Shown here one piece after another: positions 1-64,000 of a stretch of 64,000 nucleotides of DNA. The notes under the pieces were generated by a model. The model saw only the letters and a program-made list of their open reading frames with translations, made no database searches and was not told where the DNA came from. Origin of the DNA: an archaeon (GTDB lineage Archaea; Nanobdellota; Nanobdellia; Pacearchaeales; GW2011-AR1); NCBI GenBank assembly GCA_027343665.1, contig DAHWKL010000001.1, forward strand, positions 190,773 through 254,772, in the 5' to 3' direction. Every line of letters begins with the position of its first letter. The stretch's first letter is position 1. The position numbers and the translations under genes are program-made.

Positions 1-45
1 CAGCAAAAGGTATTAACCCCAAAAGCGTAAAAAAAATTTAAATAG

Positions 46-67
46 TTCAAAATTCCCGAATTTTGAA
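46..67. promoter_or_regulatory. perfect palindrome upstream of the rpoH promoter
   Basis: Two 10-base arms, TTCAAAATTC and GAATTTTGAA, are exact reverse complements separated by CC. The palindrome ends 13 bases before the first TATA box of rpoH. It could be an operator for the RNA polymerase cluster or the terminator hairpin of a gene left of the window. Thirteen bases of its left half and centre recur at 7393-7405, upstream of the nusA-like gene. Confidence 0.5.
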
Positions 68-80
68 GATTATGGAAAGA

Positions 81-104
81 TTTATAAACTAATTTTTTAT
101 AAAA
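81..104 (+). promoter_or_regulatory. tandem TATA boxes of the rpoH-rpoB operon
   Basis: TTTATAAA occurs at 81-88 and again at about 96-104. By the spacing seen at other genes here (about 29-34 bases from TATA to start), the first would begin transcription near the TTG at 111 and the second near 126-130, leaving a roughly 40-base leader before the ATG at 168. Confidence 0.55.
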
Positions 105-167
105 TTTGTATTGTCTAATCTCCAAAGAGTATTATGCAAAACTAAACCAAATCCCCGACGACAAAAT

Positions 168-380
168 ATGCATATTCTACAACCAAAACACGTGAAACTA
201 AGCGAAAAACAGGCTGAAGAACTTTTAAACAAAATTAATGTCTCGAAAACCCAACTTCCAAAAATATTTTCTGATGATCCGGCTCTTCCGGAAGGGTGCG
301 GAGTGGGAGACATAATCCAAATAGAAAGGAAAGATTCTGAAACGGAAGAATTAAATGTGTATTACAGGGTGGTTGTATAA
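168..380 (+). CDS. rpoH: DNA-directed RNA polymerase subunit H
   Basis: This is the small archaeal RNA polymerase subunit H (homolog of the Rpb5 C-terminal domain), which sits near downstream DNA in the core enzyme. The protein opens with HILQPKH and carries QLPKIFSDDPAL and GVGDIIQIERK, the hallmark blocks of the family. From ATG 168 it is 70 aa, slightly short for the family (about 75-85). An in-frame TTG at 111 would add 19 basic residues and lies where a leaderless start would fall, so the start is uncertain. It overlaps rpoB by one base (TAATG), so the two are surely co-transcribed. Confidence 0.9.
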   Translation: MHILQPKHVKLSEKQAEELLNKINVSKTQLPKIFSDDPALPEGCGVGDIIQIERKDSETEELNVYYRVVV

Positions 381-3300
381 TGGTAGAGGGAAAAAGCCAC
401 CTTGTCGTCAAAAAATATCTGGAAGACCACTCGCTTGTCGAATCGAATATTATTTCTTACAATGAATTTGTCGAACATAGGATGCAGGAGATTGTTGATG
501 AGATATCTGGTTCAATAGAACAGGATGATGAAGAATTTAAGATAAAACTTGGAAAGATAGAGGTGGGAAGACCAATTGTCATTGAGGCAGACGGAAGTAC
601 TTCAACAATAATGCCTTATGAAGCAAGGTTAAGAAATCTTACTTATGCAGCTCCGATATACCTAGAACTCACTGTAAAAAAAGACGGGCAGGTTGACTCT
701 GAAGTTGTAGAGATAGGGAAGATTCCGGTTATGGTCAAAAGCAAAGTGTGCAACACATGGGGGCTTGACAAAGAAAAGCTCATAGAGAATTATCATGACC
801 CATTGGATGCCGGCGGATATTTTATAATAAAAGGAAATGAAAGAGTCATGGTTATGGCCGAGGATCTTGCCGAAAACCAGCCATTCATAGAAGAAAACTC
901 AAAAGGCCAGCTTAACCTAAAGCTCTTCTCCCTTAAAGGAACTTACAGAATCCCAACAACAATAAAAGAAGGAAAAGACGGAATTTTTGAAACTTCCTTC
1001 TCAAGATTCAAAGATGTTCCAACTATAATCCTTCTGAAAGCTCTTGGGCTCACAAAAGAAGCTGACATAGCAAGATACATCGAAAAAGAAACAGACAGTG
1101 TCATTGTCAATCTTTATGAATTCGCAAATATAGCGACGGAAGAAGATGCTATGATGTATATCGCCGAGAAAACAAATCTTCAAGGAACAAAAAAAGAAAT
1201 ACTTGACAGAGTAAAACAGAGAATCGATTCTTATCTTTTCCCACATATAGGACAAGACAAAGCTTCAAGAATAAAAAAAGCCGTGACAATCTGCAAGCTT
1301 GTGAAACAATTTCTTCTGGCAAAAGAAAATCCAAAACTTACAACAGACAAGGATCATTATGCGAACAAAAGGGTGAGGCTTTCCGGTGATTTGCTGACAA
1401 CTTTATTCAAAGTCAATCTGGGAATTCTCATAAGGGATTTACAATATTCCTTACAAAAATCATCTAAGAGGAAAAAATTCTTCTCGATAAAAGTCCTGGC
1501 AAAATCTACCCTTTTCAGCCACAGGATAGAATCAGCAATTGCAACCGGCTCATGGACGGGAGAAAGGAGCGGGGTCACTCAGAATATGGATAAGACTAAC
1601 TACCTTGCGACAATATCACAGTTGCAGAGAGTATCTAGCATGCTCGAATCCGGACAGGAAAATTTTGAAGCAAGAACGCTTCATCCGACACATTTCGGAA
1701 GATTCTGTCCTATCGAGACCCCTGAAGGAACCGAAATTGGCCTGAGAAAGAACCTTGCTCTCATGAGCAGGGTATCGACAAGGGTGGATATGGATGGGGA
1801 GAAATTCATGAAAGATTTAGAAAAATTTGGGCTTAACAAAGAGCTTAATGAAGGATATGAAGTATTCCTGAACGGAAATTACATTGGTAACGTGAAAGAT
1901 CCTAAAGCATTTTCGAATTTCATAAAGGAGAAAAGAAGAGCAGGGGAATTACCTGTTGAATTGAGCATAAGTGAAAAAGACGGGCTTCAATCGATCTCCA
2001 TGTCAACTGAACCTGGAAGAGTTCTTAGACCATTGATTGTTGTTGAAAACGGCGTCTCAAAACTTAAGGATGAACATCTGCTTGCATTAGAACAAGGAAA
2101 CCTGAAATGGGTGGACCTTGTGAAATCAGGAATTGTAGAATATTTGGATGCTTCCGAGGAAGAAAGTGCGCTTGTTGCACTTAATGACAAGGAGGTCACT
2201 CCTGAGCACACTCACATTGAAGTTGATCCTGTTGCATTCCTTGGTGCAGTTACAAGTCTAGTTCCTTACGGCAACCACGACCAGTCTTCAAGACTTAACA
2301 GAGGTTCAAAAACCCAGAAGCAGGCTTTGGGACTTTATGCTGCAAATTATCTTTGCCGTCTTGACACAGATGTTTCTGTACTGCAATATCCTCAAAAGCC
2401 ACTCGTAAGAAGTTTTGTTTATGATACTCTTAACACTTATCCTGCCGGACAGAATCTGACAGTTGCGATAATGACTTATGAAGGATATAACATGGAAGAT
2501 GCTCTGGTTTTGAACAAAGGAAGTCTGCAAAGAGGGATGGGAAGGAGTTTCTACTTCAGACCATATTCTGCCATAGAGATGAATTATGCAGGAGGATTAA
2601 AAGATGAAATAATCGTTCCAGAAAAAGATGTGTCAGGTTACAGGATGGAATCACTTTACAGATATCTTGAGGATGATGGAATAATCTACCCCGAAGCAGA
2701 TATAGGCGAGAGTGAAGTTTTGATAGGAAAGACGTCTCCTCCGAAATTCCTTTCGGAAGCGAGAGAGATTTCTGTAAGAACAAAGAAGGAATCAAGTGTT
2801 ACATTAAGACAGGAAGAAAAAGGAGTCGTGGAATCCGTTTTTGTAACAATCGACGATGAAGGGAATAAGATTGTCCAGGTTAAAACAAGGGATTTGAGAA
2901 TTCCGGAACTTGGAGATAAATTCGCAACTTCACATGGTCAGAAAGGAGTCATTGGTGCAATTGTTGATGAAGAAGACATTCCATTCACAAACTCGGGCAT
3001 GAGACCCGATGTTCTTTTCAACCCACACGGACTTCCAAGCCGTATGACTGTAGGATATTTAATAGAATTACTTGCCGGGAAGACTGCATCTTTAAGAGGA
3101 GAAGTCATTGACGGGACTTCGTTTTCAGGCGAATCAAAAGCCAGTCTTGAAGAACAACTTGAAAATTTGGGATTCAGATTTGACGGAAAGGAGACAATGA
3201 GAAGCGGAATCACAGGCAAAAAAATCGAAACCAAAATTTTCGTGGGAAATTTATACTATCTGAAATTGAAGTATATGGTCGCAAATAAGATACATGGAAG

Positions 3301-3643
3301 AGCTTCAGGTAAGATAGCACTTCTTACAAGGCAGCCAATTGAGGGAAGATCACGTGGGGGGGCTTTGAGACTTGGAGAAATGGAACAGCAAGCTCTTGTA
3401 GCCCATGGAGCATCCCTCCTTTTGAAAGAAAGATACGATTCAGACAAGGTGGTATTGCCAATATGTGCAAAATGCGGAGCAATAGCAATTGATGACAAGA
3501 TAAGAAAAAAGACCGTATGCCCTGAGTGCCATTCAGAAGAAGTTGAACCTGTTGAAGTTTCATACGCCTTCAAGCTTTTAATTGAAGAGCTTCAGGGACT
3601 TCATGTAAATACTAAATTTGAACTCAAGAATAAATATGAATAA
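380..3643 (+). CDS. rpoB: DNA-directed RNA polymerase subunit B (unsplit)
   Basis: This is the second largest RNA polymerase subunit, 1087 aa, with B'' and B' halves in one chain as in Thermococcales and Crenarchaeota rather than split as in many methanogens. Recognisable blocks are the early GGYFIIKGNERV, the FCPIETPEG motif near residue 445, GYNMEDALVLNKG, SHGQKGVIG, NPHGLPSRMT and the C-terminal GGALRLGEMEQ, followed by a CAKCG...CPEC zinc site. A GGTGG stretch lies just upstream of the ATG. Its last codons overlap the possible start of the next small gene. Confidence 0.98.
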   Translation: MVEGKSHLVVKKYLEDHSLVESNIISYNEFVEHRMQEIVDEISGSIEQDDEEFKIKLGKIEVGRPIVIEADGSTSTIMPYEARLRNLTYAAPIYLELTVKKDGQVDSEVVEIGKIPVMVKSKVCNTWGLDKEKLIENYHDPLDAGGYFIIKGNERVMVMAEDLAENQPFIEENSKGQLNLKLFSLKGTYRIPTTIKEGKDGIFETSFSRFKDVPTIILLKALGLTKEADIARYIEKETDSVIVNLYEFANIATEEDAMMYIAEKTNLQGTKKEILDRVKQRIDSYLFPHIGQDKASRIKKAVTICKLVKQFLLAKENPKLTTDKDHYANKRVRLSGDLLTTLFKVNLGILIRDLQYSLQKSSKRKKFFSIKVLAKSTLFSHRIESAIATGSWTGERSGVTQNMDKTNYLATISQLQRVSSMLESGQENFEARTLHPTHFGRFCPIETPEGTEIGLRKNLALMSRVSTRVDMDGEKFMKDLEKFGLNKELNEGYEVFLNGNYIGNVKDPKAFSNFIKEKRRAGELPVELSISEKDGLQSISMSTEPGRVLRPLIVVENGVSKLKDEHLLALEQGNLKWVDLVKSGIVEYLDASEEESALVALNDKEVTPEHTHIEVDPVAFLGAVTSLVPYGNHDQSSRLNRGSKTQKQALGLYAANYLCRLDTDVSVLQYPQKPLVRSFVYDTLNTYPAGQNLTVAIMTYEGYNMEDALVLNKGSLQRGMGRSFYFRPYSAIEMNYAGGLKDEIIVPEKDVSGYRMESLYRYLEDDGIIYPEADIGESEVLIGKTSPPKFLSEAREISVRTKKESSVTLRQEEKGVVESVFVTIDDEGNKIVQVKTRDLRIPELGDKFATSHGQKGVIGAIVDEEDIPFTNSGMRPDVLFNPHGLPSRMTVGYLIELLAGKTASLRGEVIDGTSFSGESKASLEEQLENLGFRFDGKETMRSGITGKKIETKIFVGNLYYLKLKYMVANKIHGRASGKIALLTRQPIEGRSRGGALRLGEMEQQALVAHGASLLLKERYDSDKVVLPICAKCGAIAIDDKIRKKTVCPECHSEEVEPVEVSYAFKLLIEELQGLHVNTKFELKNKYE

Positions 3644-3902
3644 AATGAAAACGATTGAAAACAGAACAACTGGAAGGGAGATGGAAGGAATGAGTGAGAT
3701 GCATTATGAAAGAATCAGGCAAGCAACAAAAGATTTACAGTTAGAAGATACAGATATAGGAACAGGGTCATCCCTAGTTGAAGGAATAAGATATGCTTTC
3801 GCTGCCAGATCTTTCAGGTATGAAGCAAAACCTGAAATGATAATAAACGGTGTTCCACATATCTACCACTTAACCAAGATTACACAGGAGAGAAAAAACT
3901 AA
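3636..3902 (+). CDS. small unknown protein between rpoB and rpoA
   Basis: This is an 88-aa, charged, soluble protein I do not recognise. It is not ribosomal protein L30e, which occupies this neighbourhood in many archaea. The proposed ATG overlaps the rpoB stop by eight bases. A later in-frame ATG at 3690 is preceded by a purine-rich GGGAGATGGAAGGA and may be the true start. It ends one base before rpoA, so it is locked into the polymerase operon, which suggests (inference) co-expression or a role with the polymerase. Confidence 0.6.
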   Translation: MNKMKTIENRTTGREMEGMSEMHYERIRQATKDLQLEDTDIGTGSSLVEGIRYAFAARSFRYEAKPEMIINGVPHIYHLTKITQERKN

Positions 3903-3903
3903 A

Positions 3904-6900
3904 ATGAAAAATCAAATAAGCAAAAAAATCGGGGAAATAAAGTTTTCATTACTTAGTCCTGAGGAAATAAAAAAGATTTCAGTAGCAAAGATTGTCACCC
4001 CTGAACTTTATGATATCGACGGGTATCCTGTAGACGGTGGACTTATGGACTTAAGATTGGGGGCAATTGACCCGGGAGTTAGATGCAGAACTTGCGGAGG
4101 AAAGATAAAAGAATGCCTCGGGCACCCTGGAAGTATTGACCTTGCTAAGCCAATAATACACCTAAAGTATGTCCCCGTGATAGAATTAGGACTCAGATGT
4201 TTCTGCCGTGAATGTGGAAAACTTATGCTTGATGAAAAAGACCTGAAAAAATATTCTCCGAGCGAAAGAGCAAAAAAAGCAAAGGACGCAAAAAAATGCC
4301 CTTACTGCCATGCTTCACAGGAAAAGGTAAAGCTTGACAAGCCCACAAGTTTTTACAAAGGAAAATCAAGAATGTTCCCGACCGAAATAAGAGAGCATCT
4401 TGCCAAGATAACCGATCCTGAACTTAAAAAAATAGGGATAGATCCAAGGACATGCAGAATTGAATGGGCAGTTTTGAATTCACTCATAGTTCCTCCGGTG
4501 ACTGTAAGGCCAAGTATAATTTTGGAATCTGGCGAGAGAAGTGAAGATGATTTAACACATAAATTATCAGATATAATTCGTGCGAACCAAAGGCTCTGGG
4601 AAAACCTGAATGCAGGAGCACCTGAAGTGATAATAGAAGATCTCTGGGACTTGCTGCAATACCATATCACAACTTTCTTTGACAACACAGTCGCAAGAGT
4701 TCCTCCTGCAAGACATAGAAGCGGACAGCCGTTAAAAACAATAACTGAAAGAATAAAAGGAAAAGAAGGAAGAATAAGGAAGAATATTGCAGGAAAAAGA
4801 GTAAATTATTCAGGAAGAACTGTCATAAGCCCGGATCCAAACATAAGAATAAATGAAGTGGGAATACCTTTCGAAATCGCAAAAGTTGTAACGGTCGCTG
4901 AAACTGTGAATGATTACAACATAGAAAAACTTTCCAAATTAATAAGAATGGGTGAAAATTGGCCAGGTGCAAGTTATGTAATAAGACCTGACGGAAGAAG
5001 AAAAAAAATAACTCTTGATCTGCAGGAGGAGATAATCCAAGAACTTAAATCAGGATACAAAGTCGAAAGACATCTTCAGGACGGTGATATTGTCCTTTTC
5101 AACAGACACCCGTCACTTCATAGGGCAAGTCTTATGGCACATTATGTGAGAGTTCTCCCCGGAAAAACTTTCAGAGTTCATCCTGCGGCGGCAAATCCTT
5201 ACAATGCTGATTTCGATGGTGATGAAATGAATATACACTCACCACAAACAGAGGAAGCAAGAGCTGAGGCAAAGATACTTCTTGATGTAAAACAAAACCT
5301 TATCTCCCCAAAGAACAATACAAATCTAGTCGGTTGTATTGTCGACGCTATCACTGGAAATTATATCTTAGGGAAGAGGGAACTCACAAAAGAAGAAGCA
5401 AACCAGATACTTTACAAATCAGGCATCGTTGCGGATATCTCAACTAAGACAATATCAGGAAAAGAAGTTTTCTCTTATGTGCTTCCTGAGATAAATTTCT
5501 CCAATGAATCCATAGAGATAAAGAAAGGAAAATTCGTCAAAGGGGACATTGATAAAAATACTTTCGGAGATGAAGAAGGCGAACTTGTAAAAGTGATAGA
5601 TGAAAAGTTCGGGAGAAACGAAGCATTTGAGTCAATAAGAAAAGCTTTCAATCTTGGTAAAAATTACTTATCTGAAGTTGGGATTACAGCTTCAGTCGAG
5701 GATTTTGATCTTGATCAGGAAACAATAGAAGAAAGTGAAAAAGTAATAAGATCTACTGAAAAAAGAGCGGAAGAGATCCTTGAATCGTATAGGAACGGAA
5801 CACTTGAAATTATCCCAGGCAAAACCGTTGAAGAATCAAGAGAGATTCATCTGCTTAAAGTCCTCAATGAAGTAAGAACAAAGGTGGGTGCAATAGTAAA
5901 AGAAAGGTTCCCGGAAACAAACCCAGTAAGCAACATGATAAAATCCGGCGGCGGTGGGAATACTCTGAATATAACTCAGATGGCATCGTGTGTAGGACAG
6001 CAGGCTTTCGCAGGAGGGAGAATCAGTATAGGATATTCGGAAAGGACCCTTCCTTTCTTCAAAAGAGGAGACTTATCTCCAAGATCAAGAGGATTTATCA
6101 GGAGTGCTTTCATAAAAGGCCTCAAACCAGATGAATTTTTCTTTCAGGCAATAACCGGACGTGACTCACTTATGGACACCGCACTAAGAACACCAAAGTC
6201 GGGTTATTTGTACAGACGTTTGGCAAATGCACTCCAGGATATGAGGGTAGAATACGATGGTACAATAAGAGATTCTGGAAACAATATAATACAATTTCAG
6301 TATGGTGCCGACGGATATGATGTATCAAAAATACACTTAAAGGAAAAGATATCTCCTGGTGAAGCAATAGGACTTGTAACAGCACAGTCTTTCGGTGAAG
6401 CTTCAACACAGATGGTTTTGAATACTTTCCACATGGCAGGTGTTGCTGAAATGCAGGTGACAACGGGACTTCCAAGGATAATCGAGATCTTTGACGCTAG
6501 AAAGAAACCTTCTTCACCTAAGATGGAAATCTATCTTGAAAAAGATTACAACAATGAAAAAGACGCTAAAGTGTTCGCAGAAAAAATAAAAGAGGTCACG
6601 TTAAAAGAAGTCTCATCAGAAATAAATCTTGATTTTGGAAACAAGAAAATAGTAATCAATCTTGATAATAATGAACTCCGAAAGACCCACACAACACCTG
6701 TAAAAGTTGTAGAGAGACTCAGAGATCTTGGATTTAAAGTTGAAACCAGGGGAAACTCAATTGTTCTCAATGCTGCTGAGTATGGATTCAAAGAAATTTA
6801 TCAGCTAAAAGAGAAACTCAAGAAATCTATAATTTCCGGCGTCAAAGGAGTAGAGCAGATATTGATTGTTAAAAAAGACAAAGACTATGCAGTTATAACT

Positions 6901-7392
6901 CTTGGGACAAATTTGAAAGAAATAATAAAACTTAAAGAAGTTGATAAAAAGAAACTTATCTCAAACGACCTTTATGAAGTTGCTGAAATCTTTGGTATAG
7001 AAGCTGCAAGACAATTGATAATCAATGAAATCAAAGAAGTTCTGAACTCACAGGGATTGGATATTCACATAAAGCACCTTGAGCTCATTGCTGACGCCAT
7101 GACTAACACTGGAGATGTAAAAGGGGTCACAAGGATGGGAATCATAATGCAAAAAGCATCGATACTTGCAAGGGCAACATTCGAGACACCTGTAAAACAG
7201 TTTGTGAATGCGATAATTAAGGGCTCAACAGATAAGCTTGAAAGCGTAATAGAGAATGTAATCCTGAACCAGCCAGTCCCCGTTGGAACAGGGCTCCCCG
7301 GACTCCTTGTTAATGTTATTGGTTCTCTATCCGGAAACGATAAGAACAAGAAGACCGCAGAGAAGAAAGTCGTCGAAGCGAGCAACAATTAA
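3904..7392 (+). CDS. rpoA: DNA-directed RNA polymerase subunit A, fused A' and A''
   Basis: This is the largest polymerase subunit as a single 1162-aa chain. The catalytic magnesium loop NADFDGDEMN lies near residue 435. Early cysteine motifs CRTCGGKIKECLGH and CRECGKL...CPYC bind zinc. The sequence runs without a stop through the usual A'/A'' boundary into EAIGLVTAQSFGEASTQM and ends with TNTGDVKGVTRMG and a basic tail. Most archaea split this gene into rpoA1 and rpoA2; unsplit forms are known in Thaumarchaeota and some other lineages. A GGAGA lies about 13 bases before the ATG, as expected for an internal operon gene. Confidence 0.97.
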   Translation: MKNQISKKIGEIKFSLLSPEEIKKISVAKIVTPELYDIDGYPVDGGLMDLRLGAIDPGVRCRTCGGKIKECLGHPGSIDLAKPIIHLKYVPVIELGLRCFCRECGKLMLDEKDLKKYSPSERAKKAKDAKKCPYCHASQEKVKLDKPTSFYKGKSRMFPTEIREHLAKITDPELKKIGIDPRTCRIEWAVLNSLIVPPVTVRPSIILESGERSEDDLTHKLSDIIRANQRLWENLNAGAPEVIIEDLWDLLQYHITTFFDNTVARVPPARHRSGQPLKTITERIKGKEGRIRKNIAGKRVNYSGRTVISPDPNIRINEVGIPFEIAKVVTVAETVNDYNIEKLSKLIRMGENWPGASYVIRPDGRRKKITLDLQEEIIQELKSGYKVERHLQDGDIVLFNRHPSLHRASLMAHYVRVLPGKTFRVHPAAANPYNADFDGDEMNIHSPQTEEARAEAKILLDVKQNLISPKNNTNLVGCIVDAITGNYILGKRELTKEEANQILYKSGIVADISTKTISGKEVFSYVLPEINFSNESIEIKKGKFVKGDIDKNTFGDEEGELVKVIDEKFGRNEAFESIRKAFNLGKNYLSEVGITASVEDFDLDQETIEESEKVIRSTEKRAEEILESYRNGTLEIIPGKTVEESREIHLLKVLNEVRTKVGAIVKERFPETNPVSNMIKSGGGGNTLNITQMASCVGQQAFAGGRISIGYSERTLPFFKRGDLSPRSRGFIRSAFIKGLKPDEFFFQAITGRDSLMDTALRTPKSGYLYRRLANALQDMRVEYDGTIRDSGNNIIQFQYGADGYDVSKIHLKEKISPGEAIGLVTAQSFGEASTQMVLNTFHMAGVAEMQVTTGLPRIIEIFDARKKPSSPKMEIYLEKDYNNEKDAKVFAEKIKEVTLKEVSSEINLDFGNKKIVINLDNNELRKTHTTPVKVVERLRDLGFKVETRGNSIVLNAAEYGFKEIYQLKEKLKKSIISGVKGVEQILIVKKDKDYAVITLGTNLKEIIKLKEVDKKKLISNDLYEVAEIFGIEAARQLIINEIKEVLNSQGLDIHIKHLELIADAMTNTGDVKGVTRMGIIMQKASILARATFETPVKQFVNAIIKGSTDKLESVIENVILNQPVPVGTGLPGLLVNVIGSLSGNDKNKKTAEKKVVEASNN

Positions 7393-7445
7393 TCAAAATT
7401 CCCGATTTCCGACGGCAAAATTATTAAGATAAATAAAAACAACAT

Positions 7446-7453
7446 TTTATAAA
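7446..7453 (+). promoter_or_regulatory. TATA box of the nusA-like gene
   Basis: TTTATAAA begins 34 bases before ATG 7480, so the transcript is probably leaderless. It lies downstream of the 13-base match (7393-7405) to the palindrome in front of rpoH, so both promoters may share a regulator. Confidence 0.55.
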
Positions 7454-7479
7454 GAAGTTGTGTATAAAGAGTTTATACG

Positions 7480-7896
7480 ATGGTAAACACTATTGACATG
7501 CAGGATTTGAGACACCTTAATTTATTCAGGAAAGTGACTCACCTCGAAACGAGATACTGTTTTAGTTATAATGAAATACTCATGTTCTGCGTTCCGAGGC
7601 GCGATATATCAAGAGGCTTGGGGAAAAACGGGGAAAACCTGAAAAAAATGTCGGATATTCTCAGAAAAAGGATAAGAATAATCCCAATCCCAAACGGCAT
7701 TGAAGAGGCAAAGCAGTTCATACAGGCAGTAATTGCACCAGTAGGTTTCAAAGATATTGAAATCACGCCAAATGAAATAATAGTCAATGCAGGAAGTGAG
7801 AATAAAGCAGCACTCTTGGGTCGAAACAAGAGACGCCTGAATGAGATGAAAGAGATCGTGAAAGATTTCTTCAAAGTCGATTACCGAGTCATATAA
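7480..7896 (+). CDS. nusA: NusA-like KH-domain transcription factor
   Basis: This 138-aa archaeal NusA-like protein consists of KH-type RNA-binding domains only. It has the GLGKNGENLKKM loop (a GxxG KH motif) near residue 50 and a second copy, LLGRNKRRLNEMKEI, near the C terminus. Archaeal NusA lacks the S1 and N-terminal polymerase-binding domains of the bacterial protein, matching the short length. Position after rpoA and before rpsL is the conserved archaeal order. It has its own TATA box and probably a leaderless start. Confidence 0.88.
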   Translation: MVNTIDMQDLRHLNLFRKVTHLETRYCFSYNEILMFCVPRRDISRGLGKNGENLKKMSDILRKRIRIIPIPNGIEEAKQFIQAVIAPVGFKDIEITPNEIIVNAGSENKAALLGRNKRRLNEMKEIVKDFFKVDYRVI

Positions 7897-7943
7897 TTTT
7901 TTGGATATAAATTATTATAAAGTAAGGTACTAATTTTTTGTTT

Positions 7944-8738
7944 ATGAGGCATGACAAATTAATCAGGGACGGCATTCCTGCAATACTTAATGAAAAAGGC
8001 ATTAAGTATTCATCACACTTAATTGTCGGAAAAAAGTATGAAGAAGCACTGAAAGCGAAATTGATAGAGGAGGTTTATGAATTCGTTGATAAGATGGATC
8101 CTGAAGAAATGGCGGATGTTGAAACTGTTCTTGATACAATATATAACTATTATAGAATTGACCGAGATGAAGTCAGAAGACTGAAAGAAAGCAAATTGGC
8201 CAAGAGAGGCGGTTTCGAAAAGGGGATATTCCTTGATGAAACCCATAGGAGCAATTCTCAAAATTATGAAAATTGCTTTTTCTGCAAGACTTACCATGAT
8301 GGCAAGGAAGTGTTTTCCGAGAATCAGTTTTTCTATTCGAGATTCGACAGGTTCCCAGTCGAGCCGGGCCACCTTGAGGTAATACCCAAAAGACATTTCG
8401 CCAACCTCGATGACATGACCCAGCTTGAATGGAATTTCATATTGCCGATGATAAAAGAGACAGTTAATAAAATTAATGAGTCAGATTTGAGGAAAGTCTA
8501 TAAAGATTTACAGACAGATTTCCCTGAAGGAAAATCGATGAGACTTCTTGAAGAAGCACTGAATTCGCCATTCTTAAATAAAACCCCCGATGCTCGCAAT
8601 CATTTTATCAATGATGGACGCGCGGCAGGAAGGACGATAGATCATTTCCACTGGCACATACTTCCTAGGTACAACGGTGACGTCGAAAATCCTCGAGGTG
8701 GGGGAAGACATATAATCCCCGGGAAAGGTTCTTACTAA
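7944..8738 (+). CDS. MazG-like NTP pyrophosphohydrolase fused to HIT hydrolase
   Basis: This 264-aa protein has two enzymatic parts. Residues 1 to about 100 (opening MRHDKLIRDGIP, then KLIEEVYEF, ADVETVLDTIY and RGGFEKGIFL) match the small MazG-like house-cleaning family COG4997, helical NTP pyrophosphohydrolases. From about residue 107 it is a HIT domain: CFFCK, EPGHLEVIPKRH, then the catalytic triad HFHWHILPR with H234, H236 and H238, and a GGGRHIIPGK tail as in Ap4A-hydrolase-type HIT proteins. I infer a nucleotide sanitation enzyme acting on abnormal NTPs and dinucleoside polyphosphates. It lies between nusA and rpsL, an unusual place. ATG 7944 follows a TATA at 7913-7922; an upstream TTG at 7938 is less likely. 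Confidence 0.85.
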   Translation: MRHDKLIRDGIPAILNEKGIKYSSHLIVGKKYEEALKAKLIEEVYEFVDKMDPEEMADVETVLDTIYNYYRIDRDEVRRLKESKLAKRGGFEKGIFLDETHRSNSQNYENCFFCKTYHDGKEVFSENQFFYSRFDRFPVEPGHLEVIPKRHFANLDDMTQLEWNFILPMIKETVNKINESDLRKVYKDLQTDFPEGKSMRLLEEALNSPFLNKTPDARNHFINDGRAAGRTIDHFHWHILPRYNGDVENPRGGGRHIIPGKGSY

Positions 8739-8764
8739 AAATCTGCGAATAATTCAAGTAAAAG

Positions 8765-8772
8765 TTTATAAA
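8765..8772 (+). promoter_or_regulatory. TATA box of rpsL
   Basis: TTTATAAA begins 34 bases before the rpsL ATG, consistent with a leaderless or near-leaderless mRNA. Confidence 0.55.
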
Positions 8773-8798
8773 CCAATTTTCTTAAGATTAATCATACA

Positions 8799-9221
8799 AT
8801 GGGATTAAAAAGTGCGTTCAAAAAATCAAAAGACAGAAAGAAATTCCGATGGAAAGACAAGGGGTATAAAGCACATACTCTTGACCTTTTCGCGAAATCC
8901 GATCCACTCGGAGGTGCGAACCAAGCAAAAGGAATCGTGCTCTCAAAGTTCCAGAAAGAAGCAAGACAGCCGAATTCAGCGATGAGAAAATGCTGCAGAG
9001 TACAACTCACCAAAAATGGAAAAGTTGTCGGTGCATTCATACCAGGAAATCTCGCCCAAAAATTCATAGATGAACATGATGAAGTCATGATTGAAAGAAT
9101 CGGCGGGAAACAGGGAAAAAGTAAAGGCGACATGCCCGGAATCAGGTACCAAGTTATAAAAGTAAATGATCAGCCTCTTGACAGACTTTGGATGGGGAAG
9201 ATACAAAAAGGTAGAAGATAA
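8799..9221 (+). CDS. rpsL: 30S ribosomal protein S12 (uS12)
   Basis: This is the decoding-centre ribosomal protein, 140 aa, close to the archaeal length. It has [15 protein letters not shown] near the N terminus, the conserved [15 protein letters not shown] segment near residue 55 (PNSA loop of the decoding site) and the [14 protein letters not shown] block. The stop is followed one base later by the ATG of a small gene, giving an rpsL-unknown-rpsG operon. Confidence 0.97.
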
Positions 9222-9222
9222 G

Positions 9223-9414
9223 ATGACATTCAAAATTGTTTATTCTGATAGAAAAAGTGAAGAAGGATGGAATACCTATGCAGGTAATATTGGAAAAGAA
9301 CCTGACGCAAGATGGTACAATCAAATGTTCGGAAAAATATACATAACTATCGACAAAATCAATGAGAGGCTAAAGAAGAGCAAACTTGAGAAAGGAGTGG
9401 AAACAAATAATTAA
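9223..9414 (+). CDS. small unknown protein between rpsL and rpsG
   Basis: This 63-aa protein starts MTFKIVYSDRKSEEGW and ends in a lysine-rich helix. I do not recognise it. ATG 9223 lies one base after the rpsL stop and the stop is two bases before rpsG, so it must be co-translated with two ribosomal proteins. A longer in-frame reading begins inside rpsL and is not preferred. The tight packing argues that it is a real, ribosome-related gene. Confidence 0.65.
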   Translation: MTFKIVYSDRKSEEGWNTYAGNIGKEPDARWYNQMFGKIYITIDKINERLKKSKLEKGVETNN

Positions 9415-9416
9415 AA

Positions 9417-10028
9417 ATGGCAGAGGAAAACAAAAATAATTTTAAAATCTTTGACATGTGGGACATATCCCAAATAAAAGTTGAGGACCCGGGGCTCTCC
9501 GGGGTTATCAATCTTGAACCAAAATTAATTTTAAAGTCTGAAGGAAGGAATGTTGTAAAACATGGCCAGACAAGAGTAAACATTGTGGAGAGGTTAGTCA
9601 ACAAAATTGCACTTACAGGACATAGAGGAAAAAAGCACAAAATAGAATTGGGACATTCTACAGGAAAATATTCAAAGAACCTTAAGATGGTTATTGAATC
9701 TTTCAAAGAAGTAGAGAAAAAAACTGGAAAAAATCCTGTTGAAGTCCTTGTTAAAGCGATTGAGAAAATCTCACCAAGAGATGAAACAACAATAATTGAG
9801 TATGGGGGTGCAAGATATCCACAGGCAGTTGACGTTTCCCCCATAAGAAGAGTCAATCTTGCACTGAAAAACATGGTTCACGGCGCAAGCGATAAAGCAT
9901 TCGGGAAAAAGAAAAAATTCTCGCAGGCACTCGCAGAAGAGATAATTCTGGCTTATGAAGAGAACGGTGAAAGCTCAGCCTTGAAGAAAAAGAAAGAATC
10001 AGAAGCACAAGCAGATTCAGCAAGATAA
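9417..10028 (+). CDS. rpsG: 30S ribosomal protein S7 (uS7)
   Basis: This primary 16S rRNA-binding protein of the small subunit head is 203 aa, within the archaeal range. It shows RVNIVERLVNKIALTG, the NPVEVLVKAIEKISPRDE block and the family signature YGGARYPQAVDVSPIRRVN. The lysine-rich tail is a loose charged extension. It closes the rpsL-rpsG unit directly upstream of the EF-2 gene, the conserved str order. Confidence 0.97.
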   Translation: MAEENKNNFKIFDMWDISQIKVEDPGLSGVINLEPKLILKSEGRNVVKHGQTRVNIVERLVNKIALTGHRGKKHKIELGHSTGKYSKNLKMVIESFKEVEKKTGKNPVEVLVKAIEKISPRDETTIIEYGGARYPQAVDVSPIRRVNLALKNMVHGASDKAFGKKKKFSQALAEEIILAYEENGESSALKKKKESEAQADSAR

Positions 10029-10064
10029 TTTCTAAAACCTTTTGATATGATTTTCATCAATAAA

Positions 10065-10072
10065 TTTATAAA
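10065..10072 (+). promoter_or_regulatory. TATA box of fusA
   Basis: TTTATAAA begins 29 bases before ATG 10094. This spacing chooses ATG 10094 over the upstream in-frame TTG at 10079. Confidence 0.6.
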
Positions 10073-10093
10073 CTAATTTTGCAAAAAACAATT

Positions 10094-12289
10094 ATGGCAG
10101 AAAAAGAAACGAACTTAGAGAAAATACAAAGATTGATTTCTGGACAGGAGAACATCCGTAACATCGCGACGTCTGCACACATTCACCACGGAAAAACTGC
10201 TTTCACGGACAACCTTTTAGCAGCTGCAGGAATGATGGCAGCAAAAAACGCAGGCGACCTTGAAGGTGGAATGGCGACTTGGCAGCACTCCGATGAGCAG
10301 GAAAGATTAATGACAGTTGATGCAGCAAACGTTTCTATGGCTCACACATATCAGGGGCAGGAATATTTGATTAATCTTATTGATACACCGGGTCACGTCG
10401 ACTTCAGCGGAAATGTAACAAGAGCGATGAGAGCTATCGACGGAACTTTTGTCCTTGTTTGCGCTGTCGAGGGTATAATGCCCCAGACCGAAACAGTTCT
10501 GAGGCAGGCGCTGAAAGAGAGAGTAAAACCTGTTCTTTTCATAAACAAAGTTGACAGACTCATCAATGAACTAAAATTCACACCTGAACAAATGCAGGAA
10601 AGATTCATGAAATTAATTGAAAGTTTCAATCATCTCATTGAACAAATTGCTGAAAAAGAATACGCTGAAAAATGGAGGGTCAATGTGAATGATGGCAGCG
10701 TTGCTTTCGGATCAGCTAGGGAAAACTGGGCACTTTCAATACCTTTCATGAAAAAAAAGAACGTGAGTTTCAAAGATATTTACAAGATTTACGATGAAAC
10801 AATACCTAAAGAGGAAAGGCAGAAATGGGTCTGGGAGAACGCAGCACTTTATGAAGTTGTCCTTGATATGGCTGTAAAGCATCTTCCAAACCCACTTGAA
10901 GCACAGAAATACAGAATACCAAAGATATGGCACGGCGATTCTGAATCAGATTTCGGCAAATCTTTAGTGAACTGCGACAGAAACGGGGAAGTCGGATTTG
11001 TCATAACAAGAATCGTCATAGATCCGCGTTCGGGAAAAGAAATTTCCGCGGGAAGATTATACTCTGGAACAATAAAAAACGGGATGGATGTTTATTTAAA
11101 TAATGAAGGAAGGCCCGGGAAAATCCAGCAAGTCCTTGTATACAATGGAATAAAACCAGAACAACTTGAAGAAGTTCCTGCAGGAAATGTCCTTGCAATA
11201 AGCGGAATCGATGCTGATGTCGGAGATACAATAACCCAAAAAGAACAAACCCCCTTTGAAGAGATAAAACACATATTCCAACCAGTCATAACAAAATCAA
11301 TTGAAGTCATAAAAACGCAGGATCTTCCGAAATTGATTGAGATCTTAAGAAAGGTCGCAAAAGAAGATCCATCGATAAAAGTCACGATAAATGAAGAAAC
11401 AGGAGAATCGTTGATTTCAGGAATGGGGGAACTGCACCTGGAAATTATAGAGAACAGGATAAAAACTGAAAAAGGCCTTGAGGTAAAAACTTCTTCACCA
11501 ATAGTTGTTTACAGAGAAAGTGTCCTTAAAGCCTCTCCTCCAAGTGAAGGAAGGAGCCCAAATAAGCATAATAGTTTTTTTATCAAAGTAGAACCCTTGC
11601 CTGAGGAACTTTCAAAACTGATTGAAAACGGAGATCTCCCTGAAGGCAGAGTTAAGAAAAAAAGCGAACAAGTTACGAAAACACTTTCTAAGATGGGATG
11701 GGGAGCAGATGAAATAAGAAATGTCAAAAATATATACAAGGGAAATGTATTGTTCGATGAAACACGTGGAGAAGTCCATATTGGTGAAGTTATTGAAATG
11801 GTGATGGACGCTTTCGAAATGGTGATGGACCAAGGTCCCCTTGCAAGAGAGCCATGCATGAATCTTAAAGTAACTTTGACAGATATAAAACTTCACGAAG
11901 ATGCAATCCACAGAGGACCAGCACAAGTTTACCCTGCAGTAAGAGATGCGATAAAAGAAGCTTTCAGAAACGCAACGCCTATAATGCTTGAGCCTCTTCA
12001 GACACATGTGATTGAAGTTCCTGAAGCCCTTATGGGATCTGCATCCAAACTTGTCGGAAGTAAGAGAGGACAAGTGCTTGACATGACACAAAGCGGAGGA
12101 ACCGTTAATCTTGAAGCAAAAATCCCCGTAGCTGAAATGATAGGATGGGCATCAGACTTGAGGAGTGCAACTGAAGGAAGAGGCATCTCATCATTGAAGG
12201 ACCAGACTTTTGAAAGAGTTCCAGGTTCTATACAGGCAGATGTTATAAAATCAATAAGAGACAGAAAAGGTTTGGCAGAAAACCAATAA
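10094..12289 (+). CDS. fusA: translation elongation factor EF-2
   Basis: This is the GTPase that drives ribosome translocation, 731 aa, the normal archaeal length. G motifs are AHIHHGKTAF (usually AHIDHGKT; the His in place of Asp is odd), DTPGHVDF and NKVD. The domain IV tip LHEDAIHRGPAQ contains the histidine modified to diphthamide in archaea. A C-terminal LRSATEGRG block is also present. ATG 10094 fits a leaderless start. Confidence 0.97.
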   Translation: MAEKETNLEKIQRLISGQENIRNIATSAHIHHGKTAFTDNLLAAAGMMAAKNAGDLEGGMATWQHSDEQERLMTVDAANVSMAHTYQGQEYLINLIDTPGHVDFSGNVTRAMRAIDGTFVLVCAVEGIMPQTETVLRQALKERVKPVLFINKVDRLINELKFTPEQMQERFMKLIESFNHLIEQIAEKEYAEKWRVNVNDGSVAFGSARENWALSIPFMKKKNVSFKDIYKIYDETIPKEERQKWVWENAALYEVVLDMAVKHLPNPLEAQKYRIPKIWHGDSESDFGKSLVNCDRNGEVGFVITRIVIDPRSGKEISAGRLYSGTIKNGMDVYLNNEGRPGKIQQVLVYNGIKPEQLEEVPAGNVLAISGIDADVGDTITQKEQTPFEEIKHIFQPVITKSIEVIKTQDLPKLIEILRKVAKEDPSIKVTINEETGESLISGMGELHLEIIENRIKTEKGLEVKTSSPIVVYRESVLKASPPSEGRSPNKHNSFFIKVEPLPEELSKLIENGDLPEGRVKKKSEQVTKTLSKMGWGADEIRNVKNIYKGNVLFDETRGEVHIGEVIEMVMDAFEMVMDQGPLAREPCMNLKVTLTDIKLHEDAIHRGPAQVYPAVRDAIKEAFRNATPIMLEPLQTHVIEVPEALMGSASKLVGSKRGQVLDMTQSGGTVNLEAKIPVAEMIGWASDLRSATEGRGISSLKDQTFERVPGSIQADVIKSIRDRKGLAENQ

Positions 12290-12334
12290 TTCTGAGTCAA
12301 AAAGGATTTTAAACAGAATTCTCCTTGATTCCCG

Positions 12335-13552
12335 ATGATTGACAGAAGAAGGATTCCTAAAAAGATCCTGAAAAAAGGTGAACTTCCAAAAGGGATAAGG
12401 ACTCTCACTTTGAGTACATCAATAAGGTGGTTTGGATGGGGACTTGGCGATGCGTTCATTCCAATATTCCTGCTTTTGTTTTCTAAGAATTTCCTTGAAA
12501 CTGGACTTCTGGTTTCAGTTTATTATATTGTCTTCTTTATGTTCCTGCCCATTGCAGGGTTTCTTGCTGACAGCATCAAAGCAAAAAAAATGATTCTTGC
12601 GGCGATGATTGTATATGTTTTCATAGGAGTTGGATATTTTATTGCAGGACTAACCGGAGCAGTTGCATTTGTGATAATTGCAATGGGTTTAAATGGAATA
12701 TCTTATTCTTTGGATGAAGTCGGAAGAGAATCCTATTTCATAAGACATTCCCCAAAAAAGAAAATTTCCTCAATATTCGGACATTTTGATTTCATAACTA
12801 ACGTCGGGTGGATTGTTGCAGTCTTCATAGGGTTTGCCCTAGTCAAATATGCAAACTTCCAGATTTACGAATTGTTATTTCTTATAGCTCCGACTTCGCT
12901 GATATCTTTCTTTGTTGTACTTAGATTAAGGGAGAAAAACAAGAAAAAAAAGAGAACAAAATTCTCAGTCAAAAAAGCTTATTTGAAAACTTTCAAAGAG
13001 GTCAAAAATTTCGGTACGGGATTGAAAGTCATCGCATTTCTGTCTTTCGTCTTTGGAATCCTTAGTTCAATAATATATTACTTTGTCCCAATCTCATCTT
13101 ACATCAGCGGGAACGGGCTTGTCAGCGCAGCTTTTCTCGCACTCATATACACTCTCCCTTATCTTCTTGGGAATTACCTCGGGAAAATAGCGGATAAAAG
13201 AAAGGAGAAAACTTATTTCATAGGGATATCTTTCCTTATATTCCTCTTCGTTCTCCTTGGGTTTTCAACAGATTATGCCATCCTTCTCGGAATAATGTTT
13301 TTCTCAAGCGCAATATTCGAGCTCATATATCTTACAAATAAGGGAATGATAACAAGAATTGCGGAAAGGGAGCATATAGGTGAAGTCGATGGATCACTTA
13401 ATGGAATCGCAGCACTTGGAGCTGTTGTAGGACCAATATTATTTGGATTCCTCGTTGACATTATCGGATTATCCTTCTCATATCTTTCTATGATAAGTCT
13501 TCTTGCAGCAGCGCTTCTTGTACTTGCAAAAGAGAAAAATAACCTGAAATGA
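12335..13552 (+). CDS. major facilitator superfamily transporter
   Basis: This 405-aa integral membrane protein has about 12 predicted helices and a charged central loop (REKNKKKKRTKFSVKK) between two six-helix halves. The loop after helix 2, GFLADSIKAKKM, resembles the MFS GxLaDrxGRr signature, and the C-terminal half has a related GKIADKRKEK. The substrate cannot be told. A TATA-like TTTTAAA about 28 bases before the ATG suggests its own leaderless transcript. It separates fusA from tuf. Confidence 0.85.
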   Translation: MIDRRRIPKKILKKGELPKGIRTLTLSTSIRWFGWGLGDAFIPIFLLLFSKNFLETGLLVSVYYIVFFMFLPIAGFLADSIKAKKMILAAMIVYVFIGVGYFIAGLTGAVAFVIIAMGLNGISYSLDEVGRESYFIRHSPKKKISSIFGHFDFITNVGWIVAVFIGFALVKYANFQIYELLFLIAPTSLISFFVVLRLREKNKKKKRTKFSVKKAYLKTFKEVKNFGTGLKVIAFLSFVFGILSSIIYYFVPISSYISGNGLVSAAFLALIYTLPYLLGNYLGKIADKRKEKTYFIGISFLIFLFVLLGFSTDYAILLGIMFFSSAIFELIYLTNKGMITRIAEREHIGEVDGSLNGIAALGAVVGPILFGFLVDIIGLSFSYLSMISLLAAALLVLAKEKNNLK

Positions 13553-13603
13553 GGGAGATCTTAAATCAGTTCAATTTAAAAATATTCAATTTCTTTCTTT
13601 CAA

Positions 13604-14494
13604 ATGCAAATTTCAAAATTCTGGAAAGAAAGAACGGCCAACAAAGTTTTACTTTCAGTGATAATTGCATGGATAGTTGTAGCGATCATTTTCGCATTCT
13701 ATGACCTTGCAATTTCAGAAACGCTTTACAATGCAGCATCTCCCGTAGCGCAATACGTCCAATACTTCGGCGAAATTCCAGGGATACTTTTTGGATTGTT
13801 TGCACTTTTCACTTTGGGAACAAATCTCGAATTCAACGGAAAAAAACACACAAAAATATTTTTCATTGCAGAGATAGCAATTTCAGTTTTTTTGATCTAT
13901 TACGTGCTCAATCTTATATTGAATTATTTCCAAATTAATTTTAATTACATTTCATTTGCAGGGGTGCCTGTATTTTTGGGAATAGTTTTAGTCTCACTTG
14001 TAGGTTTTCATATTTTCGAAACAAAACTCAGCGAATTCCAAAAGAGAAAATATCTCTTTGCAAAAGTGAGCGTGATGACTTTTGTCGTTGCCGCTTTCAT
14101 AGTTGAAGTCTTGAAAATCCTATGGGGACGCGTGAGGTTCAGGGATTTGACTGCAGGCTTCACAAATTTTACTTCTTGGTATCTTCCTCAGGGAATCACA
14201 GGGGGGCACTCATTTCCATCCGGACACGCTTATCTCGCCTGGATATTAATCCCTCTATTTTTATTATTTATTAACAAAAAAGGCATAGGAAAATGGTTAG
14301 TCATGGGAATTACCATAATTTACGGATTTTTCATATCTATCGAAAGGATAATTGCAGGTGCTCATTATGCATCTGATGTACTGTTTTCCGCGGGTATTGT
14401 GATAATCACGTTCTTGATAATTTACAAAGCACACTTCCCAGAAAAAGAAAATTCACCGACGGGAAAGGGCAAAAAGGGAAAAAAGAAAAAATAA
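13604..14494 (+). CDS. PAP2-family membrane phosphatase
   Basis: This 296-aa membrane protein is of the type 2 phosphatidic acid phosphatase family, which dephosphorylates lipid phosphates or polyprenyl pyrophosphates. Motif 1 is degenerate (KILWGRVRFRD). Motif 2 is GGHSFPSGHAY near residue 205, and motif 3 is SIERIIAGAHYASDV, carrying the catalytic and nucleophile-assisting histidines. About six hydrophobic helices and a lysine-rich C-terminal tail are visible. It has its own TATA-like sequence near 13574. A role in archaeal lipid or polyprenyl carrier recycling is inference. Confidence 0.85.
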   Translation: MQISKFWKERTANKVLLSVIIAWIVVAIIFAFYDLAISETLYNAASPVAQYVQYFGEIPGILFGLFALFTLGTNLEFNGKKHTKIFFIAEIAISVFLIYYVLNLILNYFQINFNYISFAGVPVFLGIVLVSLVGFHIFETKLSEFQKRKYLFAKVSVMTFVVAAFIVEVLKILWGRVRFRDLTAGFTNFTSWYLPQGITGGHSFPSGHAYLAWILIPLFLLFINKKGIGKWLVMGITIIYGFFISIERIIAGAHYASDVLFSAGIVIITFLIIYKAHFPEKENSPTGKGKKGKKKK

Positions 14495-14502
14495 TCGAAA
14501 CA

Positions 14503-14510
14503 TTTATAAA
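14503..14510 (+). promoter_or_regulatory. TATA box of tuf
   Basis: TTTATAAA begins 30 bases before ATG 14533, the leaderless spacing seen throughout the window. Confidence 0.6.
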
Positions 14511-14532
14511 TGTAATTTTTCATTAACTAAAC

Positions 14533-15816
14533 ATGGCAAAAGACAAACCAAACATGAATGTAGTCTTCGTTGGACATGTTGATGCAGGAAAATCAACTTG
14601 CGTCGGTAGAATGATGTTCGATGGCGGGGCAGTTTCAGAGCAGGAAATGAAAAAGCTCAAAGAAGAAGCTGCAAAGTACGGAAAAGCTGGTTTTGAATTC
14701 GCTTATGTCATGGACAACATCAAAGAGGAAAGAGAAAGAGGAGTTACAATAGACCTTGCTTACAAGAAATTAGTTACCGACAAATATCAAATCACAATCA
14801 TTGATGCTCCCGGTCACAGAGATTTTGTTAAGAATATGATTACAGGAGCTTCACAGGCAGACGCTGCTTTCTTGGTAATTGCTGCACCAGCAGGTGTTCA
14901 GCCACAGACAACAGAACACTTATGGCTTTTAAGAACGATGGGGGTGAAGAACCTTGCAATAGCAATAAATAAGATGGATGCAGTAAATTATGAGGAGTCA
15001 AAATATAATTCTGTTAAAGAAGAAGTTTCGAAATTGTTGAAACAAGTTGGGATAAACCCAGATGCAACGACTTTCATAGCCTGCTCGGGTCAGTTAGGAG
15101 ATAATATTATAAGAAGATCTGAAAAAATGCCTTGGTATAAAGGGCCAACTTTAAGAGAGCAAATTGATTTGTTCCCAGCTCCAGAACTACCAACCAATCT
15201 TCCTATGAGAATGCCGGTTCAGGATGTTTACGAAATTACAGGAATAGGGACAGTTCCGGTAGGAAAAGTTGAAACAGGAGTATTAAAAGTAGGTCAGAAA
15301 ATAGTTGTTCTTCCTGGAAGAACGGGCGAAGGAATTCCGGGTGAAATTAAGAGTATTGAAGCTCACCACGAGTCTCTTCCCGAAGCTCAAGCCGGTGAAA
15401 ACATAGGGGTAAACATCAGAGGCATCGGAAAGAAAGATATAGCAAGAGGAGATGTTATATGTGAGGCTTCGTCTCCAATCCCAATTGTTGAAGAATTTGT
15501 CGCTCAAATTGCTGTGATAAATCACCCAACTGTTCTTGCAAAGGGATACACACCAGTTTTTCATATCCATACTGCTCAGGTTCCATGCCAGTTCGTGGAG
15601 TTGATTGCACAAATTGACCCAAGATCAGGTGAAGTTATAAAGGAACACCCAGACTTTTTGAAGAACGGAGATGTTGCAAAGGTAAGAATAAAACCTCAGG
15701 GGAGACTTGCTCTTGAAACAACAAAAGAGAACCCTTACATGGCAAGATTTGCTGTGAGAGACGCAGGACAAACTGTTGCTGCAGGTATGTGCCTTGAGAT
15801 AAGCAAAAAAAAGTAG
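14533..15816 (+). CDS. tuf: translation elongation factor EF-1 alpha
   Basis: This GTPase delivers aminoacyl-tRNA to the ribosome and is 427 aa. G motifs: GHVDAGKST at residue 13, DAPGHRDFVKNMITG, NKMDAVNY and the later ACSGQLGDN. Switch I shows ERERGVTIDLAYKK. Domains II and III follow with GIGTVPVGKVETG and a C-terminal FAVRDAGQTVAAG. It ends the str cluster; rpsJ, often next in archaea, is absent here and an unknown gene follows 21 bases later. Confidence 0.97.
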   Translation: MAKDKPNMNVVFVGHVDAGKSTCVGRMMFDGGAVSEQEMKKLKEEAAKYGKAGFEFAYVMDNIKEERERGVTIDLAYKKLVTDKYQITIIDAPGHRDFVKNMITGASQADAAFLVIAAPAGVQPQTTEHLWLLRTMGVKNLAIAINKMDAVNYEESKYNSVKEEVSKLLKQVGINPDATTFIACSGQLGDNIIRRSEKMPWYKGPTLREQIDLFPAPELPTNLPMRMPVQDVYEITGIGTVPVGKVETGVLKVGQKIVVLPGRTGEGIPGEIKSIEAHHESLPEAQAGENIGVNIRGIGKKDIARGDVICEASSPIPIVEEFVAQIAVINHPTVLAKGYTPVFHIHTAQVPCQFVELIAQIDPRSGEVIKEHPDFLKNGDVAKVRIKPQGRLALETTKENPYMARFAVRDAGQTVAAGMCLEISKKK

Positions 15817-15837
15817 GGCTTTAGACAAAATTTTTTT

Positions 15838-16221
15838 ATGGATTTAAGCAAATTAATATTACCTGAAGAGTTTTACAATTTGGAACCTGAAGAAAAAAGG
15901 GGATACAAAAAAAGCTTAACTTATGAGGAAAATCTTGTTTTCACGACAAATCTGGCTGAGTGGAATATAAAAGACTCATTTGGTATTGAGATAAATGGCC
16001 ACGAGAAATGGATGCTAAGGTTATACCTGAAAGCATCAATGGGCAAACCTTATGTGTGGGATTTTTTTCAGGAAAGCATTTCAAAATTACTCTTTGATTA
16101 TTTTGATATGAACTTTTCAGACTTTTTCCCAAAAGAGGAAGGTATGCTCAGGTATCCTCAGGTAAAAGAGTATTTACATAAAAGATCAAGTTTGTGGCGT
16201 GATGAAAGGGAACTTCTCTGA
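15838..16221 (+). CDS. unknown protein downstream of tuf
   Basis: This 127-aa acidic, soluble protein (MDLSKLILPEEFYNL opening) I do not recognise. There is no clear TATA box in the 21 bases after tuf, so it is probably read through from tuf and would then be well transcribed. It is rich in aromatic and charged residues, with no cysteine motif and no membrane segment. Confidence 0.65.
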   Translation: MDLSKLILPEEFYNLEPEEKRGYKKSLTYEENLVFTTNLAEWNIKDSFGIEINGHEKWMLRLYLKASMGKPYVWDFFQESISKLLFDYFDMNFSDFFPKEEGMLRYPQVKEYLHKRSSLWRDERELL

Positions 16222-16297
16222 ACAAAGAATATATAAAGAAAATTGCATTAATCCACAAGTCTTAAAAATCAATTTTTTCATATTACAATAGATTAAA

Positions 16298-16894
16298 ATG
16301 CCAACAACAAATAAAGAGAGGAATGGAAGGAAACCGGAATTTCCCGTCGATGAAATCTTCCTTGATAGATGGTCACCAAGAGCCATGTCAGGTGAGAAGA
16401 TTTCAAAAAAGGAGATAATGTCTTTGTTTGAGGCTGCAAGATGGGCGCCGTCAGCTTACAATGGACAACCCTGGAGATTCATTTACGCTCTGCGCGAAAC
16501 TCCGCAATGGGAACCAATTTACGGGCTGATGAGTGAATTCAACCAGCAATGGACGAAAAATGCTTCAGCATTGATTGTTGTGATATCACAAAATAATTTC
16601 GAACATAACGGACAGCCTTCAATAACACATTCATTTGACGCTGGAGCTGCATGGGAAAACTTAGCACTCCAAGGAAGCTTTTTGGGATATGTCACGCATG
16701 GAATGTCTGGATTTGATTATGGTAAAGCCAAAAAAGTGCTTGGAATTCCTGAAGATTACACTGTTGAAGCGATGATTGCCATAGGAAAACCCGGGAAAAA
16801 AGAAGATCTGCCTGACGGAATGAGAGAAAGAGAGATACCAAGCCCAAGAAAAAACATCAAAGAGATAGTTTTTGAAGGAAAGTTCAGGAAATAA
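16298..16894 (+). CDS. nitroreductase-family flavoprotein
   Basis: This 198-aa FMN-dependent nitroreductase fold protein would transfer hydride from NAD(P)H to quinones, flavins or nitro compounds. RWSPRAMSG near residue 25 and EAARWAPSAYNGQPWRF form the FMN phosphate and ring-binding segments. SFDAGAAWENLALQG and the C-terminal AMIAIGKPGK are also typical. The physiological substrate is unknown. A TCTTAAAAA box at about 16259 precedes ATG 16298 by the leaderless distance. Confidence 0.88.
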   Translation: MPTTNKERNGRKPEFPVDEIFLDRWSPRAMSGEKISKKEIMSLFEAARWAPSAYNGQPWRFIYALRETPQWEPIYGLMSEFNQQWTKNASALIVVISQNNFEHNGQPSITHSFDAGAAWENLALQGSFLGYVTHGMSGFDYGKAKKVLGIPEDYTVEAMIAIGKPGKKEDLPDGMREREIPSPRKNIKEIVFEGKFRK

Positions 16895-16943
16895 GCGAAA
16901 ATTCTCAGTAATCCTTAAATAGTCAGATTAAATAGATTCTCCC

Positions 16944-17213
16944 ATGAGAGAGATTGAAAGTAGAAAAGAAATGACTGCATTCTTCGAAAAAAACCTTGCC
17001 AGCGGTCACGAAGCTGAAGAGCTTTATTCCATACTTTTAAACCAAGGTTATCCGAAAAGTCTTATAAACGAGGGGTACAACGAAGCGACTGAGAAAATGA
17101 GGAAAAGAAAAGAAGTGCAGGCAGAAAAGCAAATACCGGTAGTTGAAAAGGCAGTTCCGGCTTCTGTTGAAAAAAAGCAGAACTTTTTTGGGAAACTTTT
17201 TGGAAAGAAATGA
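16944..17213 (+). CDS. small charged protein with C-terminal amphipathic tail
   Basis: This 89-aa unknown protein has an N-terminal helical segment, a lysine/glutamate-rich linker and a short tail FFGKLFGKK that could lie on a membrane surface. A CCTTAAATAG box at 16912 fits a leaderless start. I cannot assign a function. Confidence 0.6.
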   Translation: MREIESRKEMTAFFEKNLASGHEAEELYSILLNQGYPKSLINEGYNEATEKMRKRKEVQAEKQIPVVEKAVPASVEKKQNFFGKLFGKK

Positions 17214-17268
17214 GCATTTATCAAAATTAAATAAAAATCCTTAAATACTTAATTTTGTTTTTACAAAC

Positions 17269-17826
17269 ATGCTAACTAAAGATATGCATAAACAGGACAT
17301 AGATAATTTTCTTGAAGGAAAGGGTGATTTCGTAAAAATAGACCATTTGACACGTTATATAAAATCCATGCCTCCGATTGAGATGAGAAAATACGCTTAC
17401 CTGAAGCTTGCCGAAGTTTTCACAAAAAAGGAGATGTTTGTCGACGCTGCAGGAGCATTCAGAAATGCTGCGGTGAACTCAGTCGCATTCAGGGAAAAGC
17501 AGGAAAATTACCTTAATGAAGCGAAAGCTTACATTTCAGGCGGAAAATTTGACGAAAGCGACAAGGCCCTGAAACGCGCGATGGATGAAGGAAATCAAAA
17601 GGAAAAAGACATGCTTTACTCTGAGATTCTGGAACATTACAGAAATGAAGTAAAGAACCTCAAAGCAAGAGGAAAACATGGGCATATTGTAAAAGTTTAC
17701 GAAAAAATGATAAGAATGAAATTCCCTGAAGGTGAAAAAGAAGAAATTAAAGGAGAACTATTAAATCTTTATGAAAAACTTGGCAAAGTAAAAGAATACA
17801 AAACCTTAAGGGGAATTGATTATTAA
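17269..17826 (+). CDS. alpha-helical repeat protein (TPR-like)
   Basis: This 185-aa all-helical protein has repeated helix-turn-helix units such as YAYLKLAEVFTKKEMFVDAAG and YLNEAKAYISGGKFDESDKAL, the pattern of tetratricopeptide-like scaffolds. The family is unassigned. The TATA-like CCTTAAATA at 17238 supports the start. It is probably a protein-protein adaptor, but partners cannot be told. Confidence 0.65.
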   Translation: MLTKDMHKQDIDNFLEGKGDFVKIDHLTRYIKSMPPIEMRKYAYLKLAEVFTKKEMFVDAAGAFRNAAVNSVAFREKQENYLNEAKAYISGGKFDESDKALKRAMDEGNQKEKDMLYSEILEHYRNEVKNLKARGKHGHIVKVYEKMIRMKFPEGEKEEIKGELLNLYEKLGKVKEYKTLRGIDY

Positions 17827-17870
17827 TCTGGCATAATTATCCTTAAAAAGGCTGGCTTCTCAGTCTTTTC

Positions 17871-18593
17871 ATGGAATACAAAACTGTTGAATATGATGCA
17901 AAAGAACACTCTGATGTTGTCAATAATCTTCCTGCCGAAACGATATTAAAACCCCACAATATCTTCAGGCATTTCAATCCAAAAGGAAAATTGATAGTTG
18001 ATTTGGGCTGTGGCGACGGGTCAATATCAAGAATGGCGATAGACAAAGGAGCCGATTATGTTTTGGGGATAGATTCAAAATTTGAGATGGTCATACGTGC
18101 AGGCGAGATGAATGAAGGTTACAAAGGCAAAATACATTATATAAATGATTTCGTCGAAAACTGCGGAGGTTCCGGAAAGTTTGATATCGCAATAATGTCC
18201 TATCTTTTAAACAACGCTCAAAGTGCAAATCAACTTGAAAAACAGGTAAAGGCGGCCTTTTCATTTCTCAAAGATGGCGGAATGGCAATAATATTCAACA
18301 ACAATCCTTTTGATACTTTTGGAGGTGATTTCACAAAGTACGGATTCAGGAAAACTATCGCCGGGACAGATGACGGAAGTGAGATAATATACAACTACAG
18401 CCCATTGATGAGCAAAAGAATAGTAAATTACTTCCTTAGCCCCGAAATTCACGAGCAAGCTTTCAAGACTGCAGGATTCTCAAATTTCAGATGGGAAAAG
18501 CTTGAATTGATGCCGAAAGCCGATAAAGATTTCTGGAAAGAATATTTTGAAAGGAAAGAGCTCCCGGTCATTGGGATTGTCGCAGAGAAATGA
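17871..18593 (+). CDS. SAM-dependent methyltransferase
   Basis: This 240-aa class I methyltransferase has motif I VDLGCGDGSISRMA near residue 46, an acidic motif II end in LGIDSKFEM, and FDIAIMSYLLNNA at the motif IV position. The N-terminal YDAKEHSDVVNNLPAE is unlike RNA-methylating families, so a small-molecule substrate is possible, but this is open. It has its own promoter (TTAAAAA near 17840). Confidence 0.8.
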   Translation: MEYKTVEYDAKEHSDVVNNLPAETILKPHNIFRHFNPKGKLIVDLGCGDGSISRMAIDKGADYVLGIDSKFEMVIRAGEMNEGYKGKIHYINDFVENCGGSGKFDIAIMSYLLNNAQSANQLEKQVKAAFSFLKDGGMAIIFNNNPFDTFGGDFTKYGFRKTIAGTDDGSEIIYNYSPLMSKRIVNYFLSPEIHEQAFKTAGFSNFRWEKLELMPKADKDFWKEYFERKELPVIGIVAEK

Positions 18594-18596
18594 ATT

Positions 18597-18926
18597 TCAT
18601 TTATGAGCTTCCCTTTTAGATTTGTAAAAATTGCAAGTCAAGCACATACGAAGATCTCTTTGAACCCTCTCACCAATCTCTTTTGCCATTTCATCAGTAA
18701 TGTCATCAGCAATCCTGACTCCTGCAAGATGAGCAACATCTACAAGGGTTTTTCTATCTTCTCCAAAAATCTTCTCTTCCGGGAACAAACCTGTCCGAAT
18801 AACCTTTTTATTTTCACAATTATAACTTTCGAACAGCCCATGCTGCCTTATCTCATAATCCATCTCATCTCCTCCTCCGGATCCTACCGCATATCTGCAT
18901 GCTTCCCATGATTGATTACCTGCCAT
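18597..18926 (-). CDS. unknown protein with C-terminal CxxC
   Basis: This 109-aa protein on the minus strand converges on the methyltransferase with a three-base gap. It has four cysteines, the last two in CLTCNFYKSK, a possible half zinc site. I do not recognise it. The reverse complement of 18946-18954 gives a TTATAAAG box at the leaderless distance from ATG 18926. Confidence 0.6.
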   Translation of the reverse strand: MAGNQSWEACRYAVGSGGGDEMDYEIRQHGLFESYNCENKKVIRTGLFPEEKIFGEDRKTLVDVAHLAGVRIADDITDEMAKEIGERVQRDLRMCLTCNFYKSKREAHK

Positions 18927-19005
18927 GAATTATGGTAAGGAAATTACTTTATAAGAATTATCAGGATTAATAAGATAATCCCTGATTGAAATAAACCCTG
19001 CAAAA

Positions 19006-19165
19006 TCTTTAAAAACTCACCCCCCCATACAGAATAATCAGAAAAGTACTAAGCATATCACGCTTACTATCATATTCAATTTATATTGAAAGACTTTGGT
19101 GAAAAAGCTAAAGTATTTTTCTAAAAATCCATAAGGATTTTACAAACTAAACATAAGGAGAAAAA
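19006..19165 (+). promoter_or_regulatory. dnaG promoter and long structured leader
   Basis: A CTTTAAAAA TATA box at about 19006-19016 would start transcription near 19036-19040, leaving a leader of about 125 bases, unusual in this mostly leaderless window. Two hairpins are visible: TTCAAT/ATTGAA at 19075-19090 and AAAATCC/GGATTTT at 19124-19141. A Shine-Dalgarno GGAGA sits just before the ATG. The leader may control dnaG translation. Confidence 0.5.
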
Positions 19166-20338
19166 ATGGCAAAAGTAAGTCCAGTATCAATAAAATATAT
19201 GATTCATGCCACATTGAATGCTGAAGGCGCTCTTGAAAAGCCGGATGTAATAGGTGCTTTGTTCGGGCAGACTGAAGGCCTTCTTGGGGCTGACCTTGAA
19301 ATGAGGGAGCTTCAGAAAGAAGGAAAAATCGGAAGAATTGAAGTTGATCTTGAAAAAGCTGATAAAAGAACAATAGGAATAATAAAAATACCGACAGCTT
19401 TAGACCAGTCTGAAACCGCTTTGATCGCTGCTGCACTTGAAACTATTGAAAGAGTCGGACCATGCGATGCACAGATAGAAATCGAAAGAATTGAAGATGT
19501 GCGTGGAAATAAGAGAGACTATATCCTTGAAAGAGCCAAAAAACTCATGATGGGGATAGAGGGTTCAACTGATTCAAGGGATATATCCAATCAGATAAAA
19601 GACTCTACAAAGATTGCAGGTGTAAAAGAATACGGAGAAAGCAAACTCGCTTACGGCGGTGACCTTGATTCGAAAGAATTGATTGTCGTTGAAGGAAGAG
19701 CTGATGTCGTAAATTTGGTGAGAGCAGGAATCAATAATGTTATCGGGATGAATGGGACAAAACTACCTGATGAAATCAAAGAACTCGCAAAAACAAAGGA
19801 GATAACCCTTTTTGTTGATGGAGACAGGGGTGGAAAGCTCATTGCCCAGAACGTCATGGACAACGCAGATATAAGATATATCGCAACAGCTCCTGACGGA
19901 AAAGAAGTCGAAGAACTGGCTTCGAAAGAAATTTTGATGAATTTAAGAAAAAAAGTCCCCGCAAAGGACTTTTTTTCCTCTTTTGAAAAAAACTTCAAAT
20001 TCTCAGATAAGAAAACAAAAGATGGAGAGACAGAACCCAAAAAAGCGGAGGTTTTGGAATTAAGCCCTGAAAATAAAGAAAAATTAAAAAAGATCTCAAA
20101 AAGCATAGAAAAAAGCGGCAAAGCAGTGATCGTTGATGGAAACTTTAAGGAGTTAAAAGACGCTTCGGCAAAAGCAATATCCAGGGTTCTCAGAAATGTT
20201 AAAGGAGCGGCAGCATTAATCATAGATGGATCGGCTACTGGAGCAATAATAGAATCTGCTGAAGAAGCTGGGATCCAAATAATAGTCGCAAAGAATTTCC
20301 AGACAGCTGATACAAAGATAAAGTTATTGAGCTTGTAA
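19166..20338 (+). CDS. dnaG: archaeal DnaG-type primase / exosome-associated protein
   Basis: This 390-aa protein is archaeal DnaG, a Toprim-domain protein that makes RNA primers in vitro and is a stable subunit of the archaeal RNA exosome. It has the archaeal N-terminal domain (SIKYMIHATLNAEG, GLLGADLEMRELQKEGKIGRIEV), then Toprim with VVEGRADV near residue 178 and LFVDGDRGG near 215. A charged linker precedes the C-terminal domain. It starts at an ATG with a clear GGAGA ribosome-binding site, unlike neighbours. Confidence 0.95.
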   Translation: MAKVSPVSIKYMIHATLNAEGALEKPDVIGALFGQTEGLLGADLEMRELQKEGKIGRIEVDLEKADKRTIGIIKIPTALDQSETALIAAALETIERVGPCDAQIEIERIEDVRGNKRDYILERAKKLMMGIEGSTDSRDISNQIKDSTKIAGVKEYGESKLAYGGDLDSKELIVVEGRADVVNLVRAGINNVIGMNGTKLPDEIKELAKTKEITLFVDGDRGGKLIAQNVMDNADIRYIATAPDGKEVEELASKEILMNLRKKVPAKDFFSSFEKNFKFSDKKTKDGETEPKKAEVLELSPENKEKLKKISKSIEKSGKAVIVDGNFKELKDASAKAISRVLRNVKGAAALIIDGSATGAIIESAEEAGIQIIVAKNFQTADTKIKLLSL

Positions 20339-20342
20339 GGAT

Positions 20343-22973
20343 TCAGAATTTCAAAAACTTCTTTTTATTGTTTAAAAATTTCAGAAAATCAAGTATGGCT
20401 ATTAGCAGAAGAGAGAAACCCAAAGCAATCAGCCAGTCAGTCCCAGGTATTGGAGACGTTTCAAAAATTTTATTCAATGGGCTGTAAACGATTATTGCAG
20501 TTGCAAGGATCGAGATTCCTGAAGCTATCACAAGATATTTGTTTGAAAAAGGAGATCTTGTCAAAACACTCTTCCTAAAACTTCTAAATACGAATGCACT
20601 TGCAATCTCTAAAAAGATTAGTGCAACAAGAGTTGTAGTTCTTGCACTTGAGATATCCTGCCCCATTACAGTGAATGTAAAAAGAAAAACTCCCAGCGTG
20701 AAAATTGCTATAAGAAAACCCGAAAAAATAAGCATCAATAAAGCTCCATGATTAATTATCTGTACTTTTTTCCTCGGTTTTTCGTCCATTATATCATGAG
20801 AACTTCCGCTTAACCCAAGAGTCACAGCAGGGAGATCATCTGTGACAAGATTCATGAATAATATCTGAAGAGACAAAAGGATCGGGATAGGCCACCCAAG
20901 AAAAGGTGCTAAAAGGACACCTATGAGAAGTATTGAAAGCTCAGCAGCATTGCATGAGAGTTGGTATGAAACAAATTTACGCAGATTGTTGAAGACTATT
21001 CTTCCTTCCTTTATTGCGTCGACAATTGTCGCGAAGTTATCATCTTTCAAAACAAGATCAGCAACACTTCTTGAGACATCTGTTCCAGTTCTTCCCATCG
21101 CAACACCTATGTGCGCTTCTTTAAGTGCCGGAGAATCATTCACACCATCTCCGGTCATTGTGACTATTTCTCCGTTTTCCTTTAAAGCTTTCACGATCCT
21201 CAGTTTATGTTCAGGTCTGACTCTCGAGAATATGACTATATTTTTCACAATTTCAGCAAGTTCTTTTTCGCTCATTTTGTCTATTTCATCTCCCACCATC
21301 ATTTTCCCCTTATCAAGGCCTATCTCTTTTGCAATCGAAACTGCAGTCTCTTGATTATCACCAGTTATCATTTTCACAGATACACCTGCCCTTCTGCAAG
21401 CGTTAAGCGCTTCTTTCAATTCTTCTCTTGGTGGATCTTCCATGCCGGCACCACCCAAAAAGATCAAATCTTTTTCCAGTTCCTCTTTGTTAGAGACATT
21501 TGTCTTTTTATATGCAAATGCGATAACCCTGAGTGAATTTCTTGCCATCATAGAAAACTCACGTTCAATTTTTTTTCTGTCTTTTTCCAAAAGCCTGAAA
21601 ACACCATTATTCCTCTGGATAAAACTGCACTTTCCCAATATCGTCTCAAAAGCTCCCTTAGAATAGACTATAAAACCGTCTTTTTCCTTCAAAAGGACAG
21701 ACATCATCTTCCTTTCCGAAGTGAATGTGAGTTCTTCTTCCCTTTCAATTTTAAAATCTTCTTTATAGATACTTCCCTTTGAAGCCATAGCAAGAAGAGC
21801 AGATTCCGTCGGCATTCCCGTCGTTTTGAAATCTTTTCCGTCACCTGTCCTTCGTATCTTTGCATCGTTACATAAAACCGAAGCTTTGAGAATAAGGTTG
21901 AGAGTTGGATCATCCTTAGGGCTAATCTTTCTATTTTCAAGCAAAAATTCACCATCTGCATTATATCCTGCTCCCGTCACATCAAAGATCTGATTGTCAG
22001 AAAAGATTTTTTTCACAGTCATTTCTCCTTTTGTCATTGTGCCTGTCTTATCAGAGCATATGACTGTAGTCTCACCAAGAGTTTCTATTATTGACATCCT
22101 GTTCACGATTGCATTCTCTTTAGCCATCCTGTAAGCCCCTGAAGAAAGAGTTGTTATAAGGACAACGGGAAGGCCTTCAGGAAATGCAGAAACAGATATT
22201 GCAATCGCAAGGATCAAAATGTCTATGAGATTACTTTTTGAAAAACCAATTGAGAAAAGCGTTATAACTCCAGTTAAAACAGCAACGGCAATTGCAACAA
22301 TTGCCATATATTTTGCAATATGATTCACTTTGTCCTGAAGGGGCAGTTCCTTCTCAGTTGATGAAATCATCCCGGCTATCTTCCCGAATCTTGTGGTCAT
22401 ACCAGTATTCACAACTTTTCCGATACACTTCCCACTCACAATAAATGATCCTGCAAAAATCATGTTTGAATCCTTGTTTTTTTCCGACGTTTTTACAGAT
22501 TTTCTTATCTCTTTTGATTCACCTGTAAGTACAGATTCATTCACAATCAGATCCTTTTCTTCAACCACGATACAATCTGCAGGAATCTTCTCTCCGTTTC
22601 TGAGGACAATTAAATCTCCGGGCACAATTTCTCTGGATGGGATTTCTCTTTCTATCCCTTCACGAACCACTATTGAAACAGGCATCACCATTTTCTTCAG
22701 GGCTTCTATTGCTCTCTCTGCCTTGAATTCCTGCAAAAAACCTGTAAGAACAACAGCTACTATAACCCCAAGAATTGTGTAAGCAGTGATATCCTTTCCG
22801 ACGAAAAAAGATACAATCATCGCAAAAAGTAGAATATAAACTATAAAGTTGCTTTTTATCTGTCTAAAGAGCACCTTTTCCCAAGAAGTCTTTCCAAGAT
22901 CTTTTATCTCATTCGGGCCGTATTTTTCGAGCCTCTTTTCCGCCTCTTTTTCAGAGATTGATTCATAGACCAT
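20343..22973 (-). CDS. P-type cation ATPase, calcium type (P2A)
   Basis: This 876-aa ion pump has the phosphorylated aspartate D308 in SDKTGTMTKG, TGES in the actuator loop, MTGDGVND in the hinge, and about 10 membrane helices. Metal-site residues match SERCA-type Ca pumps: AFPEGLPVVL in helix 4, the N-AA-E spacing in helix 5 (QLSCNAAELS) and NLVTDDLPAVTLG in helix 6. It is therefore likely a Ca2+ (or Mn2+) exporter; the ion is inferred. A TATA lies on the minus strand near 22996-23009. It converges on dnaG with a four-base gap. Confidence 0.93.
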   Translation of the reverse strand: MVYESISEKEAEKRLEKYGPNEIKDLGKTSWEKVLFRQIKSNFIVYILLFAMIVSFFVGKDITAYTILGVIVAVVLTGFLQEFKAERAIEALKKMVMPVSIVVREGIEREIPSREIVPGDLIVLRNGEKIPADCIVVEEKDLIVNESVLTGESKEIRKSVKTSEKNKDSNMIFAGSFIVSGKCIGKVVNTGMTTRFGKIAGMISSTEKELPLQDKVNHIAKYMAIVAIAVAVLTGVITLFSIGFSKSNLIDILILAIAISVSAFPEGLPVVLITTLSSGAYRMAKENAIVNRMSIIETLGETTVICSDKTGTMTKGEMTVKKIFSDNQIFDVTGAGYNADGEFLLENRKISPKDDPTLNLILKASVLCNDAKIRRTGDGKDFKTTGMPTESALLAMASKGSIYKEDFKIEREEELTFTSERKMMSVLLKEKDGFIVYSKGAFETILGKCSFIQRNNGVFRLLEKDRKKIEREFSMMARNSLRVIAFAYKKTNVSNKEELEKDLIFLGGAGMEDPPREELKEALNACRRAGVSVKMITGDNQETAVSIAKEIGLDKGKMMVGDEIDKMSEKELAEIVKNIVIFSRVRPEHKLRIVKALKENGEIVTMTGDGVNDSPALKEAHIGVAMGRTGTDVSRSVADLVLKDDNFATIVDAIKEGRIVFNNLRKFVSYQLSCNAAELSILLIGVLLAPFLGWPIPILLSLQILFMNLVTDDLPAVTLGLSGSSHDIMDEKPRKKVQIINHGALLMLIFSGFLIAIFTLGVFLFTFTVMGQDISSARTTTLVALIFLEIASAFVFRSFRKSVLTRSPFSNKYLVIASGISILATAIIVYSPLNKIFETSPIPGTDWLIALGFSLLLIAILDFLKFLNNKKKFLKF

Positions 22974-23060
22974 TTCAGTAATATATTAGAATAGTATGAG
23001 ATATATAAATTTTAAAGTCAAGATTAAGTATTTAAACTCTTTTTGATTAGGAGATTTGTC

Positions 23061-23267
23061 ATGAAAAAAGTAAGCATAGGGAAAGTAATTGTATCGCTTG
23101 CTGCAGTGGTTATAGCATATATATTTTTTGAATATGCGCTCCTAGTGTGCACCCCTTCAATTCCCAAGGTTTGCAAACCTCAATTTTCATATCTATTTAA
23201 TGTATTCTTCGGTCTTGTGATAGGAATTATAACATATCTCGTATATGGTCTATTTCAGAAGAGATAA
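23061..23267 (+). CDS. small membrane protein, two helices
   Basis: This 68-aa protein has two hydrophobic segments separated by a short loop with two cysteines (VCTPSIPKVCKP) that could form an extracytoplasmic disulfide. ATG 23061 is preferred over an in-frame TTG at 23043 because of the TATTTAAA box at about 23029. Function unknown. It is divergent from the P-type ATPase. Confidence 0.65.
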   Translation: MKKVSIGKVIVSLAAVVIAYIFFEYALLVCTPSIPKVCKPQFSYLFNVFFGLVIGIITYLVYGLFQKR

Positions 23268-23309
23268 ACCTCGTGCAGATTTATAAATCCCAAAATTGTT
23301 GATGGGGCT

Positions 23310-23933
23310 ATGAAATATGAAGTAGTATTTTGGGATATTGACGGAACTCTTTACGATCCTCTTATAAACTGCCCAAAATGGGAAGAGGAACTTCCTGAAA
23401 AGTCAGACCTTGATGGGATAAATATATCTCATCTAAAATTTTGGATGCCTTACCCCGGAATTAAAGAACTTCTCAAAAAAATCCCACAAAACATCCAAGG
23501 AATAATCTCAAATGGGTATGACCTTAATCAAAAAAACAAAATTCTTCTCTTGGGGGTAGAAGATTATTTCAATCCAAAATTAATATTCACCTCTGGAGGG
23601 GAAGCGGAAAGGCTCCTCAGCTCAGGATACAGAAAAATCAACGGCAAAAAACATATTTGGGCCATTGATAATATGATGGGAGTAACTCAAAAACCCGAGG
23701 AATACATGTTCAAAAGAGCTCTGCAGATTTCAGGAATAAAAGCTGAAAATGCGATTATGATAGGAAACAGCTGGACAGACATTTGTGGGGCACAAAAAGC
23801 CGGAATGAATTCTATCTATATCTCTGGAACCGAAAAAAATGAAGAAGCAAATCCGGTTTTGGATGGAAAGATCATCCCCAAGGCAATTGTCAGAAAAGGG
23901 GATATGCCTGCCCTTGAAAGACTCTTGTTATAA
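23310..23933 (+). CDS. HAD-superfamily hydrolase
   Basis: This 207-aa haloacid dehalogenase-fold phosphatase has all four motifs: DIDGT near residue 9 (nucleophile and acid aspartates), IISNG, a lysine in FKRALQISG, and MIGNSWTDICGAQKAG with the metal-binding aspartate. Substrate unknown. A TTTATAAA at about 23279 indicates its own leaderless mRNA. Confidence 0.85.
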   Translation: MKYEVVFWDIDGTLYDPLINCPKWEEELPEKSDLDGINISHLKFWMPYPGIKELLKKIPQNIQGIISNGYDLNQKNKILLLGVEDYFNPKLIFTSGGEAERLLSSGYRKINGKKHIWAIDNMMGVTQKPEEYMFKRALQISGIKAENAIMIGNSWTDICGAQKAGMNSIYISGTEKNEEANPVLDGKIIPKAIVRKGDMPALERLLL

Positions 23934-23964
23934 AGATTATTAAATTCAAACAACAACTTCCTTT

Positions 23965-24753
23965 ATGGCAAAAATCATTTTTGGACCTGCTGGCCTTGGA
24001 CCTACAAATGAGGCGGGAAAAAATCTTGAAACGTATCATAAATTGGGATTGATGGCATGTGAGATAGCTTTCACTTATGGAGTTTACATAAAAGAAAAGA
24101 AAGCAAAAGAGATTAGAAAGATTGCAGAGAAACTTGGAATCCATTTATCAATACATGCACCTTATTTCATAAATCTGAACTCACCTGACAAAGCAAAAGT
24201 AGAGAATAGCAAAAAAAGAATCTTAAAATGTCTCGAAATAGGAACTTTGCTTGGGGCGAAATATGTAGTTTTCCATGCGGGATTTTATGGAAAAGATACA
24301 AAAGAAAAATCCTATGAGACAATAAAAAATAATCTCACTCAAATTGAGAAGATAAGAAAAGAAAGAGGATTCACACCAAGACTTGCTCCAGAAACAATGG
24401 GAAAAGTGAATGTTTTCGGATCGCCCGATGAGATAGCACGACTTGTCAAAGACACCGGATGCTCTGCATGCATAGACTTTGCACATATTCTCGCAAGGTC
24501 CGGCGGAGATTATAAATTCAAAGAAACGCTTGATTTATTCAAAAATTTGAGCGATTTTCATATCCATTTTTCCGGGATTGTTTATGGAGAAAAGGGTGAG
24601 ATAAAACACAAAAAAACATCCGAAGAAGAGTTGGAAAAACTAATCAGAGCATTGCCAAAAAACAAAAATGTCGTCGTGATAAACGAATCGCCGGATATGC
24701 TAAATGATTCTGTTGCCGGAAAAAACAGATATGAAAAGATCATGCGCAACTGA
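23965..24753 (+). CDS. nfo: endonuclease IV-type AP endonuclease
   Basis: This 262-aa TIM-barrel enzyme cleaves DNA at abasic sites. The trinuclear zinc ligands of the family can be traced: SIHAPYFINL, VFHAGFYG, APETMGKVNVFGS, CIDFAHILAR, DFHIHFSG and VINESP near the C terminus. The N terminus IIFGPAGLGP fits archaeal homologs. It follows the HAD hydrolase by 31 bases and may share its transcript. Non-DNA members of this fold exist, but the complete metal set favours Nfo. Confidence 0.88.
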   Translation: MAKIIFGPAGLGPTNEAGKNLETYHKLGLMACEIAFTYGVYIKEKKAKEIRKIAEKLGIHLSIHAPYFINLNSPDKAKVENSKKRILKCLEIGTLLGAKYVVFHAGFYGKDTKEKSYETIKNNLTQIEKIRKERGFTPRLAPETMGKVNVFGSPDEIARLVKDTGCSACIDFAHILARSGGDYKFKETLDLFKNLSDFHIHFSGIVYGEKGEIKHKKTSEEELEKLIRALPKNKNVVVINESPDMLNDSVAGKNRYEKIMRN

Positions 24754-24818
24754 GTGTCCAGACACTATGGGAAATAATTGCCACTTTATAATTATCTTGA
24801 ATTGTCATCACCATAAAG

Positions 24819-24869
24819 TTTATAAATAAAATAAGCAACCAATGAATAACGAAAAACAATGTTTTTCGT
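24819..24869 (+). promoter_or_regulatory. surface-protein promoter and 5'-terminal mRNA hairpin
   Basis: TATA TTTATAAAT at 24819-24827 predicts transcription start near 24849. Exactly there begins a perfect hairpin, ACGAAAAAC at 24849-24857 and GTTTTTCGT at 24861-24869 with loop AAT. The mRNA would start with a 9-bp stem, a plausible stabiliser against 5' decay. The ATG at 24859 spans loop and stem, so translation more likely starts at ATG 24898 after an A-rich unstructured leader. Confidence 0.6.
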
Positions 24870-24897
24870 AGAAATAAACAAAACAAAAAAAACAAAA

Positions 24898-26124
24898 ATG
24901 GACAAAAAAAACCTGGTGGTTACTTTATGTACATTTGCTTTAGCCGTGTTTTTAGTTGCTAGCGCCAGTGCTACTGGCCTTGCTTCAAATGCGCAGGTTA
25001 CAGTTAATGATATAAATGTCCTGAGTTCTAACATGACTGCAGCTGTTTTCCCAAATAACATTTCAGTTGATGCGGGTAGCCAAATAACAGTTAAGGTTTA
25101 CTTCACGTCTCAGGTGAATGACACTAACGTTTACGTTAGGGCAACACTTGACGGTCAGTCAACCGTTACACAGCAGAGCCCAGTTTTCGATGTTGAGCAA
25201 GGTTACAAATACACTGAAGTCGTTACTTTGAATGTCCCTTATGACCTTCAAAACCAGCTTTCAGACAACCTTCGCCTCCAGATTGAAATAAACGGAGACA
25301 ACTACGAAACAACTCTTAATAATATACCATTAAGAGTACAAAGACCTGCATACAATGTCAATGTTGAATCTGTAACAACACCAAGCACAATAAATGCCGG
25401 GCAGCAATTCCCTGTAGAGATTGTCTTGAAAAATGTAGGTTACAATGAACTTAATGACGTTTATGTCTCAGCTGCTATAAGTGAATTAGGTGTTGTTCAA
25501 GGACCAAAATGGTTTGGTGACCTTGTCGCACTTGATAACTGCTCTGAAAACTGTAATAACCAAAACACAGTTGTAGGAGACCTTTACTTGACAGCTCCTT
25601 ACAATGTTAAGTCAGGAATTTACACCTTACAAGTTCTCGTGCAGAACAATGATGTAAGTACCACTGTTACTAGGCAAATTGCAATTACCAACAGCGTTCC
25701 GGACACCGTTCTTGTTGCAAATCCACAACAGACTGTTTCTTCAGGTGAAACTGCCACATACAACGTTCTTCTTGTGAACCCTACAAATAATGTAGTTGTT
25801 TACACTATAACGACTGACAGCGGCGTTACACCATCACAGTCTATGGTTGCTGTTCCAGCAGGATCAAGCGCAACAGTTACAGTAAGCGGAAGCTCACAGA
25901 CACAGGGAACACAAACATTCAATGTGAACGTCTACAATGGGAATACCCTTGTTAAGACAGTTCCATTGACAATGAATGTTACAGGAAGTTCAACTTCAGA
26001 TACAGTTGTTGTATTGACAGTTGTTCTTGCAGTAATCTTCCTTGTACTTTTGGTAGTTTTGATTGTACTCCTAAGTAAGAAACCAGAAAAAGCAACAGAA
26101 GACTTTGGTGAAAGTTATTACTAA
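24898..26124 (+). CDS. membrane-anchored surface (S-layer-like) protein
   Basis: This 408-aa exported protein has a signal peptide (basic start, LCTFALAVFLVASASA, cleavage near ATG), an all-beta threonine/asparagine-rich ectodomain with repeated immunoglobulin-like modules, many N-glycosylation sequons, and a C-terminal membrane helix followed by a short tail KKPEKATEDFGESYY. The module beginning VESVTTPSTINAGQQFPVEIVLKN is CARDB/Ig-like. Strong promoter, structured leader, following poly-T terminator and distinctive codon use suggest an abundant cell-surface protein. The S-layer role is inference. Confidence 0.75.
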   Translation: MDKKNLVVTLCTFALAVFLVASASATGLASNAQVTVNDINVLSSNMTAAVFPNNISVDAGSQITVKVYFTSQVNDTNVYVRATLDGQSTVTQQSPVFDVEQGYKYTEVVTLNVPYDLQNQLSDNLRLQIEINGDNYETTLNNIPLRVQRPAYNVNVESVTTPSTINAGQQFPVEIVLKNVGYNELNDVYVSAAISELGVVQGPKWFGDLVALDNCSENCNNQNTVVGDLYLTAPYNVKSGIYTLQVLVQNNDVSTTVTRQIAITNSVPDTVLVANPQQTVSSGETATYNVLLVNPTNNVVVYTITTDSGVTPSQSMVAVPAGSSATVTVSGSSQTQGTQTFNVNVYNGNTLVKTVPLTMNVTGSSTSDTVVVLTVVLAVIFLVLLVVLIVLLSKKPEKATEDFGESYY

Positions 26125-26155
26125 CTTTCCTTTCTTTTATTTTTTTATTTTTTAA
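26125..26155 (+). terminator. poly-T terminator of the surface-protein gene
   Basis: Directly after the stop lies a run of T-rich clusters, including TTTTATTTTTTTATTTTTT, the intrinsic termination signal used by archaeal RNA polymerase. Confidence 0.6.
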
Positions 26156-26209
26156 CGACGGGGCGCACCCGATGTAAGCCCCTTTATTTTTTATTCATAC
26201 GAAACCAAA

Positions 26210-26560
26210 ATGACAGACCAAAAAGCAAGAATAACAATATCACGATACGGGAAGATGGGGGATACGAAAGAGCCCTGGGGGTACGAAGCAGTTTTCTCCA
26301 TGGATGAAATCGGAGACAAATACAAAAACCTCAGATTCAAGAATTCCGTTGAATACTTCGACAAGCACTGGAAACTTTCAGAAGAGACTTATAATAAAGA
26401 AAATGCAATGTTCGGGATTGAGAAAAAAAGAAATGTAAGAAAAGCTGACAACAGAGCTTATGAAAATGCAAAAACAAACCTTGTTCATAGGATATTGAAC
26501 TCAAATATTCCAAAAGAAATGAATGTTAATATCATAAATATGACCGGAAGAAGAAAATGA
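26210..26560 (+). CDS. unknown protein, first of a coupled pair
   Basis: This 116-aa basic protein (MTDQKARITISRYGKMG opening) has no recognised domain. Its stop overlaps the start of the next gene (ATGA), so the two are translationally coupled and probably work together. There is no good TATA box; the T-rich stretch at 26180 is weak. Confidence 0.65.
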   Translation: MTDQKARITISRYGKMGDTKEPWGYEAVFSMDEIGDKYKNLRFKNSVEYFDKHWKLSEETYNKENAMFGIEKKRNVRKADNRAYENAKTNLVHRILNSNIPKEMNVNIINMTGRRK

Positions 26561-27006
26561 CAAAGAACATTGAAGTCAAATTTTGGAAAGATGAAAGTGG
26601 GAAACCTGTCCTTAATCTCATTCCTCTTTGGGAAGGAGTTGTCAGACCGCAAACACAAGATGAATACGATCAGCTTATGAAAATCTATGAATCGGGCGGA
26701 GTCAAATGGATAATGACAAGAAAAAAGCCAACAGAAATAAATTTATGGCCAAAGCTAAAAGGTGACACCTGTATTACAGCTAACTTTCCATCAGAAGACA
26801 AAGATTTCACATACGGCAGAAAAAGATTTTTCGAAGGTGAAAACAAAAAAATCCTTTCAGTCAATGAATACATAATATTCCAGAAAATTCTTCCAGATAA
26901 GATCAAGAGCATAAATAGATGGTTTGAAAAAAATGCCCCTTACAGGGAAAGCTCAGGTCATTTAGATCTTCAGACTTATGACCTTACTGATTCCGTCCTG
27001 CATTGA
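26557..27006 (+). CDS. unknown protein, second of a coupled pair
   Basis: This 149-aa soluble protein is rich in tryptophan and charged residues (EINLWPKLKGD, SINRWFEKNAPY). I do not recognise it. It overlaps the preceding gene by four bases. Its last 45 bases run across the 3' end of the convergent SMC gene, so the two transcripts would be complementary there. Confidence 0.65.
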   Translation: MTKNIEVKFWKDESGKPVLNLIPLWEGVVRPQTQDEYDQLMKIYESGGVKWIMTRKKPTEINLWPKLKGDTCITANFPSEDKDFTYGRKRFFEGENKKILSVNEYIIFQKILPDKIKSINRWFEKNAPYRESSGHLDLQTYDLTDSVLH

Positions 27007-29820
27007 AACCCCATAAAGGTTCGTCGCACCGGTGATTATTTCATCATTATGGGTTATCACAATATACTGACCCTTGCCCATATATTTTTTCAACAATCCG
27101 GCAAGACGCTCTGAATTTCTCTTGTCCAAAGCTGCGTCGATTTCATCAAGGATATAGAATTGATATGGCTTGAGCTCTTGTATTGCAAAGATCAGTGAAA
27201 GAGCAACCATTGTCTGTTCCCCTCCAGAAAGCGATTTGACATCAAAGTATTTTCCATGACCTGTTTTGACAATTATGTCAACTCCGCCCAGAAAAGGCTC
27301 TTTTTTATTTTCAAGCTCGAGAAAAACCTGACCTTTAGTCGATATTTGCGCGAAATTTCTGGTAAAGATACTATTAAGCTCTTCCAAGGTCGAAAGGAAA
27401 GCTTTCTTCTTTTTTACATCTATTTCGTGGATTATTTTCATGACACCTTCCTTCTCTTTCTCAATAGATTCGGCTTTTTCTTTCACAGTCTCATACTCTT
27501 TCTTGAATTCATCATAAACTTCAAGTGCTCTCATGTTCACTGTTCCAAGTCTGATAAGCATCTCTTCGGTTTTCCTTAACCTCTCTGATAGAACTTCAAT
27601 GCCCGTTTTTATTATTTCTGACTCGGGATATTCAAGTATCTCGGTTTCAAGATTTTCAACTTCAGCATCTTTTTTTGCCTTTTCTATCTTGAGATTGTTT
27701 ACTATCTGCTCGGCATTGTAAACTAAATTCCTTTTTTCAACAAGTTCCATCTCATTTTCACGTATTTTCTGCTGTACTGAATCGCGTTCTTCAATGTATT
27801 TTTTGGCCTTCTTTATCAGTTCTTCCTCTTCTCTTCTTTTTACATCAAGAGATTTGCTTTTTTCAGATAAAGATCCCTCAATAATTTTAAGTTCCTCGTC
27901 AAGCTCTTCTTTCTCACGCGAAAGCTGCTTCAAAGAAAGAAGAGCACGATCAAGCTCCCTTTGCTTAAATGAAATTTCAGAAGAAAGATTCTCTTTATTT
28001 CTTAAAGATATCTCTTCTATCTCAAGCCTCAAAGTTTCATATTTTTCCTCAACATTTGAATTTTCATCAAAACTATCCTCAAGTTTTTTCCTTGATTTGA
28101 CGGCTTCACTTACTTCACTCTTTACCCTTTCTTCTTTCTCAGATAAATTTTTTATCTGCGCATTCTTGTCATTTATGAGCCTTATTTTCACAAGATCATC
28201 CTGCCTTTTCCTTATCTCTGTGTTTGCCGATTCTATTTCTTTTTTAAGAGCTTCTGAGGAAGATTTTATCTCAATAGATTCTTTCTTCAATACTGAAATC
28301 TCATCTTCAAGTGATCTTATAAGCGGTTCAGCCTCGCTTCTTATAGAATTCATATGCTCCTGCGTGATTTTGCTTTTGCAAAGAGGGCAAATATCCAGTT
28401 TCCCTATCTTTTCTATTATCTTCTTATTTTCTTCTATCTTGGAATTGTCAACAGATATTACTTTCTCTATTTCTCTCTCCCTTTTAACGAAGTTTTCCAG
28501 TGAACGATTCTTTTCAGAGAGTAATTTTTTAAGTTCTTCAACCTTGGATTCATCTGTTTTTTTGTCAAAAAGTTCTGACGAAAGTCTATCAAGTTCATGC
28601 ATCGCAAATTGAGATTCGCTTAAATAATTCTGAAGAAGACTTTTTTTATCCTCAATCTTTTCGGCAAGAGATTTAAGTTCACTTTTCTCCATATATCTTT
28701 TTTTTCTTTGCTCTTCCAGTTTTTCAAGTTCCGTTTTTTTCACTATGAGCTCTTTTTGGATTTTTTCAATAGTCGGGGATTCGTTTTTCAGGCTGTTTAT
28801 GGAGACCTCATTTTCTTCCATTGAAGTCTGAAGAGAAAGTTTTTTCCTTTCAATATCCTTAAGCTTTTTCTCGTGATTTTCTTTTTTTACGGCCAGACCC
28901 GCAAGATCAGCTCTCAGGTTTGAGATTTCACGATTTAATTTTTCCTGCTCCAAACCCGTCTGATCTTGGATCCTTGAATTAATCTGAGATACTTTCGCTT
29001 CCAATTCTTCAATTTCCCCTTCAGTTGAAAGAATTATTTTTTTTATCTTATCAACTTCCTTTAGCTTTGAGTCTATCCCTTTTGAGATTTCCTCTTCTTC
29101 TTTTTTCTTCCTTGAAAGATCAATGAATATTATGCTTTTCTTGAACTTTCTCAGGTCTTCTTCAAGCTTCTGGTGCTTTAATGCAATTTCCCTTTCTTTT
29201 TCTATATTTTCAAGGTAAGCGCTCCTCTCTTTTAATACAGCATTAACTTCCTTAAGTTTCTCTTCTGTCTTTTCAAGTTCACGCATTGATTTTTCTTTTC
29301 TGGATTCATATATTGATATTCCTGCTACCTCCTCGATAATCGATCTTCTCTCATCAGACTGCATCCTCACAAAATTCTGGATTTCACCCTGCAGGACAAT
29401 ATTGAATCCGTTTGGATCAATCCCTGCCTGAGCAAGGAGAGATAAAACTTCCTGACGGGTTTTTGTCTCACCGTTTATCTTGTAAATACTCTGACCATTT
29501 TTTCTCACGATTCTTTTTATTGAAATTTCTTTTTCGTTGATGTCAAAAGTCTTGTCCTCATTGTCAAAAAAAATCTCAACCTGGGCCTCTTTTGCAGGTG
29601 CGGCAACTTTTGTCCCCAAGAATATGAGATTTCCCGCTTTTGTTGCTCTCATAGACTTGGCGCTGAGTCTTCCCAGTACAAAACAGATGGCATCTGAAAT
29701 GTTAGATTTTCCCGAACCATTTGGTCCCAAGACCACATTTATTCCTGATGTAAATGGGAGTTCGGTCTTTCTTGCAAAACTCTTGAACCCAGACATCACC
29801 AGTTTTTTAACGTAAGACAT
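26962..29820 (-). CDS. smc: SMC-like ATPase with a Rad50-type zinc hook
   Basis: This 952-aa chromosome-structure ATPase has SMC-type heads: Walker A GPNGSGKS at 32-39, the archaeal/bacterial SMC region FNIVLQGEIQNFV and IIEEVAGIS, and C-terminal signature LSGGE at about 864, Walker B YILDEIDAALD and ITHND. Two long coiled coils join at the exact middle of the chain. Instead of the 150-200-residue SMC hinge, the middle holds DICPLCKSKITQEH, with C478 and C481, the CxxC zinc hook of Rad50. The missing hinge explains the short length (typical SMC about 1150-1200). No ScpA/ScpB or Mre11 partner lies nearby. Confidence 0.92.
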   Translation of the reverse strand: MSYVKKLVMSGFKSFARKTELPFTSGINVVLGPNGSGKSNISDAICFVLGRLSAKSMRATKAGNLIFLGTKVAAPAKEAQVEIFFDNEDKTFDINEKEISIKRIVRKNGQSIYKINGETKTRQEVLSLLAQAGIDPNGFNIVLQGEIQNFVRMQSDERRSIIEEVAGISIYESRKEKSMRELEKTEEKLKEVNAVLKERSAYLENIEKEREIALKHQKLEEDLRKFKKSIIFIDLSRKKKEEEEISKGIDSKLKEVDKIKKIILSTEGEIEELEAKVSQINSRIQDQTGLEQEKLNREISNLRADLAGLAVKKENHEKKLKDIERKKLSLQTSMEENEVSINSLKNESPTIEKIQKELIVKKTELEKLEEQRKKRYMEKSELKSLAEKIEDKKSLLQNYLSESQFAMHELDRLSSELFDKKTDESKVEELKKLLSEKNRSLENFVKREREIEKVISVDNSKIEENKKIIEKIGKLDICPLCKSKITQEHMNSIRSEAEPLIRSLEDEISVLKKESIEIKSSSEALKKEIESANTEIRKRQDDLVKIRLINDKNAQIKNLSEKEERVKSEVSEAVKSRKKLEDSFDENSNVEEKYETLRLEIEEISLRNKENLSSEISFKQRELDRALLSLKQLSREKEELDEELKIIEGSLSEKSKSLDVKRREEEELIKKAKKYIEERDSVQQKIRENEMELVEKRNLVYNAEQIVNNLKIEKAKKDAEVENLETEILEYPESEIIKTGIEVLSERLRKTEEMLIRLGTVNMRALEVYDEFKKEYETVKEKAESIEKEKEGVMKIIHEIDVKKKKAFLSTLEELNSIFTRNFAQISTKGQVFLELENKKEPFLGGVDIIVKTGHGKYFDVKSLSGGEQTMVALSLIFAIQELKPYQFYILDEIDAALDKRNSERLAGLLKKYMGKGQYIVITHNDEIITGATNLYGVSMQDGISKVISLKI

Positions 29821-29871
29821 AAATTGTAGAAGGGAAGCTGGTTTTTAAGATTTTCAGGATGCAAAAGATTA

Positions 29872-30783
29872 TTATGTTTTTATCCAGCTAGGATCATAGA
29901 TTGTAACAGGATCTCCGAATTTTAATATTTTAAATTTTGACTTTTCAATTTTCCAGTCCAAACCCTCTAATTTTCCAGTATTAATATAAATTGTATTACC
30001 AATCTTCTCTTCAGCTTTCTTTTTTAAAAATCTTGGAAGATAATCTTGTGGCTTTTCCCGATGCTCTTTTGAGAAAAAGGCCGTAGCTAGATGAAATTCT
30101 CTGATTTTAGCAGCTCCATTGGACCGAAAATCAAAATAACTTGGGCCAAAATTCCTTGCCCAGTCCTCGGAAAACTTTTCTTCAGTCTTATTATTAAAGC
30201 TTGAAAGAGTAAGCTCTTCAAGTGTGCAATATGGCAAAGCTGTCAAATCTTCATCTAAAATAACCAGCTGGAAAATGTAAGTGCTAGATTCACTTTTTGG
30301 CGGGCCGTAATGGAATTCTCGAAAGCTCTGCGGAATCATTATCGCAAATCTTGTTGAACTATCCATATCAAAAATTTTCTTGTGCAAAATACCAAGATCC
30401 ATAGGAATCTCATAATGAGAAAGAATTTTAATCAGACCCTTGAAAGACTCAGAATTTGTCAGGTTAATTGCGCCCCAGTCTTCTCCTCTCCAGTGCGAGA
30501 AATCTGTATCTCTGTATTCAATCTCTTCAGCCCAATCAAGTATTGGGAAACTTAACGGTATGGAAAGTGAATAAATTTTTTTTTGATCTTCTGGGGTTAT
30601 CCTAGCGATCCTTGGCATTGTTTCCCAGGACTTTCTATAATGATCTTTTGCAAATTTTTCATATGGAGAAAGTTTTCCTACATTTCTCAATCTTACTTCC
30701 TGAAGTTTCCTTGCATCTGGAATAGAAGGAGCCCCTGCTGAAAAAAGTTTGTCTATAAGATATTTTCTTGTTTGTTTTACCAT
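29872..30783 (-). CDS. unknown protein, 303 aa
   Basis: This soluble 303-aa protein is not recognised. It begins with a basic helix and has a mixed alpha/beta composition with many aromatics (DFSHWRGEDWGAINL, PPKSESSTYIFQLVIL). It is divergent from the TrmB-type regulator, with 64 bases between starts, so the regulator may control it (inference). It lies 51 bases upstream of the smc start on the same strand. Confidence 0.65.
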   Translation of the reverse strand: MVKQTRKYLIDKLFSAGAPSIPDARKLQEVRLRNVGKLSPYEKFAKDHYRKSWETMPRIARITPEDQKKIYSLSIPLSFPILDWAEEIEYRDTDFSHWRGEDWGAINLTNSESFKGLIKILSHYEIPMDLGILHKKIFDMDSSTRFAIMIPQSFREFHYGPPKSESSTYIFQLVILDEDLTALPYCTLEELTLSSFNNKTEEKFSEDWARNFGPSYFDFRSNGAAKIREFHLATAFFSKEHREKPQDYLPRFLKKKAEEKIGNTIYINTGKLEGLDWKIEKSKFKILKFGDPVTIYDPSWIKT

Positions 30784-30847
30784 GAGTAACCTATCCCATA
30801 AATCTTTAAAAACAATTCAGCACTTTTCACCCAATATTAGAGTTAAA

Positions 30848-31618
30848 ATGATAGAAGACTTAAAAGCAGTTGGGCTAGGATATTATGAAAGCAAAATCAT
30901 TGAAGTCCTGATGAAAGAGAAACTCAATCTTCGAGAGTTGAGCAAAAAATCAGGGGTTCCTTTTGGAAAAATTTATTCTATTATTAAATCATTAAAAAAT
31001 AAAAAATTGATAAAGGAAAATAACTCCAGACCAAAGTTAGTATATATAGATAATGTCTCAGAAGTTATATCAGAACTTTTAAAAGAAAAGGAGGAAAAAG
31101 AAAAAAAGATCACCGAAAATCTCCGAAATATCGCAACAGAGATAGACAGGAGCAAAAAAAAACCTCAGAGATTTTTTCAAATAGGAACGAATATACAAGA
31201 TAATAAAAGAATACAAATGAGAAGCTTTACAGAAGCACAAAATGAAATTCTCCAAATATTGAATATCCACCATAAACCTGAATCTAACAGAGAAAGCAAA
31301 ACCATCTGGGAAAAGGAAATCATGAATGCTGTCAAAAGAGGAATAATTTTCAGGTCAATTTACCCAAAGAAGACAACCCTCCCAAAAATTCTTGATAATC
31401 TGAACAAGAAATATCCGGAAAAATTCCAAGTCAGAAGACTTGACACAGATTTTACAAGGTGCGACATAATTGATGGGAAAAAAGTCCTGTTAAAACTAAT
31501 TACTTCTGATGCTATCGGTTTTGGGGGAACTATATTTGTTGAGAATGAAGATTTGGCTTACAATCTGAAAGCTATATTTGAAGAGATGTGGGAACAAGGA
31601 AATCCACATGTGATTTGA
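30848..31618 (+). CDS. TrmB-family transcriptional regulator
   Basis: This 256-aa protein has an N-terminal winged helix typical of TrmB (GLGYYESKIIEVLMKEKLNLRELSKKSGVPFGK, split here as two stretches: residues 8-24 and 25-40), a charged coiled coil (LLKEKEEKEKKITENLR), and a C-terminal sugar/ligand-sensing-like domain ending in a dimer helix. ATG 30848 suits the TATA-like CTTTAAAAA at about 30802; ATG 30782 would overlap the divergent gene start and is less likely. TrmB proteins usually control sugar or central-metabolism genes; the target here may be the divergent gene. Confidence 0.8.
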   Translation: MIEDLKAVGLGYYESKIIEVLMKEKLNLRELSKKSGVPFGKIYSIIKSLKNKKLIKENNSRPKLVYIDNVSEVISELLKEKEEKEKKITENLRNIATEIDRSKKKPQRFFQIGTNIQDNKRIQMRSFTEAQNEILQILNIHHKPESNRESKTIWEKEIMNAVKRGIIFRSIYPKKTTLPKILDNLNKKYPEKFQVRRLDTDFTRCDIIDGKKVLLKLITSDAIGFGGTIFVENEDLAYNLKAIFEEMWEQGNPHVI

Positions 31619-31736
31619 TAGCTTTTCATTTTTTATCAATTATACCCTTACTCCACATAGCGCGTTTAAATTTGTTTGTCATTAATAAGTAACAAAAATA
31701 AGAAGATTTATAAAGATATTTCCATAATGGGTTTTT

Positions 31737-32822
31737 ATGATAACAATAGAGGATATACTTAATCTTAATGATAATGATATAAGAGAATCCATTGGGGTCA
31801 ATCAAGGAAAACAGTTCATACACCCTTCAGGAAGGGCGGAACCAATTAAAGGAATAGCAAAAGAAGCACTTAGGAAATCCTTAGACTATTATTATACTCA
31901 ATTGTCCAGGAAGAAAAAACATCTTGCAAAAGAGATACAAGAACACAGAGAAAAGTATGGGATAAAAAGAAATGAAACTCTACTTTCAATGATAAAAGAT
32001 ATCCACCCGCAAGCCGTGCAAAAAATGGGGAGGCTGGTTTATTACATTGGACAAGGCACAGATTTGGAAAGAAGAATCTTATCTGGAGAAACAATAATTA
32101 ATGAAACAGAAAAAAGAATAATCACAGAAGCTGCATCTGTTTATTCTTATTTCACAAGAGGGATACAGAAGATTTTCTTCATGCCAAAGTTCTTTTATGA
32201 AGAAGAAATGTTTGATTTCAGTAAGATTTCACAATTAACTGATCAAGAAAAATATGCAAATTCGGGAGAGGTGAAATCTAAGTTTGTTAAAATAAAAAGT
32301 AAAGATGGCAATAATAAAATAAGTATTAGTTACACTCTTCTTGAAGATGGGATAATATTTCAATATCTTGCATTTAATCTTAGCGGAGATAGCAGTCAGG
32401 ATAAAATGCATATTGTAGGAAAAACGGATTATTTTGGGAATATTAAGGATATATATCATATAGAAGTGCAAGAAAAAATACATGATTATGATATAAATGA
32501 ACTTGCATATTTAATAAAAGTTTTAAATGAAGGGATAAATGAATCAGATCTTATGGCAATACTCCAACCACAAAAAAGAATTGAGTACAAGACTGACATT
32601 AAAACCAAAGAAGTCTTTGCTAACATTACCACTCATGAAGACAATGTGAAAAGGGTAGGAAACTTGAAGTTCAATAAAAACATTACAAATTTTGAGCTAA
32701 TAAAAAATGAACCTTGGATAGCTGGGGGGCCGGTCTTTCAAAAAGTGATCGATTACATAAAAGAAAATGAAAACAAACTTAAGGAAATTTATCAAAGGAA
32801 AATCAAAGGGCAAAATTTTTAG
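31737..32822 (+). CDS. unknown protein, 361 aa
   Basis: This 361-aa soluble lysine-rich protein is not recognised. The N-terminal 90 residues look helical and coiled (SRKKKHLAKEIQEHREKYG); the rest is alpha/beta. A TTTATAAAG box at 31707 places the ATG at the leaderless distance. It converges on rnhB with no gap. Base composition is more AT-rich than neighbouring housekeeping genes, so recent acquisition is possible but unproven. Confidence 0.65.
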   Translation: MITIEDILNLNDNDIRESIGVNQGKQFIHPSGRAEPIKGIAKEALRKSLDYYYTQLSRKKKHLAKEIQEHREKYGIKRNETLLSMIKDIHPQAVQKMGRLVYYIGQGTDLERRILSGETIINETEKRIITEAASVYSYFTRGIQKIFFMPKFFYEEEMFDFSKISQLTDQEKYANSGEVKSKFVKIKSKDGNNKISISYTLLEDGIIFQYLAFNLSGDSSQDKMHIVGKTDYFGNIKDIYHIEVQEKIHDYDINELAYLIKVLNEGINESDLMAILQPQKRIEYKTDIKTKEVFANITTHEDNVKRVGNLKFNKNITNFELIKNEPWIAGGPVFQKVIDYIKENENKLKEIYQRKIKGQNF

Positions 32823-33497
32823 TCAAACCCCTAATTCTATCTGCGTCAGTTTTTCACAGGCTTCTTCCCATGTAGACCAAGATTTCCTGAATAAATCATC
32901 ATTTTTGTATTTGAGAGCAAATTTCTCGACGAACCGCATCGTTAGCGGATCGGTACAGTAGCCCGATCCTATTTCGCCCCCGTATTTTTCTTTCAGGAGA
33001 TCCATCCTTCTTTCCCTTTCAGACTTGGCAAGTATGGATGCTGCCCCAACAGAAAGGTAATTCCTGTCGGCTTTATGCTCAATAACAAAATCTAGGTTAG
33101 ATAAGTTTTTTATTTTTGGTTTCAGAAGATTTGTCCAGCTTTCTATACCTATTGAAGGGCAGTCGATTATGACTTTCATCTTCTCTTTGCCATCATTTAT
33201 TCTGTTGATTATTTCTGCAAATTTATCTGCTTCAAGTTTCGTGAGTTTTGAGCCGTCTTTTACAGCTTTATCTATTTCAGCAGTTTCACATACAATAATC
33301 TCAAAAGCTTTCGCGATTTTTTTTATCTCAGCTTCCAGAAAACCGCGTCTGCCAGGAGTTACCAATTTTGAATCTTTGACGCCCAGTCTCCTGAACAGAA
33401 TTTCGTCTTCTTTTTCAATTAAGCATCCTGCAAGGGCCATTGGCCCCATAACGGGCCCTTTTCCGGCTTCATCAAGACCAAGAATCAACTCGACCAT
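32823..33497 (-). CDS. rnhB: ribonuclease HII
   Basis: This 224-aa enzyme removes RNA from RNA-DNA hybrids and incorporated ribonucleotides. Catalytic residues: the DEAGKG motif near residue 9 (usually DEAGRG), KVIIDCPS and HKADRNYLSVGAASILAK. The C terminus GSGYCTDPLT...SWSTWEEA matches archaeal and eukaryotic RNase H2A. The ATG at 33497 is preferred to one five codons upstream because LILGLDEAG begins immediately after it. Confidence 0.95.
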   Translation of the reverse strand: MVELILGLDEAGKGPVMGPMALAGCLIEKEDEILFRRLGVKDSKLVTPGRRGFLEAEIKKIAKAFEIIVCETAEIDKAVKDGSKLTKLEADKFAEIINRINDGKEKMKVIIDCPSIGIESWTNLLKPKIKNLSNLDFVIEHKADRNYLSVGAASILAKSERERRMDLLKEKYGGEIGSGYCTDPLTMRFVEKFALKYKNDDLFRKSWSTWEEACEKLTQIELGV

Positions 33498-33647
33498 GAA
33501 CCGAAAAAACACCGAAGCTTTTTAAGAATTGCGGACAAAGATGGACAAATGAAAGCAAGGTCGGTAAAAAACTGAAGATTAGATGTTACCTCTTATAAAA
33601 TACTACAATTAGTAAAATTTTTAAATTATTAATAATTAAAAATTGAT

Positions 33648-34073
33648 ATGGGAAGTAGAATAAAAGAATTTATTGATAATACTAAGTTGTTCGGTGAAGT
33701 TATCACACTATTGCCCGTTAGTTTTATGAATTATGGTGCTCATATATTAGCTAAAGCTTTTTCTGAAAAGGTAAGATATGGAAAAAACCTTGAAAAGATA
33801 CTCGAAAAAGAATCTTCAAAACTTGGTTTAGATGAGAAAAATGTCCATGTAAAATTTGGTCCTACTTTTCTCGATACAGCAGAAGTGGAAAAAATTCCAA
33901 ATGGAAATTATGAAATTCTACTAAGTGAAAATTATCAGGATGCATTCACTTTAAGACATGAGCTGTATCATATTTACAAAAAACATTTTGAGGATAAAAG
34001 TCCTTCCGTTACAAGATTATTTCTTAGGGAATCACAATCAACGTTATATGGATTATTTAGGATAAAAATCTAA
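33648..34073 (+). CDS. putative HExxH metalloprotease-like protein
   Basis: This 141-aa protein has the zinc-peptidase motif in FTLRHELYHIYKKHF near residue 103; a downstream glutamate in LRESQS could be the third ligand. It is small for a protease, with a hydrophobic patch near residue 20-30. Function is uncertain; toxin- or ImmA-like roles are possible but not shown. Its TATA box (33617-33627) lies inside an almost perfect AT-rich palindrome at 33614-33642. Confidence 0.6.
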   Translation: MGSRIKEFIDNTKLFGEVITLLPVSFMNYGAHILAKAFSEKVRYGKNLEKILEKESSKLGLDEKNVHVKFGPTFLDTAEVEKIPNGNYEILLSENYQDAFTLRHELYHIYKKHFEDKSPSVTRLFLRESQSTLYGLFRIKI

Positions 34074-34149
34074 AAGACCTAGTGGGTTTTCATGAAAATT
34101 TTTTCATGCGTTCCGTTAATATTATAAAGCACATTTTTTTATTACCGGC

Positions 34150-35061
34150 ATGGAAAATATTAAGGTAATCTTATTTTACAAGTTTGCAGATCTGAAAAAT
34201 CCGGGAGAATTCGTGAAAGAGCACCTGAAATTTTGCAAAGAACTGGGGATATTAGGAAGAGTCTTGGTCTCACATGAAGGAATAAACGGAAGCATCACTG
34301 GGACAGACTGGCAGATTGACAGGTACAAAGAAAACTTAAGATCAGATAAAAGATTCACAGACATAACTTTCAAGGAAGAGGAAATCATTGAAAAACCATT
34401 TACAAAAATGAAAGTTAAATTCAGAAAAGAGATAGTTACATTCGGAGAAAAAGTTGATCTGGCAAGAAAAGGAGATTATATAGCTCCGGAGAAGTTGAAA
34501 GAGATGTATGACAATAAAGAGGAATTCATCATACTTGACGCAAGAAATGATTATGAATATAAAATAGGCAGATTCAAAAATGCCATACATCTTGACATAA
34601 AAAATTTCAGAGATTTTCCATCCGCACTTAAAAGAATAGAAAACCTGAAAGACAAAAAAATTGTGACTTACTGCACCGGTGGGGTAAGATGCGAGAAAGC
34701 TTCGTCTTATATGAAAGAAAGAGGTTTCAGAAATGTCATGCAGCTTAAAGATGGGATACTCGCATTCGGAAAAAAGTTCCCTGACACAGTATGGGAAGGC
34801 AAATGTTTTGTATTCGATAAAAGGCTTGTCCAAAGTATAAATTCCAATGAAGACACTATCTCAGAATGTTTCATATGCTCAGCACCATCGGATCTTTACA
34901 GGAATTGCAGGAACCTTGACTGTGACAGACTTTTCATATCCTGCCTCAACTGTCAAAAAGAGCTCAACGGATGCTGTTCTAAAGAATGCCTCACCGAGTT
35001 CAGAAAACAATGTATGGGCAAGTCGATTGCAAAACAGGGAAGAAGAAGTTTAACAATGTAA
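34150..35061 (+). CDS. trhO: tRNA uridine(34) hydroxylase-like rhodanese protein
   Basis: This 303-aa protein is of the TrhO/YceA family (UPF0176), which in bacteria hydroxylates U34 of tRNA using oxygen. N-terminal acylphosphatase-like domain (VILFYKFADL, LVSHEGINGSITG), then a rhodanese domain with ILDARNDYEYKIGRF and the active cysteine in TYCTGGVRCEKAS. A cysteine-rich C-terminal zinc region (CFICSAP, CLNCQKE, CCSKECL) follows. TATA ATTATAAAG at about 34122 supports the start. Confidence 0.88.
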   Translation: MENIKVILFYKFADLKNPGEFVKEHLKFCKELGILGRVLVSHEGINGSITGTDWQIDRYKENLRSDKRFTDITFKEEEIIEKPFTKMKVKFRKEIVTFGEKVDLARKGDYIAPEKLKEMYDNKEEFIILDARNDYEYKIGRFKNAIHLDIKNFRDFPSALKRIENLKDKKIVTYCTGGVRCEKASSYMKERGFRNVMQLKDGILAFGKKFPDTVWEGKCFVFDKRLVQSINSNEDTISECFICSAPSDLYRNCRNLDCDRLFISCLNCQKELNGCCSKECLTEFRKQCMGKSIAKQGRRSLTM

Positions 35062-35115
35062 TCAAAGATTCCAAAAAGATATAAAGGGTTTTTCTTTCAT
35101 ATCTGTTAAAGAGAG

Positions 35116-35760
35116 ATGATGGAAAAGTTAGACAAAAGAATAAGCCCGAAACATTTTCATGTGACCATTTTCGGGAGCGCAAGGATAAAAAAGAATGATC
35201 CAATCTACAAAGAGATTTACAAACTCGCGGAGATGGTGGGAAAAAGGAACTGGGATGTGGTCACAGGCGGCGGTCCCGGCATAATGGAAGCTGCCAATCT
35301 GGGTCACAGAAAAGGAAACAAAGGGAAAGATGCACACTCAATAGGTCTGGGGATAAAACTTCCACATGAACAAAGATTCAACACGGGAGTGCAGTTATAC
35401 CAGGAGTTTAAAATATTCTCAAGGAGACTAGACAATTTCATGCTCTTATCGAATGCGATAGTAATAGCTCCCGGAGGGGTGGGAACACTTCTTGAATTAT
35501 TGTACTCTTGGGAACTTATGCAGGTCGGGGACACATGTCAGATACCAATAATATTATTGGGGAATATCTGGGACGGACTTTTAAAATGGCTGAGGGAAAA
35601 ACCATTGAAGGAAAAATATTTCGAAGAAAAGGATTTCAAACTGCTTTATCACGCCAAAAGTTCAAAAGAAGCGATAGAGATCATAGATAATGCCTACGAA
35701 AGGTGGACAAAAGGAGACAGAACATTCTGCTTAAATTATAAGAAATACAAAATAAAATGA
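35116..35760 (+). CDS. LOG-family nucleotide phosphoribohydrolase
   Basis: This 214-aa Rossmann-fold protein has both LOG signatures: VTGGGPGIMEAAN near residue 50 and PGGVGTLLELLYSWELMQ near 118. LOG enzymes (once misnamed lysine decarboxylases) hydrolyse nucleoside 5'-monophosphates to free base plus ribose 5-phosphate. Its stop overlaps the rpiB start by four bases (ATGA), and RpiB uses ribose 5-phosphate, so a coupled salvage route is a strong inference. Two adjacent ATGs (35116, 35119) could serve as start. Confidence 0.88.
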   Translation: MMEKLDKRISPKHFHVTIFGSARIKKNDPIYKEIYKLAEMVGKRNWDVVTGGGPGIMEAANLGHRKGNKGKDAHSIGLGIKLPHEQRFNTGVQLYQEFKIFSRRLDNFMLLSNAIVIAPGGVGTLLELLYSWELMQVGDTCQIPIILLGNIWDGLLKWLREKPLKEKYFEEKDFKLLYHAKSSKEAIEIIDNAYERWTKGDRTFCLNYKKYKIK

Positions 35761-36224
35761 AAATCTTCATAGGCTCTGATCATGCAGGATTCGAATATAA
35801 AAGCAAGATCAAAGAGTGGCTGGATAAAAGTGGCTACAGCGTCGAAGACGTCGGGCCTTTCAAGTATGACCCAAAGGATGATTATCCCACTTACAGCTTT
35901 AAAGTGGCTGAACAAGTTGCAAAAACAAAAGATTCGTACGGAGTCATAATCGCACGCTCAGGAATAGGAGAAAGCATCGTCGCGAATAAGGTCACAGGCG
36001 TAAGAGCAGTTTCTTTCTTTGGAAAACCACCAAAAGATTTCCTGAAAATGTCGAGGATGCATGACAACACAAACGTCCTTTGTTTCGGTTCAGAATTTGT
36101 GACTCTCCCGGAAGCTAAAAAAGCCATAACAATATGGCTTAAGACAGAATTCAAAAACGAAACAAGACACAAAAGAAGACTAAAAGAAATCTCAGACTAC
36201 GAAAAGAAACATTGGAGAAACTGA
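35757..36224 (+). CDS. rpiB: ribose-5-phosphate isomerase B
   Basis: This 155-aa RpiB/LacAB-fold enzyme interconverts ribose 5-phosphate and ribulose 5-phosphate. SDHAGFEYK near residue 7 binds phosphate. The catalytic loop reads ARSGIGESIVANK: the E. coli active cysteine is absent and a glutamate sits where the mycobacterial enzyme uses one as base. SRMHDNTNVLCFGSE carries the conserved histidine. It overlaps the LOG gene by four bases and is followed one base later by rpe. Confidence 0.92.
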   Translation: MKIFIGSDHAGFEYKSKIKEWLDKSGYSVEDVGPFKYDPKDDYPTYSFKVAEQVAKTKDSYGVIIARSGIGESIVANKVTGVRAVSFFGKPPKDFLKMSRMHDNTNVLCFGSEFVTLPEAKKAITIWLKTEFKNETRHKRRLKEISDYEKKHWRN

Positions 36225-36225
36225 A

Positions 36226-36861
36226 ATGAGAAAAGTCATACCGACGATTTTTGCACACAATAAAAAAGAATTTGATGAAAGATTAAAAAGATTACTCCCG
36301 ATATCAAACTATTTCCAGATAGATTTCATGGACGGGAAATTCGTCTCGGGGAAATCTGTCAAGATCTCCGAAATCCCCGACCTGAGAAGGTATAAGAAAA
36401 ATTTTGAAGCTCATCTCATGATAAAAAATCCTGAAAAAGAGATCGAAGAGCTCAGGAAAAAAGGGTTCAAAAAGATCATTTTCCACATAGAATCAACAAA
36501 AAACCCCGATAAAGCCATTAATGAAATAAAAAGATCTGAAATGAAATGCTTTATTGCCGTGAACCCTGAAACAAAAGCCGAAAGAGTTTTTCCGATGGCG
36601 GAAAAAATGGATGGCATCATGTTCATGGGAGTGCGTCCGGGAAAAGAAAATCAGAATTTTATAAGATCGGTTTACAAGAAAATAGTCTTGACAAAAAGGA
36701 GATTTCCTGATAAAGTGGTTCAAGTTGACGGCGGTGTAGATGATAAAACGATAATGAAACTCAAAAATTCTGGTTTGGACATTGCAAATACCGGTTCATA
36801 CGTGAACAATTCAGAAAATCCAAGGGAAGCTCTGAGAAAATTAAAAAAACTTTTTGGCTGA
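36226..36861 (+). CDS. rpe: ribulose-phosphate 3-epimerase
   Basis: This 211-aa TIM-barrel enzyme converts ribulose 5-phosphate to xylulose 5-phosphate. Metal and acid/base residues lie in QIDFMDGKFVSG, FEAHLMIKN and VVQVDGGVDD; MFMGVRPGKENQNF matches the M-V-PG-gGQ-F block in a diverged form. It completes the LOG-RpiB-Rpe operon. Its final 21 bases overlap the 3' end of the convergent transketolase gene. Confidence 0.9.
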   Translation: MRKVIPTIFAHNKKEFDERLKRLLPISNYFQIDFMDGKFVSGKSVKISEIPDLRRYKKNFEAHLMIKNPEKEIEELRKKGFKKIIFHIESTKNPDKAINEIKRSEMKCFIAVNPETKAERVFPMAEKMDGIMFMGVRPGKENQNFIRSVYKKIVLTKRRFPDKVVQVDGGVDDKTIMKLKNSGLDIANTGSYVNNSENPREALRKLKKLFG

Positions 36862-38667
36862 TTCAGCAATAGCATCAGCGTCAATCTTGTATTTATGCAA
36901 TAATTCGTCTTTTGCTCCTGAATGCGGAATACCTTCCACAAAAAGATGGTTTATCTTTATCCCGGAGTCTCTAAGTTCGGAGATAAGCATCTCGCCGATC
37001 CCGCCCTCTCCGTGATGATCCTCTGAGACAACAATTTTCCCGCCGTGCTTTCTGATGAATTTCACGAATTTCTTTGAATCGAAAGGTTTTATCTTGTATA
37101 AATCCACGACGGCAACTTTTTTCCCTTCTGCAGTTAATTTCTCGTAAGCTTTCAAAGATTCATGCAGAGTTATACCTGACCCTACAAGAACGGCTTCATC
37201 TTTTCTTGATTCACGGACGGCCTTAAAATCTTCGATACCAAAAACTTCAGAATTTTTGTATATCACGGGTAATTTTGGCCTTGTGGTTCTTAAATATTTT
37301 ATCCCTTTCATTTTTCCGGAGAGGAAAAGAAGTTTTTGTGCAGAGACTGCGTCTGATGGACAAAAAATAACTGAATCCGGAAGGCTTCTGAAAAGCGAGA
37401 TGTCCTCCAGGCCCATCTGTGAGGCACCATCTTCCCCTATTGAAACTCCCGCATGACTCCCGCATACAGTAAAATTCGCGGAGGATAAAGCAGACATTCT
37501 CAGTTGGTCATAGGCTCTTGTGAGAAAAGCGGAAAATGTCGAAGGATAAGGGTTCATCCCTTTTTTGCTGAGCCCGAGAGAAAGTCCGATCATATTCTGC
37601 TCTGAGATATAATTTTCCACGAATTGGCCTTTTGTTCCGGAATCTTTCTCGACATTCTCGGAATAAGTTGAATTTCCAACCTCGGAGTCTATTGCTATAA
37701 CACTCGGATCAGAACGGGCAAGTTCGAGCAGAGCTCTCCCGTAAGCCTCACGCGTTGAAACTTCTTCACCTATTTTGTAAAGGTCAGATTTAAGAGTCCT
37801 GAGTTTTATGCCGAATTTGACTTTTTCTGGGGATTTTATGCTTATTTTAGGCATTGCCCTGTGAGGAATCTCTTTGAGAGCCGCTTCAAGCTCAGATTCG
37901 GAAAGAGCTTTCCCATGCCAACCATTTTTTCCTTCAAGAAAAGAAACCCCTTTTCCCTTGACAGTTTTCGCAAGGATTACAGAAGGTTTCTGCGAAAATT
38001 TCGCTTTCTTCACTGCATTTATGATTTCAATGATATTATGACCATCAGCGACAATTGTTTCCCATCCGAAACTCTCGAATTTCTTTTTATAATTTTCCAG
38101 ATTATATCCGAACATTGTCTCCCTTGTCTGGCCAAGTCTGTTCACATCGACAATTGCTATTATATTTTCTATTCCGTGGTAAGAAGCAAAATTCAAGGAT
38201 TCATAAACTGAACCCTCCGCGAGCTCAGAATCTCCCATAAGAACATAGACATATGACTTCCTTTTTTGCATTCTCATCGCAAGAGCCATCCCAAGCCCGA
38301 CAGAAAGTCCCTGACCAAGTGAGCCGGTCGCAACTTTCACCCAAGGGAGAGAACGCGGCATCGGATGGCCTTCAAGAGGACTCCCGAATTTTCTCAAAGT
38401 TTTTAGATCGTTTTTTATGCATCCTGCCCTTTTCAAAGCTGAATACAAAATCGGAGCCGCGTGACCTTTACTAAGTATAAACTCATCATTATCAGGATTC
38501 TCAGGATTCTTCACGTCATAAGCCATCTCATTAAAGAACAGAGCGGCCATTATTTCTGCGCATGAGAGGCAAGATGTCGGATGTCCGCTTCCAGCAGCAG
38601 TCGTTGAAATGAGCGAATCCCTCCTTAAGACACTTGCAATACTTTCAAGATCATTGATCAGCACCAT
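36841..38667 (-). CDS. tkt: transketolase (full length)
   Basis: This 608-aa thiamine-diphosphate enzyme moves two-carbon units between sugar phosphates. N-terminal TTAAGSGHPTSCLS, the GSLGQGLSVGLGMA and GDSELAEGSVYE motif (ThDP/metal-binding GDG-type), and NRLGQT are followed by the pyrimidine-binding half with ISEQNMIGLSLGLS and a C-terminal VSEDHHGEGG. N and C halves are fused, whereas many archaea split them. ATG 38667 fits a TATA near 38693-38705 on the minus strand; an in-frame ATG 18 codons upstream is less likely. Confidence 0.94.
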   Translation of the reverse strand: MVLINDLESIASVLRRDSLISTTAAGSGHPTSCLSCAEIMAALFFNEMAYDVKNPENPDNDEFILSKGHAAPILYSALKRAGCIKNDLKTLRKFGSPLEGHPMPRSLPWVKVATGSLGQGLSVGLGMALAMRMQKRKSYVYVLMGDSELAEGSVYESLNFASYHGIENIIAIVDVNRLGQTRETMFGYNLENYKKKFESFGWETIVADGHNIIEIINAVKKAKFSQKPSVILAKTVKGKGVSFLEGKNGWHGKALSESELEAALKEIPHRAMPKISIKSPEKVKFGIKLRTLKSDLYKIGEEVSTREAYGRALLELARSDPSVIAIDSEVGNSTYSENVEKDSGTKGQFVENYISEQNMIGLSLGLSKKGMNPYPSTFSAFLTRAYDQLRMSALSSANFTVCGSHAGVSIGEDGASQMGLEDISLFRSLPDSVIFCPSDAVSAQKLLFLSGKMKGIKYLRTTRPKLPVIYKNSEVFGIEDFKAVRESRKDEAVLVGSGITLHESLKAYEKLTAEGKKVAVVDLYKIKPFDSKKFVKFIRKHGGKIVVSEDHHGEGGIGEMLISELRDSGIKINHLFVEGIPHSGAKDELLHKYKIDADAIAESAKKFF

Positions 38668-38704
38668 CTTTCTTAAAGATAAATGGGAGAAAGATTTTAT
38701 AAAT

Positions 38705-39523
38705 TTAATATTTTCCGTCAACCAACTTTTTGTATTCTGGGACTATATCTTTTGTGAAACCCCTCATCCCTTCTGCTGTCTTGAAGTGGTTTACAAGGGA
38801 TTCGATTATATCAAAAGGCGCGGTGATAATGTCGGCACCTGCGATTATACATTCCCTGAATTCCCTTTTGTTTCTTATGCTCGCAGCGAGTATCTTGGTT
38901 TTTATCTTTTCCTTGTCGAATATTTCACGCGCCTCTTTTATCAGATCAACTCCTGAGATTATGCCCTCATCTTCGAGAACTTTCCCTTTCTTCTTTTCCC
39001 CTTTTTCAGGAAAATAGTCGTCTTTGTCAAAGCTTATTTTGTATTTCTTCCTTATGAAATCATCTTCCCTACCTACAAATGGGCTCACGAATTTTGCTCC
39101 TGCGCGGGCAGCGAGAAGGGCTTGTTCGGGCGTAAAGATGAGCGTGCAGTTCACTGGAATTTTTTCTTTCGACAGTATTTTTATCGCCTTTATGCCGTCA
39201 AAATCCCCGCCTGAAGATTCATCAAATGAAGGATTGACCGGGATTTTTATGTAAACATTTTTTCCCACACCATTGAATTTTTTGTATAATTTTTCTCCCT
39301 CTTTGACCATTTCTTTGTAAGTGTTTCCGATGACTTCAAGGCTAACGGGTTTTCCTTTGGCTACCTTCAGGATTTTTTTTATGTAATCTTCAATATCCCC
39401 GCCGAATTCATCTGAAGCTTTCTTTATCAAGCTCGGATTTGTCGTCACGCCATCAAGAAGTCCCCAGCTTTTGACTTTCTCGATCTCATCGAGTTTTGCC
39501 GAGTCAAGAAATATTTTCACCAT
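38705..39523 (-). CDS. tal: transaldolase (TalC/fructose-6-phosphate aldolase type)
   Basis: This 272-aa class I aldolase transfers dihydroxyacetone units between sugar phosphates. KIFLDSAKLDEI opens the barrel, GVTTNPSLIKK follows, and the Schiff-base lysine is in NVYIKIPVN near residue 93. NCTLIFTPEQALLAARAGAKFVSPFVGR is split here: residues 126-134 and 135-152 carry these blocks. A roughly 35-residue lysine-rich insert follows (KYKISFDKDDYFPEKGEKK). The gene lies 37 bases upstream of tkt on the same strand. Confidence 0.92.
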   Translation of the reverse strand: MVKIFLDSAKLDEIEKVKSWGLLDGVTTNPSLIKKASDEFGGDIEDYIKKILKVAKGKPVSLEVIGNTYKEMVKEGEKLYKKFNGVGKNVYIKIPVNPSFDESSGGDFDGIKAIKILSKEKIPVNCTLIFTPEQALLAARAGAKFVSPFVGREDDFIRKKYKISFDKDDYFPEKGEKKKGKVLEDEGIISGVDLIKEAREIFDKEKIKTKILAASIRNKREFRECIIAGADIITAPFDIIESLVNHFKTAEGMRGFTKDIVPEYKKLVDGKY

Positions 39524-39564
39524 CTTGGATTAATAAAACGGAGGGAGTTTATAGGAGTTGCGGA

Positions 39565-39645
39565 CGCCCGGACCAGGACTCGAACCTGGATACCCTTTCG
39601 GGTCGGCCTTTCCAGGGCCGTGCAATACCCTTATGCGATCCGGGC
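39565..39645 (-). tRNA. tRNA-Ser (anticodon GGA)
   Basis: On the minus strand the cloverleaf reads acceptor GCCCGGA/TCCGGGC with discriminator G, anticodon arm CGGCC-CTGGAAA-GGCCG (anticodon GGA), a long variable arm ACCCGAAAGGGT as expected for class II serine tRNA, and T arm CCAGG-TTCGAGT-CCTGG. No CCA is encoded and no intron is seen. A TTTTTAAC box lies upstream near 39674-39682. Confidence 0.95.
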
Positions 39646-39732
39646 TTAATCTGTCTAGAAAAAACGGGAGAGTTAAAAATGTTGCTAAAGAACCTCAAGA
39701 AGGTTTTAATACAAGGAATGCCTTAATTTTAC

Positions 39733-40806
39733 ATGGAGAAAAACCTGATTGTCGAATGGGTTTTGGGGGCTTCCGGAAAATACGAAATAGACTTGGCCGA
39801 AAGTGGAATACAGTATCATTATTTAAGAGATTTCAAGATAGGTAGAGGATGCAATTTAAATTATTCTTCAGACGCAGGGAGTCCTGAACTGAGAGAGAAA
39901 ATCTCTAAGTTGTACAGAGTCAAAAAAGAAAATGTTCTTATTACCAATGGGAGCCAAGAGGCAATGTACATACTGCTCAATGTTCTTTTGAGAGAAGGCG
40001 ATGAGGTGGTAATAATCTCACCGGGGTGGCAACAGTATGAAGAAGTTGCTAAAAAAATAGGCGCCAAGATCAAGAAGTTATTTTTAGATCCTAAAGAAGA
40101 TTTTCAGTTAAACCCAAGTGATTTAAAGAAATTGATTAGCAAAAAAACAAAGGCAGTTATAATAAATAGCCCGCACAACCCGACAGGGCTCAAGTTTGAT
40201 ATCAAAAAAATAAAAACCATAATCCCAAAAGGAGTATTTTTGATAAATGATGAGGTTTATCTCTTAAACCCGAATGAGTCGGTTACATATAACTGTGAAG
40301 ACAAGAATTTTATCTCCGTGGGAAGTCTTTCAAAGATTCAGGGTGTACCCGGAATAAGGATTGGTTGGATGATTGGACTCAAGAGTATTGTAGACGAGGC
40401 GATAAACTATCGCAGGTATACAACAATATCTAATTCGGCTTTAGGTGAAGACATTGCGCTAGAAATCTTCAAAGACTACAGCAAGTATTTGAAAGAATAT
40501 CATAATTTAGTCTCAAGAGGGTTTCACACCCTTAAGAAATGGGTTGAAGAACAAAAAGGCATAAAACTCATTAAACCGCATGGGACCCCTTTTGCATTAA
40601 TAAAATACAAATTCAACATACCTTCAAAAGATTTGTGCGAGCAAATTTTGAATAAAGAGAAGGTGCTGTTGGTTCCAGGCTCTTCTTTTGGAACAGAAAA
40701 CTGCTTTAGAATATCCTTTGGTAGAGATCCAGAGATTTTAAATAAAGGCTTGAGAAAGATTTCAAGATTTTTTGGAAATATAAATGAAAACTCAGACAGT
40801 AAGTAA
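39733..40806 (+). CDS. class I/II PLP-dependent aminotransferase
   Basis: This 357-aa fold-type I aminotransferase has LITNGSQEAMY, INSPHNPTGLKFD near residue 140, DEVYLL, and the PLP lysine in SVGSLSKIQGVPGIRIGW near residue 207; the phosphate-binding arginine follows the lysine as usual. The C-terminal FRISFGRDPE carries the substrate-carboxylate arginine. The substrate is unknown. Its last 23 bases overlap the EgtD-like methyltransferase, so a shared pathway is likely. TATA TTTTAATAC at about 39703 supports the start. Confidence 0.88.
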   Translation: MEKNLIVEWVLGASGKYEIDLAESGIQYHYLRDFKIGRGCNLNYSSDAGSPELREKISKLYRVKKENVLITNGSQEAMYILLNVLLREGDEVVIISPGWQQYEEVAKKIGAKIKKLFLDPKEDFQLNPSDLKKLISKKTKAVIINSPHNPTGLKFDIKKIKTIIPKGVFLINDEVYLLNPNESVTYNCEDKNFISVGSLSKIQGVPGIRIGWMIGLKSIVDEAINYRRYTTISNSALGEDIALEIFKDYSKYLKEYHNLVSRGFHTLKKWVEEQKGIKLIKPHGTPFALIKYKFNIPSKDLCEQILNKEKVLLVPGSSFGTENCFRISFGRDPEILNKGLRKISRFFGNINENSDSK

Positions 40807-41677
40807 TAATTTATGGGAAAGTTTCTTGAAAGACCTAAGAAGAGGCTGGGTCTCCTCAGAACACTGGTTCACTCAGAATGTGAAAGAACTAGATAAACTC
40901 TATTCCCCAAAGAATTTTCGAAGCAAAACCTCTTATTATGAAGTCCCTTCCGGAGAGCAGGGGATAATTCTTGAAAACATCAGCAAGATAACTAGATACA
41001 CCCAAGATCGACAAATTGTAGTGTGGGGGGCTGGCATGAAAGAAGCGGAGTTAGTGAAGGCGGCAATGAGGGAGGGTTCAAAGCGTCACATCACCATAAT
41101 TGACATAGAAAAATTCTATATGGATAAAATGATTAAGAGAATAAATAATCTGAAAAAAATCCGTGTAGTTAAAATCATCGACCTCTTCCAGAATGTCAGG
41201 CTCAATAAGAGAAATCCCTCTTTCCACATATTTCTCGGCACAAGCATAGGAAATTTCGATCAGGAAGAAATTTTCAGAGTCTTGGAAAGGAACATGAAAA
41301 AAGGCGACTTAATAATGATAGGATTTGAGTTGAACAAAAACCCTCCATGGATTCTTAAAGAGTATAAGAAAGATTCCAATTTCACAAAATGCGTCCACTT
41401 GAAGATATTTGATAATGCGATCAAGATGAAGAGGGCAAAAGAATATTGGAGATACAACAACAAAAAGCAACAGATAGAATTTTTCATAGAGTTCCTTGAT
41501 AATGTCAGGATAGATAAATTTAAACTGTATTTCAGGAAAGGATCAAAGGTAGAAGTCTTTCGGTCCAAAAAGTATAATGAGAAATCATTCTCTAGATTCG
41601 CACTAAGATACAGCTTGGAAACCTTGGAGACTTTTTCTGAAGGAAACAACTGCATAAAAATTTTAAGGAAAATGTGA
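40784..41677 (+). CDS. EgtD-like amino-acid N-methyltransferase
   Basis: This 297-aa SAM-dependent methyltransferase resembles EgtD (DUF2260 family), which trimethylates the alpha-amino group of histidine. Blocks: VVWGAGMKEAELVKA (motif I, diverged), FHIFLGTSIGNFDQEE matching the EgtD FLGSTIGN motif, GDLIMIGFEL, and WRYNNKKQQIEFFIEF followed by a KYNEKSF segment that occupies the substrate-site part of EgtD. It is translationally coupled to the aminotransferase. Whether histidine is the substrate cannot be judged. A CTCG-CA-CGAG run plus six T's at 41705-41720 may terminate it. Confidence 0.7.
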   Translation: MKTQTVSNNLWESFLKDLRRGWVSSEHWFTQNVKELDKLYSPKNFRSKTSYYEVPSGEQGIILENISKITRYTQDRQIVVWGAGMKEAELVKAAMREGSKRHITIIDIEKFYMDKMIKRINNLKKIRVVKIIDLFQNVRLNKRNPSFHIFLGTSIGNFDQEEIFRVLERNMKKGDLIMIGFELNKNPPWILKEYKKDSNFTKCVHLKIFDNAIKMKRAKEYWRYNNKKQQIEFFIEFLDNVRIDKFKLYFRKGSKVEVFRSKKYNEKSFSRFALRYSLETLETFSEGNNCIKILRKM

Positions 41678-41680
41678 AGT

Positions 41681-41836
41681 ACGCCTCAGAGCAGTGCTCA
41701 CAACCTCGCACGAGTTTTTTGTTTCATGACCTGAATTTACTGGAACTCTACCACGAAGTTGCTCGTCGAACCAAAGAAAAATGAAATTTTTCGTCCGACA
41801 TCCTAACTGAGAAGGTGTATCACCAAGGCGATACAC
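41681..41836. ncRNA. structured intergenic segment, candidate RNA
   Basis: Four hairpins occur in 156 bases between the EgtD-like gene and tRNA-Ser: GAGC/GCTC at 41689-41699; CTCG/CGAG at 41705-41714 followed by six T's; GAAAAAT/ATTTTTC at 41776-41792, closed by GTCG/CGAC at 41765-41799 across an internal loop; and GTGTATC/GATACAC at 41815-41836, starting four bases beyond the 3' end of tRNA-Ser. There is no open reading frame of note. It could be a trailer of the tRNA transcript, terminators, or an unknown small RNA; strand is unresolved. Confidence 0.35.
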
Positions 41837-41840
41837 TTAA

Positions 41841-41923
41841 CGCCTCAGGCAGGAATCGAACCTGCGCGCCCCGATGGGGCCGGGATTAGCAATCCCGTGC
41901 AATAACCACTATGCGACTGAGGC
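41841..41923 (-). tRNA. tRNA-Ser (anticodon GCT)
   Basis: Minus strand: acceptor GCCTCAG/CTGAGGC with discriminator G, anticodon arm CGGGA-TTGCTAA-TCCCG (anticodon GCT, codons AGC/AGU), long variable arm GCCCCATCGGGGC and T arm GCAGG-TTCGATT-CCTGC. No intron, no encoded CCA. TATA TTTATAAG lies at about 41956-41963. With tRNA-Ser(GGA) 2.2 kb away, two serine isoacceptors sit in one neighbourhood. Confidence 0.95.
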
Positions 41924-42041
41924 TTGTCAATAAATTAAAACTAATACTGTGACTTATAAACATTTTGAAACTTAAGGAAAGCCCCGACTCAGAAACATTT
42001 TTAACCGCTGGATTCTTGTCAGATTCAGAAGGAGGTGGAAG

Positions 42042-42254
42042 ATGGGAGGTTATTACAAAGACGGTTTTTTGGCTTTGGTGGCACTCGTATTTGCAATCTT
42101 CAATTGGTCCAACGTAGTGGTTATCATTGCGACTGCACTGATAGTCCTACACTCTTTGCTTCATGTTTTCGGATGGTGCAAATGTGTCTGGCACAAGGAA
42201 ATGCCAAAAGAACCTATGAAAGCTGCGCCAAAGAAATCTGCAAGAAGAAAATAA
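42042..42254 (+). CDS. small membrane protein with strong Shine-Dalgarno
   Basis: This 70-aa protein has two membrane helices (FLALVALVFAIFNW and VVVIIATALIVLHSLLHVF), then CKC and a lysine/proline-rich cytoplasmic tail. GGAGGTG seven bases before the ATG is a perfect match to the archaeal 16S 3' end, rare in this window and a sign of strong translation. A poly-T stretch (42269-42295) terminates it. A second reading frame here starts before the ribosome-binding site and is not preferred. Function unknown. Confidence 0.75.
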   Translation: MGGYYKDGFLALVALVFAIFNWSNVVVIIATALIVLHSLLHVFGWCKCVWHKEMPKEPMKAAPKKSARRK

Positions 42255-42284
42255 TCTTGCACCCTTTTGTTTGATTTTTATTTT

Positions 42285-44723
42285 TTATTCTTTTTCAGAA
42301 TTATTCTTCATCCTTTCCCGATACTCTTCTATCCTTTTTTTGTTCGTCTCGCATTCTGAATTGAAACAAAATATCCAGGGTTTCTTCCCTTTTCTCAGGG
42401 ACATCAAAAGAGGGAAACCACATTTCTCACAGTTCTTTCCGGTTTTAGTTATATTGCCGTTCGGGGGAAGAGAATAAGTGTTCCTGCATTCGGGGTATCC
42501 TGAACATGATATGAAAAATTTCCTGTTTTTAGGGGAATAAGTTATCCTGAGCTTGTTCTTCCCGCATTTAGGGCAGAGATTGAGCATGTTCTCTTCCCTT
42601 TCAGCTTCCCTCTGGTTCTCCTGCGCACCTACAAGATCCTTGCCTATCAAAGAGCCGTCTTTCTCAAACTCTTCGGCTATTTCAGTTATCTGCTTTTTAG
42701 CTTTGTCCAAAATATCATCTTCTTTATTTCTTAGGGATTCTAAGGGAGCGTCCCCGTCTTCTACAATTTCATCCATCTCATCCTGCAGTTCCTTTGTCAG
42801 TTTTTCATTTACGATTATGGGGGAATAATTCTCTAAAGTATCTATCAAAGAAATCCCGATTGGTGTCGCTTCAATCGATTTCCCTTTTATGTAACCCCTG
42901 TCATAAAGGGTCTCTATTATCGCGGCACGCGTCGCCTTAGTGCCAAGATTCCTCTTCTCAAGTTCAGAGATTATCGATGCTGGGGAATACCTTCTTGGAG
43001 GCTGAGTTTCTTTCTCTTCTGTCCTTGTGCTTTTTATTTCTTTTTTTCCTTCAACATCCGGAAGCTCTTTTTCATTTGTTTTGACAGGATAAAATTCCAT
43101 CCAAGATTTTTGCCTTATGTGATATCCCGAAACTGAAAATGTGTAATCTTTAACCTTCCCAAATATCCTTTTCCTGTCTATTATGGCGTCATCACAGAAA
43201 AGCGCAAGAAATCTTTTGACGATGAGGTTATAAATTTTTTCCTCATCTCCTGAAAGGACCTGGTTGTTCCCTGTAGGATAGATGGAAGGATGTGCGGGGT
43301 CCGTTTTTTTTCCTTCAACTGGCCTCTCTCTTGTTATGAGCTTCGCGACTTTATATCTTATTTTCAAAATATCTAGTATGGACTTGTAATCAATCGATGA
43401 CGGAAGTTTTTGCGAAGAGGTCCTGGGGTAAGAGATAAGACCGGCAAGGTAAAGAGACTGCGCAGCTTTCAGAGCATTGACAGGAGTTATACCATAAAGC
43501 TTGTAAGCTTCAGTCTGGAGACTCGTAAGATCAAAAGGCGGATAAGGAGGAACTCTTTCTTCGACTTTTTTTGTCTCCAAATCTATCTCTTTTCCCACAA
43601 TGTCCTTGAAATTCTCAAGCTCTTTTTTATCGAAGAATTCTTTTGTGCATTTGAGTTCCAGTTTTGGCTTGTCAATCGTGACATAAAATTCCCAGTAAGG
43701 CTCTTTCTTGAAATTTTGTATCTCTTTTTCTCTTTCAACTATTAGTTTCAGAGCAGGACCCTGGACACGCCCGATAGACATTATCTTGAATCTGCCTGCA
43801 GCTTTTATCGCATTCATGAGAGCACGCGAAAGATTTATCCCATAGAACCAATCAAGATAATGACGCGATTCCCCCGCGACTGCCTGCCCCCAGTTTATGT
43901 GCGGGGACTTATCTTCATATGCCTTGTTAAGCTCTGAATTTGTCAAAGTCGAGAATTTCATCCTGCTCGCATCCGGTTGGTTGCATATAAGATTTACCAC
44001 ATTTTTTCCGATGACTTCACCTTCCACATCAAAATCAGTTGCCACAGTTATCGAACCGGCATTCTTTGCCAGATGCAAGATCGTATCATAATACCTCTTT
44101 GTGTAATCACCTTTTTTCGCAAGATAATTAGGAACCCAAGAAATGTCAAATATAGGAACATGGGAGCCAGAGGAATTTTGCTTCAATGTAAACAAGTGGC
44201 CGACAGCGCAAGCAACAATTATCTTTTTTCCGCTCCTGTCAACTTCATAATATGGGACGCCTCTCACGATCTCATGTTTTGAGGATACACCGAGCGCGCT
44301 CGCTATCTTCATTGCGGCCTGAGGTTTCTCAGTTATTATCAGCTCATAACCGTTTTTTTTCAGAAGTATTTTAGGAATGACATAAACCTCGGTTTTTGTC
44401 GTAGTGGATTTTTCTTTTTTCACGACCTGTTTTTTGCCGTTCTTTTTTCCGTTCTTCCTGCCGCCTTTTTTCTTAAGACCTTCGCCTTCCTTTTCTATAG
44501 TCACAATCTCTGAAATCTTCGGTTTGTATGAAACCTTTTCCACCATCCTCAGATTCTCAAAGTTCGGATCATAATCTTTCACTTCCTTCTCCACCACGCT
44601 TCTCAAGATCTCTTCACGCGGCAGCTCAGGTTTCACTTCCTTTTCTGTAGTCCTTTTGAAGTCCACGCCCGGCCTGAAAAATGTTTCAGTGGCCCTTTCT
44701 TCACTAGATTTCCTTTTTGCCAT
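42285..44723 (-). CDS. topA: type IA DNA topoisomerase
   Basis: This 812-aa enzyme relaxes supercoils or decatenates DNA by single-strand passage. After a basic N-terminal extension of about 130 residues (KKKGGRKNGKKNGKK), the Toprim domain has IITEKPQAAMKIASALG and TDFDVEGEVIG. The catalytic tyrosine is Y432 in ISYPRTSSQ. The C terminus has two four-cysteine zinc fingers (CPKCGKN...CSGYPEC and CEKCGFP...CFNSEC). The basic extension is unusual and may be an extra DNA-binding segment. The last codons overlap the terminator of the preceding small gene. Confidence 0.95.
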   Translation of the reverse strand: MAKRKSSEERATETFFRPGVDFKRTTEKEVKPELPREEILRSVVEKEVKDYDPNFENLRMVEKVSYKPKISEIVTIEKEGEGLKKKGGRKNGKKNGKKQVVKKEKSTTTKTEVYVIPKILLKKNGYELIITEKPQAAMKIASALGVSSKHEIVRGVPYYEVDRSGKKIIVACAVGHLFTLKQNSSGSHVPIFDISWVPNYLAKKGDYTKRYYDTILHLAKNAGSITVATDFDVEGEVIGKNVVNLICNQPDASRMKFSTLTNSELNKAYEDKSPHINWGQAVAGESRHYLDWFYGINLSRALMNAIKAAGRFKIMSIGRVQGPALKLIVEREKEIQNFKKEPYWEFYVTIDKPKLELKCTKEFFDKKELENFKDIVGKEIDLETKKVEERVPPYPPFDLTSLQTEAYKLYGITPVNALKAAQSLYLAGLISYPRTSSQKLPSSIDYKSILDILKIRYKVAKLITRERPVEGKKTDPAHPSIYPTGNNQVLSGDEEKIYNLIVKRFLALFCDDAIIDRKRIFGKVKDYTFSVSGYHIRQKSWMEFYPVKTNEKELPDVEGKKEIKSTRTEEKETQPPRRYSPASIISELEKRNLGTKATRAAIIETLYDRGYIKGKSIEATPIGISLIDTLENYSPIIVNEKLTKELQDEMDEIVEDGDAPLESLRNKEDDILDKAKKQITEIAEEFEKDGSLIGKDLVGAQENQREAEREENMLNLCPKCGKNKLRITYSPKNRKFFISCSGYPECRNTYSLPPNGNITKTGKNCEKCGFPLLMSLRKGKKPWIFCFNSECETNKKRIEEYRERMKNNSEKE

Positions 44724-44828
44724 CTCAAATTTCAGAAGCAGGTGTTTTATATAAGTTTTTGTCCCCGAAGGCGCATGAATTGAAAACCTTTAAAAGGAAA
44801 AGACGTGCTATAATTCTGTAATCGTCAG

Positions 44829-44904
44829 AGCGGGGTAGAGCAGCCTGGAGTGCTCGTCGGGCCCATAACCCGGAGGTCGTGTGGTTCAAATCCCACCCCC
44901 GCTA
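44829..44904 (+). tRNA. initiator tRNA-Met (anticodon CAT)
   Basis: Acceptor AGCGGGG/CCCCGCT gives the A1-U72 pair of archaeal initiators, and the anticodon stem has the three G-C pairs GGG/CCC. The loop reads CCCATAA, so position 33 is C rather than the near-universal U. The T arm, GTGTGG-TTCAAAT-CCCAC, has one extra T that must bulge. Discriminator A; no CCA encoded. A CTATAATT box lies at about 44809. Both oddities could be real or local sequence errors. Confidence 0.9.
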
Positions 44905-44935
44905 TTTTAAGGTGCGAGGAGTTTGAGATGAGTGA

Positions 44936-45637
44936 TTATTTTAGCATCAGTTCAAAAACAAACAGATCCGCAAAATACTTTTTCCCCACTTTATAGATTA
45001 GGATGTCTTTATTCTTTTCATACCATTCTTTGTCTGCATATACAAAATCTTTTACTGGTCCGCTGTAAAAATTAATCAATCTTGCTGAATAATTTTTTAT
45101 AATATACCTCAGACTTTTTCTGGAGTTTGACATAGTGTAAACAACAATGTACAGTCTTGTTTCTCTATGCATATACCTTTTTGCCCATGCAAGTGTCTTC
45201 ATCAACATTTCAGAACCAGTCTTACCTCCGGAATAAGAGATTACTTTCTCTTTAGTCCATTTACTTTTTATTTTTGGAGAGAGGACCTCTTGTGGAATAT
45301 TAGCAATAATCACATCAAATTTCTTTCCCTTAAAAGGGGAGAATAAATCACCCCTCCTGAAATCAACCCTAACATTATTCATTGACGCATTTTCTTTTGA
45401 TAAGATTATTGCATCTGGGAGGATATCTGTCCCACTCACAATCCCGCCTTTTTTTGCTGCAAGTATCGCAAGAAACCCGGTTCCACATCCGACATCGAGA
45501 ACACTTTCACCCTTACTTATCCTTATTGCAGTGCCGAGAGCTTTAGAGCCATGAAGTGATGGAATGAACAATTTCGGATTCGTTTTGATTTTGAGAGAAG
45601 TTCCTTGTATTTTCAAATTAAGTAAATTTGAAGACAT
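44936..45637 (-). CDS. class I SAM-dependent methyltransferase
   Basis: This 233-aa methyltransferase has motif I SVLDVGCGTGFLAILAAKKG near residue 45-64, acidic GTDILPDA, and FDVIIANIPQEV at motif IV, in the place of the NPPY motif of amino-group methylases (PrmC/HemK, RsmC types). An rRNA, protein or tRNA amino-methylase is likely, but NIPQ leaves this open. TATA GATTTAAATC near 45661 supports ATG 45637. Confidence 0.8.
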   Translation of the reverse strand: MSSNLLNLKIQGTSLKIKTNPKLFIPSLHGSKALGTAIRISKGESVLDVGCGTGFLAILAAKKGGIVSGTDILPDAIILSKENASMNNVRVDFRRGDLFSPFKGKKFDVIIANIPQEVLSPKIKSKWTKEKVISYSGGKTGSEMLMKTLAWAKRYMHRETRLYIVVYTMSNSRKSLRYIIKNYSARLINFYSGPVKDFVYADKEWYEKNKDILIYKVGKKYFADLFVFELMLK

Positions 45638-45684
45638 CCTATTTTAATATACTTCTTATGATTTAAATCTTTTTACCGAAGTCA

Positions 45685-46083
45685 TTATTTTTCTTCAGTA
45701 TAAGGGCCCGGAATAAAAAACTTCTTCTGCTGTTTGAGCATAACTTCGGGAGGCTCCATACATTCCCTGGAAATGCAGGCAAATTGTTCGCCTTCATCAG
45801 GCTGTGCAACAAGAAGTTCCGCAGATTTTCCTGAACGGACAATCCCCAAGATATATACAGGAGAATCTTCAATTGAATAAGGTTCGTCTCTCAGATACTT
45901 ATTTCCAACAATGAAATTAAAACTGGTTTTATTGTCCTGATAAGGTATCCTTATCTCATCGGTAAGTTCAAAGTTCTCAGATAGAAATCTCGTGAGATCA
46001 TGACTTGACAGATAATCTCTAATAGCCCTTTGCCGGTCTTCTTTTGCAGAAATACTTTCAAGAAGTTCATAGAGCGAGTCCAT
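45685..46083 (-). CDS. unknown protein, 132 aa
   Basis: This soluble acidic protein (MDSLYELLESISAKED opening) has two cysteines in FACISRECMEPPE. I do not recognise it. It lies 47 bases from the methyltransferase start on the same strand and could share its transcript or have its own weak promoter near 46110. Confidence 0.6.
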   Translation of the reverse strand: MDSLYELLESISAKEDRQRAIRDYLSSHDLTRFLSENFELTDEIRIPYQDNKTSFNFIVGNKYLRDEPYSIEDSPVYILGIVRSGKSAELLVAQPDEGEQFACISRECMEPPEVMLKQQKKFFIPGPYTEEK

Positions 46084-46130
46084 TAAAAATGCTGCCTATG
46101 AAGGTTTTTATCTTTTATTGCTCTTTAAGA

Positions 46131-46586
46131 TCATAATTGGGATTCAAATTCATTTCTTTGCTTATGAAGTTCTACAAGTATGCCGAAATCTTCCTCGCTT
46201 ATCTGCTCAGTATCATTGGGAATCCCTTCAAGATTCGAGACTGCTTTTTTCCAAGCATCATAATCACTGTCATTTATCGCTTCCAGGATGGCGCCTTCAT
46301 CAACAGAATTGGATATGGGTTCCGGAGAAATACTGAAAGTTTTTTCCCTGAATTCCCTGTTCAATTCCTCGAAATAATCGAAGTTCTTAGTAACAGCAAT
46401 GTTATTCGCTTTTATGAAATCTCCAGGCTTGCTTGTCACAGGCTTCACACTTTCGATGTGCTGGACAGGCAAAGATCCTGAACTGCTTCCTGTCGGAAGA
46501 GCAATTGCACCTCCGCTCACAAGAATCATGCCAAGAGCAAGCGCAGAGAGAATTTTCTTCCCCCTATTTTTATTTTTTCTGTGCAT
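46131..46586 (-). CDS. secreted or membrane-tethered unknown protein
   Basis: This 151-aa protein starts with a classic export signal: MHRKNKNRGKK followed by ILSALALGMILVSGGAIA. A serine/glycine linker and an acidic helical domain follow. GGAGTGA precedes the ATG, so it uses a ribosome-binding site rather than a leaderless start. No domain is recognised. Confidence 0.7.
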   Translation of the reverse strand: MHRKNKNRGKKILSALALGMILVSGGAIALPTGSSSGSLPVQHIESVKPVTSKPGDFIKANNIAVTKNFDYFEELNREFREKTFSISPEPISNSVDEGAILEAINDSDYDAWKKAVSNLEGIPNDTEQISEEDFGILVELHKQRNEFESQL

Positions 46587-46616
46587 TTTTTCACTCCTTA
46601 TTTTATCCGAGAAATC

Positions 46617-46700
46617 TTTTCTTTAAAAGAAAAATGGAACGAAAATACCTACCGATTTTTAAAGGGGTTATTTTCTTTAAAACCCCGATGGAATCAAAAT
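46617..46700. repeat. imperfect 30-base direct repeat in a divergent promoter region
   Basis: Copies at 46617-46646 and 46671-46700 share TTTTCTTTAAAA and then ATGGAA..AAAAT (23 of 30 positions), 54 bases apart. The second copy also forms a GGGGTT/AACCCC hairpin at about 46664-46685. They lie between the divergent secreted protein and the seven-helix membrane protein and might be paired operators. Confidence 0.4.
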
Positions 46701-46738
46701 CCATATAGATATTTAAAGACAAAACAACTGAACTTTAC

Positions 46739-47425
46739 ATGCCTGCATTAGAGCAAATATTGTTCCCGAATACCTTTGGAATGGAGCTTACTTATTCATT
46801 TGTTATTATCTTTTGCAGCCTCATGATCTATTTCAGCACTAAAAAGATGTATGATATAAGCAAGCACACAGGAATAAAATATTTCAGGGATTCTTTTCTG
46901 TTTTTCGCGATAGCTTACTTTTTCAAATCTTTCATAGATTTTCTGCTCCTTCTCCTCGGACTCCATGAAGTTTTGGAATTTGACTCGTTCTCGATAGGAA
47001 TACTCACTCTTTTCATATTCATGTACGCGAGCACGATGGCAATTTTCTATCTCTTTTACAGTGTTATGTGGAAAAATTTCAAAGAAAAAAATTTTGTCGT
47101 TCCAATCGTCCATATTTTTGTCCTGATAATATCGGCTGTTCTTATAGAAACAAGATATGTCGCTTTCCTCCTGATTTTACAAATCATGATCTTCGGGTTT
47201 ATTACCCTGTATAATTATATTGTTCTTAGGAAGTCCAAGAACAAGAAAAAAGTCGGGCCTCTTTATGCAGTTTATCTTTTCCTTTTTGCATTCTGGATAC
47301 TGAACCTCATTGATCTCCTCATTGAAGGATTCGACCCGGTTCTCGAACTCGTTGTCTCAATGGTCTCAATAGGCCTTTTCCTTATCATATCATATAAAGT
47401 AATGAGAAGCATGGGTCCCGATTAA
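46739..47425 (+). CDS. integral membrane protein, about seven helices
   Basis: This 228-aa protein has about seven hydrophobic helices with short loops and positive stretches on one side (RKSKNKKKVG), reminiscent of small archaeal seven-helix sensor-like proteins, though I cannot assign a family. The stop is one base before the ATG of a winged-helix regulator, suggesting that the pair acts as a membrane sensor and DNA-binding partner (inference). TATTTAAAG at about 46709 supports the start. Confidence 0.75.
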   Translation: MPALEQILFPNTFGMELTYSFVIIFCSLMIYFSTKKMYDISKHTGIKYFRDSFLFFAIAYFFKSFIDFLLLLLGLHEVLEFDSFSIGILTLFIFMYASTMAIFYLFYSVMWKNFKEKNFVVPIVHIFVLIISAVLIETRYVAFLLILQIMIFGFITLYNYIVLRKSKNKKKVGPLYAVYLFLFAFWILNLIDLLIEGFDPVLELVVSMVSIGLFLIISYKVMRSMGPD

Positions 47426-47426
47426 A

Positions 47427-47699
47427 ATGGTAAAGCGAGACAAATTAGAAATAATAAGGGATATCCTTAGAATAATCAAGGATAATCACGGCCACATAAA
47501 AATGACCCCTCTTTTGAGAAAATCTAATCTTTCATCAAAAAGATTCGCAGATTACAGAGCTGAACTTCTAAGGCGTGAACTAATACAGGAAATAGAGGAC
47601 AAAAAGCTTGGCCGTCAGATTCTTATCACTCCAAAAGGTATGGAATTCCTTGAAAAATACAGGACAATAGTGAATTTTGTCAGCGAATTCGATCTGTAA
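47427..47699 (+). CDS. winged helix-turn-helix regulator (HTH_45-like)
   Basis: This 90-aa DNA-binding protein resembles archaeal winged-helix proteins: LEIIRDILRIIKDN first helix, TPLLRKSNLSSKRFADY recognition region, and LITPKGMEFLEKY wing and last helix. It starts one base after the membrane protein stop and must be co-expressed with it. No cysteine or ligand domain is present, so any signal would come from a partner. Confidence 0.8.
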   Translation: MVKRDKLEIIRDILRIIKDNHGHIKMTPLLRKSNLSSKRFADYRAELLRRELIQEIEDKKLGRQILITPKGMEFLEKYRTIVNFVSEFDL

Positions 47700-47745
47700 G
47701 CCATGAGCCACATACTTTTTTATATTAACATTTCCATAACAGATA

Positions 47746-48201
47746 ATGGAAGCAGATAAAGTCAGTCTCATTCAGGCTAAGTTCAAAATTGTAAGTCCTA
47801 ATTATGAAACAAAATTAATTAAGCATTTTGGATTGTTCGTGGGGGAAGGAAATCATATGAATATTAATGTCATCCCCTATTCAAATCTGAAAGTAACAGC
47901 TCTGGATGACAGCCCTATAAAAGAGATTGAATTTTACGGTGTGACCCCCTCACTTCAAAAAGGAGACATGATAAATGCCTATATTTATGTGAACATGAGA
48001 AATTCTTACGAATCTTACATCATAGACCCGGCATCAGAGTTAGTTCCGGGGATATCTCCTAAGATAAAAAAGGAAACTTTCAAAATTCCTCCTATGGAAA
48101 GGGGACTAGCTTCCAAGATCGAAAAATTGAACGAAGTAGGGTTTGTTCTTGCTACTTATGAAGGACTCGAAAAAGATGTTGCCAGGAGATTATTCCAATA
48201 A
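47746..48201 (+). CDS. unknown protein, 151 aa
   Basis: This soluble alpha/beta protein (MEADKVSLIQAKFKIVS opening, KGDMINAYIYVNM in the middle) is not recognised. TTTTTTATATT at about 47717 gives a leaderless start. It converges on nreA with a 20-base gap. Confidence 0.6.
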   Translation: MEADKVSLIQAKFKIVSPNYETKLIKHFGLFVGEGNHMNINVIPYSNLKVTALDDSPIKEIEFYGVTPSLQKGDMINAYIYVNMRNSYESYIIDPASELVPGISPKIKKETFKIPPMERGLASKIEKLNEVGFVLATYEGLEKDVARRLFQ

Positions 48202-48221
48202 TTTATCTCCAATGAATTTTA

Positions 48222-49427
48222 TCAGAACCACTGATTGAGATTTCTCTGCGTTCCGTAAAGGCGCAGGAGGGTGCTCCTTTCGTAGATTATTTTTGGATCA
48301 AAATCATATTTCTCCTTTGAAATCTTCATGGCGTCTCCAAGAAGTTCCTCTTTGGATTCGAATCTCATAGCTTCGGCACCAAGAGATTTCCTGACGCTTT
48401 CTCTCACAACCCAAACACCAAGGCCTGCCCAATAACTGGGAGTCTCAAGTCGTATAACTAAAACCCCTGCCTGACGTTTTATCGAATCCAAATATTCTAA
48501 GAGGGGAAGTCTCGTCGCGTAATACCCGCCCCCGCAGTTTGAGGCATAAGCAGTTCTCCCATTATAACCTTCGGAATCAGTCGAGGCTTTCATGTCTTTT
48601 CCTGGATTCCAGCTTGATCCCGGGTAATATAACTCAAAAAGTTCATAACTCCATACATTAGGAAACAAAAAAATGAGATACTGGTTCCCCAAATATTCAC
48701 CTGAGAAAAATTCATAGTTCTCTATCCACTGATAAGACCTGACTTTTTTCAGCAATTCTTTCGCGATGATGTCATCTGTCGCAGTTATGCTCCATCTTGT
48801 AGGAACCATCTTTTTGTCTTTTTTCAGGCCAAGAACACCAACACTCAAAATTTTTGAAAGGCTGTATTCATTTATTCCGGATGAGTACAGAAAGTTTATA
48901 CCTTCATTCGCTTTCACTTCATCATTCATAGCCCTGTCAACTTTTGTGTCTATTTTTACATCTTCATAAATTTTCACATCCTTGAGCTCAGCCCTCATGC
49001 CGTTGGGTGTAAGGATCCTGTCGGGATTGCTTCCCACATTAACTCCTGATTTGAGCTCGATCTCGACGCTTACAGGTCTTTGGGAAAGCGCTATTTCCTT
49101 CGAAATTTCCGTAAATCTCTTGTTCAACCTGGAATCAGTGACCTGAGAAGTGAATCTTGAGTTAAGAAGGTTCTCCCTCAATTTCAGGACATCTGTGATT
49201 GAAAGCTCATCTTTCGCCCAATTTTTCGGATCATCAAAAACGCTGGCGTCATCAACCTTCTCGACGGGCGAAAGTATCCCGACATTCACGAGAGGATATT
49301 TGAGACCAGAACCTATAAATACGCTCGGCGGACTCGCCCCGTCAAACTTCGACAAACTCCTGAAATCCCTTGCCTTGAAATTAAGCTTTGAAAGTTTTTC
49401 GACAGTTCCGAATTTTACCTCTTCCAT
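48222..49427 (-). CDS. nreA: NreA-like archaeal DNA repair protein with PIP box
   Basis: This 401-aa protein matches the archaeal Nre family (COG1602): PPSVFIGSGLKYPLVNVG, SNPDRILTPNGMRAELKD, VPTRWSITATDDI, NQYLIFLFPNVWSYELFE and ETPSYWAGLGVWVVRE. Nre proteins protect against DNA damage together with the sliding clamp. The last residues QRNLNQWF (394-401) fit the PCNA-interacting motif Q-xx-L-xx-aromatic-aromatic. An N-terminal zinc finger seen in some homologs is missing. It follows radB on the same strand, a sensible repair pair. Confidence 0.85.
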   Translation of the reverse strand: MEEVKFGTVEKLSKLNFKARDFRSLSKFDGASPPSVFIGSGLKYPLVNVGILSPVEKVDDASVFDDPKNWAKDELSITDVLKLRENLLNSRFTSQVTDSRLNKRFTEISKEIALSQRPVSVEIELKSGVNVGSNPDRILTPNGMRAELKDVKIYEDVKIDTKVDRAMNDEVKANEGINFLYSSGINEYSLSKILSVGVLGLKKDKKMVPTRWSITATDDIIAKELLKKVRSYQWIENYEFFSGEYLGNQYLIFLFPNVWSYELFELYYPGSSWNPGKDMKASTDSEGYNGRTAYASNCGGGYYATRLPLLEYLDSIKRQAGVLVIRLETPSYWAGLGVWVVRESVRKSLGAEAMRFESKEELLGDAMKISKEKYDFDPKIIYERSTLLRLYGTQRNLNQWF

Positions 49428-49491
49428 TTTGAAAGAAGGAAATTTAGATTTATATTCTTTAGGAACTATTGCAGGATGTCAATACCCTGAT

Positions 49492-50226
49492 TCAAAACAA
49501 CCCTTTCTTGAAAATTCCTTCATTTCTTATCTCAAAGCTGAGATCTCTCTCTTTCAGGCTCCTGTGCTTCAGAAGCACAGCTTTTCTTGAATGGTTGTTT
49601 TTGAGTTCGATTATACATTTGCTCCAATATTTGAACAAATCCCCCCCGACAATGTTCATCTCTTTCTCAACGCCACTTTTCATCTCCTCAAAAGAAAGGA
49701 AATTTCCATAAACTTGGTTTGTTATTATGACTGGGATTTTCTCTTTTCTTGAAATTTCCACAAGCATCCTCATTTGTCTTGCTACATCCCTGTTCACCTC
49801 TTTTACTTTATCCTCATCATCCCCTTCAACCGCATCGCCAAGTTCGAGCCTGTAAAGCATAGCCATAGAATCAACGACTATCAGACCGACATCCTCTTTC
49901 TTCACATTTTCAAGAAGCTTTGAGAAACATTTTTTCTGCTCCTGAAAATTAGTCGGATTCAGTATGAGGATATTACTCAATATTCTTTCGGAATTTTCAT
50001 TTCCTACAATCTGTTTCACACGCTCAACTGAAAAACCACCTTCACTATCCACAAAAATCACTTTTTTCTCCCTTGCCTGAGAGCATGCAGCAAGTATGGA
50101 GAAATTGCTTTTTCCGGATCCCGGAGGACCGACAATCATGGTCACTATGCCTTTTTCATAGCCCCCTCCAAGCCAGTCATTCAGGTCAAAACTTCCCGTT
50201 GAAATCTTCTCGTCAGAGCCTTCCAT
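49492..50226 (-). CDS. radB: RadB recombinase paralog
   Basis: This 244-aa RecA/RadA-fold ATPase has Walker A VGPPGSGKSNFSI near residue 33, Walker B VGLIVVDSMAMLYR near 118, and ITNQVYG. The RadA N-terminal domain is absent, the definition of RadB, a mediator that helps RadA. ATG 50226 is preferred to a TTG one codon upstream. It lies 64 bases upstream of nreA, which has its own TATA, so the two may be separately or jointly expressed. Confidence 0.9.
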   Translation of the reverse strand: MEGSDEKISTGSFDLNDWLGGGYEKGIVTMIVGPPGSGKSNFSILAACSQAREKKVIFVDSEGGFSVERVKQIVGNENSERILSNILILNPTNFQEQKKCFSKLLENVKKEDVGLIVVDSMAMLYRLELGDAVEGDDEDKVKEVNRDVARQMRMLVEISRKEKIPVIITNQVYGNFLSFEEMKSGVEKEMNIVGGDLFKYWSKCIIELKNNHSRKAVLLKHRSLKERDLSFEIRNEGIFKKGLF

Positions 50227-50359
50227 CAAAGAAAAAGAAGTGCATAATTAATAAGGGTTTATGTGATTAATCCCATATAGAAATGATTTTAAAGCGACCT
50301 GCTAAGTCTAGATTACAAGACAGACCCCAGTATAATTCTGAGCAACGTTTTGCCGAGAC

Positions 50360-50680
50360 ATGATAGAAAAAATAATAAAAAAACTTGATGAATCTCAAAA
50401 AAGGAAAACCGAACTTGTGAGTTCTATGATAATAAATAATTCCATAGAACCCTATATGATGTCATCACTCGAGCTTGGAAATATAACAAAAGGGAAGTTT
50501 AAAGATCCGGATAAGGAAAAAAGATATTCTCAGACACTTGAGATAATAAAAAATAATTTAGGTTATCTTCCTGATTTTTATTCAATTGAGAGCCAAAATG
50601 TGATCCCGAGCGGATGGCTGAATCTATCAATACATCCCGTAAACTTTTTCAGAAGGAAAAAATCATTTTTCAAAGAATAA
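50360..50680 (+). CDS. unknown protein, 106 aa
   Basis: This 106-aa basic protein starts with an amphipathic helix (MIEKIIKKLDESQKRK). No domain is recognised. AGTATAATT at about 50329 gives a leaderless start. It converges on rpoL with a five-base gap. Confidence 0.6.
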   Translation: MIEKIIKKLDESQKRKTELVSSMIINNSIEPYMMSSLELGNITKGKFKDPDKEKRYSQTLEIIKNNLGYLPDFYSIESQNVIPSGWLNLSIHPVNFFRRKKSFFKE

Positions 50681-50685
50681 AAGGA

Positions 50686-50949
50686 TTACTTAGCTTTCTT
50701 GAAATCTTCCTCGACTTTCTCAAGGTCTTTCACTATTTCCTCAACTGCCTTGTCTATAGCAGCTTTGACATCTTTTCCTTTTGTTTTCACAAGAAGGACA
50801 GGATTCATTGTAGCATGCTCTTTTTTCCACGCTGCGAAAGTCACAGCAGAATCCTTGTTGAGGTAAACTCTCAGGATTTCAGGGAATGTCAAATCATCAA
50901 ACTCAACTTCAATCTCATTTTTCTCTCTCTTAAGGACTTTAAGTTCCAT
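50686..50949 (-). CDS. rpoL: DNA-directed RNA polymerase subunit L
   Basis: This 87-aa Rpb11/AC19 homolog pairs with subunit D to nucleate polymerase assembly. MELKVLKREKNEIEVEFDD, LRVYLNKDSAVTFAAWKKEH and PVLLVKTKG are the family pattern, ending in a charged helix. It stands apart from the main polymerase cluster, as is common. Its TATA (minus strand, about 50971-50978) lies just 15 bases from the inverted repeat of an inserted element. Confidence 0.93.
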   Translation of the reverse strand: MELKVLKREKNEIEVEFDDLTFPEILRVYLNKDSAVTFAAWKKEHATMNPVLLVKTKGKDVKAAIDKAVEEIVKDLEKVEEDFKKAK

Positions 50950-50992
50950 ATGTTAAAATCATAAAATGAATTTATAAAGGTTTGGATAGGGA

Positions 50993-51016
50993 TATATTGT
51001 TAAGTTAAAGGGACTT
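50993..51016. repeat. left terminal inverted repeat
   Basis: 24 bases, starting TATATTGTTAAG and ending AAAGGGACTT, identical to the reverse complement of 51772-51795. Confidence 0.85.
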
Positions 51017-51062
51017 TTTTAATTTAGAAAAACATAAAAGGTAGCGAAACTTGTTTATTTTG

Positions 51063-51395
51063 ATGACTGAAGCGAAAATTGAATTTGCAAAAAGTTATTT
51101 TAATTTAGCGGAGATTTTTATAATTTTAGCAGGGTTTAGCTTTGCTTTAGCAGGAATTTTTTATAATGGTTCTATTGAAACATTAAATACAGGAATACAA
51201 GTGATAAATCAAATTGGTCAAAATCCTCAATTCCCAATTTCTGTTTATACAAACATGTCAAAAACTTTCCAAGATAAAAGTGACTCCCAAAAAGCATTAT
51301 ATCAATTTTGTCTATATTTTGGAATTTTGTTAATTCTTTTTTCCTTTATATCTTGGTTTAAGGGAAGGAAGAAAATAAAAAAATTAATGACTTAA
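51063..51395 (+). CDS. small membrane protein carried inside the element
   Basis: This 110-aa protein has two membrane helices (IFIILAGFSFALAGIFY near residue 18 and FCLYFGILLILFSFISWF near 85) around a hydrophilic loop, and a basic C terminus. ATG 51063 is chosen over a TTG four codons upstream. It is AT-richer than its neighbours. Lying between the inverted repeats, it may be a passenger gene. Its end overlaps the antisense transposase remnant by 12 bases. Function unknown. Confidence 0.6.
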   Translation: MTEAKIEFAKSYFNLAEIFIILAGFSFALAGIFYNGSIETLNTGIQVINQIGQNPQFPISVYTNMSKTFQDKSDSQKALYQFCLYFGILLILFSFISWFKGRKKIKKLMT

Positions 51396-51641
51396 ATTAA
51401 TTAATTCCAACCACTTATTTTTATCATTCAGTTTCAGGTCTGTGGCGATTTCATAAGGACAGCATTTTATTGTTTAATGTTTCTTTATGAAATTGTAATA
51501 AATCTTATAACCTTTCATAATTGCATTTGCCGAAGAAATAGAGCCGTGAAATCCACGCATAGTTTTTGTTCTTGCTCTTATGTTGTTATGCAACCTTTCA
51601 ATAGGATAATTAAAACCCTCGTCCTTAATCGCCAACCGCAA
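51384..51641 (-). pseudogene. transposase C-terminal remnant (DDE, IS6/IS240-like)
   Basis: Reading the minus strand gives DEGFNYPIERLHNNIRART, then KTMRGFHGS and YKIYYNFIKKH, the conserved end of DDE transposases of the IS6/IS240 kind, with the catalytic glutamate in IERLH. An in-frame TAA at 51474-51476 interrupts it where family members continue; after it the frame resumes with YEIATDLKLNDKNKWLELI to a final stop. The N-terminal two thirds of the gene are absent. It is clearly a dead copy. Confidence 0.8.
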
Positions 51642-51754
51642 CAGACATATTAATTTTCAAAACTGGAAAGACCAATTTAGTCTTAGAAAAAAATGATATA
51701 AATATAGATGTTTTAATTTCTGTTTTGAATAATTTAAGAGAAAAGAAAAAATAA
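51641..51754 (+). pseudogene. 3' fragment of an unidentified gene
   Basis: A plus-strand reading frame of 37 codons with no start, TDILIFKTGKTNLVLEK and then VLISVLNNLREKKK, ends at TAA 51752-51754. It abuts the transposase remnant at 51641, as if a gene end had been trapped or truncated by rearrangement inside the element. The parent gene is not recognised. Confidence 0.4.
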
Positions 51755-51771
51755 ATTTTTTTATATTAATG

Positions 51772-51795
51772 AAGTCCCTTTAACTTAACAATATA
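51772..51795. repeat. right terminal inverted repeat
   Basis: 24 bases, AAGTCCCTTTAACTTAAC then AATATA, the exact reverse complement of 50993-51016. Confidence 0.85.
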
Positions 51796-51814
51796 GGATA
51801 GAGGAAATCTTTCA

Positions 51815-52315
51815 TTAAATAGTCAATTCTTCTTTCATTAAAGTCATTATATGTGTTTTAATAAAACCCAATTCGGTCAAATCAGTTAAAAAATTTGATT
51901 CGTTAACCTTCTTCTCATTTAAAATTAATTTTACAAGTAGACCTAACTTAAGTTCAATTGCGTCAAATTTAGCCAGAGTTTCCAACATATCTTTTTTAAA
52001 ATCTAAAAAATCTTCACCAAATTTAATTTTATCTTTTAAAATTTCATTATCAATCCTTGTGAGAATTTGTTTTTTGTCATAATCTTTTCTATGAAAAATT
52101 ATCTGATATAAATCCTCCCAATGATCTAATTTTTTGTTTAGAGCCTTTACAACCCTCATAAACTCTTCCCTTTTCCAAGTTAAAATTAATTCCCTTTTTC
52201 GATATTCTAACCTATTCTTATGAGTAAGATAATTAGAAATTATTGTCCCTATAGAAGTTACCAAAATCCCTACTACAAAAAAATACCCTGCTAAGATTAT
52301 CTCATTACTATCCAT
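51815..52315 (-). CDS. membrane-anchored coiled protein downstream of srp54
   Basis: This 166-aa protein has one N-terminal membrane helix (IILAGYFFVVGILVTSIGTI) followed by a long charged helical cytoplasmic part. Its ATG is one base after the srp54 stop, so it is co-transcribed with srp54. The right end of the mobile element lies 19 bases beyond its stop. No family recognised; a membrane link to the targeting machinery is only a guess from position. Confidence 0.65.
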   Translation of the reverse strand: MDSNEIILAGYFFVVGILVTSIGTIISNYLTHKNRLEYRKRELILTWKREEFMRVVKALNKKLDHWEDLYQIIFHRKDYDKKQILTRIDNEILKDKIKFGEDFLDFKKDMLETLAKFDAIELKLGLLVKLILNEKKVNESNFLTDLTELGFIKTHIMTLMKEELTI

Positions 52316-52316
52316 C

Positions 52317-60938: not shown

Positions 60939-61222
60939 TGCTCGAAGGGATCATACAAGAAGATGCGACGGTCCTGGGGGAAGACGGGAAAGTTTACCAT
61001 TTCGGATCAATAGAAGATGACGGAGATGGGTCTTTCAAAGCGTTATTTGATGCGACAGACGTAGGAGGCGGGGGGTATTTTGGCAGACAGTCCATAAAAC
61101 CTTATGTAGGAATGAGGGTCGTCTTCAGATGCAATACATTTGCGCCGCACGGATTCAATTATAAGATCTTGAAGGAAAAGGAGGTGAAAAATGAAAGAAT
61201 TTCTTGTAACAACAACAAATGA
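60935..61222 (+). CDS. unknown small beta-rich protein (OB/cold-shock-like)
   Basis: This 95-aa protein begins MMLEGIIQEDATVLGEDGK with KPYVGMRVVFRCN in the middle, a strand-rich pattern resembling small OB-fold/cold-shock-like proteins, without a firm match. It is coupled by ATGA to the preceding membrane protein and its end overlaps the YbjQ-family gene by 32 bases. Confidence 0.55.
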   Translation: MMLEGIIQEDATVLGEDGKVYHFGSIEDDGDGSFKALFDATDVGGGGYFGRQSIKPYVGMRVVFRCNTFAPHGFNYKILKEKEVKNERISCNNNK

Positions 61223-61514
61223 AATCCCCGGGAAAAGAGTCATCAAAATCCTTGGCATAGCAAGGGGGAACACTGTCAGAGCAAGAAACCTTGGGCGTGA
61301 TATCGCTGCAGGGTTGAAGCATCTCATCGGTGGAGAGATAAAAACCTATACTGATATGGCGACACACGCCAGAGATGAAGCTTACAACAGGATGGTTAAT
61401 GAAGCGATACAAATGGGCGCTGATGCGGTCGTCGGAATGAGATTCATGACATCAACAATAATGGCAGGAGCCTCAGAGATGCTTGCTTTCGGAACAGCGG
61501 TGAAGCTCAAGTAG
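61191..61514 (+). CDS. YbjQ/UPF0145 family heavy-metal-binding-like protein
   Basis: This 107-aa protein has the YbjQ (DUF74) pattern: TTTNEIPGKRVIKILGIARGN, split between residues 7-15 and 16-27, then RNLGRDIAAGLKHLIGGE, YTDMATHARDEAYNRM and GADAVVGMRF. Family members form pentamers; function is unsettled. GGAGGTG eight bases before the ATG is a perfect Shine-Dalgarno, one of few here. It ends the small operon that starts with the membrane protein at 60756. Confidence 0.88.
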   Translation: MKEFLVTTTNEIPGKRVIKILGIARGNTVRARNLGRDIAAGLKHLIGGEIKTYTDMATHARDEAYNRMVNEAIQMGADAVVGMRFMTSTIMAGASEMLAFGTAVKLK

Positions 61515-61537
61515 GATAGTTTTTTATAAAATTAATA

Positions 61538-61609
61538 AGCCTGTGGAGAGAGTTGAACTCCCGACCTACTGCTTACAAGGCAGCCGCTCTGCCACTGAGC
61601 TACACAGGC
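61538..61609 (-). tRNA. tRNA-Thr (anticodon TGT)
   Basis: Minus strand: acceptor GCCTGTG/CACAGGC with T at the discriminator, D arm GCTC-AGTGGCA-GAGC, anticodon arm GCTGC-CTTGTAA-GCAGT (anticodon TGT, threonine), T arm GGGAG-TTCAACT-CTCTC. 72 bases, no intron, no CCA encoded. TATA-like TTTTTTAAAA lies at about 61633-61643. Confidence 0.95.
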
Positions 61610-61717
61610 ATAGAATTCTTTAGAAAGAAGGTTTTAAAAAATCTTCTATGATTGAAGATAAAGAAAAAAATAAAAATTAGCAGAAGCCATGGAGGTAAAT
61701 TTAATCACGAAAAATCT

Positions 61718-62380
61718 TCAATCACCATGTGCAACACTCTTGACCAAGGGAATCCTCGTTGAATCGCTCATACCAAAAAGTTTTGGCAACAGGTATTTCC
61801 CACTAAATAAGAATAATTCAATGTGCTTTGGAACCAAACTTTTCACTTCATTAAGTGCATCTTTATTAGTCAGGATCAAAGATTTTATTGCACCAAGTGG
61901 GACAGATTTGGCGATTAACTGATTGTTTAACCTTTTAACTGGGATATCTCTTCCAACATAAGAGATCCCATTATCATTGCAAAATTTGACATAATCTGGA
62001 GAGTTTGAGGGATCATGACCCAGATCTAAAAGGATATCGAAAGAGTCATAATCAAACACATTTTTATCATCCATGTACGAGCCATTCAAAAAAAGTTCCG
62101 GATGATCAGATATATAATTAGGGTCAAGATAAAAGATTCCGCTTGTGCGCTCATCCGATAAACCACTCCATGAGTTGTACCTTCTAGCATTCAGTTTATA
62201 GAAGGTATAAGCACCATTGCCCTGAAATTCCGAGGTTTTACTGACAAGATACCTCCAGTTTGCTTCGCCGGTTTCACAGGTCGGCTTTATGGCTCCCTCT
62301 TCCAAGATTCTTTTAAGGCGACTGCTATCTCCAGCGTTCTTCTCTTGAACTGCATGGCTGATATAGATTTCGTTTTTCAT
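61718..62380 (-). CDS. unknown protein, 220 aa
   Basis: This soluble alpha/beta protein opens MKNEIYISHAVQEKNAG and contains SLSDERTSGIFYLDPNY-like blocks that faintly recall ADP-ribosyl/RNA 2'-phosphotransferase-type folds, not enough to assign. ATG 62380 is preferred; a longer frame overlaps the upstream gene. It is the last of a run of unknown minus-strand genes ending at tRNA-Thr. Confidence 0.6.
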   Translation of the reverse strand: MKNEIYISHAVQEKNAGDSSRLKRILEEGAIKPTCETGEANWRYLVSKTSEFQGNGAYTFYKLNARRYNSWSGLSDERTSGIFYLDPNYISDHPELFLNGSYMDDKNVFDYDSFDILLDLGHDPSNSPDYVKFCNDNGISYVGRDIPVKRLNNQLIAKSVPLGAIKSLILTNKDALNEVKSLVPKHIELFLFSGKYLLPKLFGMSDSTRIPLVKSVAHGD

Positions 62381-62396
62381 TTTTTTCTTAATGCGC

Positions 62397-62978
62397 TTAC
62401 ACTTCCACTCCCGTGATTCGGTCACGAATACTTACGCTTCCATTGTAAGATTCCATTATCAAAACCATCTTCGCGACATAAGCAGAATAGATGGAATTAT
62501 GATGAATCATGACTCCTGATCCCCTTAGGGAGTCGAGTTCCTCTTGCTTGCCCTGATTGTAAAGATGAAAAACCTGATTAGTCAGACCAACCTCTTCTCT
62601 TTCTAATTTCAGGTATTCATCCAAAAAACCAGGATAATTTCTTTTTAGGTATCCGCGGAATTTATCCAACAGACGGGACTTCTGGTGGATTATATTCGTG
62701 TGGGCGTTATTTGTCTCCAGATTGAATTTGCCTTCTTTAGACTTTTCAAAACAGAATCCTTTTTCACCGGACCGGGATTTCTGCATATAGTCATCACGGC
62801 TTATCTTTTCCCCGTGACTGTAATAGGTTAAATTTTCCGGAGCATCAACCCAAGGGTCATGCTCATAATAAAGAAAGTTCCCCCTAATGAATTCTTCATA
62901 TTTTTCAATTCCGAGAGGCGGACTGTCTAACGCTAAATCCCTCAATACTTCTTCATCAAGTGTTTTCCTTAATTCCAT
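62397..62978 (-). CDS. unknown protein, 193 aa
   Basis: This charged helical protein (MELRKTLDEEVLRDLALD opening) is not recognised. It lies 17 bases from the next unknown gene on either side, so it is in an operon with them. It ends SIRDRITGVEV. Confidence 0.6.
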   Translation of the reverse strand: MELRKTLDEEVLRDLALDSPPLGIEKYEEFIRGNFLYYEHDPWVDAPENLTYYSHGEKISRDDYMQKSRSGEKGFCFEKSKEGKFNLETNNAHTNIIHQKSRLLDKFRGYLKRNYPGFLDEYLKLEREEVGLTNQVFHLYNQGKQEELDSLRGSGVMIHHNSIYSAYVAKMVLIMESYNGSVSIRDRITGVEV

Positions 62979-62995
62979 CTTCCTTCTTTTGTCAT

Positions 62996-63262
62996 TTAAC
63001 TCCTAAAAAAATTGTCGAGTCCTTCGTGAACTTTTTCCGTGATGTCTTTGATTTTCTTTTTATCTGTTATTTTTGTTGCAAATACGGGCCAGTCCCAGAA
63101 ATGACCATGCCTTCCAGATGAGAGACTATAAATCTTAGGTTCATCATCTGAGAGCGATGCAAGATCTATTGCATAAGACTTGTCTTTGTAATCAAATCTA
63201 TCAAAATAATTCCCGCCTATGTAAGCACAATCCTCATAAGATTCTACATCATAAGTTATCAT
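62996..63262 (-). CDS. unknown protein, 88 aa
   Basis: This small protein begins MITYDVESYEDCAYIGG and holds RHGHFWDWPVF. ATG 63262 is chosen because GGAGG lies about 13 bases upstream; the alternative GTG at 63286 would put that site inside the gene. It follows a 27-codon reading frame by one base. Confidence 0.6.
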   Translation of the reverse strand: MITYDVESYEDCAYIGGNYFDRFDYKDKSYAIDLASLSDDEPKIYSLSSGRHGHFWDWPVFATKITDKKKIKDITEKVHEGLDNFFRS

Positions 63263-63263
63263 T

Positions 63264-63347
63264 TTATTTAACGTCCTCCTTTTCACCTCTGTTGGAACTC
63301 ACGCTATGCACGGATTCTTTCTGAGGTGTTCTTTCTTTGGTATTCAT
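63264..63347 (-). CDS. possible 27-aa leader peptide
   Basis: A short frame MNTKERTPQKESVHSVSS... ends one base before the next ATG and carries that gene's GGAGG in its last codons, so it may be a translated leader coupling translation. The A/T-rich stretch at 63391-63400 contains a TTTAAATTTAT-like TATA on the minus strand. Confidence 0.35.
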   Translation of the reverse strand: MNTKERTPQKESVHSVSSNRGEKEDVK

Positions 63348-63423
63348 TTTTTGTTCTGTTTTTTATGTTTAGTTTTTTGAGTTTGAAAAAATAAATTTAA
63401 AAAATAAAATCTTTGTTTTGGGA

Positions 63424-64000
63424 TTACTTTGATGGAACTATTCCTAAACTGTATCCATGACCGTGCCACAGTCTAGCTGGATCTCCATGAGTCACAATAT
63501 TATAAGTAGTACCATCAAAGCCTTTGGTGGAAATGGGATTATCCAGAAAATGACCAAAGAGACCCACTTGGGGGTGAATTTCATGACCTGTACCTGGCCA
63601 AAGGCGGATCTTTTTGTACTCCGAAAAAATTTCTTCGAGTTTCTCAGCCCCTTCTTCTCCATAACGCGCGATAATGTAAGGGTTTTTCTTTAGATAATGC
63701 CCCAAATAAAACCCAGTTTTAAAATCAAATTTTCCACCCCACTTCTCTTCATTAGAGACAAATTTCACATTTGGATCTCCTTCATGTAACCTTTTTATCA
63801 GGGAATCTTTATCCATAATTAAACCTTTATCGAGGGTGATCTTTGGGTTATGCTCGATTATTGTACCACCGGACCCGTCACCTGGTTTTTCTGGAGAAAT
63901 AAAAAGATTTCCAGTATATTCCCAGAAACCCATGCCGCTTAATCTGTTCAATAAATCTGCCACTTCGGCCGTATCTTCCTTATTTGAGTTTTTGAACGCA
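63424..64000 (-). CDS. unknown protein, N terminus beyond the window
   Basis: The frame stays open through the right edge; the GTG at 63963 is not the start, since codons continue upstream (AFKNSNKEDTAEVADLLNRL). The visible 191 residues are glycine- and histidine-rich toward the C terminus (LWPGTGHEIHPQVGLFGHFL, WHGHGYSLG). No family recognised. The nearest downstream gene is separated by 75 bases of very AT-rich sequence. Confidence 0.6.
   Translation of the reverse strand, partial: AFKNSNKEDTAEVADLLNRLSGMGFWEYTGNLFISPEKPGDGSGGTIIEHNPKITLDKGLIMDKDSLIKRLHEGDPNVKFVSNEEKWGGKFDFKTGFYLGHYLKKNPYIIARYGEEGAEKLEEIFSEYKKIRLWPGTGHEIHPQVGLFGHFLDNPISTKGFDGTTYNIVTHGDPARLWHGHGYSLGIVPSK

Follow-up and report, generated by a model that had tools for sequence, protein, structure and literature searches.

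A LOG-family phosphoribohydrolase clustered with pentose phosphate genes: a candidate route for nucleotide ribose in Pacearchaeota-like archaea

The AMP pathway accounts for RuBisCO where it occurs among DPANN and CPR; to our knowledge there has so far been no clear answer to what becomes of nucleotide ribose in their RuBisCO-free relatives. This question is raised by a five-gene cluster within a 64,000-nucleotide stretch of archaeal DNA (the window), in which a LOG-family phosphoribohydrolase is encoded beside enzymes of the non-oxidative pentose phosphate pathway. We read the cluster, with a probability of about 0.6, as a nucleotide-ribose salvage module in which a nucleoside monophosphate (NMP) nucleosidase would feed ribose 5-phosphate to the pentose phosphate pathway, replacing the AMP/RuBisCO route; both its substrate and its flux are predicted. 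An earlier note on this DNA had proposed a similar chain of reactions. The genes it named, their conservation as a cluster in other genomes and the lack of matches for AMP phosphorylase and RuBisCO in this one are borne out by our analysis, and the replacement of the AMP route across 172 genomes goes further than the note had asked; the completeness of the set, the novelty of the pathway, the type of LOG and the direction of flow needed revision.

Gene content and layout of the cluster

The five genes are full length, free of stops and clustered as first described (Table 1). Pfam scores are well over the cut-off for all five; NCBIfam scores for Rpe (151.7 against 165) and LOG (80.8 against 96.35) are below it. 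LOG is the first gene of a tightly packed operon, followed by RpiB and Rpe, and this operon is convergent with transketolase and transaldolase. The operon had been called overlapping, which is correct for LOG and RpiB, whose frames overlap by 4 bp, but not for Rpe, which abuts RpiB across a gap of 1 bp. The 3' ends of Rpe and transketolase share 21 bp, and the latter protein would be 626 aa long if a TTG start were used instead of the ATG.

Table 1. Genes of the cluster, with positions in the window
Product	Position	Strand	Match
LOG-family phosphoribohydrolase (type-II LOG fold, RL...LE subfamily)	35116..35760	+	PF03641 66.9 bits
RpiB, ribose-5-phosphate isomerase B	35757..36224	+	PF02502 143.5 bits; NF004051 153.9 bits, cut-off 135
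Rpe, ribulose-phosphate 3-epimerase	36226..36861	+	PF00834 125 bits; PDB Rpe matches at 8e-28
Single-chain transketolase, 610 aa	36841..38673	-	three transketolase domains; NF004559 764.5 bits, cut-off 488
Transaldolase, TalC/MipB type, 272 aa	38705..39523	-	PF00923 180.9 bits

A search of related genomes, as the earlier note had suggested, recovered LOG-RpiB-Rpe convergent with transketolase in three relatives (G004, G008 and G010), with transaldolase adjoining the cluster in G008 only; in G001 the contig starts inside Rpe and thus cuts the cluster. The claim of a complete set is valid for the window, where RpiB, Rpe, transketolase and transaldolase are all encoded, but it does not generalise, and transaldolase is present in 10 of the 18 genomes of the order that carry this type of LOG and missing from 8. 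Its absence from those 8 counts against the salvage reading, as does an Rpe without the usual His ligand: Q31 occupies the position of the His metal ligand in known Rpe, and D33, H63 and D168 are invariant in an alignment of 21, the usual metal ligands of Rpe being His, Asp, His and Asp. RpiB carries the GIGE motif of Glu-type RpiB and not CGTG. The nearest solved structure to the transaldolase is 3s0c, a "Probable transaldolase", of which the Lys, Glu and Phe are retained in KIPV, SLEV and SPFVGR; we take the Phe/Glu pair to mark a transaldolase rather than an aldolase. An FSA-type aldolase was considered and rejected, since the closest structures belong to transaldolases and this Phe has been conserved.

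Exchange of the AMP pathway for LOG and pentose phosphate genes

The check proposed along with the pathway, for absence of AMP phosphorylase and RuBisCO, came out as predicted: neither these two nor R15P isomerase had a match in the window's own genome assembly (G000, 87.8% complete). Across 172 genomes of the order there is a presence/absence swap, in which AMP phosphorylase, R15P isomerase and RuBisCO give way to window-type LOG together with pentose phosphate genes. A LOG was counted as window-type at 188 bits or more to the window protein, and a transketolase as full length if an open frame of at least 590 aa surrounded the match. Window-type LOG is found in 18 of the 172 genomes, and all 18 encode RpiB and a full-length transketolase. 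AMP phosphorylase (139 of 172 in the whole order) is present in 3/18 of these genomes against 136/154 of the others, R15P isomerase (127 of 172) in 1/18 against 126/154, and RuBisCO (126 of 172) in 1/18 against 125/154. None of the three genes is found in 15/18 LOG genomes against 11/154 others (p 4e-12), counts that overstate the number of independent events because genomes of the same genus are related and the window's own is 88% complete. With the window's genus excluded, 11/14 LOG genomes are free of the AMP pathway against 10/147 others (p 3e-9), and the swap recurs inside three genera (stratified exact test within genera, p 4e-5). Conversely, 114 genomes possess all three AMP-pathway genes and lack both LOG and the pair of RpiB and transketolase.

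The rule has exceptions on both sides. AMP phosphorylase is kept in three genomes with window-type LOG, G056, G083 and G167, the first of which has the whole AMP pathway. Because 11 genomes without any AMP-pathway gene also lack window-type LOG, one of them being G001 with its cut cluster, loss of the pathway has other causes too. Poor assembly was rejected as the main cause of the missing genes, as the genus has four LOG-bearing members that are consistent with one another and six others have all three genes. LOG of any type was likewise rejected as a marker of the swap: the other types (in G079, G115, G134, G161 and G133, a broken one in G030, and an additional copy each in G056 and G121) show no linkage and do not follow the swap, and with all types pooled RuBisCO is absent from 20/24 and AMP phosphorylase from 15/24.

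RpiB and full transketolase occur together in 26 genomes, of which 24 are without R15P isomerase and 24 without RuBisCO, and AMP phosphorylase is retained in 3 of the 18 with LOG against 7 of the 8 without (p 0.0013). In the salvage reading the labour would be divided: LOG would substitute for AMP phosphorylase, pentose phosphate genes for the isomerase and RuBisCO. Such exclusion is not predicted if the pentose phosphate genes serve biosynthesis, making ribose 5-phosphate from sugar in a fermenter that needs no nucleotide catabolism, with LOG as a housekeeping or regulatory trimmer of the NMP pool, as proposed for E. coli PpnN. We regard this alternative as unlikely. In its favour, the window's genome encodes GH15, GH57, a starch-synthase-like transferase, a ROK kinase and glycolysis genes, and in related clusters and bacterial loci LOG sits between transketolase and Gnd-Zwf, a layout suited to the conversion of glucose 6-phosphate to pentose phosphate. 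On the other hand, a scan of the window and of part of contig C3 gave no match for Zwf, Gnd or 6-phosphogluconolactonase, about 45% of the genome lying outside that scan. The cluster's contig also encodes enzymes that could act as sinks in the salvage reading, namely TIM, class I aldolase, GAPDH, PGK, enolase and PEP synthase; a PfkB-family kinase (C3:55199) scores best as ribokinase, below the cut-off, and is only a putative phosphofructokinase, and a regular-expression search of contig C3 for PRPP synthetase gave no usable match. Since starch/glycogen and glycolysis genes are present here and oxidative genes in related clusters, the flow could go either way and not only in the direction first drawn, and the oxidative pentose phosphate genes of several related clusters mean that ribose 5-phosphate may also come from hexose.

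The LOG protein and its subfamily

The window LOG (214 aa) belongs to the phosphoribohydrolase family to which it had been assigned, but not to its standard AMP type. Its best matches in both sequence and fold are the type-II LOGs CgLOGII (5wq3), TtLOGII (1wek) and those of S. coelicolor (5zi9) and N. meningitidis (9us2), which lead the Foldseek results for its AlphaFold model (pLDDT 89) with TM 0.75-0.79 by query length. The type-II motif PGGxGTxxE is present as PGGVGTLLE (119-127), its P being replaced by H, E or T in some other window-type LOGs, and the phosphate-binding Thr is retained. So are the catalytic Arg and Glu, R104 and E127, which are kept in 85/85 window-type LOGs and invariant (18/18) in a separate alignment. 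In CgLOGII the catalytic residues are R155 and E178, and AMP hydrolysis is lost or nearly so when Lys156 or Asp177 is changed to Ala (PMC5379747). These adenine-pocket Lys and Asp positions are Leu105 and Leu126 in the window LOG and Leu in all 85 of its type, and thus AMP may not be the substrate. Of the proteins compared, two ordinary LOGs have Lys with Asp or Glu, the pair being Lys and Asp in a plasmid type-II control, PpnN has Leu and Glu, and the order's other LOG types differ again. These residues set the window LOG apart from standard LOGs of the cytokinin or AMP type, and its activity on NMPs is predicted. The structurally solved type-II LOGs are read as cytokinin enzymes, whereas the window type is linked to pentose phosphate genes.

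The use of LOG as an entry to central carbon metabolism had been described as not an established pathway, a view that overlooks E. coli PpnN (YgdH), which converts nucleotides to bases and ribose 5-phosphate; for the latter, entry into the pentose phosphate pathway has been argued (PMC10311079). Common to both proteins are the LOG domain, an Arg-Leu helix before PGGVGT with the pattern Arg-Leu-[DE]-x-Phe (RLDNF here, RLEAF in E. coli PpnN) and the catalytic Glu, and the predicted reaction of the window LOG, from NMP to base and ribose 5-phosphate, would be the same. They differ in length (454 aa in PpnN, the fold match spanning the LOG domain only) and in the residue before the catalytic Glu, which is Glu in PpnN and Leu here; the window LOG fails the equivalog model NF038390 (43.6 against 450 bits), and no pentose phosphate gene is annotated in the 15 kb looked at around ppnN.

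The paired Leu residues, unlike the pairs in the two ordinary LOGs, PpnN or the order's other LOGs, and the NADP-dependent dehydrogenase genes Gnd and Zwf that are frequent neighbours of bacterial LOGs could also be accounted for if the enzyme cleaved another conjugate of ribose 5-phosphate, such as NMN, a modified nucleotide or a damaged sugar phosphate, and returned ribose 5-phosphate as repair or salvage. This we consider improbable, as PpnN also has Arg-Leu and yet acts on ordinary nucleotides, so that Leu at the first position is no bar, and the mutual exclusion of this LOG and AMP phosphorylase suggests a substrate of the same kind.

Genomic linkage and a proposed fate of nucleotide ribose

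Within the order, 13 of the 18 window-type LOGs lie no more than 3 kb from RpiB, Rpe, transketolase or transaldolase, against 0/8 LOGs of other types, two of which are at contig ends (Fisher p 0.0016). Outside it, LOG likewise lies within 3 kb of pentose-pathway genes in 29/63 other named loci, from Patescibacteria, Thermoplasmatota, Aenigmatarchaeota and others; matches entered the tallies for this wider set, density and strand included, only at 60 bits or more. Outside Pacearchaeota-like genomes (17 loci were so classed by hand for the density count), pentose-pathway gene density decreases from 0.256 per kb at less than 1 kb from LOG to 0.015 per kb at 8-10 kb, and 51 of the 58 pentose-pathway genes within 3 kb are on the same strand as LOG (p 2e-9). 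Archaeal and Patescibacterial sequences are intermingled in the LOG tree, which tells that transfer has happened, but it is very hard to believe that LOG merely travels with pentose phosphate genes without any metabolic tie when the linkage recurs with different partners and gene orders in 8 genera of the order and several phyla, falls so sharply with distance, is mostly on one strand and is absent from the other LOG types.

In the salvage reading, the type-II LOG subfamily would convert a nucleoside 5'-monophosphate to free base and ribose 5-phosphate, and from the latter RpiB and Rpe of the same operon would make ribulose 5-phosphate and xylulose 5-phosphate. Transketolase, joined by transaldolase in genomes that have it, would then yield fructose 6-phosphate and glyceraldehyde 3-phosphate, which would presumably flow into the glycolytic enzymes whose families are assigned in the genome. 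The archaeal AMP pathway (AMP phosphorylase, R15P isomerase and form III RuBisCO) similarly brings nucleotide ribose into central metabolism, but the predicted products here differ from its 3-phosphoglycerate, and no CO2 would be fixed. RpiB, Rpe, transketolase and transaldolase are shared with the non-oxidative pentose phosphate pathway of DPANN and CPR; bacterial-type transketolase and transaldolase have been reported from DPANN (PMC8407392), and a complete non-oxidative phase is reported for most Woesearchaeota (PMC8421398), the relevant passages of both accounts making no mention of LOG. PMC8407392 states that RuBisCO accompanies the pathway in the phyla that possess it, whereas here, genome by genome, the two sets are nearly exclusive. 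The literature searched, with most subscription journals outside its reach, contained no prior mention of a link between LOG and the pentose phosphate pathway.

We see about an even chance that this is a second nucleotide-ribose route, unrecognised before, in ultra-small archaea and bacteria, with an RL...LE LOG operon-tied to the pentose phosphate pathway and with repeated replacement of the AMP route in Pacearchaeota-like archaea, whose genomes use either one. The one-or-other pattern is a direct genomic rule and names the replacement genes, and the reading of LOG is open to a clear enzyme test. It also offers a possible role for many proteins annotated as "lysine decarboxylase" or "cytokinin" enzymes in microbes without a known plant partner, and the same gene pairing recurs in archaea and bacteria alike, among small microbes that mostly depend on hosts.

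The LOG and pentose phosphate gene cluster

Genes for a LOG-family phosphoribohydrolase, RpiB and Rpe form a single run on the + strand of the window, on which transaldolase and then transketolase converge from the - strand. This five-gene set and its layout had been proposed in the earlier note, and they are borne out by the gene positions and by Pfam and NCBIfam profiles, which back the family of each of the five genes. The assembly, G000, comprises 812 kb and is 87.8% complete (window, contig C3:190773-254772). Because the closest named relatives in a GTDB genome scan are Nanoarchaeota archaeon FK5.bin88 and Candidatus Pacearchaeota, the host is a DPANN archaeon of the Nanoarchaeota/Pacearchaeota kind. 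The same cluster, for which that note had advised a check of related genomes, is found again in G004, G008 and G010, with LOG-RpiB-Rpe facing transketolase; in G001 the contig begins inside Rpe. Among the 18 window-type LOGs of the order (at least 188 bits to the window protein), 13 are accompanied by a pentose phosphate gene at a distance of 3 kb or less; the five unlinked ones are on contigs that measure roughly 7 kb (G083, G154) or are longer (G056, G166, G171). In eight of these genomes triosephosphate isomerase is a direct or close neighbor of LOG, and in most of them class I aldolase is nearby as well; several clusters hold genes for G6PDH, 6PGDH and 6-phosphogluconolactonase.

When the transaldolase is aligned to the transaldolase structure 3s0c, Lys, Glu and Phe are all kept, at the positions where a transaldolase should have them, and RpiB is of the Glu type. 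Three of the four metal ligands of Rpe are retained and are invariant in the 21 archaeal sequences aligned; at the first-ligand position the window protein and no fewer than 90% of the 21 have Gln, not the usual His, and this substitution calls for caution in the Rpe assignment.

The window also encodes TrhO (266 bits against a cut-off of 170), although the host is presumably anaerobic. The two overlapping genes adjoining the cluster possibly make a small amino-acid-derived product.

Coordinates of the features discussed
Feature	Location	Description
TrhO	window 34150-35061	named oxygen-dependent tRNA U34 hydroxylase
LOG	window 35116-35760 (+)	214 aa
Rpe	window 36226-36861 (+)	
Adjoining gene pair	window 39733-41677	PLP aminotransferase-fold protein, closest to arginine cyclodehydratase GntC but under cut-off; EgtD-like methyltransferase (Methyltransf_33)
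Starch/glycogen and glycolysis cluster, part 1	G000:C3:42064-60600 (L215, L216)	GH15 and GH57 glycosidases, starch-synthase-like transferase, ROK kinase, triosephosphate isomerase
Starch/glycogen and glycolysis cluster, part 2	G000:C3:42064-60600 (L215, L216)	D-2-hydroxyacid dehydrogenase, class I aldolase, PfkB-family kinase, PGK, GAPDH
Region with second LOG of G056	L128:3099-5330	other-type, 231 aa, signature RRTNE, adjoins AMP phosphorylase gene

A distinct LOG subfamily and its neighbors beyond the order

In alignment the window LOG still has the catalytic Arg and Glu and the Thr that binds phosphate, and the two adenine-pocket residues of CgLOGII, a type-II LOG of known structure, are both Leu. 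The five-residue signature R-L-T-L-E occurs in 85/85 window-type LOGs, pentose-linked or unlinked alike, and is absent from the seven other LOG rows of the same alignment (one row is broken there); ordinary LOG controls have R-K-T-D-E and R-K-T-E-E. The E. coli nucleosidase PpnN (R-L-T-E-E) has the same Arg-Leu but Glu in place of the second Leu. Judged by these residues, the window-type LOG has the body of a type-II LOG, an Arg-Leu as in PpnN and, in addition, a Leu peculiar to itself. Its base preference probably differs from that of CgLOGII, since Ala at the positions matching the two Leu stops AMP hydrolysis there (PMC5379747). Nucleoside monophosphates remain the best guess for its substrate, because PpnN, with the same Arg-Leu, acts on nucleotides.

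A scan of GTDB genomes with the LOG alignment gave 298 confirmed loci, of which the best 80 were kept; these place the subfamily in Patescibacteria, Thermoplasmatota, Bathyarchaeota, Aenigmatarchaeota, Woesearchaeota and some cyanobacteria. Of the 63 loci among these best 80 that fall outside Pacearchaeota-like records, 29 have at least one pentose phosphate gene no more than 3 kb off; the 34 without one include every one of the nine cyanobacterial loci and several on contigs too short for a verdict. At these non-Pacearchaeota-like loci pentose genes thin out with distance, from 0.256 per kb right beside LOG down to 0.015 per kb 8-10 kb away, and 51 of the 58 pentose phosphate genes within 3 kb share its strand. 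The usual bacterial order is transaldolase, transketolase, LOG, Gnd, Zwf, phosphogluconolactonase. Because archaea and Patescibacteria are intermixed in the LOG gene tree (a quick tree with many weak forks), transfer between them is likely.

Exchange with the AMP pathway

Seven families were searched across the same 172 genomes of the order, and window-type LOG was found in 18 (11 genera). RpiB (18/18 with window-type LOG vs 14/154 without), full transketolase, with an open frame of at least 590 aa (18/18 vs 15/154), and transaldolase (10/18 vs 10/154) go with it. The AMP pathway shows the reverse: RuBisCO is present in 1/18 vs 125/154, R15P isomerase in 1/18 vs 126/154 and AMP phosphorylase in 3/18 vs 136/154, the latter two called by E-value because few or no matches reach the model cut-offs (0/172 and 36/172 genomes, respectively). 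Genera that hold both states show the same pattern: in g1, the four LOG genomes lack all three genes and the six genomes with all three lack LOG; G001, on a cut contig, lacks all three. They are likewise missing from 2/2 LOG genomes in g59 and 2/2 in g74, and from 2/3 in the mixed g99, whereas g45 runs opposite, its sole LOG genome, G056, having everything. Across these five genera a stratified exact test for the absence of all three genes yields p = 4e-5, and such values are only guides because related species are not independent. In g44, g46, g75, g87 and g95, outside this within-genus contrast, every LOG genome lacks all three. The same swap in three genera, with five more agreeing, is a stronger fact than the p values. 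G056, the one window-type LOG genome with both routes, carries a second LOG.

Entry of ribose 5-phosphate from nucleotide cleavage by PpnN into the pentose phosphate pathway has been proposed for E. coli (PMC10311079), and DPANN archaea were known to have the AMP pathway and the non-oxidative pentose phosphate pathway (PMC8421398, PMC8407392). In a Saccharibacterium the latter has also been described as a phosphofructokinase bypass, and LOG was read as a plant-hormone enzyme (PMC6031116). Our literature searches turned up no account of LOG belonging to pentose phosphate operons, nor of exclusion between the LOG/pentose set and the AMP pathway.

RpiB and full transketolase occur together in 26 genomes. 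R15P isomerase is absent from 24 of these and RuBisCO likewise from 24, LOG or no LOG, and AMP phosphorylase is present in 7/8 without window-type LOG (in one, G030, split over two frames) vs 3/18 with it. This pattern is as expected if LOG stands in for AMP phosphorylase, with the pentose phosphate genes taking over from the later two enzymes, R15P isomerase and RuBisCO. Six genomes with the pentose pathway (G030, G058, G060, G133, G146, G172) keep AMP phosphorylase and lack window-type LOG, R15P isomerase and RuBisCO.

Besides the tabulated carbohydrate and glycolysis genes, contig C3 encodes enolase and PEP synthase. As read from its genes, the genome offers an outlet for fructose 6-phosphate and triose phosphate as well as a hexose source, and because both are present the flow may run in either direction.
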